Assembly (NCBI GenBank): GCA_947499725.1
Contig: CANMPK010000002.1
Span: 372,001 to 436,000, forward strand
Source of the DNA: an uncultured Paracoccaceae bacterium
Lineage (GTDB): Bacteria > Pseudomonadota > Alphaproteobacteria > Rhodobacterales > Rhodobacteraceae
Reading direction: 5' to 3'
Length of the DNA stretch: 64,000 nt
The translations under genes were made by a program, and so were the position numbers. Positions 1 through 64,000 of this stretch are shown in pieces; the stretch's first letter is position 1; every line of letters begins with the position of its first letter. The notes beneath the pieces were generated by a model. It searched no databases. It was not told the DNA's origin and saw only the letters and a program-made list of their open reading frames with translations.

Positions 1-1070
1 CGTTGCAGTTGCTTGAAAAGCTGCTGAGTGAGGCGGGTTTTTCCTGCACACGCGTTGATAAAAACGGCATCAGCAATCTGTTTGCGCGCTGGGGCGACAA
101 GGGGCACGCGAAGACATTCGGTTTTAACGGCCATACGGATGTTGTGCCGGTTGGTGATGAGGCGGCTTGGTCTATGCCGCCCTTTGGCGCGGATGTGAAA
201 GACGGCATCATGTATGGGCGCGGCGCGACGGATATGAAATCTGGCGTGGCGTGTTTTGTGGCCGCTGCAATCGATTTGGTGCGTGAAACGCCTCCGGATG
301 GTGCGTTGATCCTGACGATCACCGGCGATGAAGAAGCGGATGCGCTCTATGGCACCACTACATTGCTGGAATACATGGATGCGCAAAACGAACAGATGAG
401 CGTGTGTTTGGTGGGTGAACCGACTTGCCCGAACACCATGGGCGAGATGATGAAGATCGGGCGTCGTGGTTCTGTGACGACGTGGTTCACCTTCAAAGGT
501 ATTCAGGGGCACGCGGCCTATCCGCATCGCGCCAAGAACCCATTGCCGGCCATGGCGAAGCTGATGGACCGCTTGGCCTCGCACGAGTTGGACCAAGGGA
601 CAGCACATTTTGATGCCTCTACGCTGGCTGTGGTGACGATGGACACGGGCAACCCTGCAACCAATGTCATTCCAGCAGAATGTAAGGCGACGGTGAATAT
701 CCGGTTCAACGATGCCCACACAGGCGCGTCTTTGACCGAATGGATCAACGAGATGACGGACGCTGTTGCGCAAGAGACGGGCGTGGAGATCGAGGCGAAG
801 ACACATATTTCGGGCGAAAGCTTCTTCACCCCTCCGGGGGATTTGTCTGGTCTGATCTCGGCGGCGGTTGAGGCGGAAACTGGGGTGACCCCAGAACTGT
901 CGACCAGCGGCGGCACATCTGATGCGCGCTTTATGAAAAACCACTGTCCTGTTGTGGAATTCGGCCTTGTGGGCAAGACCATGCATAAGGTGGATGAATG
1001 CGTGCCTTTGGAAGAGATCACGCAGCTTAAGGCGATCTATAGCCGTGTTCTAAAGGACTATTTTGCATGA
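1..1070 (+). CDS. dapE: Succinyl-diaminopimelate desuccinylase (5' end cut by window)
   Basis: Hydrolyses N-succinyl-LL-diaminopimelate in the lysine and peptidoglycan precursor pathway; a cytoplasmic M20 metallopeptidase-fold enzyme. The frame enters open at the window edge, and about 25 N-terminal residues appear to be missing compared with the usual 375-380. Visible family motifs are GHTDVV (metal His), [11 protein letters not shown] (bridging Asp), GDEEAD (general base and metal Glu), SGGTSDARF, and a C-terminal metal His in KTMHKVDE. The last codons overlap the next gene as ATGA, so translation is probably coupled. The assignment is firm; only the start is unseen. Confidence 0.95.
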
Positions 1071-1489
1071 GCTGGCAGATTTTCCAGACCGATGATTTGA
1101 CCCATCCACATGCCCTGCGGCGTGAAGTGTTTATGGGGGAACAAGGCATCACGGAAGCCGAGGAAATGGATGATCTGGATGGTCAGGCGATCCATATACT
1201 GGCGACGGTGGATGATGTGCCTGTTGGCACGGCGCGTCTGCTGACAAGTGGCACAACTGGTAAGATCGGCCGCATTTGCGTGGTGAAGTCGCAGCGCGGC
1301 ACGGGGCTGGGCGCGGCTTTGGTGCAATATGGTATCGATCATTTCAAAGCCGAAGCAGGCATCACCCGTATCGCGCTGGGCGCGCAGAATTACGCCATTG
1401 GCTTTTATGAAAAGCTGGGCTTTCAGGTGTGCGGGCCAGAATATGATGACGCGGGCATTCCGCATCATGACATGGAGATCATCCTATGA
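1067..1489 (+). CDS. GNAT family N-acetyltransferase
   Basis: A small 140-residue acetyltransferase. The acetyl-CoA loop reads [10 protein letters not shown] after the strand RICVV, and the C-terminal segment [12 protein letters not shown] is typical of the GNAT fold. The N-terminal part ([13 protein letters not shown]) resembles the ElaA/YjcF branch, whose substrates are poorly known. It is sandwiched by ATGA overlaps with dapE and the next gene, so the three form one transcription unit. I cannot name the substrate from sequence. Confidence 0.85.
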
Positions 1490-2079
1490 GGCCGCAACTG
1501 GTCGTCATGGTCAAAGAGCCTCTGCCAGGCCGAGTGAAGACCCGTTTGGGTCGTGATCTTGGGATGACGGCCTCGGCATGGTGGTTCCGCCATCAGGTGG
1601 CGGCCTTGTTGCGCCGCATTGAAAGCCCGAAATGGGAGACCGTTTTGGCCGTTGCGCCGGATCATGCGGGGATGCAAAGCCGTGTTTGGCCTGAACATTT
1701 GCCGCGTATCGCGCAGGGTGGCGGCGATCTTGGGGATCGTATGGCACGCGTGTTTCGTAGTGCTGCGCCGGGGCCGGTGTGTATTATCGGGGCAGACATC
1801 CCAGGCATCACGAAAGACCGTATTTCCGAAGCCTTTCAAGCGCTTGGCAATCACGACGCCACCTTTGGCCCCGCACCAGATGGGGGCTATTGGTTGGTCG
1901 GAATGAAGCGAGTTGGCCCTGTGCCATCAGGCCTGTTTGAAGGTGTTCGGTGGTCTAGCGAACATGCTTTGGCGGATTCCAAAGCAACCATGAAAGATCT
2001 GCGTATTGGCCATGTGGCAACGTTGCGCGATGTGGACACAGTCGCTGATCTTAAAGCCTTGAAGCATCTTTCTCGGTGA
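1486..2079 (+). CDS. DUF2064 / TIGR04282 family glycosyltransferase-like protein
   Basis: A 197-residue protein with a nucleotidyl/glycosyltransferase-A type fold signature: KEPLPGRVKTRL near the N terminus, IGADIPG at about residue 104 and GPAPDGGYWLVG at about residue 127. These are the conserved blocks of the DUF2064 family, which is related to MobA/CofC-like nucleotidyltransferases. Biochemical function in the family is not settled. The start codon overlaps the preceding GNAT stop by 4 bases, indicating coupled translation. Confidence 0.8.
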   Translation: MRPQLVVMVKEPLPGRVKTRLGRDLGMTASAWWFRHQVAALLRRIESPKWETVLAVAPDHAGMQSRVWPEHLPRIAQGGGDLGDRMARVFRSAAPGPVCIIGADIPGITKDRISEAFQALGNHDATFGPAPDGGYWLVGMKRVGPVPSGLFEGVRWSSEHALADSKATMKDLRIGHVATLRDVDTVADLKALKHLSR

Positions 2080-2110
2080 CGGCCCTTTGCGGGCGTGCTA
2101 GGCCGCAGGT

Positions 2111-4363
2111 ATGAAAATGCCAACAAAAGCGGAAGTTCTGGAATGGATTTCCGAGAACCCGACCCTCACCAGCAAACGCGACATTGCCAAAGCCTTTGGC
2201 ATCAAAGGGGCTGCGCGGATTGATCTGAAACGACTGCTGCGCGAGCTGGAGGCCGAAGGGCATCTGGAAAAACGCAAGCGCAGCTACAACGATCCGGATC
2301 GTTTGCCACCGGTGAGCGTGTTGAAAATCCTTGGCCAAACTGTGGATGGGGATTTGCTGGCAGAGCCGCTGGAATGGCATGGCAAAGGGCCGGAGCCCGT
2401 TATTTTCATGATCCTGCGCGCCTCTGATCCGGCTTTGGGTGAAGGTGACAAGCTGCTGGCGCGGCTGACCGAAGTGCAGGGCGAGGACTGGCAATACCAG
2501 GGTCGTTTGATCCGCAAAGTGGGCAGCAACCCGCAGCGTATTCTGGGCGTTTTCCGCCAAACCGCCGAAGGCGGGCGCATTGTGCCTGTCGATAAAGGTG
2601 AAAAAAAAGAATGGTTTGTGCCATCAGGCGCCATTAATGGCGCGAAAGATGGTGAATTGGTTGAGGCCGAGCAATCCGGCCCGCGCGGGCGTATGGGATT
2701 GCAGCGCGCAAGCATTGTAGATCGCTTGGGTGATCCCTCTGCACCAAAAGCTGTGTCGCTGATTGCGATCCATCAGCATGGGATTCCGGATGCCTTTCCG
2801 GATGAGGTGATTGCGCAGGCGGATGAGGCCAAGCCAGCGCCTTTGGGCAAACGCGAAGATCTGCGGGATATGCCCCTTGTGACCATCGACCCTGCGGATG
2901 CGCGGGATCATGACGATGCGTGTTTTGCCCATGCGGATGATGACCCGAAAAACCCGGGTGGCCATGTGGTTTGGGTGGCGATTGCGGATGTGGCGCATTA
3001 CGTGACGCCGGGCTCTGCCTTGGATCGCGAAGCGAAAAAACGTGGCAATTCCAGTTACTTCCCCGATCGTGTGGTGCCGATGCTGCCGGATCGTTTGTCG
3101 GGTGATTTGTGTTCTTTGCACGAAGGTGTGCCGCGCGCCTGTATGGCGGTTCGGATGCAATTGGACGCAAAGGGCCATAAGATTTCCCATCGGTTTGTGC
3201 GCGGAATGATGCGGTCTGTGGCGTCTTTGAATTACGAAGAAGTGCAGGACGCGAAAGACGGCAATCCGAATGAACGCTGTGCGGAATTGATGGATGAGGT
3301 GATTGCGCCTTTGTATGCGGCGTATGAAGCCACGCAGATTGCGCGCAAGGAACGGGCTCCGCTTGAGCTGGATTTGCCGGAACGCAAAGTGGTTTTGACC
3401 GAAGACGGCAAAGTGGCTTCGATCAATTTCCGCGACCGTTTGGACGCCCATAAGTTAATTGAAGAGTTCATGGTGCTGGCCAATGTGGCTGCGGCAGAAG
3501 AGTTGATTGCGAAGAAATCGCCGCTGTTGTTCCGTGTGCACGAAGAGCCGAGCCCTGAAAAACTTGATAGTTTACGGGAGGTTGCACGCTCTGCTGGTTT
3601 CGTTTTGGCCAAAGGGCAGGTGCTGCACACCCAGCATTTGAACAAGTTGCTAAACGATGCGGCGGGCACGGAAGAGGCGGAGCTTATTAACCTTTCGACG
3701 CTGCGATCCATGACGCAGGCCTATTATGCGCCAAGCAACTTTGGCCATTTCGGCTTGGCGTTGCAGTCTTACGCGCATTTCACATCACCAATCCGGCGCT
3801 ATGCGGATTTGATTGTGCATCGCTCTTTGATCGCGTCGCATGGTTGGGGCGATGACGGCATTACACCGCAAGATATTGAAAACCTTGAACAAACCGGCGG
3901 GCATATCTCGGACACCGAGCGCCGGTCTATGGTAGCGGAGCGCGACACAACCGATCGTTATATGGCGGCTTACCTAAGTGATCGTGTGGGCAATGAGTTC
4001 ACCGGTAAGGTTAGCGGGATTGCGCGGTTTGGGGTGTTTGTGAAGCTGGACGAAACCGGCGCGGATGGGCTGGTGCCGATGCGCGAGTTGGGCCGTGAGT
4101 ATTTCAAATATGACCAAGAAAACAATATCTTAGTCGGGTCTGAAACCGGTATGACCATTGGTTTGGGGCAGCGCGTTTTGGTGCGATTGTCCGAAGCTGT
4201 GCCGGTGACAGGGGGTATTGCGCTGGAGCTGCTGGAAATTGACGGGATGAAAACCGGCAAGGGTCCGCAGCGGGGGCGTGGCAAGCCGACGAAACGCAAG
4301 TATGGCGCGTCAAAAAAGAAGGCGGCTAAGACCAAGCGGAAGGTCTCGCGTAAGCGCCGGTAG
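2111..4363 (+). CDS. rnr: Ribonuclease R
   Basis: A 3'-5' exoribonuclease of the RNase II/R superfamily that degrades structured RNA and takes part in rRNA and tmRNA-linked quality control. Domains in order: an N-terminal winged helix (TSKRDIAKAFGI, about residues 20-60), cold-shock-like OB domains, the RNB catalytic domain from about residue 250 (DPADARDHDDACFA carries the metal-binding aspartates), an S1 domain at about 635-710 (GKVSGIARFGVFVKL), and a Lys/Arg-rich tail. Length 750 is normal. Two in-frame ATGs at 2111 and 2117 are possible starts. The smpB gene, a functional partner in trans-translation, lies far away at 27.3 kb. Confidence 0.95.
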   Translation: MKMPTKAEVLEWISENPTLTSKRDIAKAFGIKGAARIDLKRLLRELEAEGHLEKRKRSYNDPDRLPPVSVLKILGQTVDGDLLAEPLEWHGKGPEPVIFMILRASDPALGEGDKLLARLTEVQGEDWQYQGRLIRKVGSNPQRILGVFRQTAEGGRIVPVDKGEKKEWFVPSGAINGAKDGELVEAEQSGPRGRMGLQRASIVDRLGDPSAPKAVSLIAIHQHGIPDAFPDEVIAQADEAKPAPLGKREDLRDMPLVTIDPADARDHDDACFAHADDDPKNPGGHVVWVAIADVAHYVTPGSALDREAKKRGNSSYFPDRVVPMLPDRLSGDLCSLHEGVPRACMAVRMQLDAKGHKISHRFVRGMMRSVASLNYEEVQDAKDGNPNERCAELMDEVIAPLYAAYEATQIARKERAPLELDLPERKVVLTEDGKVASINFRDRLDAHKLIEEFMVLANVAAAEELIAKKSPLLFRVHEEPSPEKLDSLREVARSAGFVLAKGQVLHTQHLNKLLNDAAGTEEAELINLSTLRSMTQAYYAPSNFGHFGLALQSYAHFTSPIRRYADLIVHRSLIASHGWGDDGITPQDIENLEQTGGHISDTERRSMVAERDTTDRYMAAYLSDRVGNEFTGKVSGIARFGVFVKLDETGADGLVPMRELGREYFKYDQENNILVGSETGMTIGLGQRVLVRLSEAVPVTGGIALELLEIDGMKTGKGPQRGRGKPTKRKYGASKKKAAKTKRKVSRKRR

Positions 4364-4397
4364 GACGGTGCGTTAAGCTCTAAGAAAGGTGACAATT

Positions 4398-4440
4398 CGC
4401 CCCTTCGACTCGCTGAAATGTACATTTCGCGAGAGGGGCG
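4398..4440. terminator. Imperfect palindrome between convergent genes, possible bidirectional terminator
   Basis: Outer arms CGCCCCT (4398-4404) and AGGGGCG (4434-4440), inner arms CTCGC (4409-4413) and GCGAG (4429-4433), and a perfect AAATGTACATTT centre (4416-4427). The element sits between the 3' ends of rnr and the DUF1801 gene, so a bidirectional terminator or 3' end protector is reasonable. There is no clean U-tract, which lowers confidence. Confidence 0.4.
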
Positions 4441-4450
4441 GATGTGTGCG

Positions 4451-4858
4451 CTAAAGATCGGGACGATCTGGGCCCTTCAGATGATAGGTCAGCGCGTCTT
4501 GGATGAGGGTTGTCAGACGGAAGGGTTCGATCTGCGAGACATCTTCGAACAGCACCGCGCGATTGCCATCGAAACGATCCCATCCCGGAAAACGCGTGGC
4601 GTAGTTTGAGATCACCTTGCTTTGGCAATGGGCGAAAATCGCGAAGCTGGCGGATTTGTGCAGACCGATCCGCAGAGTGCTGGCGGATTTGCGGTTGGGG
4701 GTGATGTAGCTGGGCTGACCCCAGCGCAGCACCTCGGCCACGCCTTTGGTTTGGGGCAGGGACTCTGCCTGCTGCAAAATCAAATCGCGCAGGATCAGCA
4801 GCCCTTTTTTCGGAGCAGGGTCGTATTGATCGAAAACGGTTTGAATCTCTGGTGTCAT
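4451..4858 (-). CDS. DUF1801 domain-containing protein
   Basis: A 135-residue protein with the YdhG/DUF1801-like pattern: an N-terminal helix ILRDLILQQAESL, then EVLRWGQPSYIT and GLHKSASFAIFAH. The biochemical role of the family is unknown. The frame is open further upstream, but the ATG at 4858 (MTPEIQTVF) matches the family start. It is divergent from a WYL-type regulator 75 bases away, and such pairing often marks a regulator with its target; that link is inference. Confidence 0.75.
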   Translation of the reverse strand: MTPEIQTVFDQYDPAPKKGLLILRDLILQQAESLPQTKGVAEVLRWGQPSYITPNRKSASTLRIGLHKSASFAIFAHCQSKVISNYATRFPGWDRFDGNRAVLFEDVSQIEPFRLTTLIQDALTYHLKGPDRPDL

Positions 4859-4933
4859 GGTTTTGTCCTGTTTGGGTTTAGCTAGCAAAGCCTCTTGCCA
4901 AAAACTGACAGTAGGGTGGAGTATAGAAGAGAA

Positions 4934-5635
4934 ATGTCTAGAACCGCTCGTCTTTTCCAATTGATGCAAGCTTTGCGGAGTTTGCCGCCGCCTGCAACGG
5001 CGCAGGTGTTGTCGCATGAGATGGATGTGTCTGTGCGCACGATTTATCGCGACATTGATAGCCTGCGTGGTTTGGGCGCGGTGATCGATGGTGAGGCGGG
5101 GTTTGGCTATACGCTGATTGAAGATGCCAGCCTGCCGCCGCTAGGCTTTGAAGATGACGAGCTGGAAGCCTTGGTTTTGGGCCTGCGCGAGGTCACCGCT
5201 GTGGGTGATCCGGCTTTGGCGAAGGCGGCAGAGGGTGCTTTGGCCAAGTTGAAGGCGCGTTTGCCGGAAGGGCAGGCGCATCGGTTGCGCCATGCGGTGT
5301 TGTCGGCGCGGTGGTTCAATCGCCCGCCAGAGCCTACGGTGGATGCAAAGATGCTGCGGCAAGCGGCTTGGGATGAGCGGCGTATTCGGTTTGATTATGC
5401 GGACGCCTTGGGCGCGAAGACCCGGCGCGAGGTTTATCCGCTGTCGATTGCGTACATGCAGTTAAGCCACTGTTTGCTGGCGTGGTGCCATTTGCGCAGC
5501 GACTTTCGGGCCTTTCGTTTGGACCGGATGTTGAATCTGGAAGTGCTGGACGAGAGCTTTCGCCCGCGCCGCGTGAGCCTATTGCGCGATTATATGGAGA
5601 AAATGCGCGCATACTCGCCTGAAGGGAAATGTTAA
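4934..5635 (+). CDS. YafY-type HTH/WYL-domain transcriptional regulator
   Basis: N-terminal DeoR-like winged helix (LFQLMQALRSLPPP, then VSVRTIYRDIDSLRGLGA as the recognition helix, residues about 5-60). A C-terminal WYL domain covers about 140-230, including YPLSIAYMQLSHCLLAWCHLR, where WYL itself is replaced by a degenerate form. WYL domains bind small ligands or nucleic acids and modulate the HTH. The ATG at 4934 is preferred over an upstream in-frame ATG because the HTH begins right after it. It is divergent from the DUF1801 gene, a possible target. Confidence 0.85.
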   Translation: MSRTARLFQLMQALRSLPPPATAQVLSHEMDVSVRTIYRDIDSLRGLGAVIDGEAGFGYTLIEDASLPPLGFEDDELEALVLGLREVTAVGDPALAKAAEGALAKLKARLPEGQAHRLRHAVLSARWFNRPPEPTVDAKMLRQAAWDERRIRFDYADALGAKTRREVYPLSIAYMQLSHCLLAWCHLRSDFRAFRLDRMLNLEVLDESFRPRRVSLLRDYMEKMRAYSPEGKC

Positions 5636-5704
5636 CCAAAACACTGTTTTAAGCAGATGGAAAATCGGCTTAGCTGGAGGCAAGTGTACAGTGTGAGGTG
5701 GGCT

Positions 5705-7027
5705 ATGCAGTTTGGTTTTTTGACCCGTTTGGTTTTGGGCGCCGGTGTTTTTCTTGGAAGCGCAGGGGCTGTTATGGCGACCGCGCCAGATCGGTCTTTG
5801 CGGCCTGTGCTGCGCAGCGAGACTGTGGGGGTGCAGGTGGCTTCGGTGCGGCCTGTGCTGCGGCCAAGTGTACAGGCTGACATTGCTGCGCCGGATGTGG
5901 TGCCGGCCAATGCGCGGTTTGAGGCTTGGATTCGCAGTTTCAAAACCCGCGTTGTGCGGCAGGGGATTTCGCAATCTGTTGTCGATCGCGCCTTTCGCGG
6001 TGTGTCGTATAACGCGGATGTTGTGCGGCGGGATCGTAACCAATCTGAGTTCACTAAGACGCTTTGGGAATATCTGGATTCTGCGGCCTCTGACAGCCGT
6101 GTGAAGAACGGTAAGGCGGCTTTGCGCAAACATAAGCGCAAGCTGGAAGCGATTGAGCGCAAGTACGGTGTTGAGAAAGAAGTTGTCGTGGCGGTGTGGG
6201 GGCTGGAGTCAGCCTACGGTGCCGTGCGTGGCGATACACCGATTATCGAAGCCTTGGCGACCTTGGCCTTTGATGGGCGGCGCGGGAAGTTCTTTGAGGC
6301 GCAGCTGATTGCGGCGTTGAAGATTTTGCAGAATGGCGACACCACGTCGAACCGGATGGTCGGCAGTTGGGCGGGTGCGATGGGGCATACGCAGTTTATC
6401 CCGACATCCTATCTGGCCTTTGCGGTGGATTTCACCGGCGATGGTAAACGCGATATCTGGTCGGATGATCCTTCGGATGCTTTGGCGTCGACGGCGGCTT
6501 ATTTGAAACGGTCTGGCTGGCGGACGGGTCAGCCGTGGGGCGTTGAGGTGACCTTGCCGCGTGGCTTTAACTATGCGCTGGCGAACCGGAAGATTAAGAA
6601 GATGCCAAGCGATTGGGCGAGCCTGGGTGTGCGCCGTGCGGATGGTACTGCGCTGAAAAACTATGGCTCTGCGTCTTTGTTGCTGCCGGCTGGCAGCAAG
6701 GGGGCGGCGTTTTTGATCTTTAAGAACTTTGATGCGATTGAGCGGTATAACGCGGCGGATGCCTATGTGATTGGCGTGGGCCATCTGAGTGATCGGATCA
6801 ATGGTGGCGGCAAGATCAAATCACGGTGGCCGCGCGAAGATCGTGCGCTGACCTTTTCAGAGCGTAAAGAATTGCAGCGTCGTTTGACGGCGGCTGGGTT
6901 TGATACGGTGAAGGTTGATGGGAAGATCGGGCCGCTGACGATTGATGCGGTACGGGCCTATCAGCGCTCGATTGGGGTAGAGCCTGATGGCTATGCGTCT
7001 TTGACGATCTTGAAAAAGCTGCGTTAA
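5705..7027 (+). CDS. Lytic murein transglycosylase, MltB-like with C-terminal peptidoglycan-binding domain
   Basis: Cleaves the glycan strand of peptidoglycan with anhydromuramic acid formation; periplasmic or envelope-associated. The ATG at 5705 gives a cleavable signal peptide (FLTRLVLGAGVFLG, cleavage near VMATA). The SLT_2/MltB domain shows VWGLESAYGAVRGDTP with the catalytic Glu, GSWAGAMGHTQFIPTSY and FTGDGKRDIW. A PG_binding_1 domain closes the protein (LQRRLTAAGFD to AVRAYQRSIGVEPDGYA). Length 440 fits the family. Its stop overlaps the convergent kinase gene in a shared TTAA. Confidence 0.92.
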   Translation: MQFGFLTRLVLGAGVFLGSAGAVMATAPDRSLRPVLRSETVGVQVASVRPVLRPSVQADIAAPDVVPANARFEAWIRSFKTRVVRQGISQSVVDRAFRGVSYNADVVRRDRNQSEFTKTLWEYLDSAASDSRVKNGKAALRKHKRKLEAIERKYGVEKEVVVAVWGLESAYGAVRGDTPIIEALATLAFDGRRGKFFEAQLIAALKILQNGDTTSNRMVGSWAGAMGHTQFIPTSYLAFAVDFTGDGKRDIWSDDPSDALASTAAYLKRSGWRTGQPWGVEVTLPRGFNYALANRKIKKMPSDWASLGVRRADGTALKNYGSASLLLPAGSKGAAFLIFKNFDAIERYNAADAYVIGVGHLSDRINGGGKIKSRWPREDRALTFSERKELQRRLTAAGFDTVKVDGKIGPLTIDAVRAYQRSIGVEPDGYASLTILKKLR

Positions 7028-7890
7028 CCAGCCTGAAGGGCGGCGCGCTCGACCGCGTAGCCGTCCATATAATCAGGGCGGTCGTTTTGGGCCTGCCACA
7101 GGCAATAGGCTGCCATGCGATAGTGAAAATGTGGCGCAAGCATGTGGTAGCGCTTGCGTGTCGTAGCATCGAACAGATCGAGGAACTGGTTTACCTCTGC
7201 CTTCGAAAGCGGGCTTCCGCGGTAAAGGGTCTGCATGGCGGGGGACAAAAAGATCGCGAGATCTTCCACCGCATCGCCAACTGCGGGGCATTGCCAGTCG
7301 ATGAGGTGTAAGCCCGTTTCGTTCTGAATGAGATTGCTTGCAACGATATCACAATGCAGCAAAACCAGATGATCCGTTGGAGGCACTTGCTGGGTGGGGC
7401 GTAGGCTTCGCAGGGGGGCAGTTGCTTCGCATTTGTCTAAAATGGTATCGGCTTGCGTGAGGATTTCGGTGCTGCCGTTTGGCCCTTGTCGCAAGGGTTT
7501 TGGCGGCGCGACACTGTGCAGTGTTTGGATCAGGGCCGCCACTTTGGAAACGTCTGCGGCCCAGCTTTTACCGGGGATGGCTTGGTACAGGTTGCACTGT
7601 CCCGCCTTCAGCGAGAAACTCGCGAGCCATTGCGGGGCAATCCCCGTCGGGGCGAGATGGCGCAATAGGCGTGCCTCGGCGTCTGGATCGTTTGGAAACA
7701 GCGGATTGTTGGCCTGCGTGCGATAGAGTTTCAGCACCGCCGATTGTTCGGGGGTCTTTCCGATGAGGTGCCACGCGCTATTGCTGCGCCCGCCAAAAAG
7801 CGGGCGCCATTCGCCGGATGCGGCCCAGGGCAAAATGGATTGAACCTTTTGCCGCAAGCTTTCCGGAGGAAGGGCAAGCGCGAGTATCAC
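7024..7890 (-). CDS. APH/choline-kinase-type phosphotransferase
   Basis: An aminoglycoside-phosphotransferase/choline-kinase fold protein of about 288 residues. The Brenner-type motif is LLHCDIVASNLIQNETG (catalytic Asp), followed by LHLIDWQCPAVGDAVEDLA, which holds the metal-binding Asp. The upstream part SNSAWHLIG...AVLKLYR is the nucleotide-binding lobe. The frame is open to a TTG at 7932, but the GTG at 7890 starts right before the conserved N terminus. The substrate could be a small alcohol or thiamine-like compound and cannot be fixed from sequence. Its stop codon shares TTAA with the convergent transglycosylase. Confidence 0.75.
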   Translation of the reverse strand: MILALALPPESLRQKVQSILPWAASGEWRPLFGGRSNSAWHLIGKTPEQSAVLKLYRTQANNPLFPNDPDAEARLLRHLAPTGIAPQWLASFSLKAGQCNLYQAIPGKSWAADVSKVAALIQTLHSVAPPKPLRQGPNGSTEILTQADTILDKCEATAPLRSLRPTQQVPPTDHLVLLHCDIVASNLIQNETGLHLIDWQCPAVGDAVEDLAIFLSPAMQTLYRGSPLSKAEVNQFLDLFDATTRKRYHMLAPHFHYRMAAYCLWQAQNDRPDYMDGYAVERAALQAG

Positions 7891-7951
7891 GTGAATCCGC
7901 CGTTGTTTGAATGTGACGGACCATAGAAACAAACGTGTTTTGCAGCAAGCG

Positions 7952-8599
7952 TTAGGGTTGTCGCAGACCGCTGACTTGTGTGGGCGTGGTGAGGGAGCCG
8001 CCTTCTAGCATTAAGAAAATGCCATCGGTGTCATGTCTGGCTTCGGTAATTGTGGTGTAGACCTCTGCCGGAAGAAGCCCAAGGGATTCTTCATTCGCGT
8101 AGCTTTCGACAGAAAACGAATACAGGCCCGTTGGGACAGGGGTTCCGCCGGCATCCAGCCCATCCCAAAACCCGTTTTCGCTAGCGAGATCGATCGCCTC
8201 GCGCGCGACCTCGGTTCCGTTTTCGTTGGTCACAACGACCTCGGCGCTATCAGCCCCGATCACTTGAGACGGGATGAATTCTATCGGGTTGCCATCGAAA
8301 TAGGCGCTTGCGGTGGTCCGCGCTTCCATGCCGATCCAGTTCGACAATTGAGACAGGCCCATCGCGCTGATTTCGGCCTGAAGGTTCGTGAGCAAATCGT
8401 TGGTTAGGACCTGTTGTTCGACAGAAGAAAAGGTTGCGAGCTGGGTTGCATAGTCTGTCGAGTCAATCGGGTTGAGGGGATCTTGGTTTTGCATCTGTGC
8501 CGTCAGCATCTTGAGGAAGGTTTCAAAATCAGAGCTGATGACCGGAGACGATGTGGCGGCGGCGGGGGTGGTTTGGCTGAGGGTGGTCGCGATTTCCAT
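7952..8599 (-). CDS. flgD: Flagellar hook assembly (scaffolding) protein FlgD
   Basis: Caps the growing hook so that FlgE subunits polymerise; exported by the flagellar type III system. The N-terminal conserved region reads FETFLKMLTAQMQNQDPLNP followed by SSVEQQ, the hallmark of FlgD. The C-terminal half is a FlgD Ig/tudor-like region (GLDAGGTPVPTGLYSF). The ATG at 8599 has AGGAG five bases upstream and is preferred over the GTG at 8605. It lies 8 bases downstream of fliK, as expected since FliK and FlgD act together in hook building. The nearest other flagellar genes are across 10.3 kb. Confidence 0.92.
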   Translation of the reverse strand: MEIATTLSQTTPAAATSSPVISSDFETFLKMLTAQMQNQDPLNPIDSTDYATQLATFSSVEQQVLTNDLLTNLQAEISAMGLSQLSNWIGMEARTTASAYFDGNPIEFIPSQVIGADSAEVVVTNENGTEVAREAIDLASENGFWDGLDAGGTPVPTGLYSFSVESYANEESLGLLPAEVYTTITEARHDTDGIFLMLEGGSLTTPTQVSGLRQP

Positions 8600-8607
8600 G
8601 GTCACTC

Positions 8608-10245
8608 CTAAAGGCGAAGGTCGAGGGTGGTTTCGGTGGCGATTTGACGAGGCGGGCGGGCCGGCAGATTGGTGGTGTCTTCTGTTGGTGTCATAACGGA
8701 AAGCTCTTCCGGTTCTTGCCTTGAGGCTTGGGCATGCTGGTTTTGGCCGAAGCTAAACGCGATGTCGGAAAAGCCGAGTGCGGCGAAGTTGCTGGTGAGC
8801 ACGGGCAGGTGGCGTTTCAGCAGGTCGGCAGTTTCTGGACGGTCTGCCTGAATCATCAAGGTGACGCCCGTTTCTGTTGTTTGCAGGGTCATGCGCAGGC
8901 GACCGAGTTCTTCGGGATAGAGCTGCAATTCGGTTTGCCGCGTTTGGCTGGATTGAAGGTGGGCGACCATTTGCTTGGTCAGCTCTTGCGCGGATGTCGC
9001 CTCGGGTCGGGATTGGGGTGGGCTGACCGAGAGATCATTTGACGCGCGGGGCTGAGGAGGTTCGAACGCGGAGTCGGTCAGGCGGGGATTAGCGTCGTGA
9101 TTTGTGAGATCGACAGGTGAAGATGTGGCGCGGGGCGGCAGCGTTGGCGGCGCTTGAATCGTGTCAGTTGTTCGCGTTTGCGGAGGCTGGGTTTCAGGGA
9201 GCAATGGCGCTGTTGGTGTGATGTGTTTCTGCCCATCATCCCGCCGAAGCGGGGCCTGTGCGTTGGGGAGCGGGGTTGGGGGCGCCAAGGTTGGGGCTGG
9301 GGCTTGAGGCGGAGCGCTGTGAACAACCGGTTGGACCGGTAGAGCGGGTGCTTGTTCTCGCGGTGCTAAGGGCGTGTTTGGCGCTGCGCTGGGCCCTTCA
9401 GATTGAACGTTTGGAGGTGGGGATGGATTGGTCGCTGAGATGTGTTGCGCGGGCGGCGACATTGGCTGCGTGGGGCGCGCCCGATGTGAAATCGGTTCAG
9501 CAGCAGGAGATGGCTGCGGCTTGATTTCTGGGGGTTGGAAAAGGGGCATTTGCGGTTGGGTCGGCGCCGTTGAAGGGGGCTTGAGATTGGGGTCGACCGG
9601 GGCGCTGATTTGAGCGGTGGGAACAGGGGCAGATGATTGCGGCACGGGAATAGGCGACGCTTTTGGCGCGGCGGGCTGAAGTGGTGCTGCAGGGGCTGGC
9701 AATCGCGCTGCGGCTGGCGTGGGCCCCAGAGGCGGCTGATGCGGTTTTGTGAGCACAGGTTGCACCATAAGATCTAGCGCGGTTGGGGCCGGGGGGATGG
9801 CCGCAACGGGCGGAGTTTCTGTGTTCACTTTTGCGTCTGGCGAATTTTCAGAAACGGGTGGATTTGCCTCGGGAAGGGCGGGTGGCGCTGTCGTTGGCTT
9901 TGGGGCGGAAAGGCGATCAAACACCGCAGCGAAGGGCATGTTGGCTGGTGGCGCGTTGGTTGAAAAAGGCGCATCCGCTGGCATTGGTTGCGCATGTGCG
10001 CCGTCCGAAGGGGCCGTATTGTCGCTTATTAGAGACTGTTTTTGTCTCTTCTTCAGCGGTAGCTCAGTGGTAGCGTTATGATCGCCTGACTCGGCTTGCT
10101 GACCCGCCGCCTGTGACGTTTGGGCGTTAGATCCATTTTTACCTAAGTTTTGTTTCGCTTCGACATTCAAAGCAGGCAACGGTTTGTTGCCACCTTCAAC
10201 AGGCGTGACAGGAACAGGTGATGCAGGAATAGGAATGACGAACAT
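8608..10245 (-). CDS. fliK: Flagellar hook-length control protein FliK
   Basis: A molecular ruler secreted during hook assembly that triggers the export specificity switch. The central 350 residues are Pro/Ala/Gln-rich low complexity, typical of FliK rulers. The C-terminal Flg_hook domain is clear: ELQLYPEELGRLRMTLQT, then GVTLMIQADRPETADLL and LPVLTSNFAALGFS. The ATG at 10245 (MFVIPIPAS) is chosen; the frame runs on to 10293 without a better site. The low-complexity region makes length comparison meaningless. It is the first gene of a fliK-flgD operon divergent from the flgJ-like gene. Confidence 0.85.
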   Translation of the reverse strand: MFVIPIPASPVPVTPVEGGNKPLPALNVEAKQNLGKNGSNAQTSQAAGQQAESGDHNATTELPLKKRQKQSLISDNTAPSDGAHAQPMPADAPFSTNAPPANMPFAAVFDRLSAPKPTTAPPALPEANPPVSENSPDAKVNTETPPVAAIPPAPTALDLMVQPVLTKPHQPPLGPTPAAARLPAPAAPLQPAAPKASPIPVPQSSAPVPTAQISAPVDPNLKPPSTAPTQPQMPLFQPPEIKPQPSPAAEPISHRARPTQPMSPPAQHISATNPSPPPNVQSEGPSAAPNTPLAPREQAPALPVQPVVHSAPPQAPAPTLAPPTPLPNAQAPLRRDDGQKHITPTAPLLPETQPPQTRTTDTIQAPPTLPPRATSSPVDLTNHDANPRLTDSAFEPPQPRASNDLSVSPPQSRPEATSAQELTKQMVAHLQSSQTRQTELQLYPEELGRLRMTLQTTETGVTLMIQADRPETADLLKRHLPVLTSNFAALGFSDIAFSFGQNQHAQASRQEPEELSVMTPTEDTTNLPARPPRQIATETTLDLRL

Positions 10246-10293
10246 TGCGACCTCGGATTTCTTCCAGACAATCCCAAAGTGGCGCAATCGCAC

Positions 10294-10309
10294 TTACCAG
10301 ATAATTAAC
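10294..10309. promoter_or_regulatory. CtrA-like binding site between fliK and flgJ-like genes
   Basis: TTAC at 10294-10297, seven bases, then TTAAC at 10305-10309. This matches the alphaproteobacterial CtrA consensus TTAA-N7-TTAAC with one mismatch. It lies 48 bases upstream of fliK and 46 upstream of the flgJ-like start, so it could serve both. A second site of the same form precedes the motB relic. Confidence 0.5.
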
Positions 10310-10355
10310 TGTTTTCGATCAGCCTGAGAAAGAAACTTCAATTTGGAGATAGTTC

Positions 10356-10634
10356 ATGACTGATCTTACCGCGCTCTCTGCGGGGCTGACCAAGACTGTA
10401 CCGGATCAAAAACTGCGAGACGTTGCACAGGAACTCGAGGTGCATTTTTTGTCTGTCATGCTGAAGGAGGCAGGGGTTGGGCGCACGCCAGATGGGTTTG
10501 GAGGGGGTGCCGGGGAGGATCAATTCACCTCGTTTTTGCGGGATGAGCAGGCCCGCGCCATGGTTCAGGCCGGCGGTTTGGGGCTGGCAGAAATGTTTTT
10601 TCAATCACTAAAGGAGCGTGAAAATGCGCAATGA
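10356..10634 (+). CDS. Rod-binding protein, FlgJ N-terminal type (CheL-like)
   Basis: A 92-residue protein matching the FlgJ N-terminal rod-capping domain only, with no muramidase domain, as in alphaproteobacterial CheL/FlgJ. Visible family features are ELEVHFLSVMLKEAG in the first half and a GGGAGEDQFTSFLRDEQARAM block in the second. It is predicted to act in the periplasm in flagellar rod assembly. It overlaps the next gene by 11 bases, indicating coupled translation. It is divergent from fliK. Confidence 0.8.
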   Translation: MTDLTALSAGLTKTVPDQKLRDVAQELEVHFLSVMLKEAGVGRTPDGFGGGAGEDQFTSFLRDEQARAMVQAGGLGLAEMFFQSLKERENAQ

Positions 10635-10980
10635 CATTTTAGAGATTTTCGATGAAATCGAGGAGCTGCTGGAGCGTGAAAGAAAGCACGTGTTGCGCGG
10701 AGACCTTTCGAAATTTGCAGAGCTTTTGAATGAAAAAGAAGAGCTATTGCAGCGATTGTCTGGTGTGCAAACCGAAGAAAGCCCGCGCGTGCAGATGATG
10801 CAGTCGCGTATGCAATATAATCAAAGCCTCCTTGAGGCGGCCATGCGCGGCATAAAATCAGCGTCTGAACGGCTGCAAGATATACGGTCTGTGCGTGATG
10901 GCGTTGAAACTTATGACAATCGTGGCAAACGCAAACACTTACCCAATACAGGTGCACGTCGTTTCGAGCGCAGAGCGTGA
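10624..10980 (+). CDS. FlgN-like putative flagellar chaperone
   Basis: A 118-residue, highly charged, mostly helical protein (ILEIFDEIEELLERERKHVL, then FAELLNEKEELLQRLSG), with coiled-coil character and a basic C-terminal tail. Size, heptad pattern and position resemble FlgN, the export chaperone for hook-filament junction proteins, but sequence identity is too weak for a firm name. The ATG at 10624 has AAGGAG seven bases upstream and is preferred over the GTG at 10618. It is the last intact flagellar-type gene before the motB relic. Confidence 0.6.
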   Translation: MRNDILEIFDEIEELLERERKHVLRGDLSKFAELLNEKEELLQRLSGVQTEESPRVQMMQSRMQYNQSLLEAAMRGIKSASERLQDIRSVRDGVETYDNRGKRKHLPNTGARRFERRA

Positions 10981-11018
10981 GAAGTTGAGTCAAATGCGGG
11001 CAAAGGAATAGAGCGCGG

Positions 11019-11157
11019 TTAGAACTCCATTAGCACTTCAAAGCGCACAGTGAGCAGGCACCCGATGTGGTGGCGCAGTTCAACGTTATTGGGCTGCAAC
11101 GTCAGAACGATGCTCTTGAACTCCCTTGTGGGGGAATTGTGCAACTCAGCGCAAAGC
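11019..11157 (-). pseudogene. Orphan C-terminal tail of an unidentified gene (relic)
   Basis: About 45 minus-strand codons open from near 11157 to a TAA at 11019-11021, with no start codon. The reading includes EFKSIVLTLQPNNVEL, then LLTVRFEVLMEF before the stop. By hand count about three quarters of its third positions are G or C, clearly more than in the competing plus-strand frame, so it looks like former coding sequence. It lies on the same strand as the motB relic but in another frame. I do not recognise the protein. The rest of the 10981-11449 gap (about 470 bases) holds the motB relic and its upstream region. Confidence 0.45.
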
Positions 11158-11166
11158 GCTGATTAA

Positions 11167-11274
11167 TTAGGGAAGTGTTATAGCAACTTTCCAGGCACCC
11201 CCATGGTGCCCTTCGCCGCCCGATACTTTTTTACGTTTGATGATGACTGGCGCCAGATTAGACTGCGCTGTCAT
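11167..11274 (-). pseudogene. motB: Truncated motB remnant (flagellar motor stator protein, N-terminal 31 codons)
   Basis: Minus-strand frame from an ATG at 11274 to a TAA at 11167-11169. It starts MTAQSNLAPVIIKRKKV and continues GGEGHHGGAWKVA, the well-conserved cytoplasmic N terminus of MotB just before its single membrane helix. In intact MotB the next residues are YADFVTAMMAFF; here four unrelated residues (ITLP) and a stop follow. A purine-rich site (AAGGTGGTG) precedes the ATG and a CtrA-like motif lies 47-62 bases upstream, so promoter and start survive while the body of the gene is gone. A deletion end point is the simplest reading. Confidence 0.8.
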
Positions 11275-11320
11275 TTCACCACCTTTTTTACTCACCCAAG
11301 GCCAAGCTACCGTTGACGTG

Positions 11321-11336
11321 TTACGGAGGGCTTAAC
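11321..11336. promoter_or_regulatory. CtrA-like site upstream of motB relic
   Basis: TTAC at 11321-11324, seven bases, then TTAAC at 11332-11336, the same TTAC-N7-TTAAC form as the site between fliK and the flgJ-like gene. It lies 47-62 bases upstream of the relic motB start and about 115 bases upstream of polA. Its role today is doubtful because motB is broken. Confidence 0.4.
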
Positions 11337-11449
11337 AGTTCAAATGCGAAGGAATGAATTGTTAGGAGGGGCGTGGTGTTTTCCCATATCGCCTCTGGCC
11401 GAAAGGGGCAGGGCATGGCAAAAGACTTGTCAGTTAACAGGAGCGGATC

Positions 11450-14275
11450 ATGAGCGAAAACAGCGACGCAAAGTTCGGCAAGGGCTGCCATCTTCATTTG
11501 ATTGATGGGTCAGCGTTCATCTTTCGCGCTTATCACGCTTTACCGCCGCTGACGCGGAAATCGGATGGTTTGCCGATTGGCGCTGTGGCTGGTTTTTGCA
11601 ACATGTTGCATCGCTATGTGGAAGGCAACACTGGGCCAGACGCGCCAACCCATGTGGCCGTGATTTTTGATCACTCTGGCAAGAGCTTCCGCAACGATCT
11701 TTATGACAAATACAAAGCAAATCGTCCGCCTGCGCCGGAAGATTTGCGTCCGCAGTTTCCCATAACGCGCGATGCGACGCGGGCGTTTAATATCGCGTGC
11801 AAAGAGGTCGAAGGCTTTGAGGCGGACGACATCATGGCGACGCTGGCCTGTCAGGCGCGTGAAGCGGGTGGTCGGTGTACGATCATCAGCTCGGATAAAG
11901 ATTTGATGCAGCTTGTGGGTGACGGTGTTGAGATGCTGGACGCCATGAAGAACAAGCGCATTGATCGTGAGGGTGTGTTTGAGAAATTCGGCGTTGGGCC
12001 GGAACGCGTTGTGGATGTGCAGGCGCTGGCAGGCGATAGCGTGGATAACGTGCCGGGCGCGCCTGGGATTGGTATTAAGACGGCGGCTTTGTTGATCAAC
12101 GAATATGGTGATCTTGAATCGCTGCTGGACCGGGCTGAAGAGATCAAACAGCCGAAGCGTCGTCAGTCTTTGATCGAGAACCGTGCGCAAATTGAGCTGT
12201 CCAAACAGCTTGTGCAGCTGGATTGTGAGATGTCTTTGGACTTCACGATTGAAGACCTTGAAGTGCGCGATCCAGAGCCAGAGATTTTGACCGGTTTCTT
12301 GGCCGAGATGGAGTTCCGCACGCTGACCAAGCGCATTGCGGATCAGTTGGGTGTTGAAGCACCTGCGATCAATGAAGCGCCTGCGGCGGGTGGGGGCTCT
12401 GGTGCTGCGGCAGATGCGCCGGAGGATAAGCCTTTTGATGTGGATGCCTATCAGCAAGTCAGCGATGCGGCGGCTTTGCAAGAGTGGGTGGCCAAGGCGC
12501 ATAAGCGTGGTTGGATTGCTGTGGATACCGAGACCACGGGCCTGAATGATATGCAGGTGGATTTGGTTGGTATTTCGCTATGTGTCGAGGCGGGTGAGGC
12601 TTGTTATGTGCCGCTGGCGCATAAGAAGGGGGATGCGTCTGATCTGTTTGGCGGCGATGAACTGGCCGAGGGGCAGATGGAGCTGGATGAGGCCTTGGCG
12701 ATCCTGAAGCCGGTGCTGGAAGATGATGCGATCATCAAGATTTTCCAGAACGCCAAATACGACTGCAAAATCTTCAAACGCTATGGGGTTTCCGTTGCGC
12801 CGATTGATGACACGATGCTGATGTCTTACGCGATGAATGCGGGCATTCATAACCACGGGATGGACGTGCTGAGCGAGAGCTATCTGGATCACAAGCCGAT
12901 CTCGATCAAAACGCTGCTGGGCACGGGAAAATCGGCGATTACCTTTGATAAGGTGCCGGTTGAAGATGCGGTGAAATATGCCGCTGAGGATGCGGATATC
13001 ACGCTGCGCTTGTGGCAGAAGTTCAAGCCGCAGCTGCATCAGAAGCAGGCCACAACTGTCTATGAAACGCTAGAGCGCCCCTTGGTGCCAGTGCTGTCTG
13101 AAATGGAGATGCACGGGGTTCTGGTCGATCGCGATACATTGAGCCGCATGTCCAACGCCTTTGCGCAGAAGATGGCGCAGTACGAAGCCGAGCTGCACGA
13201 GTTGGCGGGTAAGCCGTTTAACGTACAGTCGCCTGCGCAGGTTGGTCAGATTTTGTTTGAAGATCTGGAACTGGAAGGTGGCAAGAAAACCAAGACCGGC
13301 CAATGGTCGACCCCTGCGGATGTGTTGGAAGAATTGGCGGCGAGCCATGATTTCCCCAAGCGCGTTTTGGATTACCGTCAGCTGCAGAAACTGAAGTCGA
13401 CTTATACGGATGCGTTGCAGGATCATATCGATCCAGACACGAAGCGCGTGCATACGTCGTATTTGCAAACGGGCGCAAACACGGGGCGCTTTGCCTCGAC
13501 TGATCCAAACTTGCAGAACATTCCGGTGCGTAGTGAAGAGGGGCGTCGCATTCGCGAAGCCTTTGTGGCGGCACCGGGCAATAAGTTGATCAGCCTTGAC
13601 TATAGCCAGATCGAGCTGCGCATTCTGGCGCATATCGCGGGGATTGATGCGCTGAAGCAGGCGTTCCGCGATGGGCATGACATTCACGCCATGACGGCAT
13701 CAGAAATGTTTGATGTGCCGTTGGATCAGATGACGCCGGACGTTCGTCGCCAAGCCAAAGCGATTAACTTTGGGGTGATTTACGGCATCTCAGCCTTTGG
13801 TCTGGCCCGCAATCTACATATTCCGCGCAGTGATGCGCAGGCCTTTATCAAGCGTTACTTTGAACGTTTCCCAGGCATTCGCACCTATATGGATGTAACC
13901 AAAGCCTTTGCGAAAGAGAACCTGTATGTGCAGACTCTGTTTGGCCGCAAAATTCATATGCCGCAGATCAATGCAAAGGGGCCTCATGCGGGGTTTGCGC
14001 AGCGTGCTGCGATTAACGCACCTATTCAGGGTACGGCCGCCGATATTATCCGTCGTGCTATGATCCGGATGCCAGCCGCCATCAAGGATTTGCCGGCGAA
14101 GATGCTGTTGCAGGTGCATGATGAATTGATCTTTGAAGTGGCTGAGGATGCGGTGGATGACACGATCGCTGTCGCGACTGAGATCATGCAGGGTGCCTCT
14201 GATCCAGCGGTGAAATTGGATGTGCCGTTGGTGGTGGATTCTGGCGTTGGCGACAACTGGGCGGAGGCGCATTAA
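11450..14275 (+). CDS. polA: DNA polymerase I
   Basis: Repair and Okazaki-fragment processing polymerase, full length at 941 residues. The 5' nuclease domain comes first (DGSAFIFRAYHALPP, EGFEADDIMATLA, SDKDLMQLV). The 3'-5' exonuclease domain begins near residue 355 with VDTETTGL, so the Asp359/Glu361 pair is present and proofreading is probably active. The polymerase domain carries LDYSQIELRILAHIAG (motif A), RRQAKAINFGVIYGIS (motif B) and LLQVHDELIFEV (motif C). AGGAG stands seven bases before the ATG. Upstream lies the eroded flagellar region; three bases downstream is a small membrane protein gene. Confidence 0.97.
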   Translation: MSENSDAKFGKGCHLHLIDGSAFIFRAYHALPPLTRKSDGLPIGAVAGFCNMLHRYVEGNTGPDAPTHVAVIFDHSGKSFRNDLYDKYKANRPPAPEDLRPQFPITRDATRAFNIACKEVEGFEADDIMATLACQAREAGGRCTIISSDKDLMQLVGDGVEMLDAMKNKRIDREGVFEKFGVGPERVVDVQALAGDSVDNVPGAPGIGIKTAALLINEYGDLESLLDRAEEIKQPKRRQSLIENRAQIELSKQLVQLDCEMSLDFTIEDLEVRDPEPEILTGFLAEMEFRTLTKRIADQLGVEAPAINEAPAAGGGSGAAADAPEDKPFDVDAYQQVSDAAALQEWVAKAHKRGWIAVDTETTGLNDMQVDLVGISLCVEAGEACYVPLAHKKGDASDLFGGDELAEGQMELDEALAILKPVLEDDAIIKIFQNAKYDCKIFKRYGVSVAPIDDTMLMSYAMNAGIHNHGMDVLSESYLDHKPISIKTLLGTGKSAITFDKVPVEDAVKYAAEDADITLRLWQKFKPQLHQKQATTVYETLERPLVPVLSEMEMHGVLVDRDTLSRMSNAFAQKMAQYEAELHELAGKPFNVQSPAQVGQILFEDLELEGGKKTKTGQWSTPADVLEELAASHDFPKRVLDYRQLQKLKSTYTDALQDHIDPDTKRVHTSYLQTGANTGRFASTDPNLQNIPVRSEEGRRIREAFVAAPGNKLISLDYSQIELRILAHIAGIDALKQAFRDGHDIHAMTASEMFDVPLDQMTPDVRRQAKAINFGVIYGISAFGLARNLHIPRSDAQAFIKRYFERFPGIRTYMDVTKAFAKENLYVQTLFGRKIHMPQINAKGPHAGFAQRAAINAPIQGTAADIIRRAMIRMPAAIKDLPAKMLLQVHDELIFEVAEDAVDDTIAVATEIMQGASDPAVKLDVPLVVDSGVGDNWAEAH

Positions 14276-14278
14276 GCG

Positions 14279-14806
14279 TTGCGTAAGGTTCTGTTGTTTC
14301 CTGTGTTGCTGGGCTTTGCTTGCCTTTTGGCGGCGGCCTATGGTGCTGTGCATAACCAAATTTCCTACACGGTGGGCCCTGTCTATTTCCACGAGCTGAA
14401 GTTTCAGCAGTTCCGTATTGATGCGGCTCTGCATAACCGCATCGGCGCGGCTTTGGTGGGGGTGCAGGCGAGCTGGTGGATGGGCGTTGTGATTGGCGTG
14501 CCGATTTATTTTGCAGCCTTGTTTGTGCGCGGCACTGGGGCTTTTGTGCGGGCGTTTCTAAGGGCGGCACTTGTCGTGGTTTTGGTAGCGTTGGTTCTGG
14601 GTGTTGGCGCTGTTTTGGTGGCAGAGTTCACACTGACCGCAGAGACCTTGCCTGATTTTGTCGTGACACGCGACGTGTCCGATCCTGTGGGTTTTGCTAA
14701 GGCGGGCATCATGCACGATTTTAGCTATTTAGGTGGTTTGATTGGGTTGATCGCAGGGCTTGTTGTGGTTTTGCGCCGCGCCATGTCGTCGCGAAAGGCA
14801 GGGTAG
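14279..14806 (+). CDS. Small four-helix membrane protein of unknown function
   Basis: A 175-residue protein with four predicted membrane helices: LLFPVLLGFACLLAAAYG, WWMGVVIGVPIYFAALF, ALVVVLVALVLGVGAVLVA and YLGGLIGLIAGLVVVL. The segment HNQISYTVGPVYFHELKF between helices 1 and 2 recurs in uncharacterised bacterial membrane proteins. It starts at a TTG three bases after polA, with GGAGG inside the polA end as the likely ribosome site, so it is translated from the polA message. Function unknown. Confidence 0.7.
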   Translation: MRKVLLFPVLLGFACLLAAAYGAVHNQISYTVGPVYFHELKFQQFRIDAALHNRIGAALVGVQASWWMGVVIGVPIYFAALFVRGTGAFVRAFLRAALVVVLVALVLGVGAVLVAEFTLTAETLPDFVVTRDVSDPVGFAKAGIMHDFSYLGGLIGLIAGLVVVLRRAMSSRKAG

Positions 14807-14818
14807 CCTGCCTCTCGC
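14791..14818 (+). terminator. Hairpin at end of polA unit
   Basis: AGGCAGG (14796-14802) pairs with CCTGCCT (14807-14813) around a four-base loop, extended by GCGA/TCGC after one mismatch. A short TTT follows. It overlaps the stop of the membrane protein gene. Confidence 0.5.
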
Positions 14819-14827
14819 TTTGGCTGT

Positions 14828-15205
14828 TTAGGAAGCCTTGCTGAAAATCCCAATCGAATTGCCAAACGGATCCACCGCATATTGAAAGCGGCCCACGGGC
14901 AGAGGGATCACGGGGCCGATGACGTCGGCGCCAGCTTTGCGGATGCGTTCGATGGTGGCTTCGAGTGTGTCAGGCGCATGCAGATGCACTGTCGGGCCGT
15001 TGCCATTTTCTGCAGGTTTACCGGGGTAAAGATGCCCCGCCGCATCGTCTTCGTTTTGCTTTGGGAACCATGCGACCTCGTTTGGGCCCATGTTGTCGCG
15101 TTTCATTTCGCAGTTAAACAGCGCCTCGTAAAAAGCAGTGCCTGCATCCAAATCGGTGACGGGGATTTCGCACCAGACGAGGGAATCTTGAACAGGGTAA
15201 GTCAT
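14828..15205 (-). CDS. VOC family (glyoxalase/bleomycin-resistance fold) protein
   Basis: A 125-residue single-domain VOC protein. The typical pattern is visible: VWCEIPVTDLDAGTAFYEAL at the start of the first beta-alpha repeat, and GRFQYAVDPFGNSIGIFS at the end of the second. Members bind a divalent metal and act as isomerases, dioxygenases or binding proteins; nothing here fixes the substrate. It stands alone, convergent to the polA unit. Confidence 0.82.
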   Translation of the reverse strand: MTYPVQDSLVWCEIPVTDLDAGTAFYEALFNCEMKRDNMGPNEVAWFPKQNEDDAAGHLYPGKPAENGNGPTVHLHAPDTLEATIERIRKAGADVIGPVIPLPVGRFQYAVDPFGNSIGIFSKAS

Positions 15206-15271
15206 GGAAAAGCTTCTTGATGTTGATGGAGCTTTCCTAGCAGCAGGCCCTGCCAGTTTTCGGCAGTTGGC

Positions 15272-15856
15272 TTAGACCTTGCTGGATTCAATGATCGGGA
15301 AGAAGGCCCCGCCAGAGCGGACGCCAAACCAGCCATCCTTATGTTCGCCAAGATCAACGAGGCGGTAGAAGGTCTTGCGGTCAATCAGCGCTTCAAGGTT
15401 GGCGCGGACCAAAACGTAAGGCGCTGGTTCGCCGGTGTCTGGATCCATAGAGACGCGAATGGGCGCATCTGGCCCTGCGGTGGTTGTGTCGCCCACATGG
15501 GTTTGAAACACCAATGTTTGTTCGCCGTTAACCTGTTGCACGTCAAAGTCGGTGGCAACGAAAGGGGCGTCGTCTACGGTGATGCCGACTTTCTCTGCCG
15601 GAGTCACAAGAAAGAAATTGTCATCATCCTTTCGTAAAACTGATGAAAATAGCTTCACAAGTTCAAAACGACCGATCGGAGTGCCTAAATAATACCATGT
15701 GCCATCTCGCGCGATCCGCATGTCTAAATCACCGCAAAACGGCGGATTCCATAGGTGAACGGGCGCTGGGCCTTTGCTTTTGGCCTGCCGCGCGGCGGCG
15801 GCGATGCCTTCAGCCGAAGGTGTTACAACATTTTGTGTACTCATAGTTTTTGCCAT
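15272..15856 (-). CDS. DUF1285 domain-containing protein
   Basis: A 194-residue protein matching the DUF1285 pattern: WNPPFCGDLDMRIARDGTWYY, FELVKLFSSVLRKDDD, FFLVTPAEKVGI and a C-terminal DRKTFYRLVDLGEH. The function is unknown; the family is common in alphaproteobacteria. The open frame extends far upstream without support, so the ATG at 15856 (MAKTMSTQ) is used; another in-frame ATG lies at 15844. It is divergent from moxR with 54 bases between, which may mean co-regulation with the MoxR/DUF58 operon. Confidence 0.85.
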   Translation of the reverse strand: MAKTMSTQNVVTPSAEGIAAAARQAKSKGPAPVHLWNPPFCGDLDMRIARDGTWYYLGTPIGRFELVKLFSSVLRKDDDNFFLVTPAEKVGITVDDAPFVATDFDVQQVNGEQTLVFQTHVGDTTTAGPDAPIRVSMDPDTGEPAPYVLVRANLEALIDRKTFYRLVDLGEHKDGWFGVRSGGAFFPIIESSKV

Positions 15857-15910
15857 TTCCGCATAACCCGCTAGACTTAAAGTAAATATATAGAATGCAG
15901 GAGATTTGTC

Positions 15911-16918
15911 ATGACCAATCCCGCAGACCTCGTTGGAGAGATCGAGGCCCTGAGCGATAAACTGGGGCAAGCCAAAGAGGTGATTACCAAACGATTTATT
16001 GGCCAAGAGCAGGTGGTGAACCTGACTTTGGCGTCTTTGTTGTGTGGCGGCCATTCCTTGTTGGTGGGCCTGCCCGGCCTTGGGAAAACCCGTTTGGTGG
16101 AAACATTGTCCACCGTGATGGGGCTGAATGGGAACCGCGTGCAGTTTACACCGGACTTGATGCCAGCGGATATTCTGGGCTCTGAAATTTTGGAAAAAGC
16201 CAAAGGTGGCGGGCGCGAGTTTCGATTTGTGCCTGGGCCGATTTTTTGTCAGCTTTTGATGGCGGATGAGATCAACCGCGCCAGCCCGCGGACCCAGTCC
16301 GCGTTGTTGCAGGCGATGCAGGAAAAGAAAGTGTCTGTGGCGGGTGAAGATCGGCCACTTGATGCGCCGTTTCATGTGTTGGCGACGCAAAACCCAATTG
16401 AGCAAGAGGGCACCTATCCGCTGCCGGAAGCGCAGCTTGACCGGTTCTTGGTCCAAATCGTAGTGCCTTACCCAGATCGTGAAACCGAGCGGGATATTCT
16501 GCTGTCTACCACAGGCGTTGTGGATGAGCAGGTGACGGATGTCTTTACGGCAGATGAATTGATCGCGGCCCAAAGCCTGCTGCGCCAAATTCCTGTCGGC
16601 GAAAGCGTGATGGAGCGTATTCTGGATATTGTGCGCGCTTGTCGTCCTGATGATGAAACTGCAAGCGAGCGCGTGCGCGATGTCGTGGCTTGGGGCCCCG
16701 GTCCGCGTGCGGCGCAAGCGTTTATGATGATGACTCGCGCTTGGGCATTGATGCATGGTCGCCTGTCGCCATCCGCAGAGGATGTGGCCGAATTGGCTGG
16801 TCCAGTTCTGGGCCACCGTATGGCACTGAACTTCGCGGCACGGGCGCGGGGCGAAGATATGAATGATCTGATCCGCGAAGTGATTGCCACAAGCCAAACA
16901 CGTGAGGTGGCTGCTTGA
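15911..16918 (+). CDS. MoxR family AAA+ ATPase
   Basis: A cytoplasmic AAA+ chaperone-like ATPase, 335 residues. Walker A is GLPGLGKTRL, Walker B LLMADEINRASP, sensor 1 ATQNPIEQEGTYPLPEAQLD, with the C-terminal lid after about residue 230. MoxR proteins act with DUF58 and von Willebrand A proteins to mature or assemble metal or membrane complexes. Here the downstream partner genes follow with 4-base overlaps. AGGAG lies upstream of the ATG. The exact client is unknown. Confidence 0.92.
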   Translation: MTNPADLVGEIEALSDKLGQAKEVITKRFIGQEQVVNLTLASLLCGGHSLLVGLPGLGKTRLVETLSTVMGLNGNRVQFTPDLMPADILGSEILEKAKGGGREFRFVPGPIFCQLLMADEINRASPRTQSALLQAMQEKKVSVAGEDRPLDAPFHVLATQNPIEQEGTYPLPEAQLDRFLVQIVVPYPDRETERDILLSTTGVVDEQVTDVFTADELIAAQSLLRQIPVGESVMERILDIVRACRPDDETASERVRDVVAWGPGPRAAQAFMMMTRAWALMHGRLSPSAEDVAELAGPVLGHRMALNFAARARGEDMNDLIREVIATSQTREVAA

Positions 16919-17787
16919 GTACACACCCCCAATTGCGACGTCGCGCTGAAGCGGCAGCCTCTCGGTTGCCGCCGCTTTTGGCGCGTGCGGAGTATTTGGC
17001 CAACACGGTTTTATTGGGAGATCACGGGCGCCGTCGTTCGGGTCTTGGGGATGATTTCTGGCAGTATCGCCCGATGCAACTCGGCGACAGTTTTCGCATG
17101 ATTGATTGGCGGCGCTCGGCCAAAGGCGATGCGCAGTTTGTGCGTCAACGAGAATGGCAGATCGCACAGTCTGTTTCGCTGTGGGTCGATAATTCTGCGT
17201 CCATGAATTACGCAAGCGGCAAGAACTTGGTGGAAAAGTCGGACCGTGCGCGCTTGATGGCGCTGGCGATATCAATTTTGATGATCCGCGCCGGAGAACG
17301 GGTTGGCTTGGCTGGTTTAGAACTGCCGCCAAGACGTGGCGATGGGCAGATTTGGCGTCTCTCCGAGATGCTGATGCAGGATAGTGTGGATGACTATGGG
17401 AGCCCAGAAGCCCGGGCGATGATTCCGCAGTCGCGCGCCGTTTTCATATCGGATTTCATGGGCGACATTTCCGTGGTGGAAAGCGCTTTGACGAAAGCAG
17501 CGGATCGCGGCGTGCGCGGGGCATTGCTGCAGATTTTGGACCCCGCCGAAGAAGAGTTTCCGTTTCAGGGCCGTGCTATCTTTGAAAGCATGCAAGCGCA
17601 GGTGCGTCATGAAACGCGCAAAGCCAACGATTTGAAAGACCGCTATGTGGCGCGTTTGGCAGAACGAAAAGACCGCATGCGCCAATTGGCCCGTGCGACG
17701 GGGTGGGTGTTTGAAACGCACTTGACGAATGCACCGGTGCAGCAAGCGCTGTTGTGGCTGTATCGCGCGATGGAAAGGGGGCAGTGA
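16915..17787 (+). CDS. DUF58 domain-containing protein
   Basis: A 290-residue DUF58 protein. The defining segment is YRPMQLGDSFRMIDWRRSAK followed by QREWQIAQSVSLWVDNSASM, the latter resembling a degenerate MIDAS (DxSxS) of a VWA fold. There are no membrane helices, unlike many longer DUF58 proteins. It overlaps moxR by 4 bases and the next gene by one base. It probably binds MoxR; the role is inferred from gene order. Confidence 0.88.
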   Translation: MSTHPQLRRRAEAAASRLPPLLARAEYLANTVLLGDHGRRRSGLGDDFWQYRPMQLGDSFRMIDWRRSAKGDAQFVRQREWQIAQSVSLWVDNSASMNYASGKNLVEKSDRARLMALAISILMIRAGERVGLAGLELPPRRGDGQIWRLSEMLMQDSVDDYGSPEARAMIPQSRAVFISDFMGDISVVESALTKAADRGVRGALLQILDPAEEEFPFQGRAIFESMQAQVRHETRKANDLKDRYVARLAERKDRMRQLARATGWVFETHLTNAPVQQALLWLYRAMERGQ

Positions 17788-20522
17788 TGTTTGGGCTGTC
17801 TCTTGGTTTTACCGCGCCTTGGGTTTTGATCGCCTTAGGTGCTTTGCCGGTTCTTTGGGTGCTGTTGCGGGCTGTTCCACCTGCGCCTATTCGTCGGCGC
17901 TTTCCTGGCGTGGTTTTGCTTCTTGGATTGGAAGACAAAGAGAGCGTGATGGACCGCACGCCGTGGTGGCTCTTGTTGCTACGGATGGTGTTGATCGCGT
18001 GTGCGATTGTTGCTTTCGCGGGGCCAATTCTGAATCCGAAGGCGCAAGGTGCTTCCAATCGTCCGCTGTTGGTTGTGTTAGATGGCACTTGGGCCAGTGC
18101 GCCGGAATGGCGTCGCCAGAGTGATGTCGTGGTTGCCGCGTTGCAAGAGGCCGATCGCCAACAGCAAGAGGCGGCCATTTTGCGCCTGACCGCGCCAGAG
18201 CAGCCTGACTTTTTGCCAGCGAGTGTCTGGACGCGGCGGGTGACTGAGTTTGAACCACAATCGTGGCAGCCCAACTTTGCCAAGTTAGAGCCTATTCTGG
18301 ACACTCTTTCGGAACGGAACTTCGATACGCTTTGGGTGTCAGACGGTTTGGTTTTCGGGGGCCGCATCGAGGTTTTGGAAGCGTTGGAAGCGCGGGGCGA
18401 GGTGCGCGTTGTGCAATCTGATGCGCCTGTATTTGCCTTGCACAGCCTATCGCAGGCAGAAGGTGTGTTGACTGTGCAGGCCAGAGCATCCGTTCCGGTG
18501 ACGACACAGAAAACAGTCTCTATTTTGGGGACTGACCCCTCTGGTGTTGAGCGGCTTTTGGCGCAGGGTGTTTTGGACTTTACCGGTGAACCTTTGGCCA
18601 GCGCTGAATTCGCTTTGCCTTCAGAGCTACGCGGCCGGATCACACAGTTTGAAATTGAAGGCGTGTCTTCTGCTGGGGCGCGCTATTTGACCGACGATAG
18701 CATTCGGCGTCGCGAAATTGGTGTTGTGCAGGTGGGAAGCGATCGAGAAGGGCTCGAGCTTTTGTCCCCAACACACTACCTAAGGCAGGCGTTGATCGAA
18801 ACGGCTGACTTGATCGACGGACCTGTTTCGGAAATTTTGCCGGCCAACCCAGATGTTATCATCTTGGCCGACATTCCTGCTTTGGCGCCTGATGATGAGG
18901 CTGCGTTGGCAGAATGGGTGGAGGCCGGTGGTCTATTGTTGCGGTTTGCTGGACCGCAAATGGCGGCGAGCGATCTTAGTCGTGATGAAGAGCATCCGCT
19001 GATGCCCGTGCGCTTGCGTGTAGGTGGGCGGACGGTTGGTGGTGCGATGAGTTGGGGTGAACCCAAAGCACTGGCGCCTTTTGCGGCCAATAGTCCTTTC
19101 AAAGGCTTGTCGGTGCCAGAAGATGTGCGTGTTACCGCGCAGGTGGTGGCACAGCCCGACCCCAATCTGGCGGATCGCGTTTTGGCAGAGCTGAGCGATG
19201 GCACGCCTTTGGTGACACGTAAAACCTTGGGGCAAGGGCAGGTGGTGTTGTTTCATGTGACCGCGAATGCAGAATGGTCCGGTTTGCCGCTGTCGGGACT
19301 ATTTGTGCAGATGTTGGATCGCTTGACTGTATTGTCAGCGGCGGGCGAGGATCAAGCTGCAGCCATGGAAGGTACCAATTGGCAACCGGTGCGCGTTTTA
19401 ACGGGCAGCGGGCGATTGATTGACGGACAAAGCTTGGTTGGCGTTGAGGGCAGTGCTTTGCTGTCAGAGGCGGTTGGTCCAAATATGCGCGCCGGCCTGT
19501 ACCGCGATGGCGTGCGTAGTTTTGCGCGGAATGTTTTGCGCGAAGATGATGTGATGGAGCCATTTGTTTGGCCTGCGCATGTGCCAGTCTCTGGCTATGA
19601 AGCGCCGGCAACAAAAGAGCTGACCGTTTGGTTTTTGACCGCGGCCTTGGTGTTGCTGATGGTGGATACGCTGGTGTCTTTGTTGCTGTCAGGGCGGTTG
19701 CGCGGTTTCGGTTTGGCGGCATTGGCTTTGGTTGTGGTGCAATCGACGTCCGAGGCTCAGGCGCAGAGTGTGGACCATGGGGCTTTGGCCGATGAAATCG
19801 CCTTGGCCTATGTGGTCACAGGAGATTCAGCACTGGATGCCTTGTCTCACGCAGGGCTTTTAGGTTTATCGACAGTTTTGAACCGTCGCACGGCTATTGA
19901 GCCCGTGGCGCCACGAGGCGTGAATTTGGAAACGGATGAATTGGCGTTTTTCCCGTTTCTTTATTGGCCCGTTTCAGCCGATCAACCCGTGCCGTCGCCT
20001 TCGGCCTATGATCGGGTGAATACCTATCTGCGATCGGGCGGTATGATTTTGTTCGATACCCGTGATTCCGATTTGGCGGGTTTTGGCGTGGCCAGCCCCA
20101 ATGGTCGTAAATTGCAAATTCTGGCACGCGCCTTGGATATTCCGCCGCTCGAACCTGTGCCATCCGATCACGTGCTGACACGAACATTCTATTTGTTGCA
20201 GGACTTTCCGGGCCGTCATAGCAATCGCGACGTTTGGGTTGAGGCCGCGCCTCCTGATGCCGAGCAAGTCGAAGGCATGCCGTTTCGAAACCTCAATGAT
20301 GGGGTAACGCCCGTTGTGATTGGCGGAAACGATTGGGCTTCGGCTTGGGCAACGGATGCCCGAGGCGTGCCTTTGTATCCTGTTGGGCGCGGCGTGACGG
20401 GTGAGCGTCAGCGCGAGCTGGCGTATCGGTTTGGTGTAAACCTGATCACCCATGTTTTGACGGGCAACTATAAGTCGGATCAGGTGCATGTGCCCGCATT
20501 GTTAGATCGGTTGGGCCAATGA
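17787..20522 (+). CDS. BatA-like/DUF4159 domain membrane protein
   Basis: A 922-residue protein. The N terminus has the BatA-type two-helix region (FTAPWVLIALGALPVLWVLL, then a second helix near 60-80 with FAGPILNPKA). A long periplasmic or cytoplasmic region contains GATase-like stretches (LAEWVEAGGLLLRFAGPQ). One more membrane segment follows near 620-650, and the C-terminal DUF4159 domain carries YLRSGGMILFDTRDSD and LYPVGRG. The frame opens at 17754, but the ATG at 17787, just after GGAAAGGGGGC, is used. It is translationally coupled to DUF58. Function unknown; a Bat-like stress or envelope role is inference. Confidence 0.82.
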   Translation: MFGLSLGFTAPWVLIALGALPVLWVLLRAVPPAPIRRRFPGVVLLLGLEDKESVMDRTPWWLLLLRMVLIACAIVAFAGPILNPKAQGASNRPLLVVLDGTWASAPEWRRQSDVVVAALQEADRQQQEAAILRLTAPEQPDFLPASVWTRRVTEFEPQSWQPNFAKLEPILDTLSERNFDTLWVSDGLVFGGRIEVLEALEARGEVRVVQSDAPVFALHSLSQAEGVLTVQARASVPVTTQKTVSILGTDPSGVERLLAQGVLDFTGEPLASAEFALPSELRGRITQFEIEGVSSAGARYLTDDSIRRREIGVVQVGSDREGLELLSPTHYLRQALIETADLIDGPVSEILPANPDVIILADIPALAPDDEAALAEWVEAGGLLLRFAGPQMAASDLSRDEEHPLMPVRLRVGGRTVGGAMSWGEPKALAPFAANSPFKGLSVPEDVRVTAQVVAQPDPNLADRVLAELSDGTPLVTRKTLGQGQVVLFHVTANAEWSGLPLSGLFVQMLDRLTVLSAAGEDQAAAMEGTNWQPVRVLTGSGRLIDGQSLVGVEGSALLSEAVGPNMRAGLYRDGVRSFARNVLREDDVMEPFVWPAHVPVSGYEAPATKELTVWFLTAALVLLMVDTLVSLLLSGRLRGFGLAALALVVVQSTSEAQAQSVDHGALADEIALAYVVTGDSALDALSHAGLLGLSTVLNRRTAIEPVAPRGVNLETDELAFFPFLYWPVSADQPVPSPSAYDRVNTYLRSGGMILFDTRDSDLAGFGVASPNGRKLQILARALDIPPLEPVPSDHVLTRTFYLLQDFPGRHSNRDVWVEAAPPDAEQVEGMPFRNLNDGVTPVVIGGNDWASAWATDARGVPLYPVGRGVTGERQRELAYRFGVNLITHVLTGNYKSDQVHVPALLDRLGQ

Positions 20523-22558
20523 TTGGATCTATCCTGTTTGAACCCTTGCTGCCGATCAGCATTATTACCGCTCTGGCCGCAGCTGCCTTTGTCATGGTTG
20601 CCTTGTCCTTGTGGCGCGGGCTTCCGGGCTGGTGGTGGCGCGGTCTTGGGGCCTTCGTGGTTTTGGCTGCACTTATGGGGCCTGTGTTGCAACGCGAGAG
20701 CCGTGCCCCCCTATCGGATATTGTCTTTTTGCTTTCAGATGAGACGGCGAGCCAAGATTTGGGTGTACGGAAGACGCAGACCGAGCAGGCGCTCACGACC
20801 TTGACTGCACGTTTGGAATCTCGCGGGAACACAGAGGTGCGACAGCTTCGTATTGGGGATGCCTCTGATGATGGTGGCACAGCGATGATGAACGCTTTGT
20901 CCGAGGCCCTAAAAGCCGAGCCGCTTAATCGCGTTGCAGGCATTATCGCGGTAACAGATGGTTTGGTTCATGACCTGGACCAAGCGCCTGATCTTCCAGC
21001 ACCCTTGCATGTATTACGCACCGGAGAATCCACAGATTGGGATCGTAAGCTCACCGTTAAAAATGCGCCAGCCTTTGCGATTTTGGGTGAGCCGATCATG
21101 CTGACCTTGCGGATTGATGACGTGGGGCAGGGGCCAGATGCCGTCAATGCGCCACTTGAGATTTCAGTGGATGGCGGGACGCCGCAAAGTTTCACCATTC
21201 CGTTGGGCGTTGACATGGAAGTGCCAGTGACCTTGCCGCATGGCGGGCGCAATGTTTTGCAATTCACGGTGCCCATTGCTGAAGGCGAGCTTACGGATCG
21301 CAACAATAGCGCGATTGTGCAGATCAACGGGGTGCGTGATCGATTGCGCGTGCTTTTGGTCAGCGGTGAGCCTCATCCCGGTGGGCGCACATGGCGCAAT
21401 TTGCTTAAATCAGACAGTTCTGTGGATTTGGTGCATTTCACAATTCTGCGCCCGCCTGCCAAGCAAGATGGGGTGCCGGTGAATGAACTATCGTTGATTG
21501 CCTTTCCAACACGAGAGTTGTTTTTGGAAAAGATCGAAGACTTTGATCTGATTATTTTTGACCGCTACAAGCGCCGAGGCATTTTGCCCGCGCTCTATCT
21601 GGATAATATCGTGGAGTATGTCCGCGGTGGCGGTGCTGTGTTGTTCTCGGCAGGGCCGGATTTCGCAACCGCTCAGAGCCTGTATCGATCAACCCTGTCA
21701 GAGATCATCCCAGCAGGGCCGAGTGCCTTGGTGATTGACCAGCCTTTTGTCCCGCAGGTGAGCGATCTCGGTGGCCGGCATCCTGTGACGGCTGGGCTGC
21801 AAGATGGCAGTGAATGGGGAGAGTGGTTGCGCTTGATTGATGTCGTTCCGGATCGTGGGCAGGTGATTATGACTGGCGCCGGTGAGCGGCCTTTGTTGGT
21901 GCTTGATCGTGTTGGGGACGGCCGCGTTGCTTTGCTGGCGTCTGATCAGGCATGGCTTTGGGCAAGGGGGTATGATGGTGGCGGTCCTCAGCTAGAATTA
22001 TTGCGGCGCTTGGCGCATTGGATGATGGGAGAACCTGACCTTGAAGAAGAAGCGCTTTGGGCTGAAGCCAATGGTCAACGCATGCGGGTCATACGACGGT
22101 CGTTGCAAGACGATGTCGGTGAGGTCACGATTGAAGCTCCTGATGGCGCATTGGTAACGTTGCCGTTGGTTGAGACCCAACCGGGCCAGTTTGAAGCCAC
22201 CTTTGATGGGCCGGATATGGGCTTGTACCGGCTGACGAACGGCGATCATCAAGCGGTGATTGGGCTTGGTCCAGCCGCGCCCAAAGAGTTTGCGAATGTG
22301 GTTACGGATGCTTCGGGCCTTGAACCAATTGTGGCTTCAATGCGCGGTGGGATTTTAGCAGTCGAAGAAGGCGTGCCAAGCATTCGCAATGTGCGCGCCG
22401 GTCGGCCTGCGGCTGGACGCGGCTGGATCGGTATTACGCCGCGCGATGCCTTTGAAACACTCAGCCTGACGCGCACGCCTTTGTTGCCGGGGTGGTTGGT
22501 GTTGTTGATCCTTTCGGGCTTTATTGTTGGCGGATGGCTGCGCGAAGGGCGGCAATAG
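20519..22558 (+). CDS. VWA/glutamine-amidotransferase-like membrane protein of the MoxR operon
   Basis: A 679-residue protein with two N-terminal membrane helices and one C-terminal helix (LPGWLVLLILSGFIVGGWL). After the second helix, IVFLLSDETAS stands where a VWA MIDAS motif (DxSxS) would be, but in altered form. A central class-I-glutamine-amidotransferase-like segment (YVRGGGAVLFSAGPDF) lacks an evident catalytic Cys. It overlaps the preceding gene by 4 bases and ends the operon. Such proteins usually accompany moxR, DUF58 and DUF4159 in alphaproteobacteria; their biochemical role is not known. Confidence 0.75.
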   Translation: MIGSILFEPLLPISIITALAAAAFVMVALSLWRGLPGWWWRGLGAFVVLAALMGPVLQRESRAPLSDIVFLLSDETASQDLGVRKTQTEQALTTLTARLESRGNTEVRQLRIGDASDDGGTAMMNALSEALKAEPLNRVAGIIAVTDGLVHDLDQAPDLPAPLHVLRTGESTDWDRKLTVKNAPAFAILGEPIMLTLRIDDVGQGPDAVNAPLEISVDGGTPQSFTIPLGVDMEVPVTLPHGGRNVLQFTVPIAEGELTDRNNSAIVQINGVRDRLRVLLVSGEPHPGGRTWRNLLKSDSSVDLVHFTILRPPAKQDGVPVNELSLIAFPTRELFLEKIEDFDLIIFDRYKRRGILPALYLDNIVEYVRGGGAVLFSAGPDFATAQSLYRSTLSEIIPAGPSALVIDQPFVPQVSDLGGRHPVTAGLQDGSEWGEWLRLIDVVPDRGQVIMTGAGERPLLVLDRVGDGRVALLASDQAWLWARGYDGGGPQLELLRRLAHWMMGEPDLEEEALWAEANGQRMRVIRRSLQDDVGEVTIEAPDGALVTLPLVETQPGQFEATFDGPDMGLYRLTNGDHQAVIGLGPAAPKEFANVVTDASGLEPIVASMRGGILAVEEGVPSIRNVRAGRPAAGRGWIGITPRDAFETLSLTRTPLLPGWLVLLILSGFIVGGWLREGRQ

Positions 22559-22659
22559 GCGTTTAATTGCATGTCGAGTAGACTTGCATACCAGAAAGCA
22601 GTTCAATCCAGAGGCGCCACAGGTTAGAAGGCAGCGACGATTTTTAACGGAGAGCTTCC

Positions 22660-24180
22660 ATGACTGCGCCTAAACCTGTTGTCCTTTGTATTTTGGATGG
22701 ATGGGGGCTGTCTGATGCCTCTGAAGGCAACGCGCCACTGCTGGCGGAAACTCCCGTTTTTGACGCGATGATGGCACAGGGTCCAAAGGCGACTTTGATC
22801 ACCCATGGTCCTGATGTGGGTTTGCCACGCGGGCAGATGGGGAACTCTGAAGTCGGGCACACAAACATCGGCGCGGGTCGTGTTGTGGCGATGGATTTGG
22901 GTCAAATCGACTTGGCCATCGAAGAAGGCTCCTTCTTCAAGAATGAAGAGATCGTGGCCTTTGCGGGCAAGCTTAAGGAAACTGGCGGTACAGCGCATTT
23001 GATTGGTGTTGTGTCTGATGGTGGCGTGCATGGCCATCTGACCCATGTTCTGGCGGCGATCAAAGCCTTGACGGATCTGGATGTGCCGGTTGTTTTGCAC
23101 GCGATCAGCGATGGGCGCGACGTGGCACCGAAGTCTGCGCTAGAATATCTGGAGACACTGAACGCCAATCTGCCAAAAGGCGCGACAGTGGGCACGCTGA
23201 CAGGTCGTTATTTTGCGATGGACCGTGACAACCGCTGGGAACGTGTCTCGCAAGCCTATGATGCGATCATCCACGGCAAGGGCCTGTCTGCGGACAATGC
23301 TGTGGCCGCCGTAAACGATGGCTATGCGCGCGATGAAAACGACGAGTTCATTCAAGCCACGGTGCTGGGCGATTATGCGGGTGCCAAAGAGGGCGACGGT
23401 GTTTTCTGCCTGAACTTCCGTGCCGACCGCGCGCGTGAGATTTTGGCGGCGATTGGTAAACCAGATTTCGATGCTTTTGACATCGGTGCGCGTCCAAGCC
23501 TGACCATGTTGGGCATGGTGGATTATTCCGATGACCACAAAACCTATATGGACTCCGCGTATCCGAAAAAACCGATTCACAACACGCTCGGTGAATGGGT
23601 GGCCAAACAAGGCAAAACCCAGTTCCGTTTGGCCGAGACCGAAAAGTACCCGCACGTGACCTTCTTTTTGAACGGTGGTGAAGAAACGCCTTCTGATGGC
23701 GAAGATCGCTTTATGCCTCTGTCTCCGAAAGTGGCGACCTATGATTTGCAGCCAGAGATGTCTTCAGGTGAAGTGACCGAGCAATTCGTGGCAGCGATCG
23801 AAAAGGGGTACGATCTGATTGTCACCAACTTTGCGAACCCTGATATGGTGGGTCACACCGGTGATTTGGGCGCAGCGATGGCCGCCTGTGCAGCGGTTGA
23901 TAAAGGCTTGGGCGCCGTCCAAGACGCTTTGTTGAAAGCGGGCGGTACCATGATTGTGACAGCGGACCACGGTAACTGCGAAGTGATGATCGACCCTGAA
24001 ACAGGCGGGCCACACACAGCACACACCACCAATTTGGTGCCTGTTGTTCTAGTGAACGGCCCAGAGGGCGCAAGCCTGCGTGAAGGCGGTCGGTTGGCGG
24101 ATCTTGCGCCAAGTCTGCTGGACCTGATGGGCGTGCCTCAGCCAGAAGAAATGACCGGCGAAAGCTTGATCCAACGATGA
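22660..24180 (+). CDS. gpmI: 2,3-bisphosphoglycerate-independent phosphoglycerate mutase
   Basis: Interconverts 3- and 2-phosphoglycerate in glycolysis and gluconeogenesis; a cytoplasmic Mn-dependent alkaline-phosphatase-fold enzyme. Visible are the N-terminal metal site CILDGWGLSD, the phosphoserine loop GNSEVGHTNIGAGRVV, the substrate segment HAISDGRDVAP, and the C-terminal metal sites FANPDMVGHTG and TADHGNCEVM. Length 506 is standard. GGAG precedes the ATG. It overlaps envC by 4 bases (ATGA), an order seen in many alphaproteobacteria. Confidence 0.96.
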   Translation: MTAPKPVVLCILDGWGLSDASEGNAPLLAETPVFDAMMAQGPKATLITHGPDVGLPRGQMGNSEVGHTNIGAGRVVAMDLGQIDLAIEEGSFFKNEEIVAFAGKLKETGGTAHLIGVVSDGGVHGHLTHVLAAIKALTDLDVPVVLHAISDGRDVAPKSALEYLETLNANLPKGATVGTLTGRYFAMDRDNRWERVSQAYDAIIHGKGLSADNAVAAVNDGYARDENDEFIQATVLGDYAGAKEGDGVFCLNFRADRAREILAAIGKPDFDAFDIGARPSLTMLGMVDYSDDHKTYMDSAYPKKPIHNTLGEWVAKQGKTQFRLAETEKYPHVTFFLNGGEETPSDGEDRFMPLSPKVATYDLQPEMSSGEVTEQFVAAIEKGYDLIVTNFANPDMVGHTGDLGAAMAACAAVDKGLGAVQDALLKAGGTMIVTADHGNCEVMIDPETGGPHTAHTTNLVPVVLVNGPEGASLREGGRLADLAPSLLDLMGVPQPEEMTGESLIQR

Positions 24181-25313
24181 GACTGATCGCGCTCTTTCTG
24201 TCGTTTGTGCTTGGCGTGGCTTCGGCCCAGGCCGAGACTGATGCGGCAGAAACAGCGCGCGCGGCGGCAGAGAAGCTAGAGCAGGCCTCATTGTCTTTGC
24301 AATCAGCAAGCACGTCGCGCAATCGGGTGAAAGCCTTGACGCAGACAGTACAGGCCTATGAAGATGGGCTGGCCGCGATGCGCGAGGGTTTGCGCCGCGC
24401 GGCCATTCGCGAGCAGCAGCTTAAACAGCATTTGCAATCTCAAGAGGAAGACATCGCGCGGTTGATCGGTGTCTTGCAGTCTTTGGGCGGCGGCAGCAGC
24501 CCGACGGTTTTGCTGCATCCTGATGGGCCCGAAGGGACAGCACGGGCGGGGATGATCCTTGCGGATGTAACGCCTGCGCTAGAGGCCGAAGCAGCGACCT
24601 TGCGGAGCAACCTGCAAGAGGTTCAGATCTTATCCGAACTTCAACAAGGGGCCGCAGATACTTTGCAGTCTGGATTGGATGGGGCGCAGGCGGCTCGGAT
24701 TGCTTTATCCAAGGCCGTTTCAGAGCGCACAGATTTACCAAAGCGTTTCACCGAAGACCCTGTTCAAACAGCCTTGTTGATTGCTTCGACAGAAACACTT
24801 GAAGGTTTTGCCAGTGGTTTAACGGAAATGGCGCCCGAGCCAGAAGGTCTTGCAAGCTTACCAGATATTTCGCACCGCAAAGGGCAACTGCCGTTGCCGG
24901 TGCAATCAGAAATCTTGCGTCGCCCTGGCGAGGCAGATGCGGCGGGTTTGGTGCGTCCCGGTTTGGTTTTAGCGGCGCGCCCGAATGCTTTGGTCACATC
25001 ACCCACCGCGGCAACGATTCGCTATCGCGGGCCACTGTTGGATTTTGGCAATGTGATCATTCTAGAGCCCCAACAAGACCTGCTTTTCGTCTTTGCTGGG
25101 CTGGCAACAGTCTATGGAGACGTGGGTGAAGTGGTGCCAAGTGGCACTCCGGTGGGATTAATGGGCGGAAATGATCCGGAAATCGGTGCCATTCTTTCAC
25201 AGGTGAGTGAAGGGTCTGGTCAGGACCGCTCAGAAACGCTCTATATAGAAGTAAGACAGGGCAAGACTTCGGTGAATCCCGAGGACTGGTTCCAAACCAA
25301 TAAGGATGGATGA
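24177..25313 (+). CDS. EnvC-like murein hydrolase activator (degenerate M23 domain)
   Basis: A 378-residue periplasmic protein: signal peptide (LIALFLSFVLGVASAQA), long coiled coil at about 20-200, then an M23/LytM domain at about 280-375. The LytM metal ligands are absent: where active enzymes have HxxxD, HxH and YxH this protein reads YRGPLLDFGNVIILEP, FVFAGLATVYG and TLYIEVRQG. This is the state known for EnvC, which activates amidases rather than cutting peptidoglycan. It overlaps gpmI and ctpA by 4 bases each, so the three genes are coupled. Confidence 0.85.
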   Translation: MRLIALFLSFVLGVASAQAETDAAETARAAAEKLEQASLSLQSASTSRNRVKALTQTVQAYEDGLAAMREGLRRAAIREQQLKQHLQSQEEDIARLIGVLQSLGGGSSPTVLLHPDGPEGTARAGMILADVTPALEAEAATLRSNLQEVQILSELQQGAADTLQSGLDGAQAARIALSKAVSERTDLPKRFTEDPVQTALLIASTETLEGFASGLTEMAPEPEGLASLPDISHRKGQLPLPVQSEILRRPGEADAAGLVRPGLVLAARPNALVTSPTAATIRYRGPLLDFGNVIILEPQQDLLFVFAGLATVYGDVGEVVPSGTPVGLMGGNDPEIGAILSQVSEGSGQDRSETLYIEVRQGKTSVNPEDWFQTNKDG

Positions 25314-26647
25314 GGATGAAAAGATTCGTCGTAGCCGCGCTGGGCGGCACTTTGGCCGGTATTCTGGCAACCACCCAGATCGCGGGTCCATTGATCGCAC
25401 AAGAGGCGGATCGCAACGCGAGCGTTTATGAACAGCTTGATCTGTTCGGCGATATCTTCGAACGTATCCGCGCACAATATGTGGAAGAGGTTGAAGAGAG
25501 CGAGCTGATCGAAGCTGCGATCAACGGCATGCTGACCTCTCTTGATCCGCATTCTAGCTATCTTGCGCCTCAAGATGCGGCTCAAATGCGCTTGCAAACG
25601 CGCGGTGAATTTGGCGGCCTCGGCATCGAAGTCACGCAGGAAGAAGGCTTTGTGAAAGTCGTTTCTCCGATCGATGGCACCCCAGCGTCTGAAGCGGGTA
25701 TCGAAGCAGGTGACTTCATCACCCATGTGGATGGTGACAGCGTTCTGGGCCTGACACTGGACGAAGCGGTTGAATTGATGCGGGGGCCAGTTGGTTCCGA
25801 AATCATCATCACCGTTGCGCGTGAAGGCGAGACTGAGCCGTTTGATGTGTCGATCATCCGCGACACCATCAAGCTGACAGCTGTGCGCGCCCGCACCGAA
25901 GGCGAGACTTTGGTGATGCGTGTGACCACGTTTAACGATCAAACCTATCCGAACCTGAAAGAGGGTATCGAAAAAGAGATCGAAGCTGCCGGTGGCATCG
26001 ACAATGTAAACGGTCTGGTTCTGGATCTGCGCAACAACCCAGGTGGCTTGCTGAACCAAGCGATCCTTGTGTCTGACGCCTTCCTTGAAAAGGGTGAGAT
26101 CGTTTCGACGCGTGGTCGTGACGTTGCAGATGGCGAACGCTTCAACGCGGCGCCAGGCGATTTGATTGATGGCAAGCCTTTGGTCGTTCTGATCAATGGT
26201 GGCTCTGCCTCAGCGTCTGAAATTGTGGCCGGTGCTTTGAAAGATCACCGCCGCGCGATTGTCGTTGGCACAAAGAGCTTTGGTAAAGGTTCTGTGCAAA
26301 CGGTGATGCCGCTGCGTGGTGATGGCGCGATGCGTCTGACGACAGCGCGGTATTACACGCCATCTGGTCGCTCGATCCAAGCCTTGGGCGTGTCGCCTGA
26401 CATCGTCGTGGAACAGCCACGCCGAGATCTGAATGCCGAGGAAGAGGCGGATGATCGTCCAAGCCGCACCGAGGCGGACCTGCGTGGCTCGCTCGGCAAT
26501 GACAGCTTGACCGAAGATGAAATCCGTCAGATCGAAGAAGATCGCGCTGCGGCCGAAGCGGCAGCTGAGCTGCGCGAAGAGGATTATCAACTGGCCTATG
26601 CCATCGATATTCTCAAAGGTCTGTCTGCTTTGGTTCCAAATAACTAA
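25310..26647 (+). CDS. ctpA: C-terminal processing peptidase (S41)
   Basis: A periplasmic serine protease, 445 residues, probably trimming envelope proteins or peptidoglycan enzymes. It has a signal peptide or anchor (VVAALGGTLAGILATTQIAG), a PDZ domain at about 85-165 (GLGIEVTQEEGFVKVVSPI), and the S41 core with the catalytic Ser in NGGSASASEIVAGAL and the Lys in GTKSFGKGSVQTVMP. The ATG at 25310 follows AAGG and overlaps the envC stop. EnvC and CtpA neighbours suggest joint action in cell wall remodelling. A terminator follows. Confidence 0.94.
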   Translation: MRMKRFVVAALGGTLAGILATTQIAGPLIAQEADRNASVYEQLDLFGDIFERIRAQYVEEVEESELIEAAINGMLTSLDPHSSYLAPQDAAQMRLQTRGEFGGLGIEVTQEEGFVKVVSPIDGTPASEAGIEAGDFITHVDGDSVLGLTLDEAVELMRGPVGSEIIITVAREGETEPFDVSIIRDTIKLTAVRARTEGETLVMRVTTFNDQTYPNLKEGIEKEIEAAGGIDNVNGLVLDLRNNPGGLLNQAILVSDAFLEKGEIVSTRGRDVADGERFNAAPGDLIDGKPLVVLINGGSASASEIVAGALKDHRRAIVVGTKSFGKGSVQTVMPLRGDGAMRLTTARYYTPSGRSIQALGVSPDIVVEQPRRDLNAEEEADDRPSRTEADLRGSLGNDSLTEDEIRQIEEDRAAAEAAAELREEDYQLAYAIDILKGLSALVPNN

Positions 26648-26663
26648 AGCACCCTGAATACCG

Positions 26664-26708
26664 CACCAGCCTCTCAGGCGTTTGTCTGATTGGCTGGTGT
26701 TTTCTTTT
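26664..26708 (+). terminator. Rho-independent terminator after ctpA
   Basis: CACCAGCC (26664-26671) pairs with GGCTGGTG (26692-26699), with a smaller inner hairpin between, followed by TTTTCTTTT to 26708. It closes the gpmI-envC-ctpA operon. Confidence 0.85.
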
Positions 26709-26722
26709 GAAAGAACACGACT

Positions 26723-27211
26723 ATGACTCCCGAAGAGATCGCAAAGCTTCCGTATCGCCAGAATGTTGGTGTGATGTTGGTGAACGCCGATGGCAGTGCC
26801 TTTGTTGGCCAGCGCTTGGACAGCGAGGTGCCTGCTTGGCAGATGCCGCAAGGTGGTATCGATAAAGGTGAAGACGCCAAAACCGCGGCACTGCGCGAGC
26901 TTGAAGAAGAAACCGGTGTGTCTCCTGATTTGGTCACATTGATCGGAGAGTCCGCGGATTGGATCGCTTATGATCTGCCGCATGACATCGTGCCTAAGAT
27001 TTGGAAGGGCCGTTATAAGGGCCAAGAACAGAAATGGTTTCTGTTCCGGTTCCATGGCCAAGACAGCGACGTGAACATCGAAGTGGATCACCAAGAGTTC
27101 TCAGAATGGCGCTGGCTGCCGGTTGCGGAATTGGTTGCCAATATCGTGCCGTTTAAACGCGAAGTGTATGAAAAAGTCGTCGCGGAATTTGCACCACTGC
27201 TGGACGACTGA
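26723..27211 (+). CDS. rppH: RNA pyrophosphohydrolase
   Basis: A Nudix hydrolase that removes pyrophosphate from the 5' end of mRNA and so starts decay. It is 162 residues. The Nudix box is complete: [20 protein letters not shown] followed by [13 protein letters not shown] at the start and [10 protein letters not shown] match RppH rather than other Nudix enzymes. It stands between terminator and smpB with its own weak ribosome site. The neighbourhood with ctpA is common in alphaproteobacteria. Confidence 0.95.
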
Positions 27212-27271
27212 AAATCAACTGCGCTGAATCCCATGGACAGCGCCTCTGCCCAGATGTAATCAAACCCGACT

Positions 27272-27748
27272 ATGGCCAAGAAACCGACATCAGACCCAAA
27301 TTACAAAGTGATCGCCGAGAACCGGCGCGCGCGCTTTGACTATGCCATCGACGATGACATTGAATGCGGTGTGATCCTTATGGGGTCTGAGGTTAAGTCT
27401 CTTCGTGAAAACTCTGCCAATATCGCTGAAAGCTATGCCGAAGTGAAAGATGGCGAGCTTTGGTTGGTGAACAGCTATATCTCTCCATACGAGCGAGCGA
27501 TGTTTGCGCATGCCGAGCGCCGTCGCCGTAAGTTGCTGGTCAGCAAGCGCGAATTGGCGCGGCTTTGGAACGAGACCCAACGCAAAGGCATGACGATTGT
27601 GCCGATGGTCATGTATTTCAATCACAAAGGCTATGTGAAGCTGAAGGTTGGAATCGCCAAGGGTAAAAAGCTGCACGACAAACGCGCGTCAGATGCAAAA
27701 CGTGACTGGGGCCGCCAAAAGCAGCGCCTGCTGCGTCACGGCGAATAA
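27272..27748 (+). CDS. smpB: SsrA (tmRNA)-binding protein SmpB
   Basis: Delivers tmRNA to stalled ribosomes in trans-translation. A 158-residue OB-fold protein with [16 protein letters not shown], the conserved [18 protein letters not shown] and the basic C-terminal tail [19 protein letters not shown]. No tmRNA gene is visible nearby. Another trans-translation factor, RNase R, is encoded at 2.1 kb. Confidence 0.96.
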
Positions 27749-27899
27749 ACCTACTTTCAAAGACTTAGATCGTTTTGATCCTTGGGGAATAGCCCCGAAA
27801 ATTTCCCATGCGACAGAATTGCTATGTTTGGCATATGCTTTTGGTGCCTCGGCTTAGGTCCAGCCGAGCGCCTATGCAAAAGGGCCCGGAGGGAATGGA

Positions 27900-28190
27900 A
27901 TGGAATTGATTATTAGTCTGATCGCAGGTGCTGTTGGTGGTAACGCAGCCGGTGGCGTGTTGAAAGGCATCAACCAAGGCACGTTGATCAACTCGATCTC
28001 TGGTATCGTTGGTGGCGGTCTGGGCGGCAGCTTGCTGTCTATGGTGGGCGCACCTGATCTGGCCGGCGTAGCGGGCGAAGCAGCTGGTCTGGACCTTGGC
28101 GCAATCATCGGCCAAGTGGCCGGCGGTGGCGTTGGCGGCGGTGTTGTATTGGCGCTGGTAAGCGTTGTGCGCAAAGCAATTGCTAAATAA
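27900..28190 (+). CDS. Small glycine-rich membrane protein of unknown function
   Basis: A 96-residue, strongly hydrophobic, Gly/Ala-rich protein with repeated GG motifs (SGIVGGGLGGSLLSMVG, then GQVAGGGVGGGVVLALVS) and a short basic end. The glycine zipper pattern suggests close packing of two or three membrane helices. GGAGG sits upstream of the ATG. A GC-rich hairpin follows. I do not recognise a characterised relative; small DNA-transfer-like or pore-like roles would be speculation. Confidence 0.7.
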   Translation: MELIISLIAGAVGGNAAGGVLKGINQGTLINSISGIVGGGLGGSLLSMVGAPDLAGVAGEAAGLDLGAIIGQVAGGGVGGGVVLALVSVVRKAIAK

Positions 28191-28208
28191 GTCATAAAAC
28201 TTTCATGT

Positions 28209-28229
28209 GGCGCCCCGAAACGGGGCGCC
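28209..28229 (+). terminator. GC-rich hairpin after the small membrane protein gene
   Basis: GGCGCCCCG (28209-28217) pairs perfectly with CGGGGCGCC (28221-28229) around AAA. No U-tract follows, so it may be a weak terminator or a 3' stabiliser. Confidence 0.5.
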
Positions 28230-28291
28230 GCGCCTTGCCACTGACGCCCCCGAGTAGTAGGCAAGATTCGTTTTTAGCTTTGGGGGCGACG

Positions 28292-29149
28292 ATGTCTCAA
28301 GACGATCCGAAAACACTTGTATCCACCGAGTGGTTGGCCGCGCATCTGAGCGATGCGGACCTTCGAATTTTGGACGCCTCTTGGTATTTGCCAAGTGAAG
28401 ACCGCGATCCAAAGGCTGAATTTGACGCGGGCCACATCGAAGGCGCGCGTTTCTTTGATATCGAAGACATCTCTGATCATCGCTCTGACCTGCCGCATAT
28501 GGTGCCACCGGTTGAAAAATTCCTCTCGCGCATTCGCGAGATGGGTGTAGGTGATGGCCATCAGATCGTTGTCTATGATGGCTCTGGCCTGTTTTCAGCG
28601 GCCCGCGTGTGGTGGTTGTTCAAACTGATGGGCCATGACGATATTGCCGTGCTAGATGGCGGCCTACCAAAGTGGAAAGCTGAAAAGCGCCCTTTGACGA
28701 CCGATGCTGCTGTCATCAAAGACCGCCATATGTTTGCCACTCCGCGCGATGCGATGGTGAAAGACGTCACGCAGGTGTCCCATGCCTCTAAGCTGGGTGA
28801 CTATGCGATCGTTGATGCGCGCGGTGCTGCTCGATTTACTGGCGAAGCTGCAGAGCCACGCGAAGGTATGCGATCTGGCCATATCCCGAATTCTCGTAAC
28901 GTTCCTTACGCAAGTTTGCTGAACGAAGACAAAACCATGAAAGACCCTGCTGCGCTGAAAGCGATTTTCGAACAGGCAGGCGTCGATTTAAACAAACCCG
29001 CTATCACGACATGTGGATCAGGCGTCACTGCCGCGATCCTTTGTCTTGCCATGGAGCGCTTCGGCAAAACCGATCACGCGCTTTATGATGGATCCTGGAC
29101 CGAATGGGGCGCATTCCCAACGGTCCCAATTGCTACCGGAGAAGCGTAA
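28292..29149 (+). CDS. sseA: 3-mercaptopyruvate sulfurtransferase
   Basis: A two-rhodanese-domain sulfurtransferase, 285 residues, moving sulfur from 3-mercaptopyruvate to thiols or cyanide. The active-site loop ITTCGSGVTA carries the catalytic Cys in the CGSGVTA form specific to mercaptopyruvate enzymes rather than thiosulfate enzymes. The N-terminal domain has VSTEWLAAHL and DASWYLPSEDRDP. The frame runs upstream to 28205, but the ATG at 28292 fits the family. It overlaps the aminotransferase gene in TAATG, which makes sense because transamination of cysteine can supply mercaptopyruvate. Confidence 0.92.
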   Translation: MSQDDPKTLVSTEWLAAHLSDADLRILDASWYLPSEDRDPKAEFDAGHIEGARFFDIEDISDHRSDLPHMVPPVEKFLSRIREMGVGDGHQIVVYDGSGLFSAARVWWLFKLMGHDDIAVLDGGLPKWKAEKRPLTTDAAVIKDRHMFATPRDAMVKDVTQVSHASKLGDYAIVDARGAARFTGEAAEPREGMRSGHIPNSRNVPYASLLNEDKTMKDPAALKAIFEQAGVDLNKPAITTCGSGVTAAILCLAMERFGKTDHALYDGSWTEWGAFPTVPIATGEA

Positions 29150-30333
29150 TGCTGAGCAATCTTAAAGCCCAACCAGCTGATAAAATCCTCGCCCTGATGG
29201 CGAAGTACAAAGAAGATCCGCGCCCGACGAAAGTTGATCTGGGTGTAGGTGTTTACAAAGACGCTGACGGCAAAACCCCAGTCATGCGCGCGGTGAAAGA
29301 AGCCGAGCGCCGTTTGGTGGAAGAGCAAGATTCCAAAAGCTATGTTGGCCTGCCAGGCGACCCTGCTTTTGCAGACGCGATGATCGGCTTGGTATTGGGC
29401 GACGCGGTAGAGCGTGGCCGTATTGCCGCTGTTGCGACGCCGGGTGGGACGGGCGCTGTGCGTCAGGCGTTTGAACTGGTGAAGAACACAAGCCCAACGG
29501 CGCGTGTCTTCGTGTCTAACCCAACTTGGCCGAACCACGTTTCTATTCTGAACTATCTTGGCATTGAAACAGTTGCCTATCGTTACTTTGATACAGACAC
29601 ACGCGCGGTTGATTTTGACGGCATGCTGGCGGATCTCGCGGGTGCCAACGAAGGCGACGTTGTGCTGCTGCACGGCTGCTGTCACAACCCAACGGGTGCG
29701 AACCTGAACCTCACGCAGTGGCAGGCTGTTGTTGATCTGATCAACGAAAAAGGCCTGATCGCAATGATCGATATTGCGTACCAGGGCTTTGGTGACGGTC
29801 TGGAAGAAGATGCTGCAGCGACTCGTTTGGTGGCCTCTTCCGTAAAAGAACTTTTGATCGCGGGCAGCTGCTCTAAAAACTTCGGTGTGTACCGTGAACG
29901 CACAGGTATCCTGATGGCGATTTCTGAGGGTACAGAGAACACACCGCTTGTTCAGCAAAACCTGAACTTCCTTAACCGTCAGAACTATTCCTTCCCGCCA
30001 GATCACGGCGCACGCGTTGTAACCACAATCCTGACAGACCCAGAGCTGCGCGCGGATTGGGCGGCAGAGCTGGAAGAGATCCGTCTGAGCATGTTGGGCC
30101 TGCGCCAGCAGCTTGCAGATGAGCTACAGCGCCTGTCGGGCTCTGATCGCTTTGGTTTTATCGCTGAACACCGTGGCATGTTTAGCCAAATCGGCACCAC
30201 ACCTGAAAAGGTCGAGCAGATCCGTGAAAACGACGGCATCTACATGGTTGGCGACAGCCGCATGAACATTGCTGGCTTGAATGCGAAGACAGTGCCACTT
30301 TTGGCGAAGGCGATCATCGACGCCGGCGTTTGA
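29149..30333 (+). CDS. Class I aromatic/aspartate aminotransferase
   Basis: A PLP-dependent enzyme, 394 residues, of the AspC/TyrB type. Landmarks are KVDLGVGVYKD near the N terminus, HGCCHNPTGANL (Asn contacting PLP), AMIDIAYQGFGDGLEED, the Schiff-base Lys in GSCSKNFGVYRERTG, and the C-terminal substrate Arg in DSRMNIAGLN. It starts on the last base of sseA, so the two are coupled and may share cysteine breakdown. Whether it prefers aspartate or aromatic substrates is not clear from sequence. Confidence 0.92.
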   Translation: MLSNLKAQPADKILALMAKYKEDPRPTKVDLGVGVYKDADGKTPVMRAVKEAERRLVEEQDSKSYVGLPGDPAFADAMIGLVLGDAVERGRIAAVATPGGTGAVRQAFELVKNTSPTARVFVSNPTWPNHVSILNYLGIETVAYRYFDTDTRAVDFDGMLADLAGANEGDVVLLHGCCHNPTGANLNLTQWQAVVDLINEKGLIAMIDIAYQGFGDGLEEDAAATRLVASSVKELLIAGSCSKNFGVYRERTGILMAISEGTENTPLVQQNLNFLNRQNYSFPPDHGARVVTTILTDPELRADWAAELEEIRLSMLGLRQQLADELQRLSGSDRFGFIAEHRGMFSQIGTTPEKVEQIRENDGIYMVGDSRMNIAGLNAKTVPLLAKAIIDAGV

Positions 30334-30355
30334 TCAAACGCAGATACGATTTAAG

Positions 30356-30385
30356 AAAGCCACGCCAGTACGGCGTGGCTTTTTT
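30356..30385. terminator. Strong bidirectional-type terminator
   Basis: AAAGCCACGCC (30356-30366) pairs over 11 bases with GGCGTGGCTTT (30372-30382), five-base loop, followed by further T to 30385. It separates the convergent aminotransferase and hydrolase genes. Confidence 0.92.
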
Positions 30386-30387
30386 CG

Positions 30388-31416
30388 TTACAGATCAAAA
30401 TGCGCCGCAATGGCTTGCACGATGTCTTCGTGGATGGCCTTGCGATCTGCGCCTTCTGGGTCGCTGCAAACCGGATCGTCTTTTTCTTCTTCCAAGATAG
30501 CGGCGCCATTTGGCTTACACAAAGGCAGGGCCGAAAAGTGAAAGGCTGGCGCGATCACTTGCGTTTGGATATCGGGGCGTTTCGCGGCGAAACCGCTGCC
30601 TGTTTCGAAGATGTCAGTCGCCTGCAAACGGTCTTCGCCCTCGCCCAAGATAATCACCAGCGCTTCTTCCATAAGATCATCCGCCATGTCCTGCGGCGTG
30701 CCATAGGTAAAGGCTGGATCAATCGCAGCCACCGCCGAGATTCGCGCATCGCGATATGAGGCTTCCCATTGGTCGGCATCCAGCGCGCGCATATCGATTC
30801 CAGCGCGTTTCAGATCGTTACAGTGGGTCGATCCGCCATTCGTTTGCTCGCAATACTGCGCATAACCATCCGCGCTGCTGCGCAAACCGCCCATGCTGAG
30901 TGCTGTCCAGCCGCCATAGGAAAAACCGGTCGCATACATTCGAGACATGTCTAAGCTCGCCCCAATTTCGGACGCTGCCACGTGATCCAAAGCCGCCTGC
31001 AAATCTTGCGGTCGAGTCCAGTGATCCATGCCTGCGAGCATATCAAAATCCCGGAAGGTCGAATTCGGGTGATCCACCCCAATAACAACCGCCCCTTTCT
31101 CAACAAGACCTGCGGCAAGCCAGCTCATCGCGGCAGCGCGCCCGCCAAGGCCGTGCGACATCAGAACAACCGGAAACGCGCCTTCCACAACTGAGGCATC
31201 CTCAAACATCTGATTGCCAAAGAACACGGGGTTTTCGGCAAAGCTTGTCAGCGCGCCAGTGTCGTTCTGCGCTGGATAATACACGGTTAGCTGCATATCG
31301 CGGCCGTGGTGGTCTGCGAAGATCATAGAGTTATGCACGCCAACTGTGTCGGCGTTTGCCGGCTGTGCTGCGATGCCTGCCGCGATTGCGATTGTCAGTG
31401 CTGTGATGCGAAACAT
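30388..31416 (-). CDS. Secreted alpha/beta hydrolase (PAF-acetylhydrolase / dienelactone hydrolase-like)
   Basis: A 342-residue protein with a signal peptide (ITALTIAIAAGIAAQPANA). The nucleophile elbow is YATGFSYGGWTAL (GxSxG with Ser), the oxyanion region VVLMSHGLGGRAAAMSWLA, and the likely catalytic His lies in APAFHFSALPLC near the C terminus. The pattern matches PAF acetylhydrolase-like proteins; substrate unknown. It is divergent from a membrane-bound AraC regulator across a 132-base region with a nested palindrome, so it is the best candidate target of that regulator. Confidence 0.82.
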   Translation of the reverse strand: MFRITALTIAIAAGIAAQPANADTVGVHNSMIFADHHGRDMQLTVYYPAQNDTGALTSFAENPVFFGNQMFEDASVVEGAFPVVLMSHGLGGRAAAMSWLAAGLVEKGAVVIGVDHPNSTFRDFDMLAGMDHWTRPQDLQAALDHVAASEIGASLDMSRMYATGFSYGGWTALSMGGLRSSADGYAQYCEQTNGGSTHCNDLKRAGIDMRALDADQWEASYRDARISAVAAIDPAFTYGTPQDMADDLMEEALVIILGEGEDRLQATDIFETGSGFAAKRPDIQTQVIAPAFHFSALPLCKPNGAAILEEEKDDPVCSDPEGADRKAIHEDIVQAIAAHFDL

Positions 31417-31474
31417 GGTTACGTCCTTTCAAAGAAGTTATGTTTCTCAAATGCCAACACCCGCTGTTTCGGTC

Positions 31475-31517
31475 GTCCTAAAACCGGTTTTAGGTAGTCG
31501 AAAACCGGTTTTAGGAC
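31475..31517. promoter_or_regulatory. 43-bp nested palindrome, probable operator of the AraC regulator
   Basis: A 17-base arm GTCCTAAAACCGGTTTT (31475-31491) is repeated in perfect inversion as AAAACCGGTTTTAGGAC (31501-31517) across 9 bases. Each arm itself holds the 12-base palindrome AAAACCGGTTTT, and the two centres are 21 bases apart, about two helical turns. It lies 58 bases from the hydrolase start and 31 from the AraC start. Confidence 0.75.
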
Positions 31518-31548
31518 TATTTCGTCACCTATTGATTGGAGACATCTT

Positions 31549-32538
31549 ATGCCGGTTTTGCCGCTGCCATTGGTTTTTACGCTGTTCTTGTGTGTGATGT
31601 TCGCACAGTCAGTATTTCGAGGAGAGGGAGCGGGTTGGCTGCGTACGCTTCTTCTGATTTGCGCGGTTCAGAATGGTCTGCTTGCTTTGGTGCACTACTA
31701 TGGCTTCGTGGATTTTAGGTTTGTTCTGCCGATTACAGCCACGGTCATCCCAGCCTTTGTTTGGGTCTCTTTTCAATCCACTGCTGTACGGGTCTTTTCA
31801 AAGAGGGATGTGCTGCACCTATTCGCGCCAGCCTCTGTCGCGATGGCGGCTGTCGTACATCCAAACTTGATAGATGCTTTGGTGCCCTTAATTTTTGCGG
31901 CATATGGCGTGGCACTGCTGCTGTCGTTGCGCGAGGGTGAGGACCGATTGCATCGTGTTGGCTTGCAGCACGGGAGCACCCCGTTGATTATCTGGCGCGG
32001 CATCGGAGCGATCTTGATTGTTTCAGCCGTGTCTGATGTCGCGATTGCCGCTGATCATATTTTTAACAATGCCAATCTTACGCCTTGGATTATTACGTTT
32101 GTCGGTGCGCTCAGCGTTCTTGCGCTTGGCGCTTTGGCAATGGCCAAGCCCATCGCGGTCGTTCAAGAGCCGCATGAGGTTTTCATTGCGCCAGAAGAAC
32201 AGCTTGAAGACGCTGTTTTGATGTCTCGTTTGAATGCGCTCGTGACAGAGAGCGATTTGTTCTTGAACCCTGATCTCACGCTGTCGATGTTGTCCCGCAA
32301 GTTGGCAGTGCCGGCGAAGCGCCTTTCTTCAGCGATCAACCGCGAAACAGGACAGAATGTCTCGCGTTACATAAATGCCTTTCGTATTGAACATGCGGCT
32401 ACGCTTCTTAAAGCAGGTCACAATGTCACGCAGGCTATGTTCGACTCTGGCTTCAATACGAAGTCAAATTTCAACCGCGAATTTCTTCGCGTTAAGAATT
32501 GCACACCGCGCGATTGGCGTGCTGGCAACCAGCTATAA
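31549..32538 (+). CDS. Membrane-embedded AraC family transcriptional regulator
   Basis: A 329-residue protein with two parts. The first 205 residues have about seven hydrophobic segments (LPLVFTLFLCVMFAQ, LLLICAVQNGLLALV, VLPITATVIPAFVWVSF and so on), predicting a polytopic membrane domain. Residues about 225-329 are an AraC/XylS double helix-turn-helix (LTLSMLSRKLAVPAKRLS, RYINAFRIEHAATLLKAG, FDSGFNTKSNFNREFLRVK). The regulator should therefore work at the membrane. The neighbouring nested palindrome is a likely binding site, and the divergent secreted hydrolase a likely target. Confidence 0.85.
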   Translation: MPVLPLPLVFTLFLCVMFAQSVFRGEGAGWLRTLLLICAVQNGLLALVHYYGFVDFRFVLPITATVIPAFVWVSFQSTAVRVFSKRDVLHLFAPASVAMAAVVHPNLIDALVPLIFAAYGVALLLSLREGEDRLHRVGLQHGSTPLIIWRGIGAILIVSAVSDVAIAADHIFNNANLTPWIITFVGALSVLALGALAMAKPIAVVQEPHEVFIAPEEQLEDAVLMSRLNALVTESDLFLNPDLTLSMLSRKLAVPAKRLSSAINRETGQNVSRYINAFRIEHAATLLKAGHNVTQAMFDSGFNTKSNFNREFLRVKNCTPRDWRAGNQL

Positions 32539-32560
32539 ACCAATTTGACAGGAGCTCGTG

Positions 32561-32962
32561 ATGCAGCAAAGCCTCGCCCATATTGCACTGGTTGTCCGCG
32601 ACTATGACGATGCGATTGATTTCTACGTGGGTACGCTTGGGTTCGACTTGGTAAAGGATGAATACCAGCCCGAACAAGGCAAACGCTGGGTGGTGGTGAA
32701 ACCGAAAGGGGACGGCAATGCATCGCTGCTTTTGGCGCGAGCCTCTAACGATCATCAAGCCCAGTATATCGGGGATCAAGCCGGAGGCCGCGTCTTCTTG
32801 TTCCTGCAAACAGATGATTTCTGGCGTGACTACAACGACTATGTTGCCAAGGGCGTCGTGTTCGAACGCCCTCCAAAGACAGCCGACTATGGCACCGTTG
32901 CTGTCTTCAAAGATCTATACGGCACGCTTTGGGATTTGGTGGAGTTCACAGAGGAAACTTAA
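32561..32962 (+). CDS. VOC family protein
   Basis: A 133-residue glyoxalase-fold protein: ALVVRDYDDAIDFYVGTLGF in the first repeat, VVVKPKGDGNASLLLARA, and the end FKDLYGTLWDLVEF. AGGAG lies six bases before the ATG at 32561, which is preferred over the GTG one codon earlier. It follows the AraC gene by 22 bases, so may belong to the same message. Substrate not known. Its stop shares TTAA with the convergent thioesterase. Confidence 0.85.
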   Translation: MQQSLAHIALVVRDYDDAIDFYVGTLGFDLVKDEYQPEQGKRWVVVKPKGDGNASLLLARASNDHQAQYIGDQAGGRVFLFLQTDDFWRDYNDYVAKGVVFERPPKTADYGTVAVFKDLYGTLWDLVEFTEET

Positions 32963-33423
32963 CTCTCACCTTCTTTTGGCACGCGTCGATACAGAAGGTT
33001 GGATTCGGCGTTTTCGGGCAACGCGCGCGATTTCCCGTTGTCGTCAATCGCGACAAAGACAAACTTGGAATTGATTACGTTCTCCGCGGTCGCTTCGTTG
33101 CGATGGCGCGCCCAAGCTTGGATGTCCATCGTGATGGACGAGCGGCCAAGTTTCACCATCTTGGCATAGATCGACACTTCATCGCCGACGTGCACTGGGC
33201 GTAGAAACTGGATGCCATCAATGGCAACTGTCGCGCAACGGCCGCGCGCAATTTGGCTGGCAAGGTTGCCTGCCGCCAGATCCATTTGCGCCAATAGCCA
33301 ACCCCCAAAGATGTCTCCTGATGGGTTGGTGTCGGATGGCATTGCAATCGTGCGGATCGCAAGCGTACCGCGTTCTTCAAGCTGGCTGACAAGTTCTTTT
33401 GCGCGCGTGGCGAGATCTGGCAT
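32959..33423 (-). CDS. Acyl-CoA thioesterase, YciA-type hotdog fold
   Basis: A 154-residue hotdog-fold thioesterase that hydrolyses acyl-CoA. The family pattern is TIAMPSDTNPSGDIFGGWLL (with the catalytic Asp region), MDLAAGNLAS and the basic stretch at the end. A pattern close to YciA, with GRSSITMDIQAWARH in the second half. It is convergent with the VOC gene, sharing the TTAA at 32959-32962. Confidence 0.9.
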   Translation of the reverse strand: MPDLATRAKELVSQLEERGTLAIRTIAMPSDTNPSGDIFGGWLLAQMDLAAGNLASQIARGRCATVAIDGIQFLRPVHVGDEVSIYAKMVKLGRSSITMDIQAWARHRNEATAENVINSKFVFVAIDDNGKSRALPENAESNLLYRRVPKEGES

Positions 33424-33490
33424 GAAAATCTTCCCTATTCGTTGCCTTGAAGTTTACTGAAACGTTGCCAGCAGTTCAAACTGTTCAGGC

Positions 33491-33521
33491 AAAAGAAAAA
33501 GCCCGGTGCGCTGCACCGGGC
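33491..33521 (-). terminator. Rho-independent terminator of glnK-amtB
   Basis: GCCCGGTGC (33501-33509) pairs with GCACCGGGC (33513-33521) around a three-base loop. Read on the minus strand, a T-rich tract (complement of AAAAGAAAAA at 33491-33500) follows the stem. Confidence 0.9.
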
Positions 33522-33547
33522 TTTCCCAATTTTATGATCCGTAAGGC

Positions 33548-34879
33548 TTAGCCTTTGGAGAACTCTGGGTATGCTTCCATGCCCAACTCTGCCATGTCCA
33601 GACCAGTGATCTCGTCTTCTTCGGATACGCGGATGCCCATTGTCACCTTCAGGATGAACCAGACAACTGCGGATGTTACGATTGTGAAGATACCAACCAC
33701 GATGATTGCGTACAGCTGTGTGCCCAGGGACGCGTCGCTGTTTGTCAGAACAACTGCGATTGTACCCCAGATACCTGCGATCAAGTGAACTGGGATCGCA
33801 CCAACAACGTCGTCGATCTTCAGCTTGTCCAGCATTGGTACTGCGAAGACTACGATTACGCCGCCAACTGCACCGATCAGAGTAGCTGCACCCAAAGTTG
33901 GTGTCAGAGGCTCTGCAGTGATGGACACCAGACCAGCCAGTGCGCCGTTCAGTACCATTGTCAGGTCAGGCTTTTTGTACAGGATCTGTGTCAGGATCAG
34001 TGCTGCAATCGCACCGCCTGCCGCAGCAGTGTTTGTGTTTGCGAAGATACGGGAAACGTCTGCAACGTCGCCTACTGTGCCCATCGCCAGCTGAGAGCCG
34101 CCGTTGAAGCCAAACCAACCCAGCCACAGGATGAATGTACCCAGTGTCGCCAGTGTCAGGTTAGAACCTGGCATAGGAACTGTTTTGCCATCTTTGTACT
34201 TGCCGATACGTGGCCCAAGGATGATCGCACCTGTCAGAGCTGCCCAGCCACCTACAGAGTGCACAACTGTGGAACCCGCGAAGTCCAGGAAGCCAGCTGC
34301 GTCTAGGAAGCCACCGCCCCATTTCCAGGAAGCCTGAAGTGGGTAGATGATTGCTGTCAGAACGATTGTGAAGATCAGGAATGGCCACAGCTTGATGCGC
34401 TCAGCCAAAGTACCGGAAACGATGGATGCTGTTGTTGCACAGAACATCAGCTGGAAGAAGAAGTCGGAACCAGTGGATGCATAGCCGTAGTCGTCTGCTG
34501 CGTCAGCTGTTACGCCAACTGCTTCCAGAACACCTGGGCCCCAAACGCCGGACAGAACGCCTTCAACAGACCATGTGCCCAGTGGGTACATCAGGTTGTA
34601 GCCGATCAGGTAGTAGAAGATCGCTGCCAGAGAGAACAGTGCGATGTTCTTTGTCAGCTGCATGGTTACGTTTTTGCCGCGAACCAGACCTGCTTCCAGC
34701 ATCGCAAAACCAGCTGCCATCCAGAATACCAGGAAGCCACCGATCAAGAACAGCAGAGAGTTTAAGATAAAGACAGAGTCTGTCGAAGCATTCACGCCAG
34801 GAACAGAGTCCTGTGCAAGTGCCAGCGTAGGCATGGCAACCGCTGCAGCGGCCAGCCCCATTTTGCTTGCGAGTTTCAT
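33548..34879 (-). CDS. amtB: Ammonium transporter AmtB
   Basis: Inner-membrane ammonium channel of the Amt/Rh family, 443 residues. An N-terminal signal sequence (GLAAAAVAMPTLALAQ), as found in many Amt proteins, precedes eleven membrane helices. Landmarks are AGFAMLEAGLVRGKN, the pore region FVFF-like FFFQLMFCATTASIVSG, AGSTVVHSVGGWAALTGA with the first pore His, and IPVHLIAGIWGTIAV with the second. The open frame extends upstream, but the ATG at 34879 fits. It forms an operon with glnK 28 bases upstream. Confidence 0.96.
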   Translation of the reverse strand: MKLASKMGLAAAAVAMPTLALAQDSVPGVNASTDSVFILNSLLFLIGGFLVFWMAAGFAMLEAGLVRGKNVTMQLTKNIALFSLAAIFYYLIGYNLMYPLGTWSVEGVLSGVWGPGVLEAVGVTADAADDYGYASTGSDFFFQLMFCATTASIVSGTLAERIKLWPFLIFTIVLTAIIYPLQASWKWGGGFLDAAGFLDFAGSTVVHSVGGWAALTGAIILGPRIGKYKDGKTVPMPGSNLTLATLGTFILWLGWFGFNGGSQLAMGTVGDVADVSRIFANTNTAAAGGAIAALILTQILYKKPDLTMVLNGALAGLVSITAEPLTPTLGAATLIGAVGGVIVVFAVPMLDKLKIDDVVGAIPVHLIAGIWGTIAVVLTNSDASLGTQLYAIIVVGIFTIVTSAVVWFILKVTMGIRVSEEDEITGLDMAELGMEAYPEFSKG

Positions 34880-34907
34880 TGTGAGAAGTCCCTTTTCCCT
34901 GACGCGC

Positions 34908-35246
34908 TTACAGCGCATCCTCGTTTGTTTCACCGGTCCGAACACGTACGGCTTGCGCCACGTCCAGAACGAAGATTTTACCGTCACCGATTTTACCAGT
35001 GCGCGCTGTGTTGCTGATGGTTTCGACCACTTGATCTGCCATGGATGCAGATACAACCAGCTCCAGCTTCACTTTTGGTACGAAGTTCACAGTGTATTCA
35101 GCACCGCGATAAATTTCAGTGTGACCGGATTGAGCGCCAAAGCCCTTGATTTCAGTCACCATAAGACCGCGTACACCGATTTCAGTCAGCGCTTCGCGGA
35201 CTTCCTCCAGCTTGAACGGTTTGATCGTTGCAATAACCAGTTTCAC
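34908..35246 (-). CDS. glnK: Nitrogen regulatory protein PII (GlnK)
   Basis: A 112-residue PII signal protein that senses 2-oxoglutarate and energy state and blocks AmtB when nitrogen is plentiful. The GTG at 35246 gives the typical start VKLVIATIKPFKLEEVREAL with AGGGGA upstream; a TTG at 35264 is less likely. The T-loop has HTEIYRGAEYTVNFVPK with the uridylylated Tyr51. The B-loop TGKIGDGKIFV binds ATP. Upstream 35247-35511 is AT-rich and should hold the promoter; no clear sigma-54 or NtrC site was found by eye. Confidence 0.96.
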   Translation of the reverse strand: MKLVIATIKPFKLEEVREALTEIGVRGLMVTEIKGFGAQSGHTEIYRGAEYTVNFVPKVKLELVVSASMADQVVETISNTARTGKIGDGKIFVLDVAQAVRVRTGETNEDAL

Positions 35247-35511
35247 CCTGTGTTCCCCTTTCAATGGCCTAACGCCGTCATGCGGTCGTTACGTTGCCAG
35301 CACACAAAAGCGTCTTTGACGGGCAGATCGAAGGAAAACGCCGAGATTTTGGCCTTTCCATAGGGTTAAATTGCACAAAATTTGAACAATTAAGCAGCTT
35401 TGATTAAAAAGTAGGCGCAAAAAGAAGGCGATTTCTTGCCAATCAGCGGCTCTACATTTGGGTGAACATTGGTTAAAATGCCTAAAAACAGCGAAATCGG
35501 GCAATTTTTGA

Positions 35512-37695
35512 ATGAGTGATTCCAGCAAACGCAGGGCACCATTGGTGGCGGACAAGCGCTATGGCGGAAAGAAAACCTCTGCCAGCAAAGCGAAACCTAA
35601 GCCAAAACCCAAAGCGGCGCCTAAGAAACGTGCGCGCGGTGCGGCGCGCCGTAAGTCCGCTCCTAAGCGTGGCGGTATTTTGGGCTTCTTTCGAAAAGTG
35701 CTGGGTTGGATCATACGTCTCGTTTGGACCATCACTTGGCGTGTGACTGCAGTGATCGCAATGATCATTGGCTTGGCCGTCGCTTATGTGTTTACGACTT
35801 TGCCTGATGTGACGGCACTGCTGGATGGTCGCGCGCAAGGGTCCGTGACTTTGCTAGATCGCAATCGCGCGGTGTTTGCTTGGCGCGGCGATCAGTTCGG
35901 CGGCGCTGTTACGGCTGGATCTGTATCGCCTCATTTGAAAAACGCCGTGCTGGCCACGGAAGACAAGCGGTTCTACCAACACTTCGGTATCAGCCCTCGG
36001 GGCGTTGCCTCTGCTGTGCGCATCAACCTGCGCGAAGGGCGGGGGCCTTTGTCTGGGCACGGGGGCTCTACGATTACGCAGCAAACGGCTAAGCTGCTTT
36101 GCCTTGGCGTCGAATACGACAAAGACATCTGGGAAACGGAAGCCGCTTACGTCGCGGATTGCCGTCGCGGCTCTATCGCGCGCAAAGCGAAAGAAGCGAT
36201 TTATGCGATGGCGATGGAGGCCAAATACTCCAAGGATGAAATCCTATCGATCTATCTGAACCGCGCCTACATGGGCGGTGGTGCCTACGGTGCTGAGGCG
36301 GCTTCTCAGCGGTATTTCGGTAAACCGGCCGCGCAGCTGACACCTGCCGAAGGCGCGATGATCGCTGGGCTTTTGACAGCGCCTTCGCGGTTGGCTCCGA
36401 CCAGCAGCTTGGAACGCTCCCAGGCGCGTGCAGCCACTGTATTACGTCTGATGAATGATCAGGACCTTTTGGATGATGCGCAAACCGCGCATTGGCAACA
36501 AAACCCTGCCGTCTTGTCAGATGCAGCGCAGGCCAAAGCGGGCGGGTATTTCGCGGATTGGGTGATGTCGACGGGGCCGGAGTTCTTTACGAGCAACACC
36601 ACAGAAGATGTGATTATCTCGACGACTTTGGACCAGCGCATTCAAGAATCTGCGGAAGAAGGTTTGAAATGGGTCTTCGAAAACAAAGTCCGCGAAGGGT
36701 CGCAAGCGGAAGCGGCGATTGTGGTTATGTCTGCCGATGGCGCCGTGCGCGCGATGGTGGGTGGGCGTAAAACACAGGTCTCAGGTGCGTTTAACCGTGC
36801 CGTGCAAGCCAAGCGCCAAACGGGCTCTGCCTTTAAGCCATTTGTGTATGCGACGGCTTTGGACTTGGGATACTCCCACATCGATACAGTTCGAGACGAG
36901 CCATACTGCCTGAATATTCCCGGCTCTGGCGAATGGTGCCCGCGCAACTACACCAATAAATATTATGGGGACGTTAGCGTGGAATGGGCGTTGATGAATT
37001 CCCTGAATATTCCTGCGGTCAAAATCTCAGAGTCTGTTGGGCGAGATTATGTGCGCAAAGTCGCAAGCGACTTTGGCATTGCAAGCGATTTGGCGGATGG
37101 TCCTGCGTTGGCGCTCGGCGCATCCGAATCCAGCTTGTTGGAGATGACCGGAGCCTATGCGGGGATCTTGAACGGTGGGTCTTCTGTGACACCGTATGGT
37201 TTGATCGAGCTCCGTTTGCAGGGCGATCAAGAGCCCTTGATGGGCTCTGGCGGCGGTATTGGCGAACGAGTGATTTCCGACGGTGCCGCGCGCGAGCTGA
37301 TCTATATGATGGAGAAGGTGGTCTCAGAAGGGACAGGCGCGCGCGCCCAATTGCCTGGATGGGAAGTTGCCGGCAAAACGGGCACCACAAGTGCGGCGAA
37401 AGATGCTTGGTTTATTGGTTTCACAGCAGACTACGTTGTCGGTGTGTGGATGGGCTATGACAACAATACCCCACTAACTGGCGTCACGGGTGGTGGATTG
37501 CCGGCCGAGATCTGGAAAGAAACCATGTCACGGATCACACAGGGGATGACGCCGCGGCCTTTGCCTGCCTTCACGCCAAAGATCCAGCCAGCGCCTCAGG
37601 CGCCTGCTGCGGCAGCGCCACGACAGCCATCGCGGCAAAACAATCGCGAGAACGTTCTAGAGCAGCTTCTGAAAGGGTTGCTTGGCGTGAACTAA
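35512..37695 (+). CDS. Class A penicillin-binding protein (PBP1 family)
   Basis: A bifunctional peptidoglycan synthase, 727 residues. A basic Lys/Arg/Pro-rich cytoplasmic tail of about 65 residues precedes one membrane helix (VTAVIAMIIGLAVAYVFTT). The GT51 domain shows ATEDKRFYQHFGISPRG, GGSTITQQTAKLL and KDEILSIYLNRAYMGGGAYG. The transpeptidase domain has the SxxK motif GSAFKPFVYA, the SxN motif MNSLNIPAVK and the KTG motif VAGKTGTTSAAKDAWF. A Pro/Ala/Gln-rich tail ends the protein. No accessory C-terminal domain is visible. It is convergent with the OmpA gene. Confidence 0.93.
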   Translation: MSDSSKRRAPLVADKRYGGKKTSASKAKPKPKPKAAPKKRARGAARRKSAPKRGGILGFFRKVLGWIIRLVWTITWRVTAVIAMIIGLAVAYVFTTLPDVTALLDGRAQGSVTLLDRNRAVFAWRGDQFGGAVTAGSVSPHLKNAVLATEDKRFYQHFGISPRGVASAVRINLREGRGPLSGHGGSTITQQTAKLLCLGVEYDKDIWETEAAYVADCRRGSIARKAKEAIYAMAMEAKYSKDEILSIYLNRAYMGGGAYGAEAASQRYFGKPAAQLTPAEGAMIAGLLTAPSRLAPTSSLERSQARAATVLRLMNDQDLLDDAQTAHWQQNPAVLSDAAQAKAGGYFADWVMSTGPEFFTSNTTEDVIISTTLDQRIQESAEEGLKWVFENKVREGSQAEAAIVVMSADGAVRAMVGGRKTQVSGAFNRAVQAKRQTGSAFKPFVYATALDLGYSHIDTVRDEPYCLNIPGSGEWCPRNYTNKYYGDVSVEWALMNSLNIPAVKISESVGRDYVRKVASDFGIASDLADGPALALGASESSLLEMTGAYAGILNGGSSVTPYGLIELRLQGDQEPLMGSGGGIGERVISDGAARELIYMMEKVVSEGTGARAQLPGWEVAGKTGTTSAAKDAWFIGFTADYVVGVWMGYDNNTPLTGVTGGGLPAEIWKETMSRITQGMTPRPLPAFTPKIQPAPQAPAAAAPRQPSRQNNRENVLEQLLKGLLGVN

Positions 37696-37699
37696 GGAA

Positions 37700-38650
37700 T
37701 TAGGGCGCGCGCAAAACGGCTTCGACACGCCGGTTTGCTGTGCGCCCGTCCTCTGTTTCGTTAGACGCGATTGGGGCGAGGTAGCCAACACCCTGCGCCG
37801 AGACCTGCTTGGAGGGCACCCCATGTGTGTCAATCAAATCGCGCAAAACCGATTGTGCTCTGCGTTCTGACAAAGCTTGGTTGCCCTCAAGGCTGCCCAC
37901 ATTATCAGTATGACCCACCAAAGTAATCGTGGCGTCTGGCTGCACGCGCAGATAGTCCGCCAGCGTTTTAAGAGACGTATATTCACCCGCCGCGAGGTTG
38001 GCGGAGCCTGTTTCAAATGCAAGATCTGACAAGATAACATGCCCTGCGACTTCTAAAGACTTAATGAGATCGGAAGGTGCAAGTGTGCCTTCAAAACCCT
38101 GCGGTGTGATGACGACGTTCGCATCTGGTTTAGCAAAATCAGCTGTGGCAGCGCCTTCGGGGCGCACAACGATCAGCTGAACCAGGCCAGCGACATCGGT
38201 TTTGCTCACTAAAGCGCCAACGGCCTCAAACCCTGTACTGGAATCCTTGAGCGCGGCGATAAAGCGGAAGTCGGACAGATCAACGAACATATCCGGCGCG
38301 GGCATAACTTCTGTGGCGAAGCGAAAATCAAAGCCACCACAATTGCTGGTGGTGCAATCCAGCAAAATGGCAAAGCCCTCGTCTTGAAGCTGCTCTCTGA
38401 TGGGATTGATCAGCTGGGCCGTATCCGTTCTCTGCCCTGCCAAAGTCCAGACTTGCCGCGAAACGTGGCCTGTGATCTGACGAGTGGACAGGTAGTTTTC
38501 GTCATAAGGCGCATCTGGCAAAGCATAGCTTCCGGATTCAGATGCGTCGCTATAGGTCAGCGTACTATCAAACGGCAGTGCCAACTCCAAAGCGTCTGAT
38601 GCCACAGGCAGCGCAAGAGCGAAGGTCAATGCAGGCAGGCTGAGTTTCAC
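37700..38650 (-). CDS. OmpA family protein
   Basis: A 316-residue exported protein, signal peptide LSLPALTFALALPVASDA, a middle region of unknown fold, and a C-terminal OmpA-like peptidoglycan-binding domain (LSDLAFETGSANL, TITLVGHTDNVGSLEGNQAL, LSERRAQSVLRDL, TANRRVEAVL). The domain keeps the Asp and Arg that bind diaminopimelate. The GTG at 38650 is chosen because it starts the signal peptide. Its stop is four bases from the convergent PBP stop. Confidence 0.88.
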   Translation of the reverse strand: MKLSLPALTFALALPVASDALELALPFDSTLTYSDASESGSYALPDAPYDENYLSTRQITGHVSRQVWTLAGQRTDTAQLINPIREQLQDEGFAILLDCTTSNCGGFDFRFATEVMPAPDMFVDLSDFRFIAALKDSSTGFEAVGALVSKTDVAGLVQLIVVRPEGAATADFAKPDANVVITPQGFEGTLAPSDLIKSLEVAGHVILSDLAFETGSANLAAGEYTSLKTLADYLRVQPDATITLVGHTDNVGSLEGNQALSERRAQSVLRDLIDTHGVPSKQVSAQGVGYLAPIASNETEDGRTANRRVEAVLRAP

Positions 38651-38779
38651 GAGGGTCGTTACTTTTCTGATCGGTTGGCGTTGGAGCGGGTTACGCAGAG
38701 TATCTAAGAAGCGTGCTGCGATAGCAATGTATCTTGCCGTATGAGTGGCAGGGATTTGCCGGCGTTCTGGTAACACGCG

Positions 38780-39505
38780 TTACTGCGGCTGCAAGCGATA
38801 ATGGTAGCGGCCCGCCTTTTCGAAGCCCAACTGATCGTAAAGTGCATTGGCGGATTGATTGTCCTGCGTGCACAGAACAGCGACGTGGCTGGCCTTTTGC
38901 TCTAAAGCCCAAAAGGCGCATTGGCGCATGATCCAAGTGGCGAGCCCGTTGCGGCGAAATTCTGGTGCGACTTCCAAAGCGTGCAGCATTGCAATGCTTT
39001 GATCCACTGCCGCATAGGCAGCCCCAGCGGGCTTGTCCTTAAGCCGGCTGATGAACCGTGTTTTATGTAGGGTACACCGCTCCATAACGGCCCGACGTGA
39101 GGCGTTGACGCCGCCGGCCTCCCAAATTTCATTCAGCACCTGCAAGGATTCTGCACATGGGATCGCGCTTGTCAGCGGTGGGCGATCGGTCGCGATATCG
39201 CTGGCCTTGGCGACATAAACATTAACTGCATCGATTTTGGCGTAACCTTTGTGGGCCAGCATCTCATCCAGTGCTTCTTCCCCATGTCGGATCTGGAACA
39301 GTGGGCTTTGTCCGATGTCCCGCATCGCGGTTTCAGCATGCGCCAGATCGATTTGATCCATGGGGCCATTCAAGGTTGCCGCCGAAACGCGCTTTCCGCC
39401 GCCAGCGCCATCACGCAGGGTGAACCCCGCTACCTCTTGCAACGCGCGCGCTGGCCAAGTGGTTTCTGCCACTTGGTAAAGCGTTTCTAGGCTTGGTAAG
39501 CTCAT
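38780..39505 (-). CDS. GNAT family acetyltransferase, 241 residues
   Basis: A two-part acetyltransferase. The C-terminal half has a full GNAT signature: AMLHALEVAPEFRRNGLATW, the acetyl-CoA site, followed by the beta-bulge region AVLCTQDNQSANALYDQLGF. The N-terminal half may be a degenerate second GNAT fold. The substrate is unknown. It overlaps the preceding cinA-type gene by ATGA, so the two are co-translated. Confidence 0.85.
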   Translation of the reverse strand: MSLPSLETLYQVAETTWPARALQEVAGFTLRDGAGGGKRVSAATLNGPMDQIDLAHAETAMRDIGQSPLFQIRHGEEALDEMLAHKGYAKIDAVNVYVAKASDIATDRPPLTSAIPCAESLQVLNEIWEAGGVNASRRAVMERCTLHKTRFISRLKDKPAGAAYAAVDQSIAMLHALEVAPEFRRNGLATWIMRQCAFWALEQKASHVAVLCTQDNQSANALYDQLGFEKAGRYHYRLQPQ

Positions 39506-40221
39506 GCGAACAATTCTGCCAATTTGCCCATCGCCTCATCCAACATGGCTTCATCAATACCGCGCATAACAATATTCGCGCCATGTTTGCCTTTGTCTTG
39601 AAACGGATAAGACCCAATCGACAGCTCTGGGTAGTCTTGGGCCAATTGGCCAAGTGGCCCTGCGATATCCCCTTCACCACGTTCGATGCGCTGCGAACGA
39701 GAGATCAGCGGCGCGCCCCCTGTCAGGGTTGGTAAAACGCTGGCAACCATGGCGGTGAACACGCTTGGTACACCTGCCATAACATGCACGTTCTGCAGGG
39801 TGAATCCGGGTGCGACAGACACAGGGTTGTCGATCAGCTCTGCCCCATCAGGAATGCGTGCCATGCGCAGGCGGGCTTCGTTTAATTCCTTACCTGTGCG
39901 GGCATAGTGATCGGCCAGCAATTGCCGCGCATCGTCGCGCACATCGATGGCCTCGTCAAAGGCTTCGGCGATGCAATCGGCTGTGATGTCATCATGGGTT
40001 GGGCCAATGCCGCCGCTTGTAAAGACGTGGTCGTAAGAGCCAGACAGGGCCTTCACCGCATCCACAATCGCAGGAGCTTCATCGCTGACCATGCGGACCT
40101 CTTTCAGGTCGATTCCCTGCGCAGTCAGTTCATTGGCAAGGTGGTGCATGTTCGCGTCGCGTGTGCGGCCTGACAGGATTTCATCACCAATCACAAGCAT
40201 GGCGGCGGTGGGGTTTGGCAT
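39502..40221 (-). CDS. CinA-type molybdopterin-binding domain protein
   Basis: A 239-residue protein equal to the N-terminal MoCF/CinA domain only, lacking the C-terminal nicotinamide-nucleotide amidase domain. Motifs: AMLVIGDEILSGRTRDANMH at the start, VFTSGGIGPTHDDITADCIA in the middle, and NVHVMAGVPSVF near the end. The MoCF domain in CinA hydrolyses ADP-ribose or binds related nucleotides. The ATG at 40221 is chosen by family fit. It is followed by a coupled GNAT gene. Confidence 0.88.
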   Translation of the reverse strand: MPNPTAAMLVIGDEILSGRTRDANMHHLANELTAQGIDLKEVRMVSDEAPAIVDAVKALSGSYDHVFTSGGIGPTHDDITADCIAEAFDEAIDVRDDARQLLADHYARTGKELNEARLRMARIPDGAELIDNPVSVAPGFTLQNVHVMAGVPSVFTAMVASVLPTLTGGAPLISRSQRIERGEGDIAGPLGQLAQDYPELSIGSYPFQDKGKHGANIVMRGIDEAMLDEAMGKLAELFA

Positions 40222-40328
40222 AGTGTTCTCCGGCTGTTGCCCGCAAAATAGCCTGCACAGGCGGCGCGGCAAGATCAAAGCGCCGTCACGCGCTAGGAAA
40301 AGTGCCTTGGCTGCGTTAGGCAAGGGCT

Positions 40329-41033
40329 ATGAAGTTCACTACGCCCTTGATCCCCGCCACGCTTTTGCGCCGTTACAAACGCTTTCTGGCGGATGCCCGT
40401 TTGGAAGACGGCACAGAGATCACCGCCCATTGCGCCAATCCCGGCTCTATGATGGGGCTAAAGGACGAAGGCTTGCGTATTTGGCTGGAGCCAAACGATG
40501 ACCCTAAGAAAAAGCTGAAATACGGCTGGCGCTTGGTGGAACATGACGGCGGGCATTTCACCGGCGTGGATACCTCGGTACCCAACCGCGCGTTAAAGCA
40601 GGCGTTGCTGGCCAAAGACCTGCCAGAGCTTGCGGATTACGAGACCGTGCGATCTGAAGTGAAATACGGCACCAACAGTCGTATTGATTTTCTGCTGAGT
40701 GATCAGGCCAAGCCTGATTTATATGTAGAGGTCAAAAGCGTCACCTTGATGCGAGAGGTTGGCAAAGCCGAGTTCCCCGACAGTGTGACCGCGCGCGGCA
40801 CAAAGCATTTACAGGAATTGACCGAGATGGTCGCGCAGGGGCATGATGCGATGATGCTGTATTTGGTGCAGCGCACAGACGCAGATCACGTGACCTTGGC
40901 CGACGATATCGACCCAACCTATGCCGCTGCTTTTGATGCTGCCCGCGCCGCAGGCGTGCAGGTGTTGGCCTATGATTGCCAGATTTCTCCGCAACAGATC
41001 ACGATCGGGCGCGCTTTGCCATTTGTGCGCTAA
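40329..41033 (+). CDS. sfsA: Sugar fermentation stimulation protein homolog SfsA
   Basis: A 234-residue SfsA family protein with an OB-like N-terminal part (LLRRYKRFLADARLEDGTEI) and a nuclease-like C-terminal part: ITAHCANPGSMMGL, SRIDFLLSDQAKPDLYVEVK with the Asp and Glu-x-Lys pattern, and FPDSVTARGTKHLQEL. The C-terminal half resembles PD-(D/E)xK nucleases. The cellular role is still uncertain. Divergent from the cinA-type gene. Confidence 0.94.
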   Translation: MKFTTPLIPATLLRRYKRFLADARLEDGTEITAHCANPGSMMGLKDEGLRIWLEPNDDPKKKLKYGWRLVEHDGGHFTGVDTSVPNRALKQALLAKDLPELADYETVRSEVKYGTNSRIDFLLSDQAKPDLYVEVKSVTLMREVGKAEFPDSVTARGTKHLQELTEMVAQGHDAMMLYLVQRTDADHVTLADDIDPTYAAAFDAARAAGVQVLAYDCQISPQQITIGRALPFVR

Positions 41034-41101
41034 GCCCCTCTGGCTCTTTTGCGCAAACCGCCCTAAGTAGGGGGTGTATTTGAGAAGACGGAGCCCCCTT
41101 C

Positions 41102-41908
41102 ATGATTGGCAAAGCTGGCCAGACCCGCGACGGGATCAGAATTCACCAAGAGGTCGACTTTGCAGGCATGCATGCCGCAGGTGCTGTGACCGCGCGTATT
41201 CTGGATGAGATCGCCGAGCATGTTTTCCCAGGCCAAACCACCGGCGAGATCGACCGCATCATCACCGAAAAGGTCGAAGAAGCAGGCGCGAAATCAGCAA
41301 CGATTGGCTACAAGGGCTATCAACACGCCAGCTGTATTTCTGTGAACCACGTGGTCTGTCACGGCATCCCCGGCGACAAGCGCCTGAAGGATGGCGACAT
41401 TCTGAACATCGATGTGACCACCATCGTGGATGGCTGGTTCGGCGATTCCAGCCGCATGTATGTGGCGGGCAAGATGAACCGCAAAGCAGAGCGTCTGGTG
41501 CAGGTTACCCATGATGCGCTGATGAAGGGCATCGAGGCTGTGAAGCCGGGCAATACCTTTGGCGACATTGGCCATGCAATCCAAACCTACGCCGAAGGCC
41601 ACCGCATGAGCATCGTGCGTGACTTCTGTGGCCACGGTCTTGGTCAGGTCTTCCACGCGCCGCCGAATGTTCTGCACTACGGTCGTCCGGGCACTGGCCC
41701 AATGTTGGAAGAAGGCATGTTTTTCACGATTGAGCCGATGGTGAACCTAGGTCGCCCAGAAACCAAAGTTCTGGCGGATGATTGGACGGCTGTGACACGC
41801 GACAAATCTTTGTCCGCGCAGTTTGAACATTCTATCGGCGTGACAGCGGATGGGTTTGATATTTTCACCCTCTCGCCAACCGGTAAGTTCCACCCGACCT
41901 ACGAATAA
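41102..41908 (+). CDS. map: Methionine aminopeptidase
   Basis: Removes the initiator methionine from new proteins; type I, 268 residues. The five metal ligands are visible in DILNIDVTTIVDGWFGDSSR (two Asp), CGHGLGQVFH (His), FFTIEPMV (Glu) and SAQFEHSIGVT (Glu). ASCISVNHVVCHGIPG provides the substrate His. The gene follows sfsA by 68 bases and is convergent with rsmD. Confidence 0.96.
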   Translation: MIGKAGQTRDGIRIHQEVDFAGMHAAGAVTARILDEIAEHVFPGQTTGEIDRIITEKVEEAGAKSATIGYKGYQHASCISVNHVVCHGIPGDKRLKDGDILNIDVTTIVDGWFGDSSRMYVAGKMNRKAERLVQVTHDALMKGIEAVKPGNTFGDIGHAIQTYAEGHRMSIVRDFCGHGLGQVFHAPPNVLHYGRPGTGPMLEEGMFFTIEPMVNLGRPETKVLADDWTAVTRDKSLSAQFEHSIGVTADGFDIFTLSPTGKFHPTYE

Positions 41909-41911
41909 GCC

Positions 41912-42478
41912 TTAGCCTTCGAGAGGCTCCATAAAGGTTACATGGGTGTCGCCGTATTTGCGGCTATCCAACGCTTCAAACCCCTCTGGCGCAAGCTGGG
42001 GGGTGTTTTCTTCAAAGACAATCAACGCTTCTGGCGCGATCCAGCCGCCTTCTTTAGCAGCTTGCAGGGCCTTTAAGCCCATGCCTTTGCCATAAGGCGG
42101 GTCCAGAAAGATCAGATCATAAGGCGCGTCGGTATTTGCAGGCAGGCGCGTGGCATCGCGGGAGATCACCTGTGTGTTGCCCTTGCTGCGGGTCAGCTGG
42201 ATGTTCTGCTTGATCAGGCTCAGCGACTTGCGCCCATCATCCACAAAACACACATGATCCGCACCACGCGACAGGGCCTCTAGCCCCAAAGCGCCAGTTC
42301 CGGCGAAAAGATCCAGCACGCGGGCGCCCGTGATGGGATCACCGTATTTCCCGCCCATCAAAACGTTAAACAGGCTTTCGCGCACGCGGTCGGTGGTCGG
42401 GCGCAGATGCGCGCCCGCGTCGCCTTTGCCAACCGCAGCCAAAGCGATGCCGCGAAAAGAGCCTGCGATGATCCTCAT
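41912..42478 (-). CDS. rsmD: 16S rRNA (guanine(966)-N(2))-methyltransferase
   Basis: A SAM-dependent methyltransferase, 188 residues. MRIIAGSFRGIALA at the N terminus, VLDLFAGTGALGLEALSRGA (SAM binding) and the amino-methyltransferase motif IFLDPPYGKGM identify RsmD. It modifies a helix 31 guanine in the 30S subunit. It overlaps the upstream FAD reductase gene by 4 bases. Confidence 0.95.
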   Translation of the reverse strand: MRIIAGSFRGIALAAVGKGDAGAHLRPTTDRVRESLFNVLMGGKYGDPITGARVLDLFAGTGALGLEALSRGADHVCFVDDGRKSLSLIKQNIQLTRSKGNTQVISRDATRLPANTDAPYDLIFLDPPYGKGMGLKALQAAKEGGWIAPEALIVFEENTPQLAPEGFEALDSRKYGDTHVTFMEPLEG

Positions 42479-43680
42479 GCTTTCAACAGCGCCTTCATGT
42501 CTGTGTCCGGGTTTGCAATGGCGGCGGCATCAGGAGACTTCCCAGCTTCGATCAACCGTTTCGCAATCATGTAATCGCGCGGCGCATTCATGGCGTCCAC
42601 GGCGAGCAAAGTGTCATCGGCGTAATACCAGAAAGACACGCCGCCTTGGCCCAGATCGCGGGTGACCACGCGGGTGTAGCCGGTGTTCAGCCCCGCGATT
42701 TGCAGTTTCACGTCATACTGATCAGACCAGAACCATGGTTTGGCAACGTAGTCTTTGCCCGCACCCATGATGTTCTGCGCAACCACCTCGGCCTGATCAA
42801 TGGCATTGGGAACGCTTTCCAAACGGATGCGTTCGCCTTTGAACGGGAAGGATGCGCAATCGCCCGCAGACCACACATCTGGCAGACTGGTGCGCCCTTG
42901 GGCGTCGGTCTTGATGCCATTGTCGATCTCTGCGCCTGCTGTTTCGGCCAAGGCCGCGCCTGGGGTGATGCCCACGCCGACAATCACAAAATCAACCTCC
43001 AGCTCGCGCCCGTCGCTTAGGCGGGCAGAAGACACGCGGCCCTCGCCTTGCAGGCTGTCCAAACCCGTGCCTTCGATAATCTCTACACCGTTCTGGCTGT
43101 GCAGATCACGGAAAAAATCGGAAGTCTCTGGCGCTGCAACACGTTGCAGGATGCGATCGGCCATTTCGACCAAGGTGACCTTCAGCCCCTTCTTGGCAGC
43201 AACCGCAGCGGCCTCGAGCCCGATGTAGCCTCCGCCCACGATCAAGACAGATTTGCCCTGCACAAATTCTGGCGCCATTGCATCCACATCTAGCAGATCG
43301 CGAACGGTATAGACACCTTCTAGCGCGCCCCCAATCGCAGCAGGCAAGCGGCGCGGCGCAGAGCCGGTGGTTAGCACAAGGTGATCATAGCTTAGGGTTT
43401 CATCCGCCAAAGCAACGGTTTTGGCAGCCGGATCAATCGCCGTCACAACCTCGCCCAAACGCAGGGTGATGTTGTTATCGCTGTAAAAACTCTCGGGCCG
43501 CAGGAACAGGCGTTCCAGCGCCATATCGCCAAGCAAATAAGCTTTGGACAAAGGCGGACGCTGATACGGCAGGGCGGTTTCCGCACCGATCATGGTGATC
43601 TCTCCTTCAAACCCGCTGTTGCGTAGTTTGGCGACACAGGCCGCGCCTGCTTGTCCGGCTCCGATCACAATGACATGCAC
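42475..43680 (-). CDS. FAD-dependent ferredoxin/rubredoxin reductase-type oxidoreductase
   Basis: A 401-residue FAD/NAD(P)H reductase of the ferredoxin reductase class. Two Rossmann motifs: VIVIGAGQAGAACVAKLRNS at the start for FAD and VLIVGGGYIGLEAAAVAAKK at about residue 148 for NAD(P)H; WSAGDCASF is the second FAD motif. ALPYQRPPLSKAYL is typical of putidaredoxin-reductase-like proteins. The GTG at 43680 has AAGGGA seven bases upstream and is preferred over the much longer open frame. Its electron acceptor is not encoded nearby. It is divergent from a peroxiredoxin gene. Confidence 0.9.
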   Translation of the reverse strand: MHVIVIGAGQAGAACVAKLRNSGFEGEITMIGAETALPYQRPPLSKAYLLGDMALERLFLRPESFYSDNNITLRLGEVVTAIDPAAKTVALADETLSYDHLVLTTGSAPRRLPAAIGGALEGVYTVRDLLDVDAMAPEFVQGKSVLIVGGGYIGLEAAAVAAKKGLKVTLVEMADRILQRVAAPETSDFFRDLHSQNGVEIIEGTGLDSLQGEGRVSSARLSDGRELEVDFVIVGVGITPGAALAETAGAEIDNGIKTDAQGRTSLPDVWSAGDCASFPFKGERIRLESVPNAIDQAEVVAQNIMGAGKDYVAKPWFWSDQYDVKLQIAGLNTGYTRVVTRDLGQGGVSFWYYADDTLLAVDAMNAPRDYMIAKRLIEAGKSPDAAAIANPDTDMKALLKA

Positions 43681-43765
43681 GGTAAATCCCTTTCGAAAAT
43701 GCTTTGTCTTATCTCTTCTGGACCCTATATCGGCTGTAACGGAAAACGCAAACAAGGAGGCTATT

Positions 43766-44254
43766 ATGCCAATCCAAGTCGGAGACACCCTGCCAAACGC
43801 GACCCTATCCCGTATGGGCGAGAACGGTCCTGAAACTGTTGAGCTGTCCAGCCTGACCACAGACCGCAAAGTTGTTCTGTTTGGCCTGCCAGGTGCGTTC
43901 ACGGGAACCTGTTCCACAGCGCACGTGCCAAGCTTTCTGCGCAACGCAGAGGCGCTGAAGGCCAAAGGCGTGGACGATATCATCTGCGTGTCTGTAAACG
44001 ATCCGTTTGTGATGTCTGCATGGGACAAAGACACAGGCGCGGCTGACGGCGGCCTGACTTTCTTGGCAGACCCAGAAAGCACCTTCACCAAAGCGGTTGA
44101 TTTGGCGTTTAGCGTGCCAGCGATCGGCTTCCACGACCGTTCCAAGCGCTATGCGTTGCTGGCGGAAAATGGCGTCGTAAAAGCGGTCAATATCGACGAA
44201 GAAGCGGGCGTATGTAACGTTTCTTCCGGCGAGACCATGCTGGACGCGCTGTAA
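43766..44254 (+). CDS. Peroxiredoxin, Prx5 type
   Basis: A 162-residue thiol peroxidase reducing organic hydroperoxides. The peroxidatic Cys49 lies in GLPGAFTGTCSTAHVPSF, a slight variant of PGAFTPTCS. A possible resolving Cys150 is in AGVCNVSSG. AAGGAGG precedes the ATG. It is divergent from the FAD reductase across 85 bases. Confidence 0.93.
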   Translation: MPIQVGDTLPNATLSRMGENGPETVELSSLTTDRKVVLFGLPGAFTGTCSTAHVPSFLRNAEALKAKGVDDIICVSVNDPFVMSAWDKDTGAADGGLTFLADPESTFTKAVDLAFSVPAIGFHDRSKRYALLAENGVVKAVNIDEEAGVCNVSSGETMLDAL

Positions 44255-44287
44255 GAATTTTCTGGCGATCCGCTTAGCGGCGGATCG

Positions 44288-45469
44288 TCAATCTGTTTCG
44301 GGCTGATCCTCGTTTTTGAACGGTCCGTAGTCTGTGAGTACTTCGATCTCATCAGCGATGGCTTCGCGTTCTGCCAAAAGATAGCGCGCAACCGCATCCG
44401 AGAATCCTTCATCCGCAATCCAATGCAACGAATGCGTCGTGGTTGGCATATAGCCCCGCGCCAATTTGTGTTCGCCCTGCGCGCCGGCCTCGACCCTGTC
44501 CAGACCATTCTGAATGGCCCAATCGATGGCTTGGTAGTAACAGATTTCAAAATGCAGGCAGGGGTGGTGTTCAAGGCAACCCCAGTAGCGGCCAAATAGC
44601 GTATCGCGGCCAATCGCGTTCAGCGCGCCAGCGACAGGGCTGCCTTCGCGTTCGGCAAAGACCAGCAACATATCATCGCGCAGCGTGTCGTGAGCGATCT
44701 CAAAGAAGGCGCGCGTCAGGTAGGGCGTTCCCCATTTGCGACTTCCCGTGTCTTGGTAAAACGCCCAGATCGCATCCCAGTGTTCGGGCTTGATTTCATC
44801 GCCTGTGTAGCTGTTGAGCACCCCGCCAAAATCCTGCGCTTGGCGGCGTTCTTTACGGATGTTCTTGCGCTTGCGCGAGCTCAGGTCCTCTAGGAAGGCA
44901 TCAAAGTTCGTATAACCCTGATTAACCCAGTGAAACTGCTGCCCTGTACGATGCAAAAGGCCCATCTTTTGGCCAATCGCCACTTCTTCTTCGGTGCAAA
45001 AGGTCGTGTGCAGCGAACTGACTTGGTTTTGCTGGGCAACCTGAATGGCCCCTTGCAAAAGCGCGGCTTGTCCGACCTCTTCAAAACCGGGTTTTACAAG
45101 AAAACGACGCCCCGTGGCTGGGGTAAAAGGCACGGCGACCTGAAACTTTGGGTAATACCGCCCACCCGCGTTTTCGTAGGCGTGGGCCCAATTGTGATCA
45201 AAGACATATTCGCCTTGGCTATGCCCTTTGGCGTAAAGCGGCATACAGGCGATTAACGCGCCATCTGCATGGGCTGTCACGTATTGCGGATACCAACCTG
45301 TGCCAGAGCCCACGGATCCGCTGTCTTCTAAGGCTTTTAGAAAGCGGTAGGTGGTGAAGGGATCAATTGGACGGCCATCCACGGCTTCAGGGCATGCGCA
45401 GCTGTCCCAGTCGGTTGGGGCGATGCCAGCCAAGGATGTGTGCACCTGAATTTCGATGGCTGCTGACAT
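44288..45469 (-). CDS. GNAT family protein of the DUF482 / FemAB-like group
   Basis: A 393-residue acyltransferase-like protein. Landmarks are AYENAGGRYYPKFQVAVPFT, RKRKNIRKERRQA in the middle, FYQDTGSRKWGTPYLTR and the end region RVEAGAQGEHKLARGYMPT. The family is found widely in proteobacteria, but its substrate is not known; peptidoglycan-type aminoacyl transfer has been suggested by fold only. AGGAGG stands upstream of the ATG at 45469. Confidence 0.85.
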   Translation of the reverse strand: MSAAIEIQVHTSLAGIAPTDWDSCACPEAVDGRPIDPFTTYRFLKALEDSGSVGSGTGWYPQYVTAHADGALIACMPLYAKGHSQGEYVFDHNWAHAYENAGGRYYPKFQVAVPFTPATGRRFLVKPGFEEVGQAALLQGAIQVAQQNQVSSLHTTFCTEEEVAIGQKMGLLHRTGQQFHWVNQGYTNFDAFLEDLSSRKRKNIRKERRQAQDFGGVLNSYTGDEIKPEHWDAIWAFYQDTGSRKWGTPYLTRAFFEIAHDTLRDDMLLVFAEREGSPVAGALNAIGRDTLFGRYWGCLEHHPCLHFEICYYQAIDWAIQNGLDRVEAGAQGEHKLARGYMPTTTHSLHWIADEGFSDAVARYLLAEREAIADEIEVLTDYGPFKNEDQPETD

Positions 45470-45513
45470 AAGGCCCTCCTGCACCGCCATATTTGGCGCG
45501 ATGGGCGGCAGGT

Positions 45514-46269
45514 TCAAGCGAGATACTGCTCAAACGTGATATTCTCAGCGATCTCACGCGCTTGTGCTTCAACCTCGGGCGATTTCACGGTCCAACACAG
45601 CACATTTGCGCCTTTGGCTTTGAGTTCCGCGACCCGTGGGTTTGTCAGATCGCTCACTTGATGGCTGATGAAACTAGATCCGGTGCGTTCGTAATCTGGA
45701 ATGGTTACCAGATGATCACGCACAGAAGGGTGCAGGTCTGGCAGCAAAGGTGGCTTGAATGAAGCGCTGACGATGCCGCGCGGCACGTCTGGGCACAACT
45801 CAGCCATTTTGGCGACAGAATGCGGGTTAAACGACATCACTGCCAGCGGGCCTGTGTAGCCTGCGATCGCCTTTGCCGTGGCTTCTTCCAACGCGCCAAT
45901 CTTGGGGCCCATCTGCCCGTCTTGGTCTTTCAGTTCCAGCAAAAGCGGCACTTGGCCATCCACCACCTCAAGCACTTGGGCCAAGGTGGGGATGCATTCA
46001 AAGGCGTTCTTCAGCGAAATTTGCGTCAGCTCTTCAGCGGAGCGGTTCACCACCAAGCCTTCGGCAAAGGTCAGGCGCGACAATTCATAATCATGAAAGA
46101 CCATCGCTTGACCGTCGCCGGAAATTTGCAGATCAATCTCGATCCCATAGCCCGCTTCGATGGCCGCGCGAATGGCGGACATGCTGTTTTCTGGGCGCCA
46201 TTTGGCTGCATCATGCAAAGCGCGATGTGCAACGGGGCGCGTTAGAAAGCTTGCGGGCAATTGGGTCAT
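45514..46269 (-). CDS. Glycerophosphodiester phosphodiesterase
   Basis: Hydrolyses glycerophosphodiesters to glycerol 3-phosphate and an alcohol; 251 residues, TIM barrel. Catalytic and metal residues are in VAHRALHDAAKWRPENS (first His, Glu), GIEIDLQISGDGQAMVFHD (Glu, Asp, second His). No signal peptide is present, so the enzyme is cytoplasmic. It overlaps the ridA-like gene by 4 bases. Confidence 0.93.
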   Translation of the reverse strand: MTQLPASFLTRPVAHRALHDAAKWRPENSMSAIRAAIEAGYGIEIDLQISGDGQAMVFHDYELSRLTFAEGLVVNRSAEELTQISLKNAFECIPTLAQVLEVVDGQVPLLLELKDQDGQMGPKIGALEEATAKAIAGYTGPLAVMSFNPHSVAKMAELCPDVPRGIVSASFKPPLLPDLHPSVRDHLVTIPDYERTGSSFISHQVSDLTNPRVAELKAKGANVLCWTVKSPEVEAQAREIAENITFEQYLA

Positions 46270-46727
46270 TTGATCTGAAAAATCCCTTCAACTTCAACAG
46301 GTACGCCAAATGGCAAAGAAGCCGCGGACACGGCAGAACGCGCATGACGGCCTGCATCGCCCAGAGCTTCAGCCATGAAGTTGGACGCGCCGTTGATGAC
46401 CTGAGGCTGATCGCCAAAATCCAAAGTGGAGTTCACGAAGCCAACCAATTTTACCACACGCACCAAGCGATCCAGATCGCCACCGCAGGCGGCTTTGGCC
46501 TGTGCCAGCAAAGAGATCGCGCAGAGTTTGGCCATTTCGGCACCTTCTTCAACGCTCATCGTGTCGCCGAGTTTGCCTTTGTAGAACCCATCTGGGCCCA
46601 TTGGTACTTGGCCAGACACATGCACCAGATCACCGACCTGCACATAAGGCACATAGTTCGCTGCTGGGGCAGGGGCCTCTGGTAGGGTAATGCCCATTTC
46701 GGCCAGTTTTGCTTCAATCGCGCTCAT
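46266..46727 (-). CDS. RidA family protein (YjgF/YER057c/UK114)
   Basis: A 153-residue member of the RidA superfamily, which deaminates reactive enamine/imine intermediates. VGDLVHVSGQVPMGPDG and LDRLVRVVKLVGFVNST are typical, but the usual catalytic Arg in the C-terminal NARA block is not obvious, so it could be one of the Rid subgroups lacking that activity. It starts a two-gene unit with the phosphodiesterase. Confidence 0.88.
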   Translation of the reverse strand: MSAIEAKLAEMGITLPEAPAPAANYVPYVQVGDLVHVSGQVPMGPDGFYKGKLGDTMSVEEGAEMAKLCAISLLAQAKAACGGDLDRLVRVVKLVGFVNSTLDFGDQPQVINGASNFMAEALGDAGRHARSAVSAASLPFGVPVEVEGIFQIK

Positions 46728-46932
46728 CGATCTTTCCTTCTTCCGTTGCGTTGACGCTATCGGGGCTGCTTTGAAAGGCCAAGCGCAATCTGGCTCAGCA
46801 TCGGCGGATTTCTGATCGCTTTGCGTCGGTCTTCAAAATTACCTTGGACCACGGTGAAAGAATGTTACTCAACTGCCACAATACGTCAGGTAAAAGCCGA
46901 CTGGGTCTGTAATCTGCCGTATGGTGAATTAA

Positions 46933-47733
46933 ATGAGAGCTAACCAATTTAAGTTGAGTCTTTCCGTGACACTTTTCTCTCGTCTCCGCCAGCGCCCTGT
47001 GCGCGCGTTTATTCCGATGTTGCTTGTGGGTGGTTTGCTCGCAGGTTGCGCAAGCAATTCTACCGTCACTTCGGCAGAAATCTACGACCCTCGGGAAGAG
47101 GCGAACCGCGAAGTTCACGAGCTGAACTTGGCAATTGATAAAGTAATTTTCCGTCCTGTTTCAAATGGTTACGGTACCTTCGTGCCGGAAAATGGCCGTT
47201 TGATTGTATCGAACTTCGCTGACCATTTGTCTTTGCCAGCAGACATCGTGAACAATGTTTTGCAGGGCGATCTAAAAGGTGCTGGCAGCAATAGTTTTCG
47301 ACTGGTGTTCAACACTTTGTTCGGTTTTGGCGGCATTGTAGATCCGTCTTCCGCTGTGCATGTGCCACGTCGCAAGACTGACTTTGGCGAAACATTCCAT
47401 GTGTGGGGTGTTAACGAAGGCGCCTATGTTGAGCTGCCTTTGCTTGGCCCATCAACAGAACGTGACACGGTTGGCACCATTCTGGATTTCACCTTAGATC
47501 CGGTATCTGTGCTGCTGCCGAACCCAGAAAAATACATCGGGACAGCGGCGAATGTCGCAGACCGTTTGGGCGATCGTTATGATCTGCGCACCACAATTGA
47601 TTCCGTTCTGTATGAAAGCGCGGACAGCTATGCGCAGGCGCGTAGCCTTTATTTGCAAAACCGTCGTTTTGAGCTTGGTGTAGAAGTGCAAGACGATGAT
47701 CTAGATCCATTTGCTGACCCATTTGGGGGATAA
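46933..47733 (+). CDS. mlaA: MlaA family outer-membrane lipoprotein
   Basis: Component of the Mla system that removes misplaced phospholipids from the outer membrane. It has 266 residues, with a signal sequence ending in the lipobox LLAGC (Cys39). The MlaA signature is clear: DPREEANREVHELNLAIDKV, NLLQG-like VNNVLQGDLKGAGSNSFRLV, and FGETFHVWGVNEGAYVELPL. The gene stands upstream of mlaC, 4 bases apart. The mlaDEFB transporter genes are not in this window. Confidence 0.93.
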   Translation: MRANQFKLSLSVTLFSRLRQRPVRAFIPMLLVGGLLAGCASNSTVTSAEIYDPREEANREVHELNLAIDKVIFRPVSNGYGTFVPENGRLIVSNFADHLSLPADIVNNVLQGDLKGAGSNSFRLVFNTLFGFGGIVDPSSAVHVPRRKTDFGETFHVWGVNEGAYVELPLLGPSTERDTVGTILDFTLDPVSVLLPNPEKYIGTAANVADRLGDRYDLRTTIDSVLYESADSYAQARSLYLQNRRFELGVEVQDDDLDPFADPFGG

Positions 47734-47737
47734 CCTT

Positions 47738-48331
47738 ATGAAACGTCGTGATTTTTTAGCTCTTTCTTCTGCCTCCGCCGCTGTTTCTTTGCTGCCAATG
47801 CAGGCAAGCGCCCTGAGCAGTGCAGAGGCCGAAGTGCTGGTGAACAGCGTTGTCGCTGACATCAACAAGGTGATCAGTTCTGGCAAATCCTTGAACGGAA
47901 TGATCAGCGATTTCGAGAAGATCTTTAAACGCTACGGCGATGTTTCTTTCATTGCGGGTTCTGCGCTGGGCCCAGATGCACGCCGTCTGAGCGGTGGTCA
48001 GCAGAACAGCTATGTCTCTGCGTTTACTGGATATATTTCACGTAAATACGGCAAGCGTTTCAACGAATTTGCGGGTGGCCGGATCGAAGTGAACGGCACC
48101 AAACAGGTGAAAAACTACTACGAAGTGAACAGCACGGCGTTTCTGCCGGGGCAGTCTCCTTTCGCGGTGAATTTCCTTGTGTCCAACCGGACCGGCAAGA
48201 ATCTGTTCTTTGATATGGTCATCGAAGGCATCAGCCTGCGCCTGTCTGAAAAGAGCGAAATTGGCGCGATGTTGGATAAGAACCGCGGCGATCTGAACAA
48301 GCTGATCTCGGCGCTGAAAACCTCGGGCTGA
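47738..48331 (+). CDS. MlaC/Ttg2D family phospholipid-binding protein
   Basis: A periplasmic lipid shuttle, 197 residues, ABC-toluene-tolerance superfamily. The N-terminal MKRRDFLALSSASAAVSLLP is a likely Tat signal with a twin arginine. The body reads FEKIFKRYGDVSFIAGSALG, NSYVSAFTGYISRKYGKRF and VSNRTGKNLFFDMVIEGISL, as in MlaC. The ATG at 47738 is chosen over an upstream frame because the Tat signal begins there. It is coupled with mlaA. Confidence 0.9.
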   Translation: MKRRDFLALSSASAAVSLLPMQASALSSAEAEVLVNSVVADINKVISSGKSLNGMISDFEKIFKRYGDVSFIAGSALGPDARRLSGGQQNSYVSAFTGYISRKYGKRFNEFAGGRIEVNGTKQVKNYYEVNSTAFLPGQSPFAVNFLVSNRTGKNLFFDMVIEGISLRLSEKSEIGAMLDKNRGDLNKLISALKTSG

Positions 48332-48405
48332 TCGCTGGCTTCATCTTTCGGTAAGGTGGCAATTCGCGCTTTTCAGGGCGTGAATTGTACGATTCGATAT
48401 TTGCC

Positions 48406-49290
48406 TTAAAGACTGATCTGTTTTTCGAAAAACATGTCGGGGTAGGGATTGTCGTTAAAGCGATCAATCTCGGTCCAACCGGCCTTTTGATACATTGCGG
48501 CGGCCTCGGGCAAGGCAGCGCGATTTGTGTCGAGTCGCAGATGCGTCATGCCCAACTCTAGCGCTGCACCTTCTGCGGCGGCCATCAGGTTTTTTGCCAA
48601 ACCCAAACCACGGGCAGCGGGCAGGGTCCAAAGACGTTTCACTTCGCCTGTGGAACTGCCATCGCCTTTGATGCCAACACAGCCCAAGGGGCGGGTTTCT
48701 AGCATTGCCAAAAAGAACACACCTTTGGGTCGTTTCATGCCCGCGTCTAAATCGGGGGCGCCGGATTTGGCGAGGTCGAATTCCAATTTCATTCGCTGCG
48801 AGACTTCCTGCGCATAAGAGGTCATGCAATAGACCGACGCATCAGAGGTTGGGTCGGCCTCGATGATCTCGATCGAGTCCTTGGCAAAAGCCAGCGCCAA
48901 AATATCCATGGCGTCTAACAAGCGCTGCGCATTTTTATGGCGCGCCAGGATCTGAGTGGCGCGTTGATCTGACAAGTCTTCATACAGTGCGAATTCCGTC
49001 TGTCCGGCGGAGGTTAACACAGCAATCCGTCCGCGTTTGTCTGCAGGGTGCGGGTGGGTTTCGATCAGGCCTTCGCCCTCAAGGCCACGCAGCAACCGGC
49101 TGAGCAGACCCGTATCCAGTTTCAGCGTTTTGCGGATATCAGCCACATTTTGCATGCCGTGGCCAATCGCGTTTAGCACACGTGCGCTGCCCAAAGGGCG
49201 ACCCCGAGAGAGAAATGATTCCTCTAACGCGCCGATTTCGACAGCGGTGGCACGGTTGAATTGGCGAACTCTGTTAATATCACTGATCAT
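48406..49290 (-). CDS. MarR-GNAT fusion (bifunctional helix-turn-helix / acetyltransferase)
   Basis: A 294-residue protein with an N-terminal MarR winged helix (VADIRKTLKLDTGLLSRLLR recognition, then a wing with PADKRGRIAVLTSAG) and a C-terminal GNAT domain (RLWTLPAARGLGLAKNLMAA, AAMYQKAGWTEID). Such fusions are common in proteobacteria, but their ligand and substrate are not known. It is isolated; the next gene on its strand is preceded by a terminator. Convergent with mlaC. Confidence 0.9.
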   Translation of the reverse strand: MISDINRVRQFNRATAVEIGALEESFLSRGRPLGSARVLNAIGHGMQNVADIRKTLKLDTGLLSRLLRGLEGEGLIETHPHPADKRGRIAVLTSAGQTEFALYEDLSDQRATQILARHKNAQRLLDAMDILALAFAKDSIEIIEADPTSDASVYCMTSYAQEVSQRMKLEFDLAKSGAPDLDAGMKRPKGVFFLAMLETRPLGCVGIKGDGSSTGEVKRLWTLPAARGLGLAKNLMAAAEGAALELGMTHLRLDTNRAALPEAAAMYQKAGWTEIDRFNDNPYPDMFFEKQISL

Positions 49291-49326
49291 TTAGCTGACT
49301 TTAGTCAGGTAAATTTTGAGCGCAAC

Positions 49327-49354
49327 AAAAAAATCCCCAGCACGAGGGCTGGGG
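49327..49354 (-). terminator. Rho-independent terminator of lysR gene
   Basis: CCCCAGC (49335-49341) pairs with GCTGGGG (49348-49354), with a six-base loop. On the minus strand the stem is followed by a run of T (complement of AAAAAAA at 49327-49333). Confidence 0.9.
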
Positions 49355-49395
49355 AAGTCGGGCATAATGCCGGCAGGGTAATTCAAATGAGGGGC

Positions 49396-50301
49396 TTACC
49401 AGTCAGTCGGGCCTTTTTCGGCAAAGGCGTTGACCAGGAAGTCGATAAAGGCGCGAACCTTTGGCTGTGTGAAACGGCCCGGCGGGTAAACCGCATAGAT
49501 GCCTTGGGTTTCCACAGGAAGCTCTGGGATGGCGTCGACAACCAAACCTTGCTCCATGGCTTCCGCGTACAGGAAGCTTGGCAGGTAGGCGATGCCCAGA
49601 CCAGCGACCGCTGCGTTCAGCAGGGACTGGCCGTCATTCACGGAAAGCCAACCGGCGGTGCGCACTTGGCGTTTTTCACCAGATGGGGCTGTCAGTTTCC
49701 ACACAGCGCCATTGGACTGGCTGGAATAATGCAGCAGCTTATGGTCGTTCAGATCGTCGATCTTTTGCGGACGACCGTGCTTTTCCAGATACTCTGGGCT
49801 GGCGATCATGCGTTTCGTGGTTTCTGTCAGCTTACGGGCCCGCAGAGAGCTGTCTTCCAGCTCACCAATGCGGATGGCCATATCAAAGCCTTCAGAGATC
49901 AGTTCAACATAGCGGTTGTTCAGCACCATATTCACGGTGATGTCCGGGAAGTCCGCAAGGAATTCGCCCAGCACCGGAGACAGGTGGTTCACACCAAAAT
50001 CAGTGGCGACGCTGATGCGCAGCAGGCCAGATGGCGCAGATTGCATCGAGGTGACAAGGCTATCGGCCTCGCCAGCGTCATTCAGAACACGGCGTGCACG
50101 GTCATAATAAGCCAAACCAATCTCGGTTGGGCTGACACGGCGTGTCGTGCGGTTTAGCAGCCGAGCGCCCAAACGCGCCTCAAGGCTAGAGACATGTTTA
50201 GACACGGCGGATTTGGAGATGCCCATCTTTTTTGCGGCATCTGTGAAGCCACCTTGGTCTACAACCGTGGCAAAAGCTTCCATTTCAGTCAGGCGATCCA
50301 T
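49396..50301 (-). CDS. LysR family transcriptional regulator
   Basis: A 301-residue LysR regulator. The HTH reads MEAFATVVDQGGFTDAAKKM followed by ISKSAVSKHVSSLEARLG. The effector domain shows LRISVATDFGVNHLSP and a C-terminal AVYPPGRFTQPKVRAFIDFL, closest to the CrgA/AaeR-like branch. The ATG at 50301 has GAGG eight bases upstream; the frame runs on to 50346. It has its own terminator and no adjacent obvious target. Confidence 0.92.
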   Translation of the reverse strand: MDRLTEMEAFATVVDQGGFTDAAKKMGISKSAVSKHVSSLEARLGARLLNRTTRRVSPTEIGLAYYDRARRVLNDAGEADSLVTSMQSAPSGLLRISVATDFGVNHLSPVLGEFLADFPDITVNMVLNNRYVELISEGFDMAIRIGELEDSSLRARKLTETTKRMIASPEYLEKHGRPQKIDDLNDHKLLHYSSQSNGAVWKLTAPSGEKRQVRTAGWLSVNDGQSLLNAAVAGLGIAYLPSFLYAEAMEQGLVVDAIPELPVETQGIYAVYPPGRFTQPKVRAFIDFLVNAFAEKGPTDW

Positions 50302-50566
50302 TTCGCTATCCTCGTGCTCGTTCGTTGACCTAGGTTTGCCAATCAAATGGGGCGCGAAAGGGGCAGGGTGCAGACAATATCAGGGTTTTAACGGGGATCG
50401 TTCATGGCAGGGAAACAGCGTGGAAACGATCTAAATTCACGCTAAGCGTCTGTATTTAAGGTCAAATAATGCGATTTTTGGGTTGTGGGGCGAATCTGCG
50501 CGACGCCATTCCTTTGCAAACAGCGCCCCACTAGGTGACATTTCGAAACAATAAAAATCCGCCTTG
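50302..50566. other. Intergenic region with nothing recognisable
   Basis: Upstream of lysR on its strand and downstream of the fadH-like gene. Apart from the presumed lysR promoter, no gene, repeat or hairpin with support was seen. The next 59 bases hold the 3' element listed separately. Confidence 0.6.
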
Positions 50567-50625
50567 GGCTTCTTCTTGGCACAAATACCTTGGGGTGAGC
50601 CCATAGGGCGAGGGGCAAAGCCCCT
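50567..50625 (-). repeat. Putative Rhodobacteraceae 3'-flanking element after fadH-like gene
   Basis: Directly after the stop, on the minus strand, lies the small hairpin AGGGGC-TTT-GCCCCT, then a segment containing CACCCCAAGG, TATTTGTGCC and AAGAAGAAG. I recall similar intergenic segments (a CCCC(G/A)xGTATTT core followed by CCAAGAAGAA) after genes in many Rhodobacterales genomes. No second full copy was found in this window. Confidence 0.35.
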
Positions 50626-52704
<2,079 letters not shown>

Positions 52705-52715
52705 TCATGCGCAAC

Positions 52716-52740
52716 GTGACGTAAGTTAATTCTACGTCAC
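52716..52740. promoter_or_regulatory. Palindromic operator upstream of the fadH-like gene
   Basis: GTGACGTA (52716-52723) and TACGTCAC (52733-52740) form a perfect 8-base inverted repeat around nine AT-rich bases. It lies 63 bases upstream of the fadH-like start on the minus strand. ACGT-bearing arms resemble operators of MerR-family regulators such as LiuR; the actual regulator is unknown. Confidence 0.55.
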
Positions 52741-52754
52741 CTTTGGGAGAGTCG

Positions 52755-52793
52755 GAAAAGACCTGAACCAAGGTTAGGGCTTGGTTCAGGTCT
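52755..52793 (-). terminator. Terminator of yciI-mcd-matB operon
   Basis: A 14-base perfect stem: AGACCTGAACCAAG (52759-52772) with CTTGGTTCAGGTCT (52780-52793), seven-base loop. On the minus strand it continues into TTTT. It closes the malonate operon before the fadH-like promoter. Confidence 0.9.
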
Positions 52794-52806
52794 GATCTGC
52801 TAGAAA

Positions 52807-54309
52807 TTAACCACCAAACTGGTCACGCAGCAGATTTTTCTGGACCTTGCCCATCGTATTGCGGGGCAGTTCGGCCATCACTTCATAACGGCGCGGGTGT
52901 TTGAAACGCGCGAGCTTGTCGTTCACCACGGCGGCCAAGGCGTCGGCCTCTGTGGTTGTGCCGGCTTCTGGGACGATGGCGGCAATGATGGCTTCGCCAA
53001 AATCCGCATCGTGGATACCGAAGACAGCGGATTCTAGGACGCCGTCGATGTCATTCAGAACGTCTTCGATTTCTTTGGGGTACACATTGTAGCCGCCGGT
53101 GATGATCAGGTCTTTGGCGCGGCCTACGATAGAAACGTAGCCGTCCTCGCTGATTTGGCCCAGATCGCCGGTGATGAAGAAGCCGTTCTCGCGCAGTTCT
53201 TCGGCGGTTTTTTCTGGCATTTGCCAATAGCCTTGGAAGACGTTTGGCCCGCGCACTTCGATCATGCCGACCTCGCCTTGGGCCAGCTCTGCGCCGGTCT
53301 CTGGGTTGGTCAGGCGGACTTCGACGCCGGGCAGCGGGTGGCCGACTGTGCCCGGGCGACGCTCGCCGTCAAAGGGGTTGGAGGTGTTCATATTGGTTTC
53401 TGTCATGCCGTAGCGTTCCAGAATGTAGTGGCCGGTGCGGGCGGTAAATGCCTCGTGGGTTTCAGCCAACAAAGGCGCGCTGCCAGACACGAAGAGGCGC
53501 ATGTTTTGCACGAGGTCTTTGGTGAGACCTTCTTCGCCCAGAAGGCGGGTGTAGAAGGTGGGCACGCCCATCAGCATGGTGGCGGAGGGGATGGCATCCA
53601 AGATCGCATCGGTTTTGAAGGCGGCCATGAAATGCACGCAAGCGCCGGTGCGGATGGAGGTGTTCATCGCCACGAACAGGCCGTGGGTGTGGAAGATCGG
53701 CAGGGCGTGGATCAGCGTGTCGGCGTCTGTGATCTGCCAGAGATCAATCAGCGACAGGGTGTTGGACAGCAGGTTGTCATGGCTGAGCATCGCGCCCTTA
53801 GAGCGGCCTGTGGTGCCGGATGTATAAAGCAGCGCGGCCAGATCATCGGCGGCGCGATCTACGGTTTCAAAGCTGTCTGGTTGGGCGGCCAGATCCTCCG
53901 TCAGCGAGCCGGAGCCATCGGCGTTCAACGTGAGTAACGTTGCGTTATTGTCGGTAGCCAAGTCTGCCAGCGTGTCGGCAGAGCGGCCATCGCAGACGAT
54001 GATCTTTGGTGCGGCGTCACCGACGAAGTAGGCGACCTCGTCTTTTTTGTAGGCTGTGTTCAGCGGCAGAAAGACCCCGCCCGCTTGAACGGTGGCAATA
54101 TAGAGCGCGACCATTTCGACGGTTTTCGGGGCTTGCACCACTACGCGGTCGCCTGCGCCCACACCGTTTTGCACCAAGATATGGGCCAGTTTTGCAGCGG
54201 TTTTGATGAAATCCGCATAGCTGATGTCGTCTGCGCCATCTTGTTTGAGGAAGCAGTTCGTATTGTCTGCGTGATGGGCGATGAGATTGTCGTAAAGATG
54301 GTTGGCCAC
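52807..54309 (-). CDS. matB: Malonyl-CoA synthetase (MatB-type acyl-CoA ligase)
   Basis: An AMP-forming ligase activating malonate to malonyl-CoA, 500 residues. The AMP/ATP loop is LLYTSGTTGRSKGAMLSH; other adenylate motifs are ERYGMTETNM, GFFITGDLGQI and the C-terminal hinge and Lys in PRNTMGKVQKNLLR. KDLIITGGYNVYPKEIEDVL fits the MatB/ACSF3 family. Malonate specificity is inferred chiefly from the coupling with malonyl-CoA decarboxylase, one base overlap upstream, which turns the product into acetyl-CoA. Confidence 0.9.
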   Translation of the reverse strand: MANHLYDNLIAHHADNTNCFLKQDGADDISYADFIKTAAKLAHILVQNGVGAGDRVVVQAPKTVEMVALYIATVQAGGVFLPLNTAYKKDEVAYFVGDAAPKIIVCDGRSADTLADLATDNNATLLTLNADGSGSLTEDLAAQPDSFETVDRAADDLAALLYTSGTTGRSKGAMLSHDNLLSNTLSLIDLWQITDADTLIHALPIFHTHGLFVAMNTSIRTGACVHFMAAFKTDAILDAIPSATMLMGVPTFYTRLLGEEGLTKDLVQNMRLFVSGSAPLLAETHEAFTARTGHYILERYGMTETNMNTSNPFDGERRPGTVGHPLPGVEVRLTNPETGAELAQGEVGMIEVRGPNVFQGYWQMPEKTAEELRENGFFITGDLGQISEDGYVSIVGRAKDLIITGGYNVYPKEIEDVLNDIDGVLESAVFGIHDADFGEAIIAAIVPEAGTTTEADALAAVVNDKLARFKHPRRYEVMAELPRNTMGKVQKNLLRDQFGG

Positions 54310-55598
54310 TACACAGGTGTCCTTTGTTTCTTGGATGGTTTGGTCTCAGGCGGACGTTTGAAGGACGGGGCCAAGCAGACCTCGCCATTTTGTACGAACC
54401 GTTCGTGGTTTTGTTCGATCAGGTCAAGATCGTAGTGATAGTTCACCATGGCGCCGCTGGATTGGCCTTTGCCGTTTTCGCTGGTGTCGGCCTCGGCGTG
54501 GACCGCGTAGATTTGCGCGCCGTTGCCGAGGTGGAACCGGGCGACGGGATCATACGGCGTGCCGCGGCCCGATTTGGCGGTGGTCAGATACTCCGCTGCG
54601 GCGTCTTGCACCTCTTCCGGAGAGGCGGCGCCGTTGAGGATGGCTTTGGTTTCATCTGTGTCCTGTTCGGCCAGCCAAGCGTTGAGCTTTGGAATGGGCG
54701 AGAGGGTCACGAAGGTGTCGAGGTCAGGCAGTTCTTGACGCAGCTCGTCGACCACTTGTTTGATCAAGAGGTTGCCAAAGCTGATGCCTTTCAGGCCCTG
54801 CTGACAGTTGGAGATGGAATAGAAGACCGCGACTTTGGTGTCATGGGCTTCGCGGAGCTCTCGATCATCGGCCAATACCCGTTGGATGGAATTTGGCACG
54901 GTCATGGTGAGGGCGACCTCGACGAAGATCAGCGGCTCATCCGGCATGGTGGGGTGGAAATAGGCAAAGCAGCGGCGATCAGAGGGGTAGAGCCTGCGGC
55001 GCAGGTCGTCCCAGTCGCCGATTTCATGCACGGCTTCGTATTCCACTATCTTTTCCAGAATGCTGGCAGGGGTTTCCCAACTGATTTGACGCAGCACCAG
55101 AAAGCCACGGTTGAACCAGCTGCGCAGCAGGTGTTGGAAATCCATATCCAAGCGGCGCAGGTCTGGGTTGGCGCGCAGGGCTTTCAGCAGATCGGTGCGC
55201 ATTTTCACCAACGCGGGGGTGGCCCCCGGAGGTTGGTTGAGGCGGCGCAAAAGTTCCTGACGGCGTGGCTCGGCACTGGCGGCGACGCGGCGGTAGTCTT
55301 TCAGGTCATGGCTTTCGCTATAGGCCTGTGTGGCTGCTTGCAGGCCTGCGACGTCGATTTCCAGCGCGTCGTTCATGAAGCGGAAGAACTCTAGCTTGTC
55401 GCTGTCTTCAAGCTGGGCGTAGCGTTTCAGGATCGCCTTGGCGAGGTGAATGCCCGAGACTTCGCCTTCGGCATCCAGCAAGGCCATACACATGTCTTGC
55501 AGGGATCGCTCATCATCTGAGGCGCTGCTGCTGCGGCGACGCTCGAACAGGGTGGTGAGCATGTCTCCCAGAAAACTGCGTTGTGACATCATAGACAT
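54309..55598 (-). CDS. Malonyl-CoA decarboxylase
   Basis: Converts malonyl-CoA to acetyl-CoA and CO2; MLYCD family, about 429 residues. Landmarks are LRRLYPSDRRCFAYFHPTMP, LIFVEVALT, the segment VFYSISNCQQGLKGISFGNLL with the catalytic Ser/His-bearing core, and FVTLSPIPKLNAWL. The start is one of three ATGs at 55598, 55592 or 55589; AGGA favours 55592. It lies between the YciI-like gene (2 bases) and matB (1-base overlap), a clear operon for malonate use. Confidence 0.93.
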   Translation of the reverse strand: MSMMSQRSFLGDMLTTLFERRRSSSASDDERSLQDMCMALLDAEGEVSGIHLAKAILKRYAQLEDSDKLEFFRFMNDALEIDVAGLQAATQAYSESHDLKDYRRVAASAEPRRQELLRRLNQPPGATPALVKMRTDLLKALRANPDLRRLDMDFQHLLRSWFNRGFLVLRQISWETPASILEKIVEYEAVHEIGDWDDLRRRLYPSDRRCFAYFHPTMPDEPLIFVEVALTMTVPNSIQRVLADDRELREAHDTKVAVFYSISNCQQGLKGISFGNLLIKQVVDELRQELPDLDTFVTLSPIPKLNAWLAEQDTDETKAILNGAASPEEVQDAAAEYLTTAKSGRGTPYDPVARFHLGNGAQIYAVHAEADTSENGKGQSSGAMVNYHYDLDLIEQNHERFVQNGEVCLAPSFKRPPETKPSKKQRTPV

Positions 55599-55599
55599 C

Positions 55600-55986
55600 C
55601 TAGCTGAGGCTCACAGATTGGCCGGAGAGTTTCACGTTAAGCTGCACAGAGCCTTCGTTGATCATCCAGCGGCGCAAGACATATGTACGCGCGCCAGAGA
55701 TATGCATCGGATCCGCGGCGGCCAGCGCTTGGGCGGCTTCGAAGCTTTCGGCGCGGTACACGATCATGCCCATGCCTTCCATCATCTCACCTGATTCGTC
55801 GGACATTGGACCGGCAAAGACGAGGTTTTGGGCCGCTTCTAGTTCGGCTTGATAGGCCAAATGCGCGGGCAGGTTTTCTTTGACCGCAGCAGGGTCTCCG
55901 GCGGGCGTAGACTGAGCAATATATAGCTCTAGCGCCAATGCGCCGCGTGATTTTGCTTCGGCTTTGTAGTCATTCCAGCGTGGCAT
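55600..55986 (-). CDS. YciI-like protein
   Basis: A 128-residue protein of the YciI/EthD-like ferredoxin-fold group. LELYIAQSTPAGDPAAVKEN, LEAAQNLVFAGPMSDE and FEAAQALAAADPMHISGART match the YCII family, in which a His/Asp pair is thought to be catalytic (here DPMH). Family members act in aromatic pathways as lactone isomerases or dehalogenase-like enzymes. The ATG at 55986 has GGAG eight bases upstream. First gene of the operon with mcd and matB, divergent from the hydrolase/TRAP/dioxygenase operon. Confidence 0.82.
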   Translation of the reverse strand: MPRWNDYKAEAKSRGALALELYIAQSTPAGDPAAVKENLPAHLAYQAELEAAQNLVFAGPMSDESGEMMEGMGMIVYRAESFEAAQALAAADPMHISGARTYVLRRWMINEGSVQLNVKLSGQSVSLS

Positions 55987-56014
55987 TGAGAGGTCTCCAT
56001 TCCGCAAATTCAAG

Positions 56015-56026
56015 AAAATCGATTTT
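56015..56026. promoter_or_regulatory. ATCGAT palindrome in the divergent promoter region
   Basis: AAAATCGATTTT, a perfect 12-base palindrome, 29 bases upstream of yciI-like and 58 upstream of the FAH-type gene. Similar sites occur twice in the GntR/dctP intergenic region at 62.7-62.9 kb, so this is a candidate operator of the GntR regulator. Confidence 0.55.
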
Positions 56027-56083
56027 ATTTGACTTAGGGTCTTTTTATCGTCAAAACTGAGTCCAATCAATATGGAGGATTCG

Positions 56084-56968
56084 ATGCGTTTTATTGTGGG
56101 AACCGTAGACGGCACGCAGAGCGTGTTCGCGGTAACTGGCGATCGCGCTGTTAATTTGAGCGCTGCTCATCCTGAGGTCGGCTCTGATCTGAGTGGCATC
56201 GTGGGCAACCCTGATCTGCTGTCTAAACTGGGCGAGATCAGCGCGGATGCTGCGACGGTTGCTGTGGCTGACATTACACCTGCACTGCCGATTGAAGCGC
56301 CGGGCACGATTATCTGCCTTGGCTTGAACTACGTCGAGCACATCAAAGAAGGTGGCTATGACATTCCGGATTATCCGGCGTTGTTCATGCGTGGCAAAAG
56401 CTCGATCATGGCGGCTGGTGCGCCGATGGTGCGCCCAACTTGTTCTGAGCGTTTAGACTATGAAGCCGAGCTGATGCTGATCATTGGCAAAGGCGGTCGT
56501 CACATTTCTGAAGCGGATGCTTTGGATCATGTGTTTGGCTATACCGTGTTTAACGATGGCTCTGTGCGCGATTACCAGCGCAAGACGCACCAGTGGACAC
56601 CAGGTAAGAACTTTGACGACACCGGCGCGATTGGTCCGTTTGTTGTGACGCCAGATGAGGTGCCTGAGGGTGCGGCTGGTTTGAAGATCGAAAGCCGTGT
56701 GGGCGATGAGATTCTGCAATCGTCCAACACTGGCAATATGATCTGGTCTGTTGCGCAGACGATTGCGATTATTTCAGAGTACACAACGCTGAAGCCGGGT
56801 GATCACATCGCGATGGGCACGCCTCCGGGTGTGGGTCATGCGAAGAAGCCGAACCCACGTTGGTTGGTGCCGGGTGAAGTCGTGGACATCGAGATCGAAG
56901 GCATTGGCATTTGCTCTAGCCCGATTGTCGATGAAGCTGCGGTTTCCGGTCAGGCGGCGGCTGAATAA
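56084..56968 (+). CDS. Fumarylacetoacetate hydrolase (FAH) family enzyme
   Basis: A 294-residue FAH-superfamily enzyme, Mg-dependent hydrolase or decarboxylase of oxo-acids. ICLGLNYVEHIKEGGYDIPD, YPALFMRGKSSIMAAGAPM, the metal ligands in LDYEAELMLIIGKGG and FNDGSVRDYQ, and KNFDDTGAIGPFVV are typical. GGAGG five bases ahead of the ATG at 56084 decides the start over the ATG at 56072. It opens the operon with the RutE-like, OsmC, TRAP and dioxygenase genes. Likely step: hydrolysis of a ring-cleavage product. Confidence 0.9.
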   Translation: MRFIVGTVDGTQSVFAVTGDRAVNLSAAHPEVGSDLSGIVGNPDLLSKLGEISADAATVAVADITPALPIEAPGTIICLGLNYVEHIKEGGYDIPDYPALFMRGKSSIMAAGAPMVRPTCSERLDYEAELMLIIGKGGRHISEADALDHVFGYTVFNDGSVRDYQRKTHQWTPGKNFDDTGAIGPFVVTPDEVPEGAAGLKIESRVGDEILQSSNTGNMIWSVAQTIAIISEYTTLKPGDHIAMGTPPGVGHAKKPNPRWLVPGEVVDIEIEGIGICSSPIVDEAAVSGQAAAE

Positions 56969-57630
56969 TGGTGGCGGCTCCAGAGAATTTGGACGATTTG
57001 CGCGCACAGGCTCAAGAGGCTGTGCGGGCGCTTCGCTCTCGCAAGACAAAGCTCGATGATGACTCGATTGATCTGATCCTGCGCGATGCGCGTTCGCATT
57101 ACGCTTGGAAAGATGAACCGGTCAGCGACGAGATCCTGCACACGCTTTACGACATCACGATCAATGGCCCGACCAGCATGAACACATGTCCGGCGCGGTT
57201 CATTTTTGTGCGCAGCGAGGCGGGCAAAGATCGTTTGGCGAAGTCGTTGAAGGCCAAGAACATCGATAAGATGCGCGCGGCGCCCGTTTGCGCGATTATC
57301 GCTTGGGATCCGAAATATTGGGAGCGTCTGGATTTCCTGTTCCCGCATGAGGATCGTAAGCCGATGTTTGCTGGGAATGAGGCTTACGCCCATGACACAG
57401 CCTATCGCAATTCGACCCTGCAAGGGGCCTATTTCATGATCGCAGCGCGTGCGCTGGGCTTGGATGTGGGCGCGATGTCTGGCTTTTCCAATGAAATCGT
57501 CGATCAAGAATTTTTCGCGGAAAATGGATGGAAATCCAATTTCTTGTGTAACCTAGGCTATGCCGATGAGTCGGCACTGTTTCAGAAACTGCCTCGGTTC
57601 GCATTCGAGGACATCTGCACAATTCTCTGA
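56968..57630 (+). CDS. Nitroreductase family, RutE-type (malonic semialdehyde reductase-like)
   Basis: A 220-residue flavoprotein of the nitroreductase superfamily, closest in pattern to RutE (HadB/RutE branch): RDARSHYAWKDEPVSDEIL, INGPTSMNTCPARFIFVRSE, AIIAWDPKYWERLDFLFPHE, and LGLDVGAMSGFSNEIVDQEF. RutE reduces malonic semialdehyde to 3-hydroxypropionate in uracil breakdown, yet no other rut gene is here. It overlaps the FAH gene by one base. In this operon it may reduce an aldehyde or unsaturated intermediate; inference. Confidence 0.85.
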   Translation: MVAAPENLDDLRAQAQEAVRALRSRKTKLDDDSIDLILRDARSHYAWKDEPVSDEILHTLYDITINGPTSMNTCPARFIFVRSEAGKDRLAKSLKAKNIDKMRAAPVCAIIAWDPKYWERLDFLFPHEDRKPMFAGNEAYAHDTAYRNSTLQGAYFMIAARALGLDVGAMSGFSNEIVDQEFFAENGWKSNFLCNLGYADESALFQKLPRFAFEDICTIL

Positions 57631-57644
57631 CCATAGGAGAGTGA

Positions 57645-58100
57645 ATGACAGTAAAGATGAAGAATACGGTTCGGTTGCGGGCAAAGGGAGATTGCCCCAG
57701 CCATTCCTTGTCGAATATCGCGGTGCGGGATCTTTCCTTTGCCATCGATGAACCTACCGAGCGGGGCGGAACCAATCTCGGCCCCACTCCGACTGATACC
57801 GCATTGGCGGCCCTGATCGGCTGCACCAATGTGATCGGTCATAAATGTGCCCATCAGCTTGATATTGAGATCGGCACATTAACGATCAACGCGTCCTGTG
57901 AATTCGACAGGCGCGGCGTGACCCTGACAGAAGAAATCGACGTTCCTTTTGTTTCTGTCACGCTTGATATCGTTGCCAGCGGCCCAGCGTCAGAGGAGCA
58001 ACTGCAAGCAGTTGGACGTGAAACCGCTAAATTCTGTCCGCTTTCAAAACTGTTTGAAGCGGCGGGAACGACAGTTGTCACAAACTGGAGAACGGCCTGA
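57645..58100 (+). CDS. OsmC family protein
   Basis: A 151-residue OsmC-fold protein. The two redox cysteines are conserved in ALIGCTNVIGHKCAHQL and TAKFCPLSKLFE. OsmC/Ohr proteins reduce peroxides; other members bind or modify catabolic intermediates. GGAGAG lies before the ATG. Placement inside a catabolic operon suggests handling of reactive intermediates; inference. Confidence 0.88.
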   Translation: MTVKMKNTVRLRAKGDCPSHSLSNIAVRDLSFAIDEPTERGGTNLGPTPTDTALAALIGCTNVIGHKCAHQLDIEIGTLTINASCEFDRRGVTLTEEIDVPFVSVTLDIVASGPASEEQLQAVGRETAKFCPLSKLFEAAGTTVVTNWRTA

Positions 58101-58147
58101 AAAGGCCACAATAGGCTCTGTTTAGAGCCGATTTTGGGAGGAAAACT

Positions 58148-59236
58148 ATGATTACGAAATGGACACGTCGTACTTTGATGGGCGCGCTGTTGGCAGGTGC
58201 AACTGCCATGCCTGCTCTCGCGACCGAAACCATCAAAGCTGTTGTCATCGACGGCTATCCAGCGCGTGCGCTTTGGGTGAAAGAATTCACTGGATTCTTT
58301 ATTCCTGAAGTCGACAAGCGTCTGGCTGAGACCGGCAATTACAAGATGGACTGGCAAGAAAGCTATGGCGGCACAATCGTGAAGCCAAAGGGCGTTCTGG
58401 AAGGTGTGAAGCTGGGTTTGGGTGATATTGGTATCGTCACAACTATCTTCCACAACTCTAAACTGCCAAGCCAAGCGCTGTCTGCTGTAACGCCTTTCGT
58501 GGCGGCGGATGCCCGTGCGGTGGCGCAAGCGGTGGATGAGATCGCCAAAGAATACCCAGCGATGCAAGCGGAATTCGCCGAGCAGAACCAAGTGTATCTG
58601 GCGACGGGCGTTGTGCTGGACACGTATCAGGTCTTCTCGAAATCCGAGATCGGGTCTTTGTCTGATCTGGAAGGGTCCAAAGTGGCCGGTGCTGGTATGA
58701 ACCTGCGCTATCTGGAAGGTATTGAAGGCGCGGCGGGTGTGCGTGGTGGTCTGACGGACTTCTACAACATGCTGCAAACCGGTCTGGTGGATCACGCGAT
58801 GCTGTGGCCAGAAGCGGCGAAGACCTTCAAGATTGCAGAAGTGGCGCCTTACATGCTGCGTGCGGATCTGGGTGCTGTGAATTCCAAGACGATCACAGTG
58901 AACAAAGACTACTGGGAAGGTCTGCCTGATGAGGTGAAGACGGTTCTGGGTGAAGTTGCTGTTGCCTATCGTGACCACGTTGCGGGTATCGCAATGGATC
59001 GTGCACAAGAAAGCCGTGATGCCTTTGTGGCTGCCGGTGGCACAATCGTGGAACTGTCTGCTGAAGAGCGTGCCTCTTGGGCGGCGGCGATGCCAAACCT
59101 TGCACAGGAATGGGCCGCAAGCCTGAACGATGCAGGTCAGCCAGGCAGCGATATGCTGAATGCCTATATGGGCAAGCTGTCCGACGCAGGGTTTACCCCA
59201 GTGCGTGACTGGGCTGCTGAATCCGCAACGAACTAA
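58148..59236 (+). CDS. TRAP transporter solute-binding protein (DctP family)
   Basis: A periplasmic substrate-binding protein, 362 residues, with a signal peptide containing RRTLMGALLAGATAMPALA; the twin arginine may mean Tat export. DctP features are VLEGVKLGLGDIGIVTT, FSKSEIGSLSDLEGSKVAG and LRYLEGIEGAAGVRGGLTDF, with the conserved Arg that binds a carboxylate group probably in NLRYLEG. Strong GGAGG upstream. Permease genes follow directly, forming a complete TRAP system for an organic acid. Confidence 0.92.
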   Translation: MITKWTRRTLMGALLAGATAMPALATETIKAVVIDGYPARALWVKEFTGFFIPEVDKRLAETGNYKMDWQESYGGTIVKPKGVLEGVKLGLGDIGIVTTIFHNSKLPSQALSAVTPFVAADARAVAQAVDEIAKEYPAMQAEFAEQNQVYLATGVVLDTYQVFSKSEIGSLSDLEGSKVAGAGMNLRYLEGIEGAAGVRGGLTDFYNMLQTGLVDHAMLWPEAAKTFKIAEVAPYMLRADLGAVNSKTITVNKDYWEGLPDEVKTVLGEVAVAYRDHVAGIAMDRAQESRDAFVAAGGTIVELSAEERASWAAAMPNLAQEWAASLNDAGQPGSDMLNAYMGKLSDAGFTPVRDWAAESATN

Positions 59237-59250
59237 GCGGAGCGGCGTAC

Positions 59251-59760
59251 GTGAGAGACGTTATCGTCAAAATCGCCGGCGGAGTGGCTATGGCAGCCAA
59301 TGCCGCCGGCACCTTTGTGGTCATCGCGCTGATTGCCGTGGTGAACTACGATATCATTGCCCGGGGATTGTTTAACAAACCCTTCCTGGGTGCCGTTGAA
59401 GTGGTGCAATTCTCGATGGTGTTGATTGTGTTTCTGCAGCTTCCCGACGTTGTGCGGGTGGGGCGTTTGACGCGATCTGACGGCTTGCTGGGCATGTTGT
59501 CGATGAAGGCACCGGCCAAGGGGCTGTTCCTACGTCGGTTGATTGATGTGATCAGCGCTGTGTTCATGCTTTTGGTCGCCTATGCGATCTGGCCTGAATT
59601 CGTCGAGATGTGGGAGAGCCGAGACTTTTTTGGCGTGCCGGGTGTGTTCACAGCGCCTTGGTGGCCGGTCAAGCTGGTGATCTTTCTAAGCGCCTGCCTC
59701 TGTGCGCTTCACTTCCTTTTACATGTCATCACGCGACGCGATGACAAAGCGCAACGATAG
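59251..59760 (+). CDS. TRAP transporter small permease (DctQ)
   Basis: A 169-residue protein with four membrane helices (AANAAGTFVVIALIAVVNYD, AVEVVQFSMVLIVFLQLP, LIDVISAVFMLLVAYAIW, PVKLVIFLSACLCALHFL) and the GxxEVVQ-type pattern of DctQ. It starts at GTG 59251. It pairs with the large permease 11 bases downstream. Confidence 0.93.
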   Translation: MRDVIVKIAGGVAMAANAAGTFVVIALIAVVNYDIIARGLFNKPFLGAVEVVQFSMVLIVFLQLPDVVRVGRLTRSDGLLGMLSMKAPAKGLFLRRLIDVISAVFMLLVAYAIWPEFVEMWESRDFFGVPGVFTAPWWPVKLVIFLSACLCALHFLLHVITRRDDKAQR

Positions 59761-59771
59761 GATAACGGCAT

Positions 59772-61079
59772 ATGACTCCTGTTGAAATTGGCCTGATCTC
59801 GATCATTGCGATTATCGTTCTGATCTATATGGGCGTATATATTCCGATTGCGCTGGGTGTGGTCAGCTTTCTGGCGATCTACATCATTCGCGACAATGTG
59901 GACTTGTCCTTTGCGCTGCTGAAAATCGCCATTGGCGACAGTGCGATGGAATATACCTTTGCGACCATTCCGCTGTTTACCTTTATGGGGCTGATCGTCT
60001 CGAAGGCCGGATTGGGCGCGGATATTTACGGCGTGATGAACCAAGGGTTCCGCCGGATTACGGGCGGCATTGGCATGGCGACCGTTGGCGCCAATGCGGT
60101 GTTCGCGGCGGTGACGGGCTCGTCGATTGCCTCGGCGTCTGTGTTTACCAAGATGTCGGTGCCAGAGATGATGCGCCACAAATACAACCCGCGCTTTGCG
60201 GTGGGCGTTGTGGCCGGTAGCTCGGTTCTGGGCATGATCATTCCGCCCTCGGCGATGTTGATCATTTACTCTTTCGTGGCAGAGCAATCCGTGGGCGAGA
60301 TGTTCTTGGCCGGTGTTGTGCCGGGCCTGATGCTGGCCGTGGCTTATGTGGCGGCGATCTGGTTCATGGGCCGCTTTACCCCCAAGTTTGTGGGCGGCGA
60401 AAAGATCGAAGACGAAGACCTGATGGGTTGGGGCGAGATCATCGCCAAGACTCTGCCGATTGTCTTGCTGATCGTGGTGGTTCTGGGCGGGATTTACACC
60501 GGTTGGACAACCCCTGTTGAAGCGGGTGCCGCGGGGTCCTTGTTGGGGATTATCATCGCGGCGGTGCGTCGTCGGATCACGTTGAAGACCTTTTGGGAAA
60601 CCGTGATTGAAACCGGCCATATCACAGCGGCGATTTTGTTCCTGATCACAGCGGCATCGATGTATGCGCGTATGCTGGGGATTGCGGGCTTGCCGAATGC
60701 GCTGTCGGATATTCTGGCGGCCAATCAGCTAAGCTTTTTCTGGATCATGGTGATCTATGTGATCCTGATGCTGTTCTTGGGCACGATCTTGGACACGGCC
60801 TCGATCATTCTGATTGTCGTGCCGCTGTTCCTGCCGCTGATCGAACCGATGGGCCTGAGCCTTGTGTGGTTTGGCATCGTCAGTGTTGTGGCCGCTGAAA
60901 TCGGGCTGCTGACGCCGCCTTTGGGGCTGAGTTGTTTTGTCATCAAAGCGACGCTTGATGATGATCGCATTGCCTTGAAGGATGTGTTTCTTGGCGCGCT
61001 GCCCTTTGCCTTTGTTATGCTGATTGTTCTGGTCTTCTTGATCCGGTTCCCAGCCTTGAGTCTTGCCATTTTAAACTAA
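59772..61079 (+). CDS. TRAP transporter large permease (DctM)
   Basis: A 435-residue, twelve-helix sodium-driven permease of the DctM family. PLFTFMGLIVSKAGLGADIY, ANAVFAAVTGSSIASASVF, SVLGMIIPPSAMLIIYSF, GAAGSLLGIIIAAV and the C-terminal AAEIGLLTPPLGLSCFVIKA are diagnostic. Together with the small permease and binding protein it imports an acid substrate into the cytoplasm. Confidence 0.95.
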   Translation: MTPVEIGLISIIAIIVLIYMGVYIPIALGVVSFLAIYIIRDNVDLSFALLKIAIGDSAMEYTFATIPLFTFMGLIVSKAGLGADIYGVMNQGFRRITGGIGMATVGANAVFAAVTGSSIASASVFTKMSVPEMMRHKYNPRFAVGVVAGSSVLGMIIPPSAMLIIYSFVAEQSVGEMFLAGVVPGLMLAVAYVAAIWFMGRFTPKFVGGEKIEDEDLMGWGEIIAKTLPIVLLIVVVLGGIYTGWTTPVEAGAAGSLLGIIIAAVRRRITLKTFWETVIETGHITAAILFLITAASMYARMLGIAGLPNALSDILAANQLSFFWIMVIYVILMLFLGTILDTASIILIVVPLFLPLIEPMGLSLVWFGIVSVVAAEIGLLTPPLGLSCFVIKATLDDDRIALKDVFLGALPFAFVMLIVLVFLIRFPALSLAILN

Positions 61080-61091
61080 AGGAAGTCGTCT

Positions 61092-61964
61092 ATGCGTGAC
61101 GTCACCAAAGACAATATTACCGATGTGTTCATGAGCTATATGGGCGAGGATATGAACCCGCGCCTGCGTGAAGTTCTGTCGAGCCTTGTGAAACATCTGC
61201 ATGCTTTTGCGCGGGAAACCAACCTGACCCACGAGGAATGGAACACCGGCATCGCTTTCCTTGAAAAGGCGGGCGAGATTTCGGATGCAGAGCGGCATGA
61301 GTTTGTGTTGTTGTCTGACGTGTTGGGCCTGTCTTCCTTGGTGGATATGCTGCACAATCGGCCTGAAGGCACCTCGTCTTCGGTGCTCGGGCCGTTCCAT
61401 ATCACGGGATCGCCAGATTTGGCGGTTGGCGCGGATATGCGCAAAGACTTTGACGATACGGTGTTGTTGGTGGAAGGGATCGTAAAAGACCCTGATGGCA
61501 ATCCCATTCCAGGGGCGACCTTGGATATTTGGCAGACGGCGCCGAATGGTTTGTATTCCAGCCAAGACCCTGACCAAGACACCTATTCCTTTCACGGTTT
61601 GCAAAAGGTCGGGGACGATGGGCGCTATGCGTTCACCTCGGTGCGGCCTGTGGAATATACGGTGCCGTCTGATGGGCCGGTTGGGGATATTCTGCGTGCC
61701 TGTGGGCGGCATCCTTGGCGTCCGTCGCATTTGCACTTCATTGCAGAGGCTGAGGGGTTCCGGCCGCTTGTGACAGAGGTCTTCCCAGAGGATGACAAGT
61801 ATCTGGACAATGACACCGTGTTTGGCGTGCGCAAAGACTTGGTGATGACCTACGTGCCGATGCCAGCAGGCAGCTTCCCTGAGGAAGGTTATGAGCTGTC
61901 AGGCAAGGTGCCGGGGGATTATCTGAAGGTGAATTTTGATCTGACTTTGGTGCCAAAGGACTAA
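61092..61964 (+). CDS. Intradiol ring-cleavage dioxygenase (hydroxyquinol/catechol 1,2-dioxygenase-like)
   Basis: A 290-residue non-haem Fe(III) dioxygenase. The N-terminal dimerisation helix domain (VFMSYMGEDMNPRLREVLSS) is followed by the catalytic beta domain from about 95. The iron ligands are visible as Tyr in TAPNGLYSSQDP, Tyr in SVRPVEYTVPSDG and two His in HPWRPSHLHFIAEAEG. The size and the N-terminal domain fit hydroxyquinol 1,2-dioxygenases. No maleylacetate reductase is in the window, so the pathway may differ. Last gene of the operon, with AGGA ahead of the ATG. Confidence 0.92.
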   Translation: MRDVTKDNITDVFMSYMGEDMNPRLREVLSSLVKHLHAFARETNLTHEEWNTGIAFLEKAGEISDAERHEFVLLSDVLGLSSLVDMLHNRPEGTSSSVLGPFHITGSPDLAVGADMRKDFDDTVLLVEGIVKDPDGNPIPGATLDIWQTAPNGLYSSQDPDQDTYSFHGLQKVGDDGRYAFTSVRPVEYTVPSDGPVGDILRACGRHPWRPSHLHFIAEAEGFRPLVTEVFPEDDKYLDNDTVFGVRKDLVMTYVPMPAGSFPEEGYELSGKVPGDYLKVNFDLTLVPKD

Positions 61965-61995
61965 GGTTAGCATCCTTGAACATCAGGCGGCGCGT

Positions 61996-62676
61996 TTAAC
62001 CGAGCGCGCCGTCTCCTAAAAGACCCGATAGGAATTCGCCGGTCAGGCGGTAATGGGTCAACAGGCGCTCGCTGGCTTCTTGGGTGTTGCCCGCGATGGC
62101 CGCTTCCAAAATTCCAGAATGTTCTTCGCCCACGTCGCGCTTTTGATAGTTCAGCGCGCTGCCCGCCAAATAGCGGTAGCGGATGTTCAGATCATAAAGC
62201 TGCGAGCAGAATTTCATTAGGATCGGCGATTGCGCATTGGCCAGCAGGGCCATGTGGAAGGCTTTGTGTACCTCTTCGAAGGCTTCAGAGCCTTCGGTTT
62301 TCGCGCGACGCAAACGGTGATGGGCCAGAACAACATCTTCTTCCCAGTCTTGCGTGCGATTGGCGATGCTTTCGCGCAGGGCCAGATCTTCGAGCGTACA
62401 GCGCAGGGTCAGAATTTCGTTGAAGTTCTCGGCGCTGATTTCGGCGGTGCGAAAGCCGCGTTGATCCAGACGTTCCACAAGGTTGTCTGAGGTCAAAAGG
62501 CTGAGCGCTTCGCGGATTGGGGAGGCGCCGGTATCAAGGCGTTGGCGTAGCCCGTCGATCTTGAGCTTTTCACCTGGCTTCAGAACACCGGTGACAATCA
62601 TTTTGCGCAACGTGTTATAGGCGCGTTGGGTCGCAGACCCGTCACCTGTTGGCATGGCTTGTCCGGAAATGTTCAT
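61996..62676 (-). CDS. GntR family regulator with FCD domain
   Basis: A 226-residue regulator. The winged helix reads ATQRAYNTLRKMIVTGVLKP, KIDGLRQRLDTGASPIREAL, LLTSDNLVERLDQRGFRTA. The FCD domain (about 95-220) has the metal-binding Asp/His pattern LTLRCTLEDLALRE, VHKAFHMALLANAQ and EEHSGILEAAIAGN. FCD regulators usually repress catabolic operons until an organic acid binds. The ATG at 62676 fits. Convergent with the dioxygenase and divergent from a second dctP gene; ATCGAT palindromes in between and at 56.0 kb are its likely operators. Confidence 0.92.
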   Translation of the reverse strand: MNISGQAMPTGDGSATQRAYNTLRKMIVTGVLKPGEKLKIDGLRQRLDTGASPIREALSLLTSDNLVERLDQRGFRTAEISAENFNEILTLRCTLEDLALRESIANRTQDWEEDVVLAHHRLRRAKTEGSEAFEEVHKAFHMALLANAQSPILMKFCSQLYDLNIRYRYLAGSALNYQKRDVGEEHSGILEAAIAGNTQEASERLLTHYRLTGEFLSGLLGDGALG

Positions 62677-62706
62677 CGGCCCCCCCTGGCTATTTGTCGA
62701 TAGCGA

Positions 62707-62718
62707 ATTATCGATTTT
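62707..62718. promoter_or_regulatory. ATCGAT-type operator proximal to gntR
   Basis: ATTATCGATTTT, the exact reverse complement of AAAATCGATAAT at 62845. Read toward gntR it offers GATAAT as a -10 box 31 bases before the start, so autoregulation is possible. Confidence 0.5.
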
Positions 62719-62827
62719 CACGACCCGTATTTCGGCGCGCTTTTTCGCACAGTTATATGGCGTTTCCAATGGGTGCGCGCGCGGTTTCGGTGAAAACCCT
62801 CTCCTTGCTAATAATTTTGCCGATATG

Positions 62828-62856
62828 TTGACAGAAATCAATGAAAAATCGATAAT
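62828..62856 (+). promoter_or_regulatory. Sigma-70 promoter with overlapping ATCGAT operator for dctP
   Basis: TTGACA (62828-62833), a 17-base spacer and GATAAT (62851-62856) make a near-consensus housekeeping promoter. The operator AAAATCGATAAT (62845-62856) covers the -10 box, an ideal position for repression. The dctP start lies 48 bases downstream. In the 227-base gap nothing else is evident. Confidence 0.7.
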
Positions 62857-62903
62857 ATTGAAAGGTGGGCAGATTCTGCGCACCAACCTTGGGAGGAAAT
62901 ACG

Positions 62904-63953
62904 TTGAAAAAAGTGAAAAACTTGATCAGCGGTGCATTGGCTTGTGCGGTACTTGGTACGGCTGGTGTACCTGCGTTTGCAGACACCGTAGACGGTCCGT
63001 CCGTCTTCTGGAAAATCTCGATGTGGGGTAACCCACGGGCTTTGTCCGCTGGGATGGAAGCCATGGCCGAAAAAGTGCGCGAGGACACTGGCGGCAAATT
63101 TAACATTAAAATTTTCTACGGCGCGCAGTTGTCCAGCTCGCGCGAGAACCTTGATGGTCTGAAGCTGAATGCCTTTGAAGGCGCTGCGATTTGTAACTTC
63201 TATCATCCAGGTAAGAACCCAGCATGGATGGTGTTCTCTTTGCCGTTCCTGCCTTTGGGTGATCCACAAGTCGACAAATACGTACGCACCAAAATGTTCG
63301 AGCATCCGGCGATTGTGGCCGATATGGAGAAGTGGAACGCGGTTCCATACGCCTCCGGACTGTTGCCGCAGTATGAGGTGCTGGGCAAAGGCACGCCGCC
63401 ACAGAACCTGTCTGATTGGGCAGGTTTGCGTGTCCGCGCGGGCGGTGGCCTTGGCAGCGCGATGGAGAAATTGGGCGCTGTAAAGCAGACCCTTCCAGCG
63501 GGCGAAACATCGACAGCCTTCCAACGCGGTGCGTTGGATGCGGCGGCCTTCCCGTACACCTATGCGCATGTGTCGTTCAAAATCAGCGAAGAGGCGGATT
63601 GGTTCACATCCAACCTTGCGCCGGGCACATCTGAATGTGGCTGGGTCTTTAACAAGACAGCCCATGACGCCCTACCAGATCAGTACAAAGAGCTGCTGGT
63701 GAAATACCGCGATTTGGTTCTGGATACAGAGCTAGAAGCCTATGCGGCAGCGGATGCGAAGAACTTGCCAGAGTTTGAAGCCAGCATGACCAAGATCACC
63801 TATTCTGACGAGCAACTCGCAGAGTTCCAGAAGGTGGCCGGTCAGCCGGTTTGGGATGATTGGATCGCTGCGAACAAAGATACATTTGACGCGCAGGGCG
63901 TGTTTGATGCGGTCTTTGAATATGCCGAGGAAGCCAAGGCGAAAATGAACTAA
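62904..63953 (+). CDS. TRAP transporter solute-binding protein (second DctP)
   Basis: A 349-residue periplasmic binding protein with signal peptide LISGALACAVLGTAGVPAFA. DctP features: IKIFYGAQLSSSRENLDGLK, YEVLGKGTPPQNLSDWAGLR with the following VRAGGG in which Arg can bind the carboxylate, and FQRGALDAAAFPYTYAHVSF. It starts at TTG 62904 with GGAGGA six bases upstream. It differs clearly from the binding protein at 58.1 kb. A strong terminator follows before any permease gene, so permeases either lie beyond the window or those at 59.3-61.1 kb serve both. Confidence 0.92.
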   Translation: MKKVKNLISGALACAVLGTAGVPAFADTVDGPSVFWKISMWGNPRALSAGMEAMAEKVREDTGGKFNIKIFYGAQLSSSRENLDGLKLNAFEGAAICNFYHPGKNPAWMVFSLPFLPLGDPQVDKYVRTKMFEHPAIVADMEKWNAVPYASGLLPQYEVLGKGTPPQNLSDWAGLRVRAGGGLGSAMEKLGAVKQTLPAGETSTAFQRGALDAAAFPYTYAHVSFKISEEADWFTSNLAPGTSECGWVFNKTAHDALPDQYKELLVKYRDLVLDTELEAYAAADAKNLPEFEASMTKITYSDEQLAEFQKVAGQPVWDDWIAANKDTFDAQGVFDAVFEYAEEAKAKMN

Positions 63954-63970
63954 GGGATTACTCCCGACTG

Positions 63971-63996
63971 GAGGCGCCTTCGGGCGCCTCTATTTT
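63971..63996 (+). terminator. Terminator after second dctP
   Basis: GAGGCGCC (63971-63978), TTCG tetraloop, GGCGCCTC (63983-63990), then TATTTT. A textbook intrinsic terminator, possibly leaky so that the binding protein is made in excess over permeases downstream. Confidence 0.9.
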
Positions 63997-64000
63997 CCTA

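Follow-up and report, generated by a model that had tools for sequence, protein, structure and literature searches.

A putative Rhodobacteraceae catabolic regulon combining an intradiol dioxygenase, a TRAP carrier and malonyl-CoA enzymes

In an uncultured Paracoccaceae bacterium, two divergent operons within the window (the whole 64 000 nt stretch that was analysed) form one putative catabolic regulon under a shared candidate operator, as indicated by comparative genomics. Amongst relatives, the constant core is a unit of an intradiol dioxygenase (Dox), a TRAP carrier and a RutE-like flavoprotein, and matB–mcd is a variable attachment. We tentatively propose that the regulon may import a polyhydroxylated ring compound, open it and yield malonate and pyruvate, a reading in which we infer both the substrate and the reactions. 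Among the literature matches listed on tetrahydroxybenzene, phloroglucinol and phlorotannin catabolism, malonylpyruvate or dioxoadipate, and malonate systems, titles and abstract openings contain no description of such a cluster.

Gene organization

The minus-strand operon comprises matB (52807..54309), encoding a malonyl-CoA synthetase (NF005702, 770 bits against a cut-off of 558), mcd (54309..55598), encoding a malonyl-CoA decarboxylase (PF05292 and PF17408), and yciI (55600..55986), encoding a YCII-domain protein (PF03795) for which a tautomerase or lactone-opening role is a guess. The plus-strand operon begins with fah (56084..56968), a FAH-family gene (PF01557, 216 bits) for a proposed acylpyruvate hydrolase. 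This is followed by a rutE-like gene for an FMN nitroreductase-family oxidoreductase (56968..57630; NF003768, 265 bits against a cut-off of 152), the optional member osmC (57645..58100; PF02566), and genes for a TRAP solute-binding protein, dctP (58148..59236; PF03480), small permease, dctQ (59251..59760; PF04290), and large permease, dctM (59772..61079; TIGR00786, 303 bits against a cut-off of 268). The last gene, dox (61092..61964), encodes an intradiol dioxygenase of the hydroxyquinol-dioxygenase type, with the domains Dioxygenase_N (PF04444) and Dioxygenase_C (PF00775). Gaps inside each operon are −1 to 47 bases. Downstream are a gntR/FCD regulator gene on the minus strand (61996..62676; PF00392 and PF07729) and a second dctP on the plus strand (62904..63953; PF03480). 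The folds of the encoded proteins are clear from sequence, and the ORF calls and profile matches agree with the positions and families given for matB to the second dctP by the first-pass annotation; start codons differing from the longest ORF are our choice.

Conservation in relatives

The dox gene was found in 54 of 394 sampled genomes of the family, and neighbours were counted at 55 relative loci selected through dox alone. At 47 of these, rutE, dctP and dctM all accompany dox; taken singly, the first dctM and dctQ are each present at 52, rutE, the first dctP and gntR/FCD each at 49, yciI at 45, osmC at 36 and fah at 32, and c11, a gene described below, at 14. The two divergent operons are co-conserved across these loci with a common operator between them, which upholds, as regards conservation, the regulon claimed from the window sequence. 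Of its genes, the dox–TRAP–rutE core is the more constant part, and the malonate genes are an attachment, with matB and mcd at 19 and 33 of the 55 loci. The second dctP, previously counted as a member, proved to be an optional neighbour: it adjoins only three of the 55 loci and starts a separate dctPQM–HbpS operon, whose dctQ2, dctM2 and HbpS-like genes come after it, beyond the window edge. An old-yellow-enzyme gene beside matB (50626–52653) was also considered and rejected, since none of the 55 loci holds it at at least 40 % identity.

Operator and regulator

The putative operator/promoter element lies between the two operons (56014..56035, plus strand), where it reads GAAAATCGATTTTATTTGACTT. 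The conserved form, AAATATCGATTTTATTTGAC, is present in all 36 divergent intergenic regions examined. A search of 59 genomes gave 49 sites in 44 of them, and the reversed control pattern gave no site in the same 59. In the bacterium's own genome, with one mismatch at most, the element occurs only at the cluster and, beyond the window (G000:C2:440479), ahead of a TAXI-TRAP/cupin operon. The GntR/FCD protein presumably reads this operator. Weak matches near c11 in locus L210 (score 18.7), and a site (G022:C10:39647) that by eye lies beside sugar-transport-type genes, were left out of the regulon.

Exchange of FAH and c11

A second type of gene, c11, stands in for fah, the two swapping repeatedly along the Dox tree. 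Amongst the 394 sampled genomes, 37 carry fah, 18 carry c11 and none carries both. The 54 dox genomes divide into 31 with fah, 17 with c11, none with both and six with neither (P=2e-9), and the 80 named loci into 61, five, none and 14, respectively. The Dox tree contains 11 fah/c11 exchanges, seven of them forced by starred branches. Plasmid searches returned only Pacificitalea for fah (E <= 1e-80), and for c11 (E <= 1e-50) only three Nostoc records at 35–36 % identity, two of them annotated nifV.

The FAH domain is accompanied by the motifs DYExEL (32/34), FNDxSxR (32/34) and WTPGKNFD (31/34), and we take the acidic motifs and WTPGKNFD to be the functional motifs of FAH-family enzymes. The nearest solved proteins are HpaG isomerase/decarboxylase (1gtt) and L-2,4-diketo-3-deoxyrhamnonate hydrolase (8gsr). 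Acylpyruvate hydrolysis would be expected in common with the latter and with FAHD1 acylpyruvase (6fog), also of the FAH family; however, fah is far under the equivalog cut-off (192.6 against 500 bits) and a different acyl group is expected. HpaG, which ranks first among the solved matches, is an isomerase/decarboxylase and not a hydrolase, and this counts against the main reading.

The c11 product is an unannotated homocitrate-synthase-like protein of the DRE-TIM type, for which no match reached its cut-off among the 25 NCBIfam matches listed. It shares the HMGL-like domain PF00682 and the motifs LRDGEQ and HTHND with homocitrate and isopropylmalate synthases, but differs from them in the active-site stretch, where V-F-F-P-Y-D or a close variant replaces the R-F-S-A-E-D of homocitrate synthase. 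FFPYD or YFPYD is found in 14 of 14 c11 sequences, compared with RFSAED in 2ztj, RFTAED in 6ktq and EFSCED in 3rmj. The F-[ST]-[ACS]-E-D stretch, presumably catalytic in these synthases, is absent from c11.

Malonate genes

Profile matches identify both MatB and Mcd, the pair needed for malonate assimilation. At the dox loci, mcd lies beside 18 of 32 fah and nine of 14 c11 genes, and matB beside 18 of 32 fah and none of 14 c11 genes (P=2e-4), as well as at one damaged locus with neither. The absence of matB beside c11 is expected if c11 yields malonyl-CoA directly. Five dox genomes have no MatB match, three of them of the c11 type (G081, G089, G216) and none amongst the 31 of the fah type. Of the 17 c11 genomes, 14 do carry MatB at another site (P=0.04), which counts against the main reading. 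Genome-wide, mcd occurs in 47 of 54 dox genomes compared with 110 of 340 others (Fisher's test, P=1.7e-14). Some near-complete genomes of the fah or c11 type (G104, G359, G401, G409) lack mcd, so decarboxylation is not obligatory, a further point against the main reading.

Dioxygenase and maleylacetate reductase

Residues Y155, Y189, H213 and H215 of Dox, the presumed Fe ligands, are invariant in 16 aligned orthologues and align with 1tmx. The best solved match is PnpC (3n9t), and the nearest solved proteins are hydroxyquinol dioxygenases. In a quick tree, with long-branch warnings on other rows, 121 cluster-type rows are parted from seven MAR-linked rows by a branch with support of 96. The residue pair after the Fe-ligand Tyr is also altered: all eight MAR-linked sequences (two being the same gene) have YPIP, and 131 of 134 cluster Dox matches have Y[TEMKQ]VP. 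By sequence, the cluster enzymes are a clade of their own, set apart from the MAR-linked hydroxyquinol-type enzymes. Work on the pocket of this enzyme was not among the literature matches listed.

The first-pass annotation had noted no standard enzyme of the β-ketoadipate or maleylacetate routes. In 59 of 66 dox genomes, the bacterium's own amongst them, maleylacetate reductase has no match at E <= 1e-40, and none of the 55 or 80 loci (some contigs being in both sets) holds it at at least 50 % identity. The hydroxyquinol–maleylacetate–3-oxoadipate pathway is not recognizable here, with this enzyme absent and Dox lying off the MAR-linked branch. An FAD phenol-hydroxylase-type monooxygenase, akin to ones linked with hydroxyquinol dioxygenases, is present in four fah–dox loci (L140, L064, L118, L152), which speaks for the main reading. 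Against it, the close form of this monooxygenase (at least 60 %) occurs in only three of 56 dox genomes, matches the family model of 3-(3-hydroxyphenyl)propionate hydroxylase and has its relatives in maleylacetate reductase clusters.

Proposed pathway and alternatives

DctPQM would take up a small organic anion, and the RutE-like flavoprotein may prepare the substrate, possibly by reducing a quinone or similar precursor. Dox would then cleave a ring of the 1,2,3,5-tetrahydroxybenzene type, a substrate suggested by product logic, between two adjacent hydroxyls to give the acylpyruvate 2,4-dioxoadipate (malonylpyruvate). The FAH-family enzyme would hydrolyse this to pyruvate and malonate, MatB would form malonyl-CoA, and Mcd acetyl-CoA; in the c11 variant, malonylpyruvate and CoA would give malonyl-CoA and pyruvate directly. 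Malonylpyruvate is proposed as the intermediate because c11 replaces FAH in 17 of 54 dox genomes. The order of ring opening, hydrolysis and malonate formation put forward earlier appears to fit the comparative data best.

The solved relatives of Dox would suit a hydroxyquinol route, in which Dox forms maleylacetate that is split by FAH or c11, or reduced by RutE to 3-oxoadipate, with the mat genes as passengers. The monooxygenase of the four loci, 59–64 % identical to ones in maleylacetate reductase clusters, also points this way, as do the presence of rutE at 49 of 55 loci and its persistence in genomes of two fah–dox pairs (L117, L140) that lack it nearby. This route is nevertheless rather unlikely: hydrolysing maleylacetate does not release malonate, but mcd is enriched; matB adjoins fah but not c11; Dox has its separate clade and residue pair; and rutE has no match in G021 or G028, two genomes with a lone dox. 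A substituted substrate (tetrahydroxybenzoate, tetrahydroxytoluene or a dihydroxyquinone anion), giving a substituted malonate or another 2-oxo acid, would account for TRAP uptake and for the need for a flavoprotein reductase, and the available text of one source reports phloroglucinic acid in brown algae (PMC13412289); with no substituent-removing enzyme recognized among the conserved cluster genes, we consider this improbable. Ordinary malonate use, with import by DctPQM, sensing by GntR and Dox and FAH as unrelated neighbours, is very improbable even with MatB, Mcd, a TRAP carrier and a GntR/FCD regulator all there, given that matB adjoins dox at only 19 of its 55 loci, against about 49 for the carrier and rutE, that mcd and matB are paired away from the cluster in G009, G105, G138, G158 and others, and that the dox unit, not the malonate unit, is the constant core.

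Relation to known systems

MatPQMAB–MatR is a malonate uptake and use system of rhizobia. The cluster shares with it the enzymes MatB and Mcd, carriage of the TRAP type and regulation of the GntR/FCD type, but its own malonate genes come and go beside a core for aromatic cleavage. Resorcinol/hydroxyquinol-type clusters (FAD monooxygenase, dioxygenase, maleylacetate reductase), such as pP11_c of Phaeobacter gallaeciensis (L201), for which we infer the resorcinol assignment, have a dioxygenase of the same family, and their monooxygenase family and LivK-type ABC carrier recur in variants L140 and G401. They differ in having maleylacetate reductase where FAH or c11 is found here, and in lacking the distinct Dox clade and the attached malonyl-CoA enzymes.

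A fungal 1,2,3,5-tetrahydroxybenzene central pathway was reportedly described by Martins et al. in 2024. The proposed ring-opening substrate, here deduced from product logic, would be the same, but the fungal opener, in the available text of two sources, is a DUF3550 (PMC13094099) or DUF3500 (PMC12388069) protein instead of an intradiol dioxygenase. In favour of the main reading, a tetrahydroxybenzene is annotated in brown algae, with the isomer not stated in the available text (PMC13412289). More speculatively, and somewhat doubtfully, bacteria may have a 1,2,3,5-tetrahydroxybenzene central pathway with an interchangeable hydrolase or CoA-using DRE-TIM lyase and peripheral modules acting on algal polyphenols. 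In marine bacteria, the feeders might pair a flavoprotein reductase with TRAP uptake, an ABC carrier with a monooxygenase, and sulfatases with TAXI-TRAP carriers. If true, this route would be new for bacteria, with ring cleavage ending in pyruvate and malonate instead of 3-oxoadipate, and would offer a genetic handle on marine bacterial use of phloroglucinol-type algal polyphenols; c11 would be a new C–C cleaving activity in a family known mostly for C–C bond making. The operator and the FAH/c11 exchange render the regulon and its key intermediate directly testable.

RutE, YciI and the TRAP carrier

No firm pathway step can be given to RutE, OsmC or YciI; a malonic semialdehyde step, as put forward at first, might be one role for RutE. 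No other rut genes are among the annotated cluster genes, and YciI has no solved relative at E <= 0.1. From L117 and L140, RutE had seemed dispensable after ring opening; this was withdrawn, as both genomes carry rutE elsewhere (77–79 % identity). RutE may therefore act after ring opening, which makes the main reading slightly less likely and the hydroxyquinol route slightly more so. The usual cargo of a TRAP carrier is a carboxylate or a sulfonate, and tetrahydroxybenzene in its free form bears no charge, a point against the main reading. DctP itself has weak matches to various TRAP solute-binding proteins, the best at E 2e-14.

Gene content and conservation

The genes and families named in the first-pass annotation are borne out in both position and assignment: matB, mcd and yciI diverge from fah, rutE, osmC, dctP, dctQ, dctM and the intradiol dioxygenase gene (dox), which are followed by gntR, and consecutive genes within the operons are spaced by -1 to 47 bases. 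The window (G000:C2:372001-436000; G, L and C denote sampled genomes, fetched loci and contigs) belongs to a genome of 3.15 Mb, and the dioxygenase of G007, from the same genus, is 86% identical. With the dioxygenase as sole bait (E <= 1e-90), an ortholog is found in 54 of 394 sampled genomes of the family. The 55 loci examined come from the 53 of these genomes other than the window's own and from G001 and G007 of the same genus. The core genes rutE and dctP1 are each present in 49 of these loci and dctQ1 and dctM1 in 52, accompanied by gntR in 49, yciI in 45 and the optional osmC in 36. The proposed acylpyruvate hydrolase gene fah is present in 32, mcd in 33 and matB in 19, while c11, which encodes a homocitrate-synthase-like protein of about 404 residues with an HMGL-like domain, occurs in 14, mostly adjoining the dioxygenase or regulator gene.

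All of rutE, dctP1 and dctM1 are present in 47 of the 55 loci; among the eight without the full set, those of G390, G174, G233 and G303 have further parts of the cluster on another contig. Lone dioxygenases are limited to L045 and L046. L065 is missing dctQ and most of dctM, and the cluster in L091 (G282) is damaged. A scan of named genomes, taken as the best 80 of 354 relatives and sharing some contigs with the 55-locus set, extends the cluster to Roseibium/Labrenzia, Pelagibius, Thioalkalivibrio sp. HK1 and Granulosicoccaceae; of the 80 loci, 71 have dctM1 and 67 have rutE. An annotated example lies on Pacificitalea manganoxidans plasmid pDY25-C (CBW24_RS17195 to RS17240), where the rutE-dctP interval is without osmC. 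The predicted regulon is well supported by this comparison.

Several variants were seen. By eye, the dioxygenase gene of L244 (G301) is interrupted by transposase-like genes; that of L245 (G067) is broken, and that of L253 (G228) is missing within the fetched stretch. L077 (G376) has a second fah-dox pair, divergent from the main cluster; pair and cluster each have an operator of their own. An old-yellow-enzyme/dienoyl-CoA-reductase-like gene next to matB (50626-52653) was rejected as a member, as it is conserved with the cluster in none of the 55 loci.

Operator

A candidate operator, TCGA-N8-GAC (consensus AAATATCGATTTTATTTGACA), is present in all 36 divergent yciI/fah (or yciI/rutE) intergenic regions resolved by gene calls, the same sequences from which the motif was derived. 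As an independent check, its 16-base core was searched in 59 genomes with at most one mismatch, giving 49 sites in 44 genomes; the reversed pattern, used as a control, gave no site in the 59. GntR is the presumed reader. The window's genome holds two sites, one in the yciI/fah divergence (56018-56033) and one at C2:440479, 75 bases upstream of a TRAP operon of the TAXI type whose last gene encodes a cupin. Of the 15 genomes lacking a core match, seven carry a more diverged site, and G021 and G028 contain lone dioxygenases. One core match, in G022:C10, is away from the cluster. No site scoring >= 13 was found in L140, L126, L158, L207 or L208, nor in the reductase-type clusters L201, L202 and L204, and all of these are therefore linked by gene content only.

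The TAXI-TRAP and cupin operon occupies L002:8475-11986 (G000:C2:440475-443986), 4.5 kb beyond the window end, and TAXI and/or cupin relatives adjoin the cluster again in L061, L074, L082, L086, L145 and L155. In L213 (G235:C9), a second fah is divergent from mcd-matB with an operator in between; no dioxygenase lies within the 19 kb fetched. Downstream of a second dctPQM operon (62904-63953 and L002:4016-6445) come an HbpS-like gene and a divergently oriented cupin gene; this operon adjoins the cluster in three of the 55 loci.

Exchange of FAH and c11

The 14 c11 loci contain no cluster-type fah. Across the 394 genomes, fah is found in 37 (E <= 1e-90), c11 in 18 (E <= 1e-120) and both in none; the 54 dioxygenase genomes comprise 31 with fah, 17 with c11, none with both and six with neither (Fisher P = 2e-9). 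These six are the singletons G021 and G028, the damaged G282, G190 and G333 with short contigs, and G366, which has a piece of fah at a contig end. Outside the dioxygenase count, fah is found in clusters with a broken or missing dioxygenase (G301, G067, G228) and in other contexts at 52-63% identity (G133, G163, G319); in the 18th c11 genome, G022, a truncated dioxygenase gene adjoins c11. The named loci (best 80 of 354 relatives) include 61 with fah, five with c11, none with both and 14 with neither, c11 being rarer here than in the family sample. A tree of 136 dioxygenases (quick search, SH-aLRT support only; three rows are labelled c11 from a copy found elsewhere in their genome) has at least 11 fah/c11 state changes, seven of them forced by starred branches. 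That two unrelated C-C bond enzymes have replaced each other so many times suggests one shared intermediate as the substrate of FAH and c11.

The reaction of c11 can be considered from its sequence. It falls below the cut-off in all of the 25 NCBIfam matches listed, and its best solved match is homocitrate synthase 6ktq. The LRDGEQ and HTHND motifs are retained in 14 of 14 proteins. All 14 have V-F-F-P-Y-D, or a close variant, where homocitrate synthase has R-F-S-A-E-D and isopropylmalate synthase E-F-S-C-E-D. The glutamate of R-F-S-A-E-D, which we take to be part of the acetyl-CoA-activating machinery, is thus replaced, making an ordinary condensing role for c11 doubtful; a retro-Claisen role is possible.

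Ring substrate and proposed route

The best solved matches of the dioxygenase are hydroxyquinol 1,2-dioxygenases (3n9t, 8r2x, 1tmx), so its substrate is likely to be a polyhydroxybenzene. The usual enzyme after a hydroxyquinol dioxygenase is maleylacetate reductase. That the standard maleylacetate enzyme is lacking, as the first-pass annotation had it, holds for the window's genome, one of 59 among 66 dioxygenase genomes (56 from the family and 10 chosen from the named loci) with no match at E <= 1e-40. In the other seven it is on another contig or > 1 Mb from the cluster, and it occurs in none of the 55 loci or the 80 named loci (best 80 of 354 relatives).

The dioxygenases themselves are distinct, 121 cluster rows being separated from seven reductase-linked ones by a branch with support 96. 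Starting at the Fe-ligand tyrosine, 131 of 134 cluster dioxygenase matches of >= 280 residues (some genomes occurring twice) have Y-[TEMKQ]-V-P, versus Y-P-I-P in eight of eight reductase-linked ones (two being the same gene); in unlinked relatives the residue pair after the tyrosine is variable. In the 1tmx structure this pair reportedly lines the pocket.

A plausible ring substrate is 1,2,3,5-tetrahydroxybenzene; among the rings considered, its pattern alone would explain the presence of the dioxygenase, FAH, MatB and Mcd as well as the missing reductase. It could arise from phloroglucinol (5-hydroxyresorcinol) by the hydroxylation that converts resorcinol to hydroxyquinol, provided that this is the reaction of the usual FAD monooxygenase. 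Intradiol cleavage would then yield the acylpyruvate HOOC-CH2-CO-CH2-CO-COOH, from which hydrolysis would release malonate and pyruvate, and thiolysis malonyl-CoA and pyruvate. Such a route would add a new variant to aromatic catabolism by ring cleavage. In the open-licence literature no description of the cluster was found, and the single paper listed for malonylpyruvate or dioxoadipate concerns chemical synthesis. Passages of one report describe a fungal 1,2,3,5-tetrahydroxybenzene pathway with a DUF3500 ring opener and 5-hydroxydienelactone as proposed product (PMC12388069), and passages of another, on brown algae metabolomics, annotate tetrahydroxybenzene, hydroxyquinol and phloroglucinic acid (PMC13412289).

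Malonate is the likely end of the route. Of the 32 fah loci, 18 have matB alongside, versus none of the 14 with c11 (P = 2e-4, treating loci as independent), and matB also adjoins one damaged locus with neither gene; for mcd the counts are 18 of 32 and 9 of 14, respectively. Genome-wide, a MatB match (E <= 1e-150) is absent from five of 56 genomes, namely G081, G089 and G216 (c11 type), G190 (neither) and G366 (79% complete). Since 14 of 17 c11 genomes have MatB elsewhere (P = 0.04), its genome-wide lack among them is only a hint. Mcd is found in 47 of 54 dioxygenase genomes versus 110 of 340 others (P = 1.7e-14, with related genomes counted as independent, the G282 Mcd a fragment and adjacency itself contributing). 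It is absent from the near-complete cluster genomes G104, G359, G401 and G409, where malonyl-CoA may pass to fatty acids.

RutE scores over the cut-off of the malonic semialdehyde reductase family model. In L117 and L140 the fah-dox pair lacks an adjoining rutE, and both genomes have it elsewhere (77 and 79%). Where the dioxygenase lies outside the usual cluster, rutE is found in five of nine genomes (E <= 1e-40), once at only 41%; G021, G028, G427 and G434 gave no match at this threshold. A reduction by RutE before ring opening is tentatively favoured. For YciI, no relative of solved structure was found; TftG of the 2,4,5-T pathway is a YciI-type dehydrochlorinase, likewise ahead of a hydroxyquinol dioxygenase.

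Possible feeding routes

An FAD monooxygenase gene occurs in four fah-dox loci. The order in L140 is fah-dox-monooxygenase-LivK; L064 (G401) has yciI-gntR-monooxygenase, and here the dioxygenase is followed by another FAD monooxygenase and a carrier of the LivK type; in L118 the gene follows gntR, and in L152 it directly follows matB and is truncated where the fetched stretch ends. Its family model is 3-(3-hydroxyphenyl)propionate hydroxylase. Relatives at 59-64% on Phaeobacter, Paracoccus, Agrobacterium, Pseudomonas and Thioclava plasmids lie about 10 kb or less from an intradiol dioxygenase and maleylacetate reductase, from which we infer a resorcinol-type hydroxylase. Only three of 56 dioxygenase genomes have the monooxygenase at >= 60%, and two of these have it outside the cluster; in most carriers the ring must therefore come from another source.

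Groups of sulfatase, TAXI-TRAP, GST and/or FAD monooxygenase genes were noted in L207 (G407:C31), L208 (G303:C17), L117, L046, L126 and L158 (sulfatases called by Pfam in L207 and L117 and by eye elsewhere), some adjoining a fah-dox pair or lone dioxygenase. Such groupings point to a route that would feed aryl sulfates into this ring cleavage. A distant analogue in L097 (G013:C13; dioxygenase 44%, YciI 40%, DctPQM 32-47%, FAH 41%), alongside which a flavodoxin-type reductase and a family III CoA-transferase were recognized by eye, may act on another ring.
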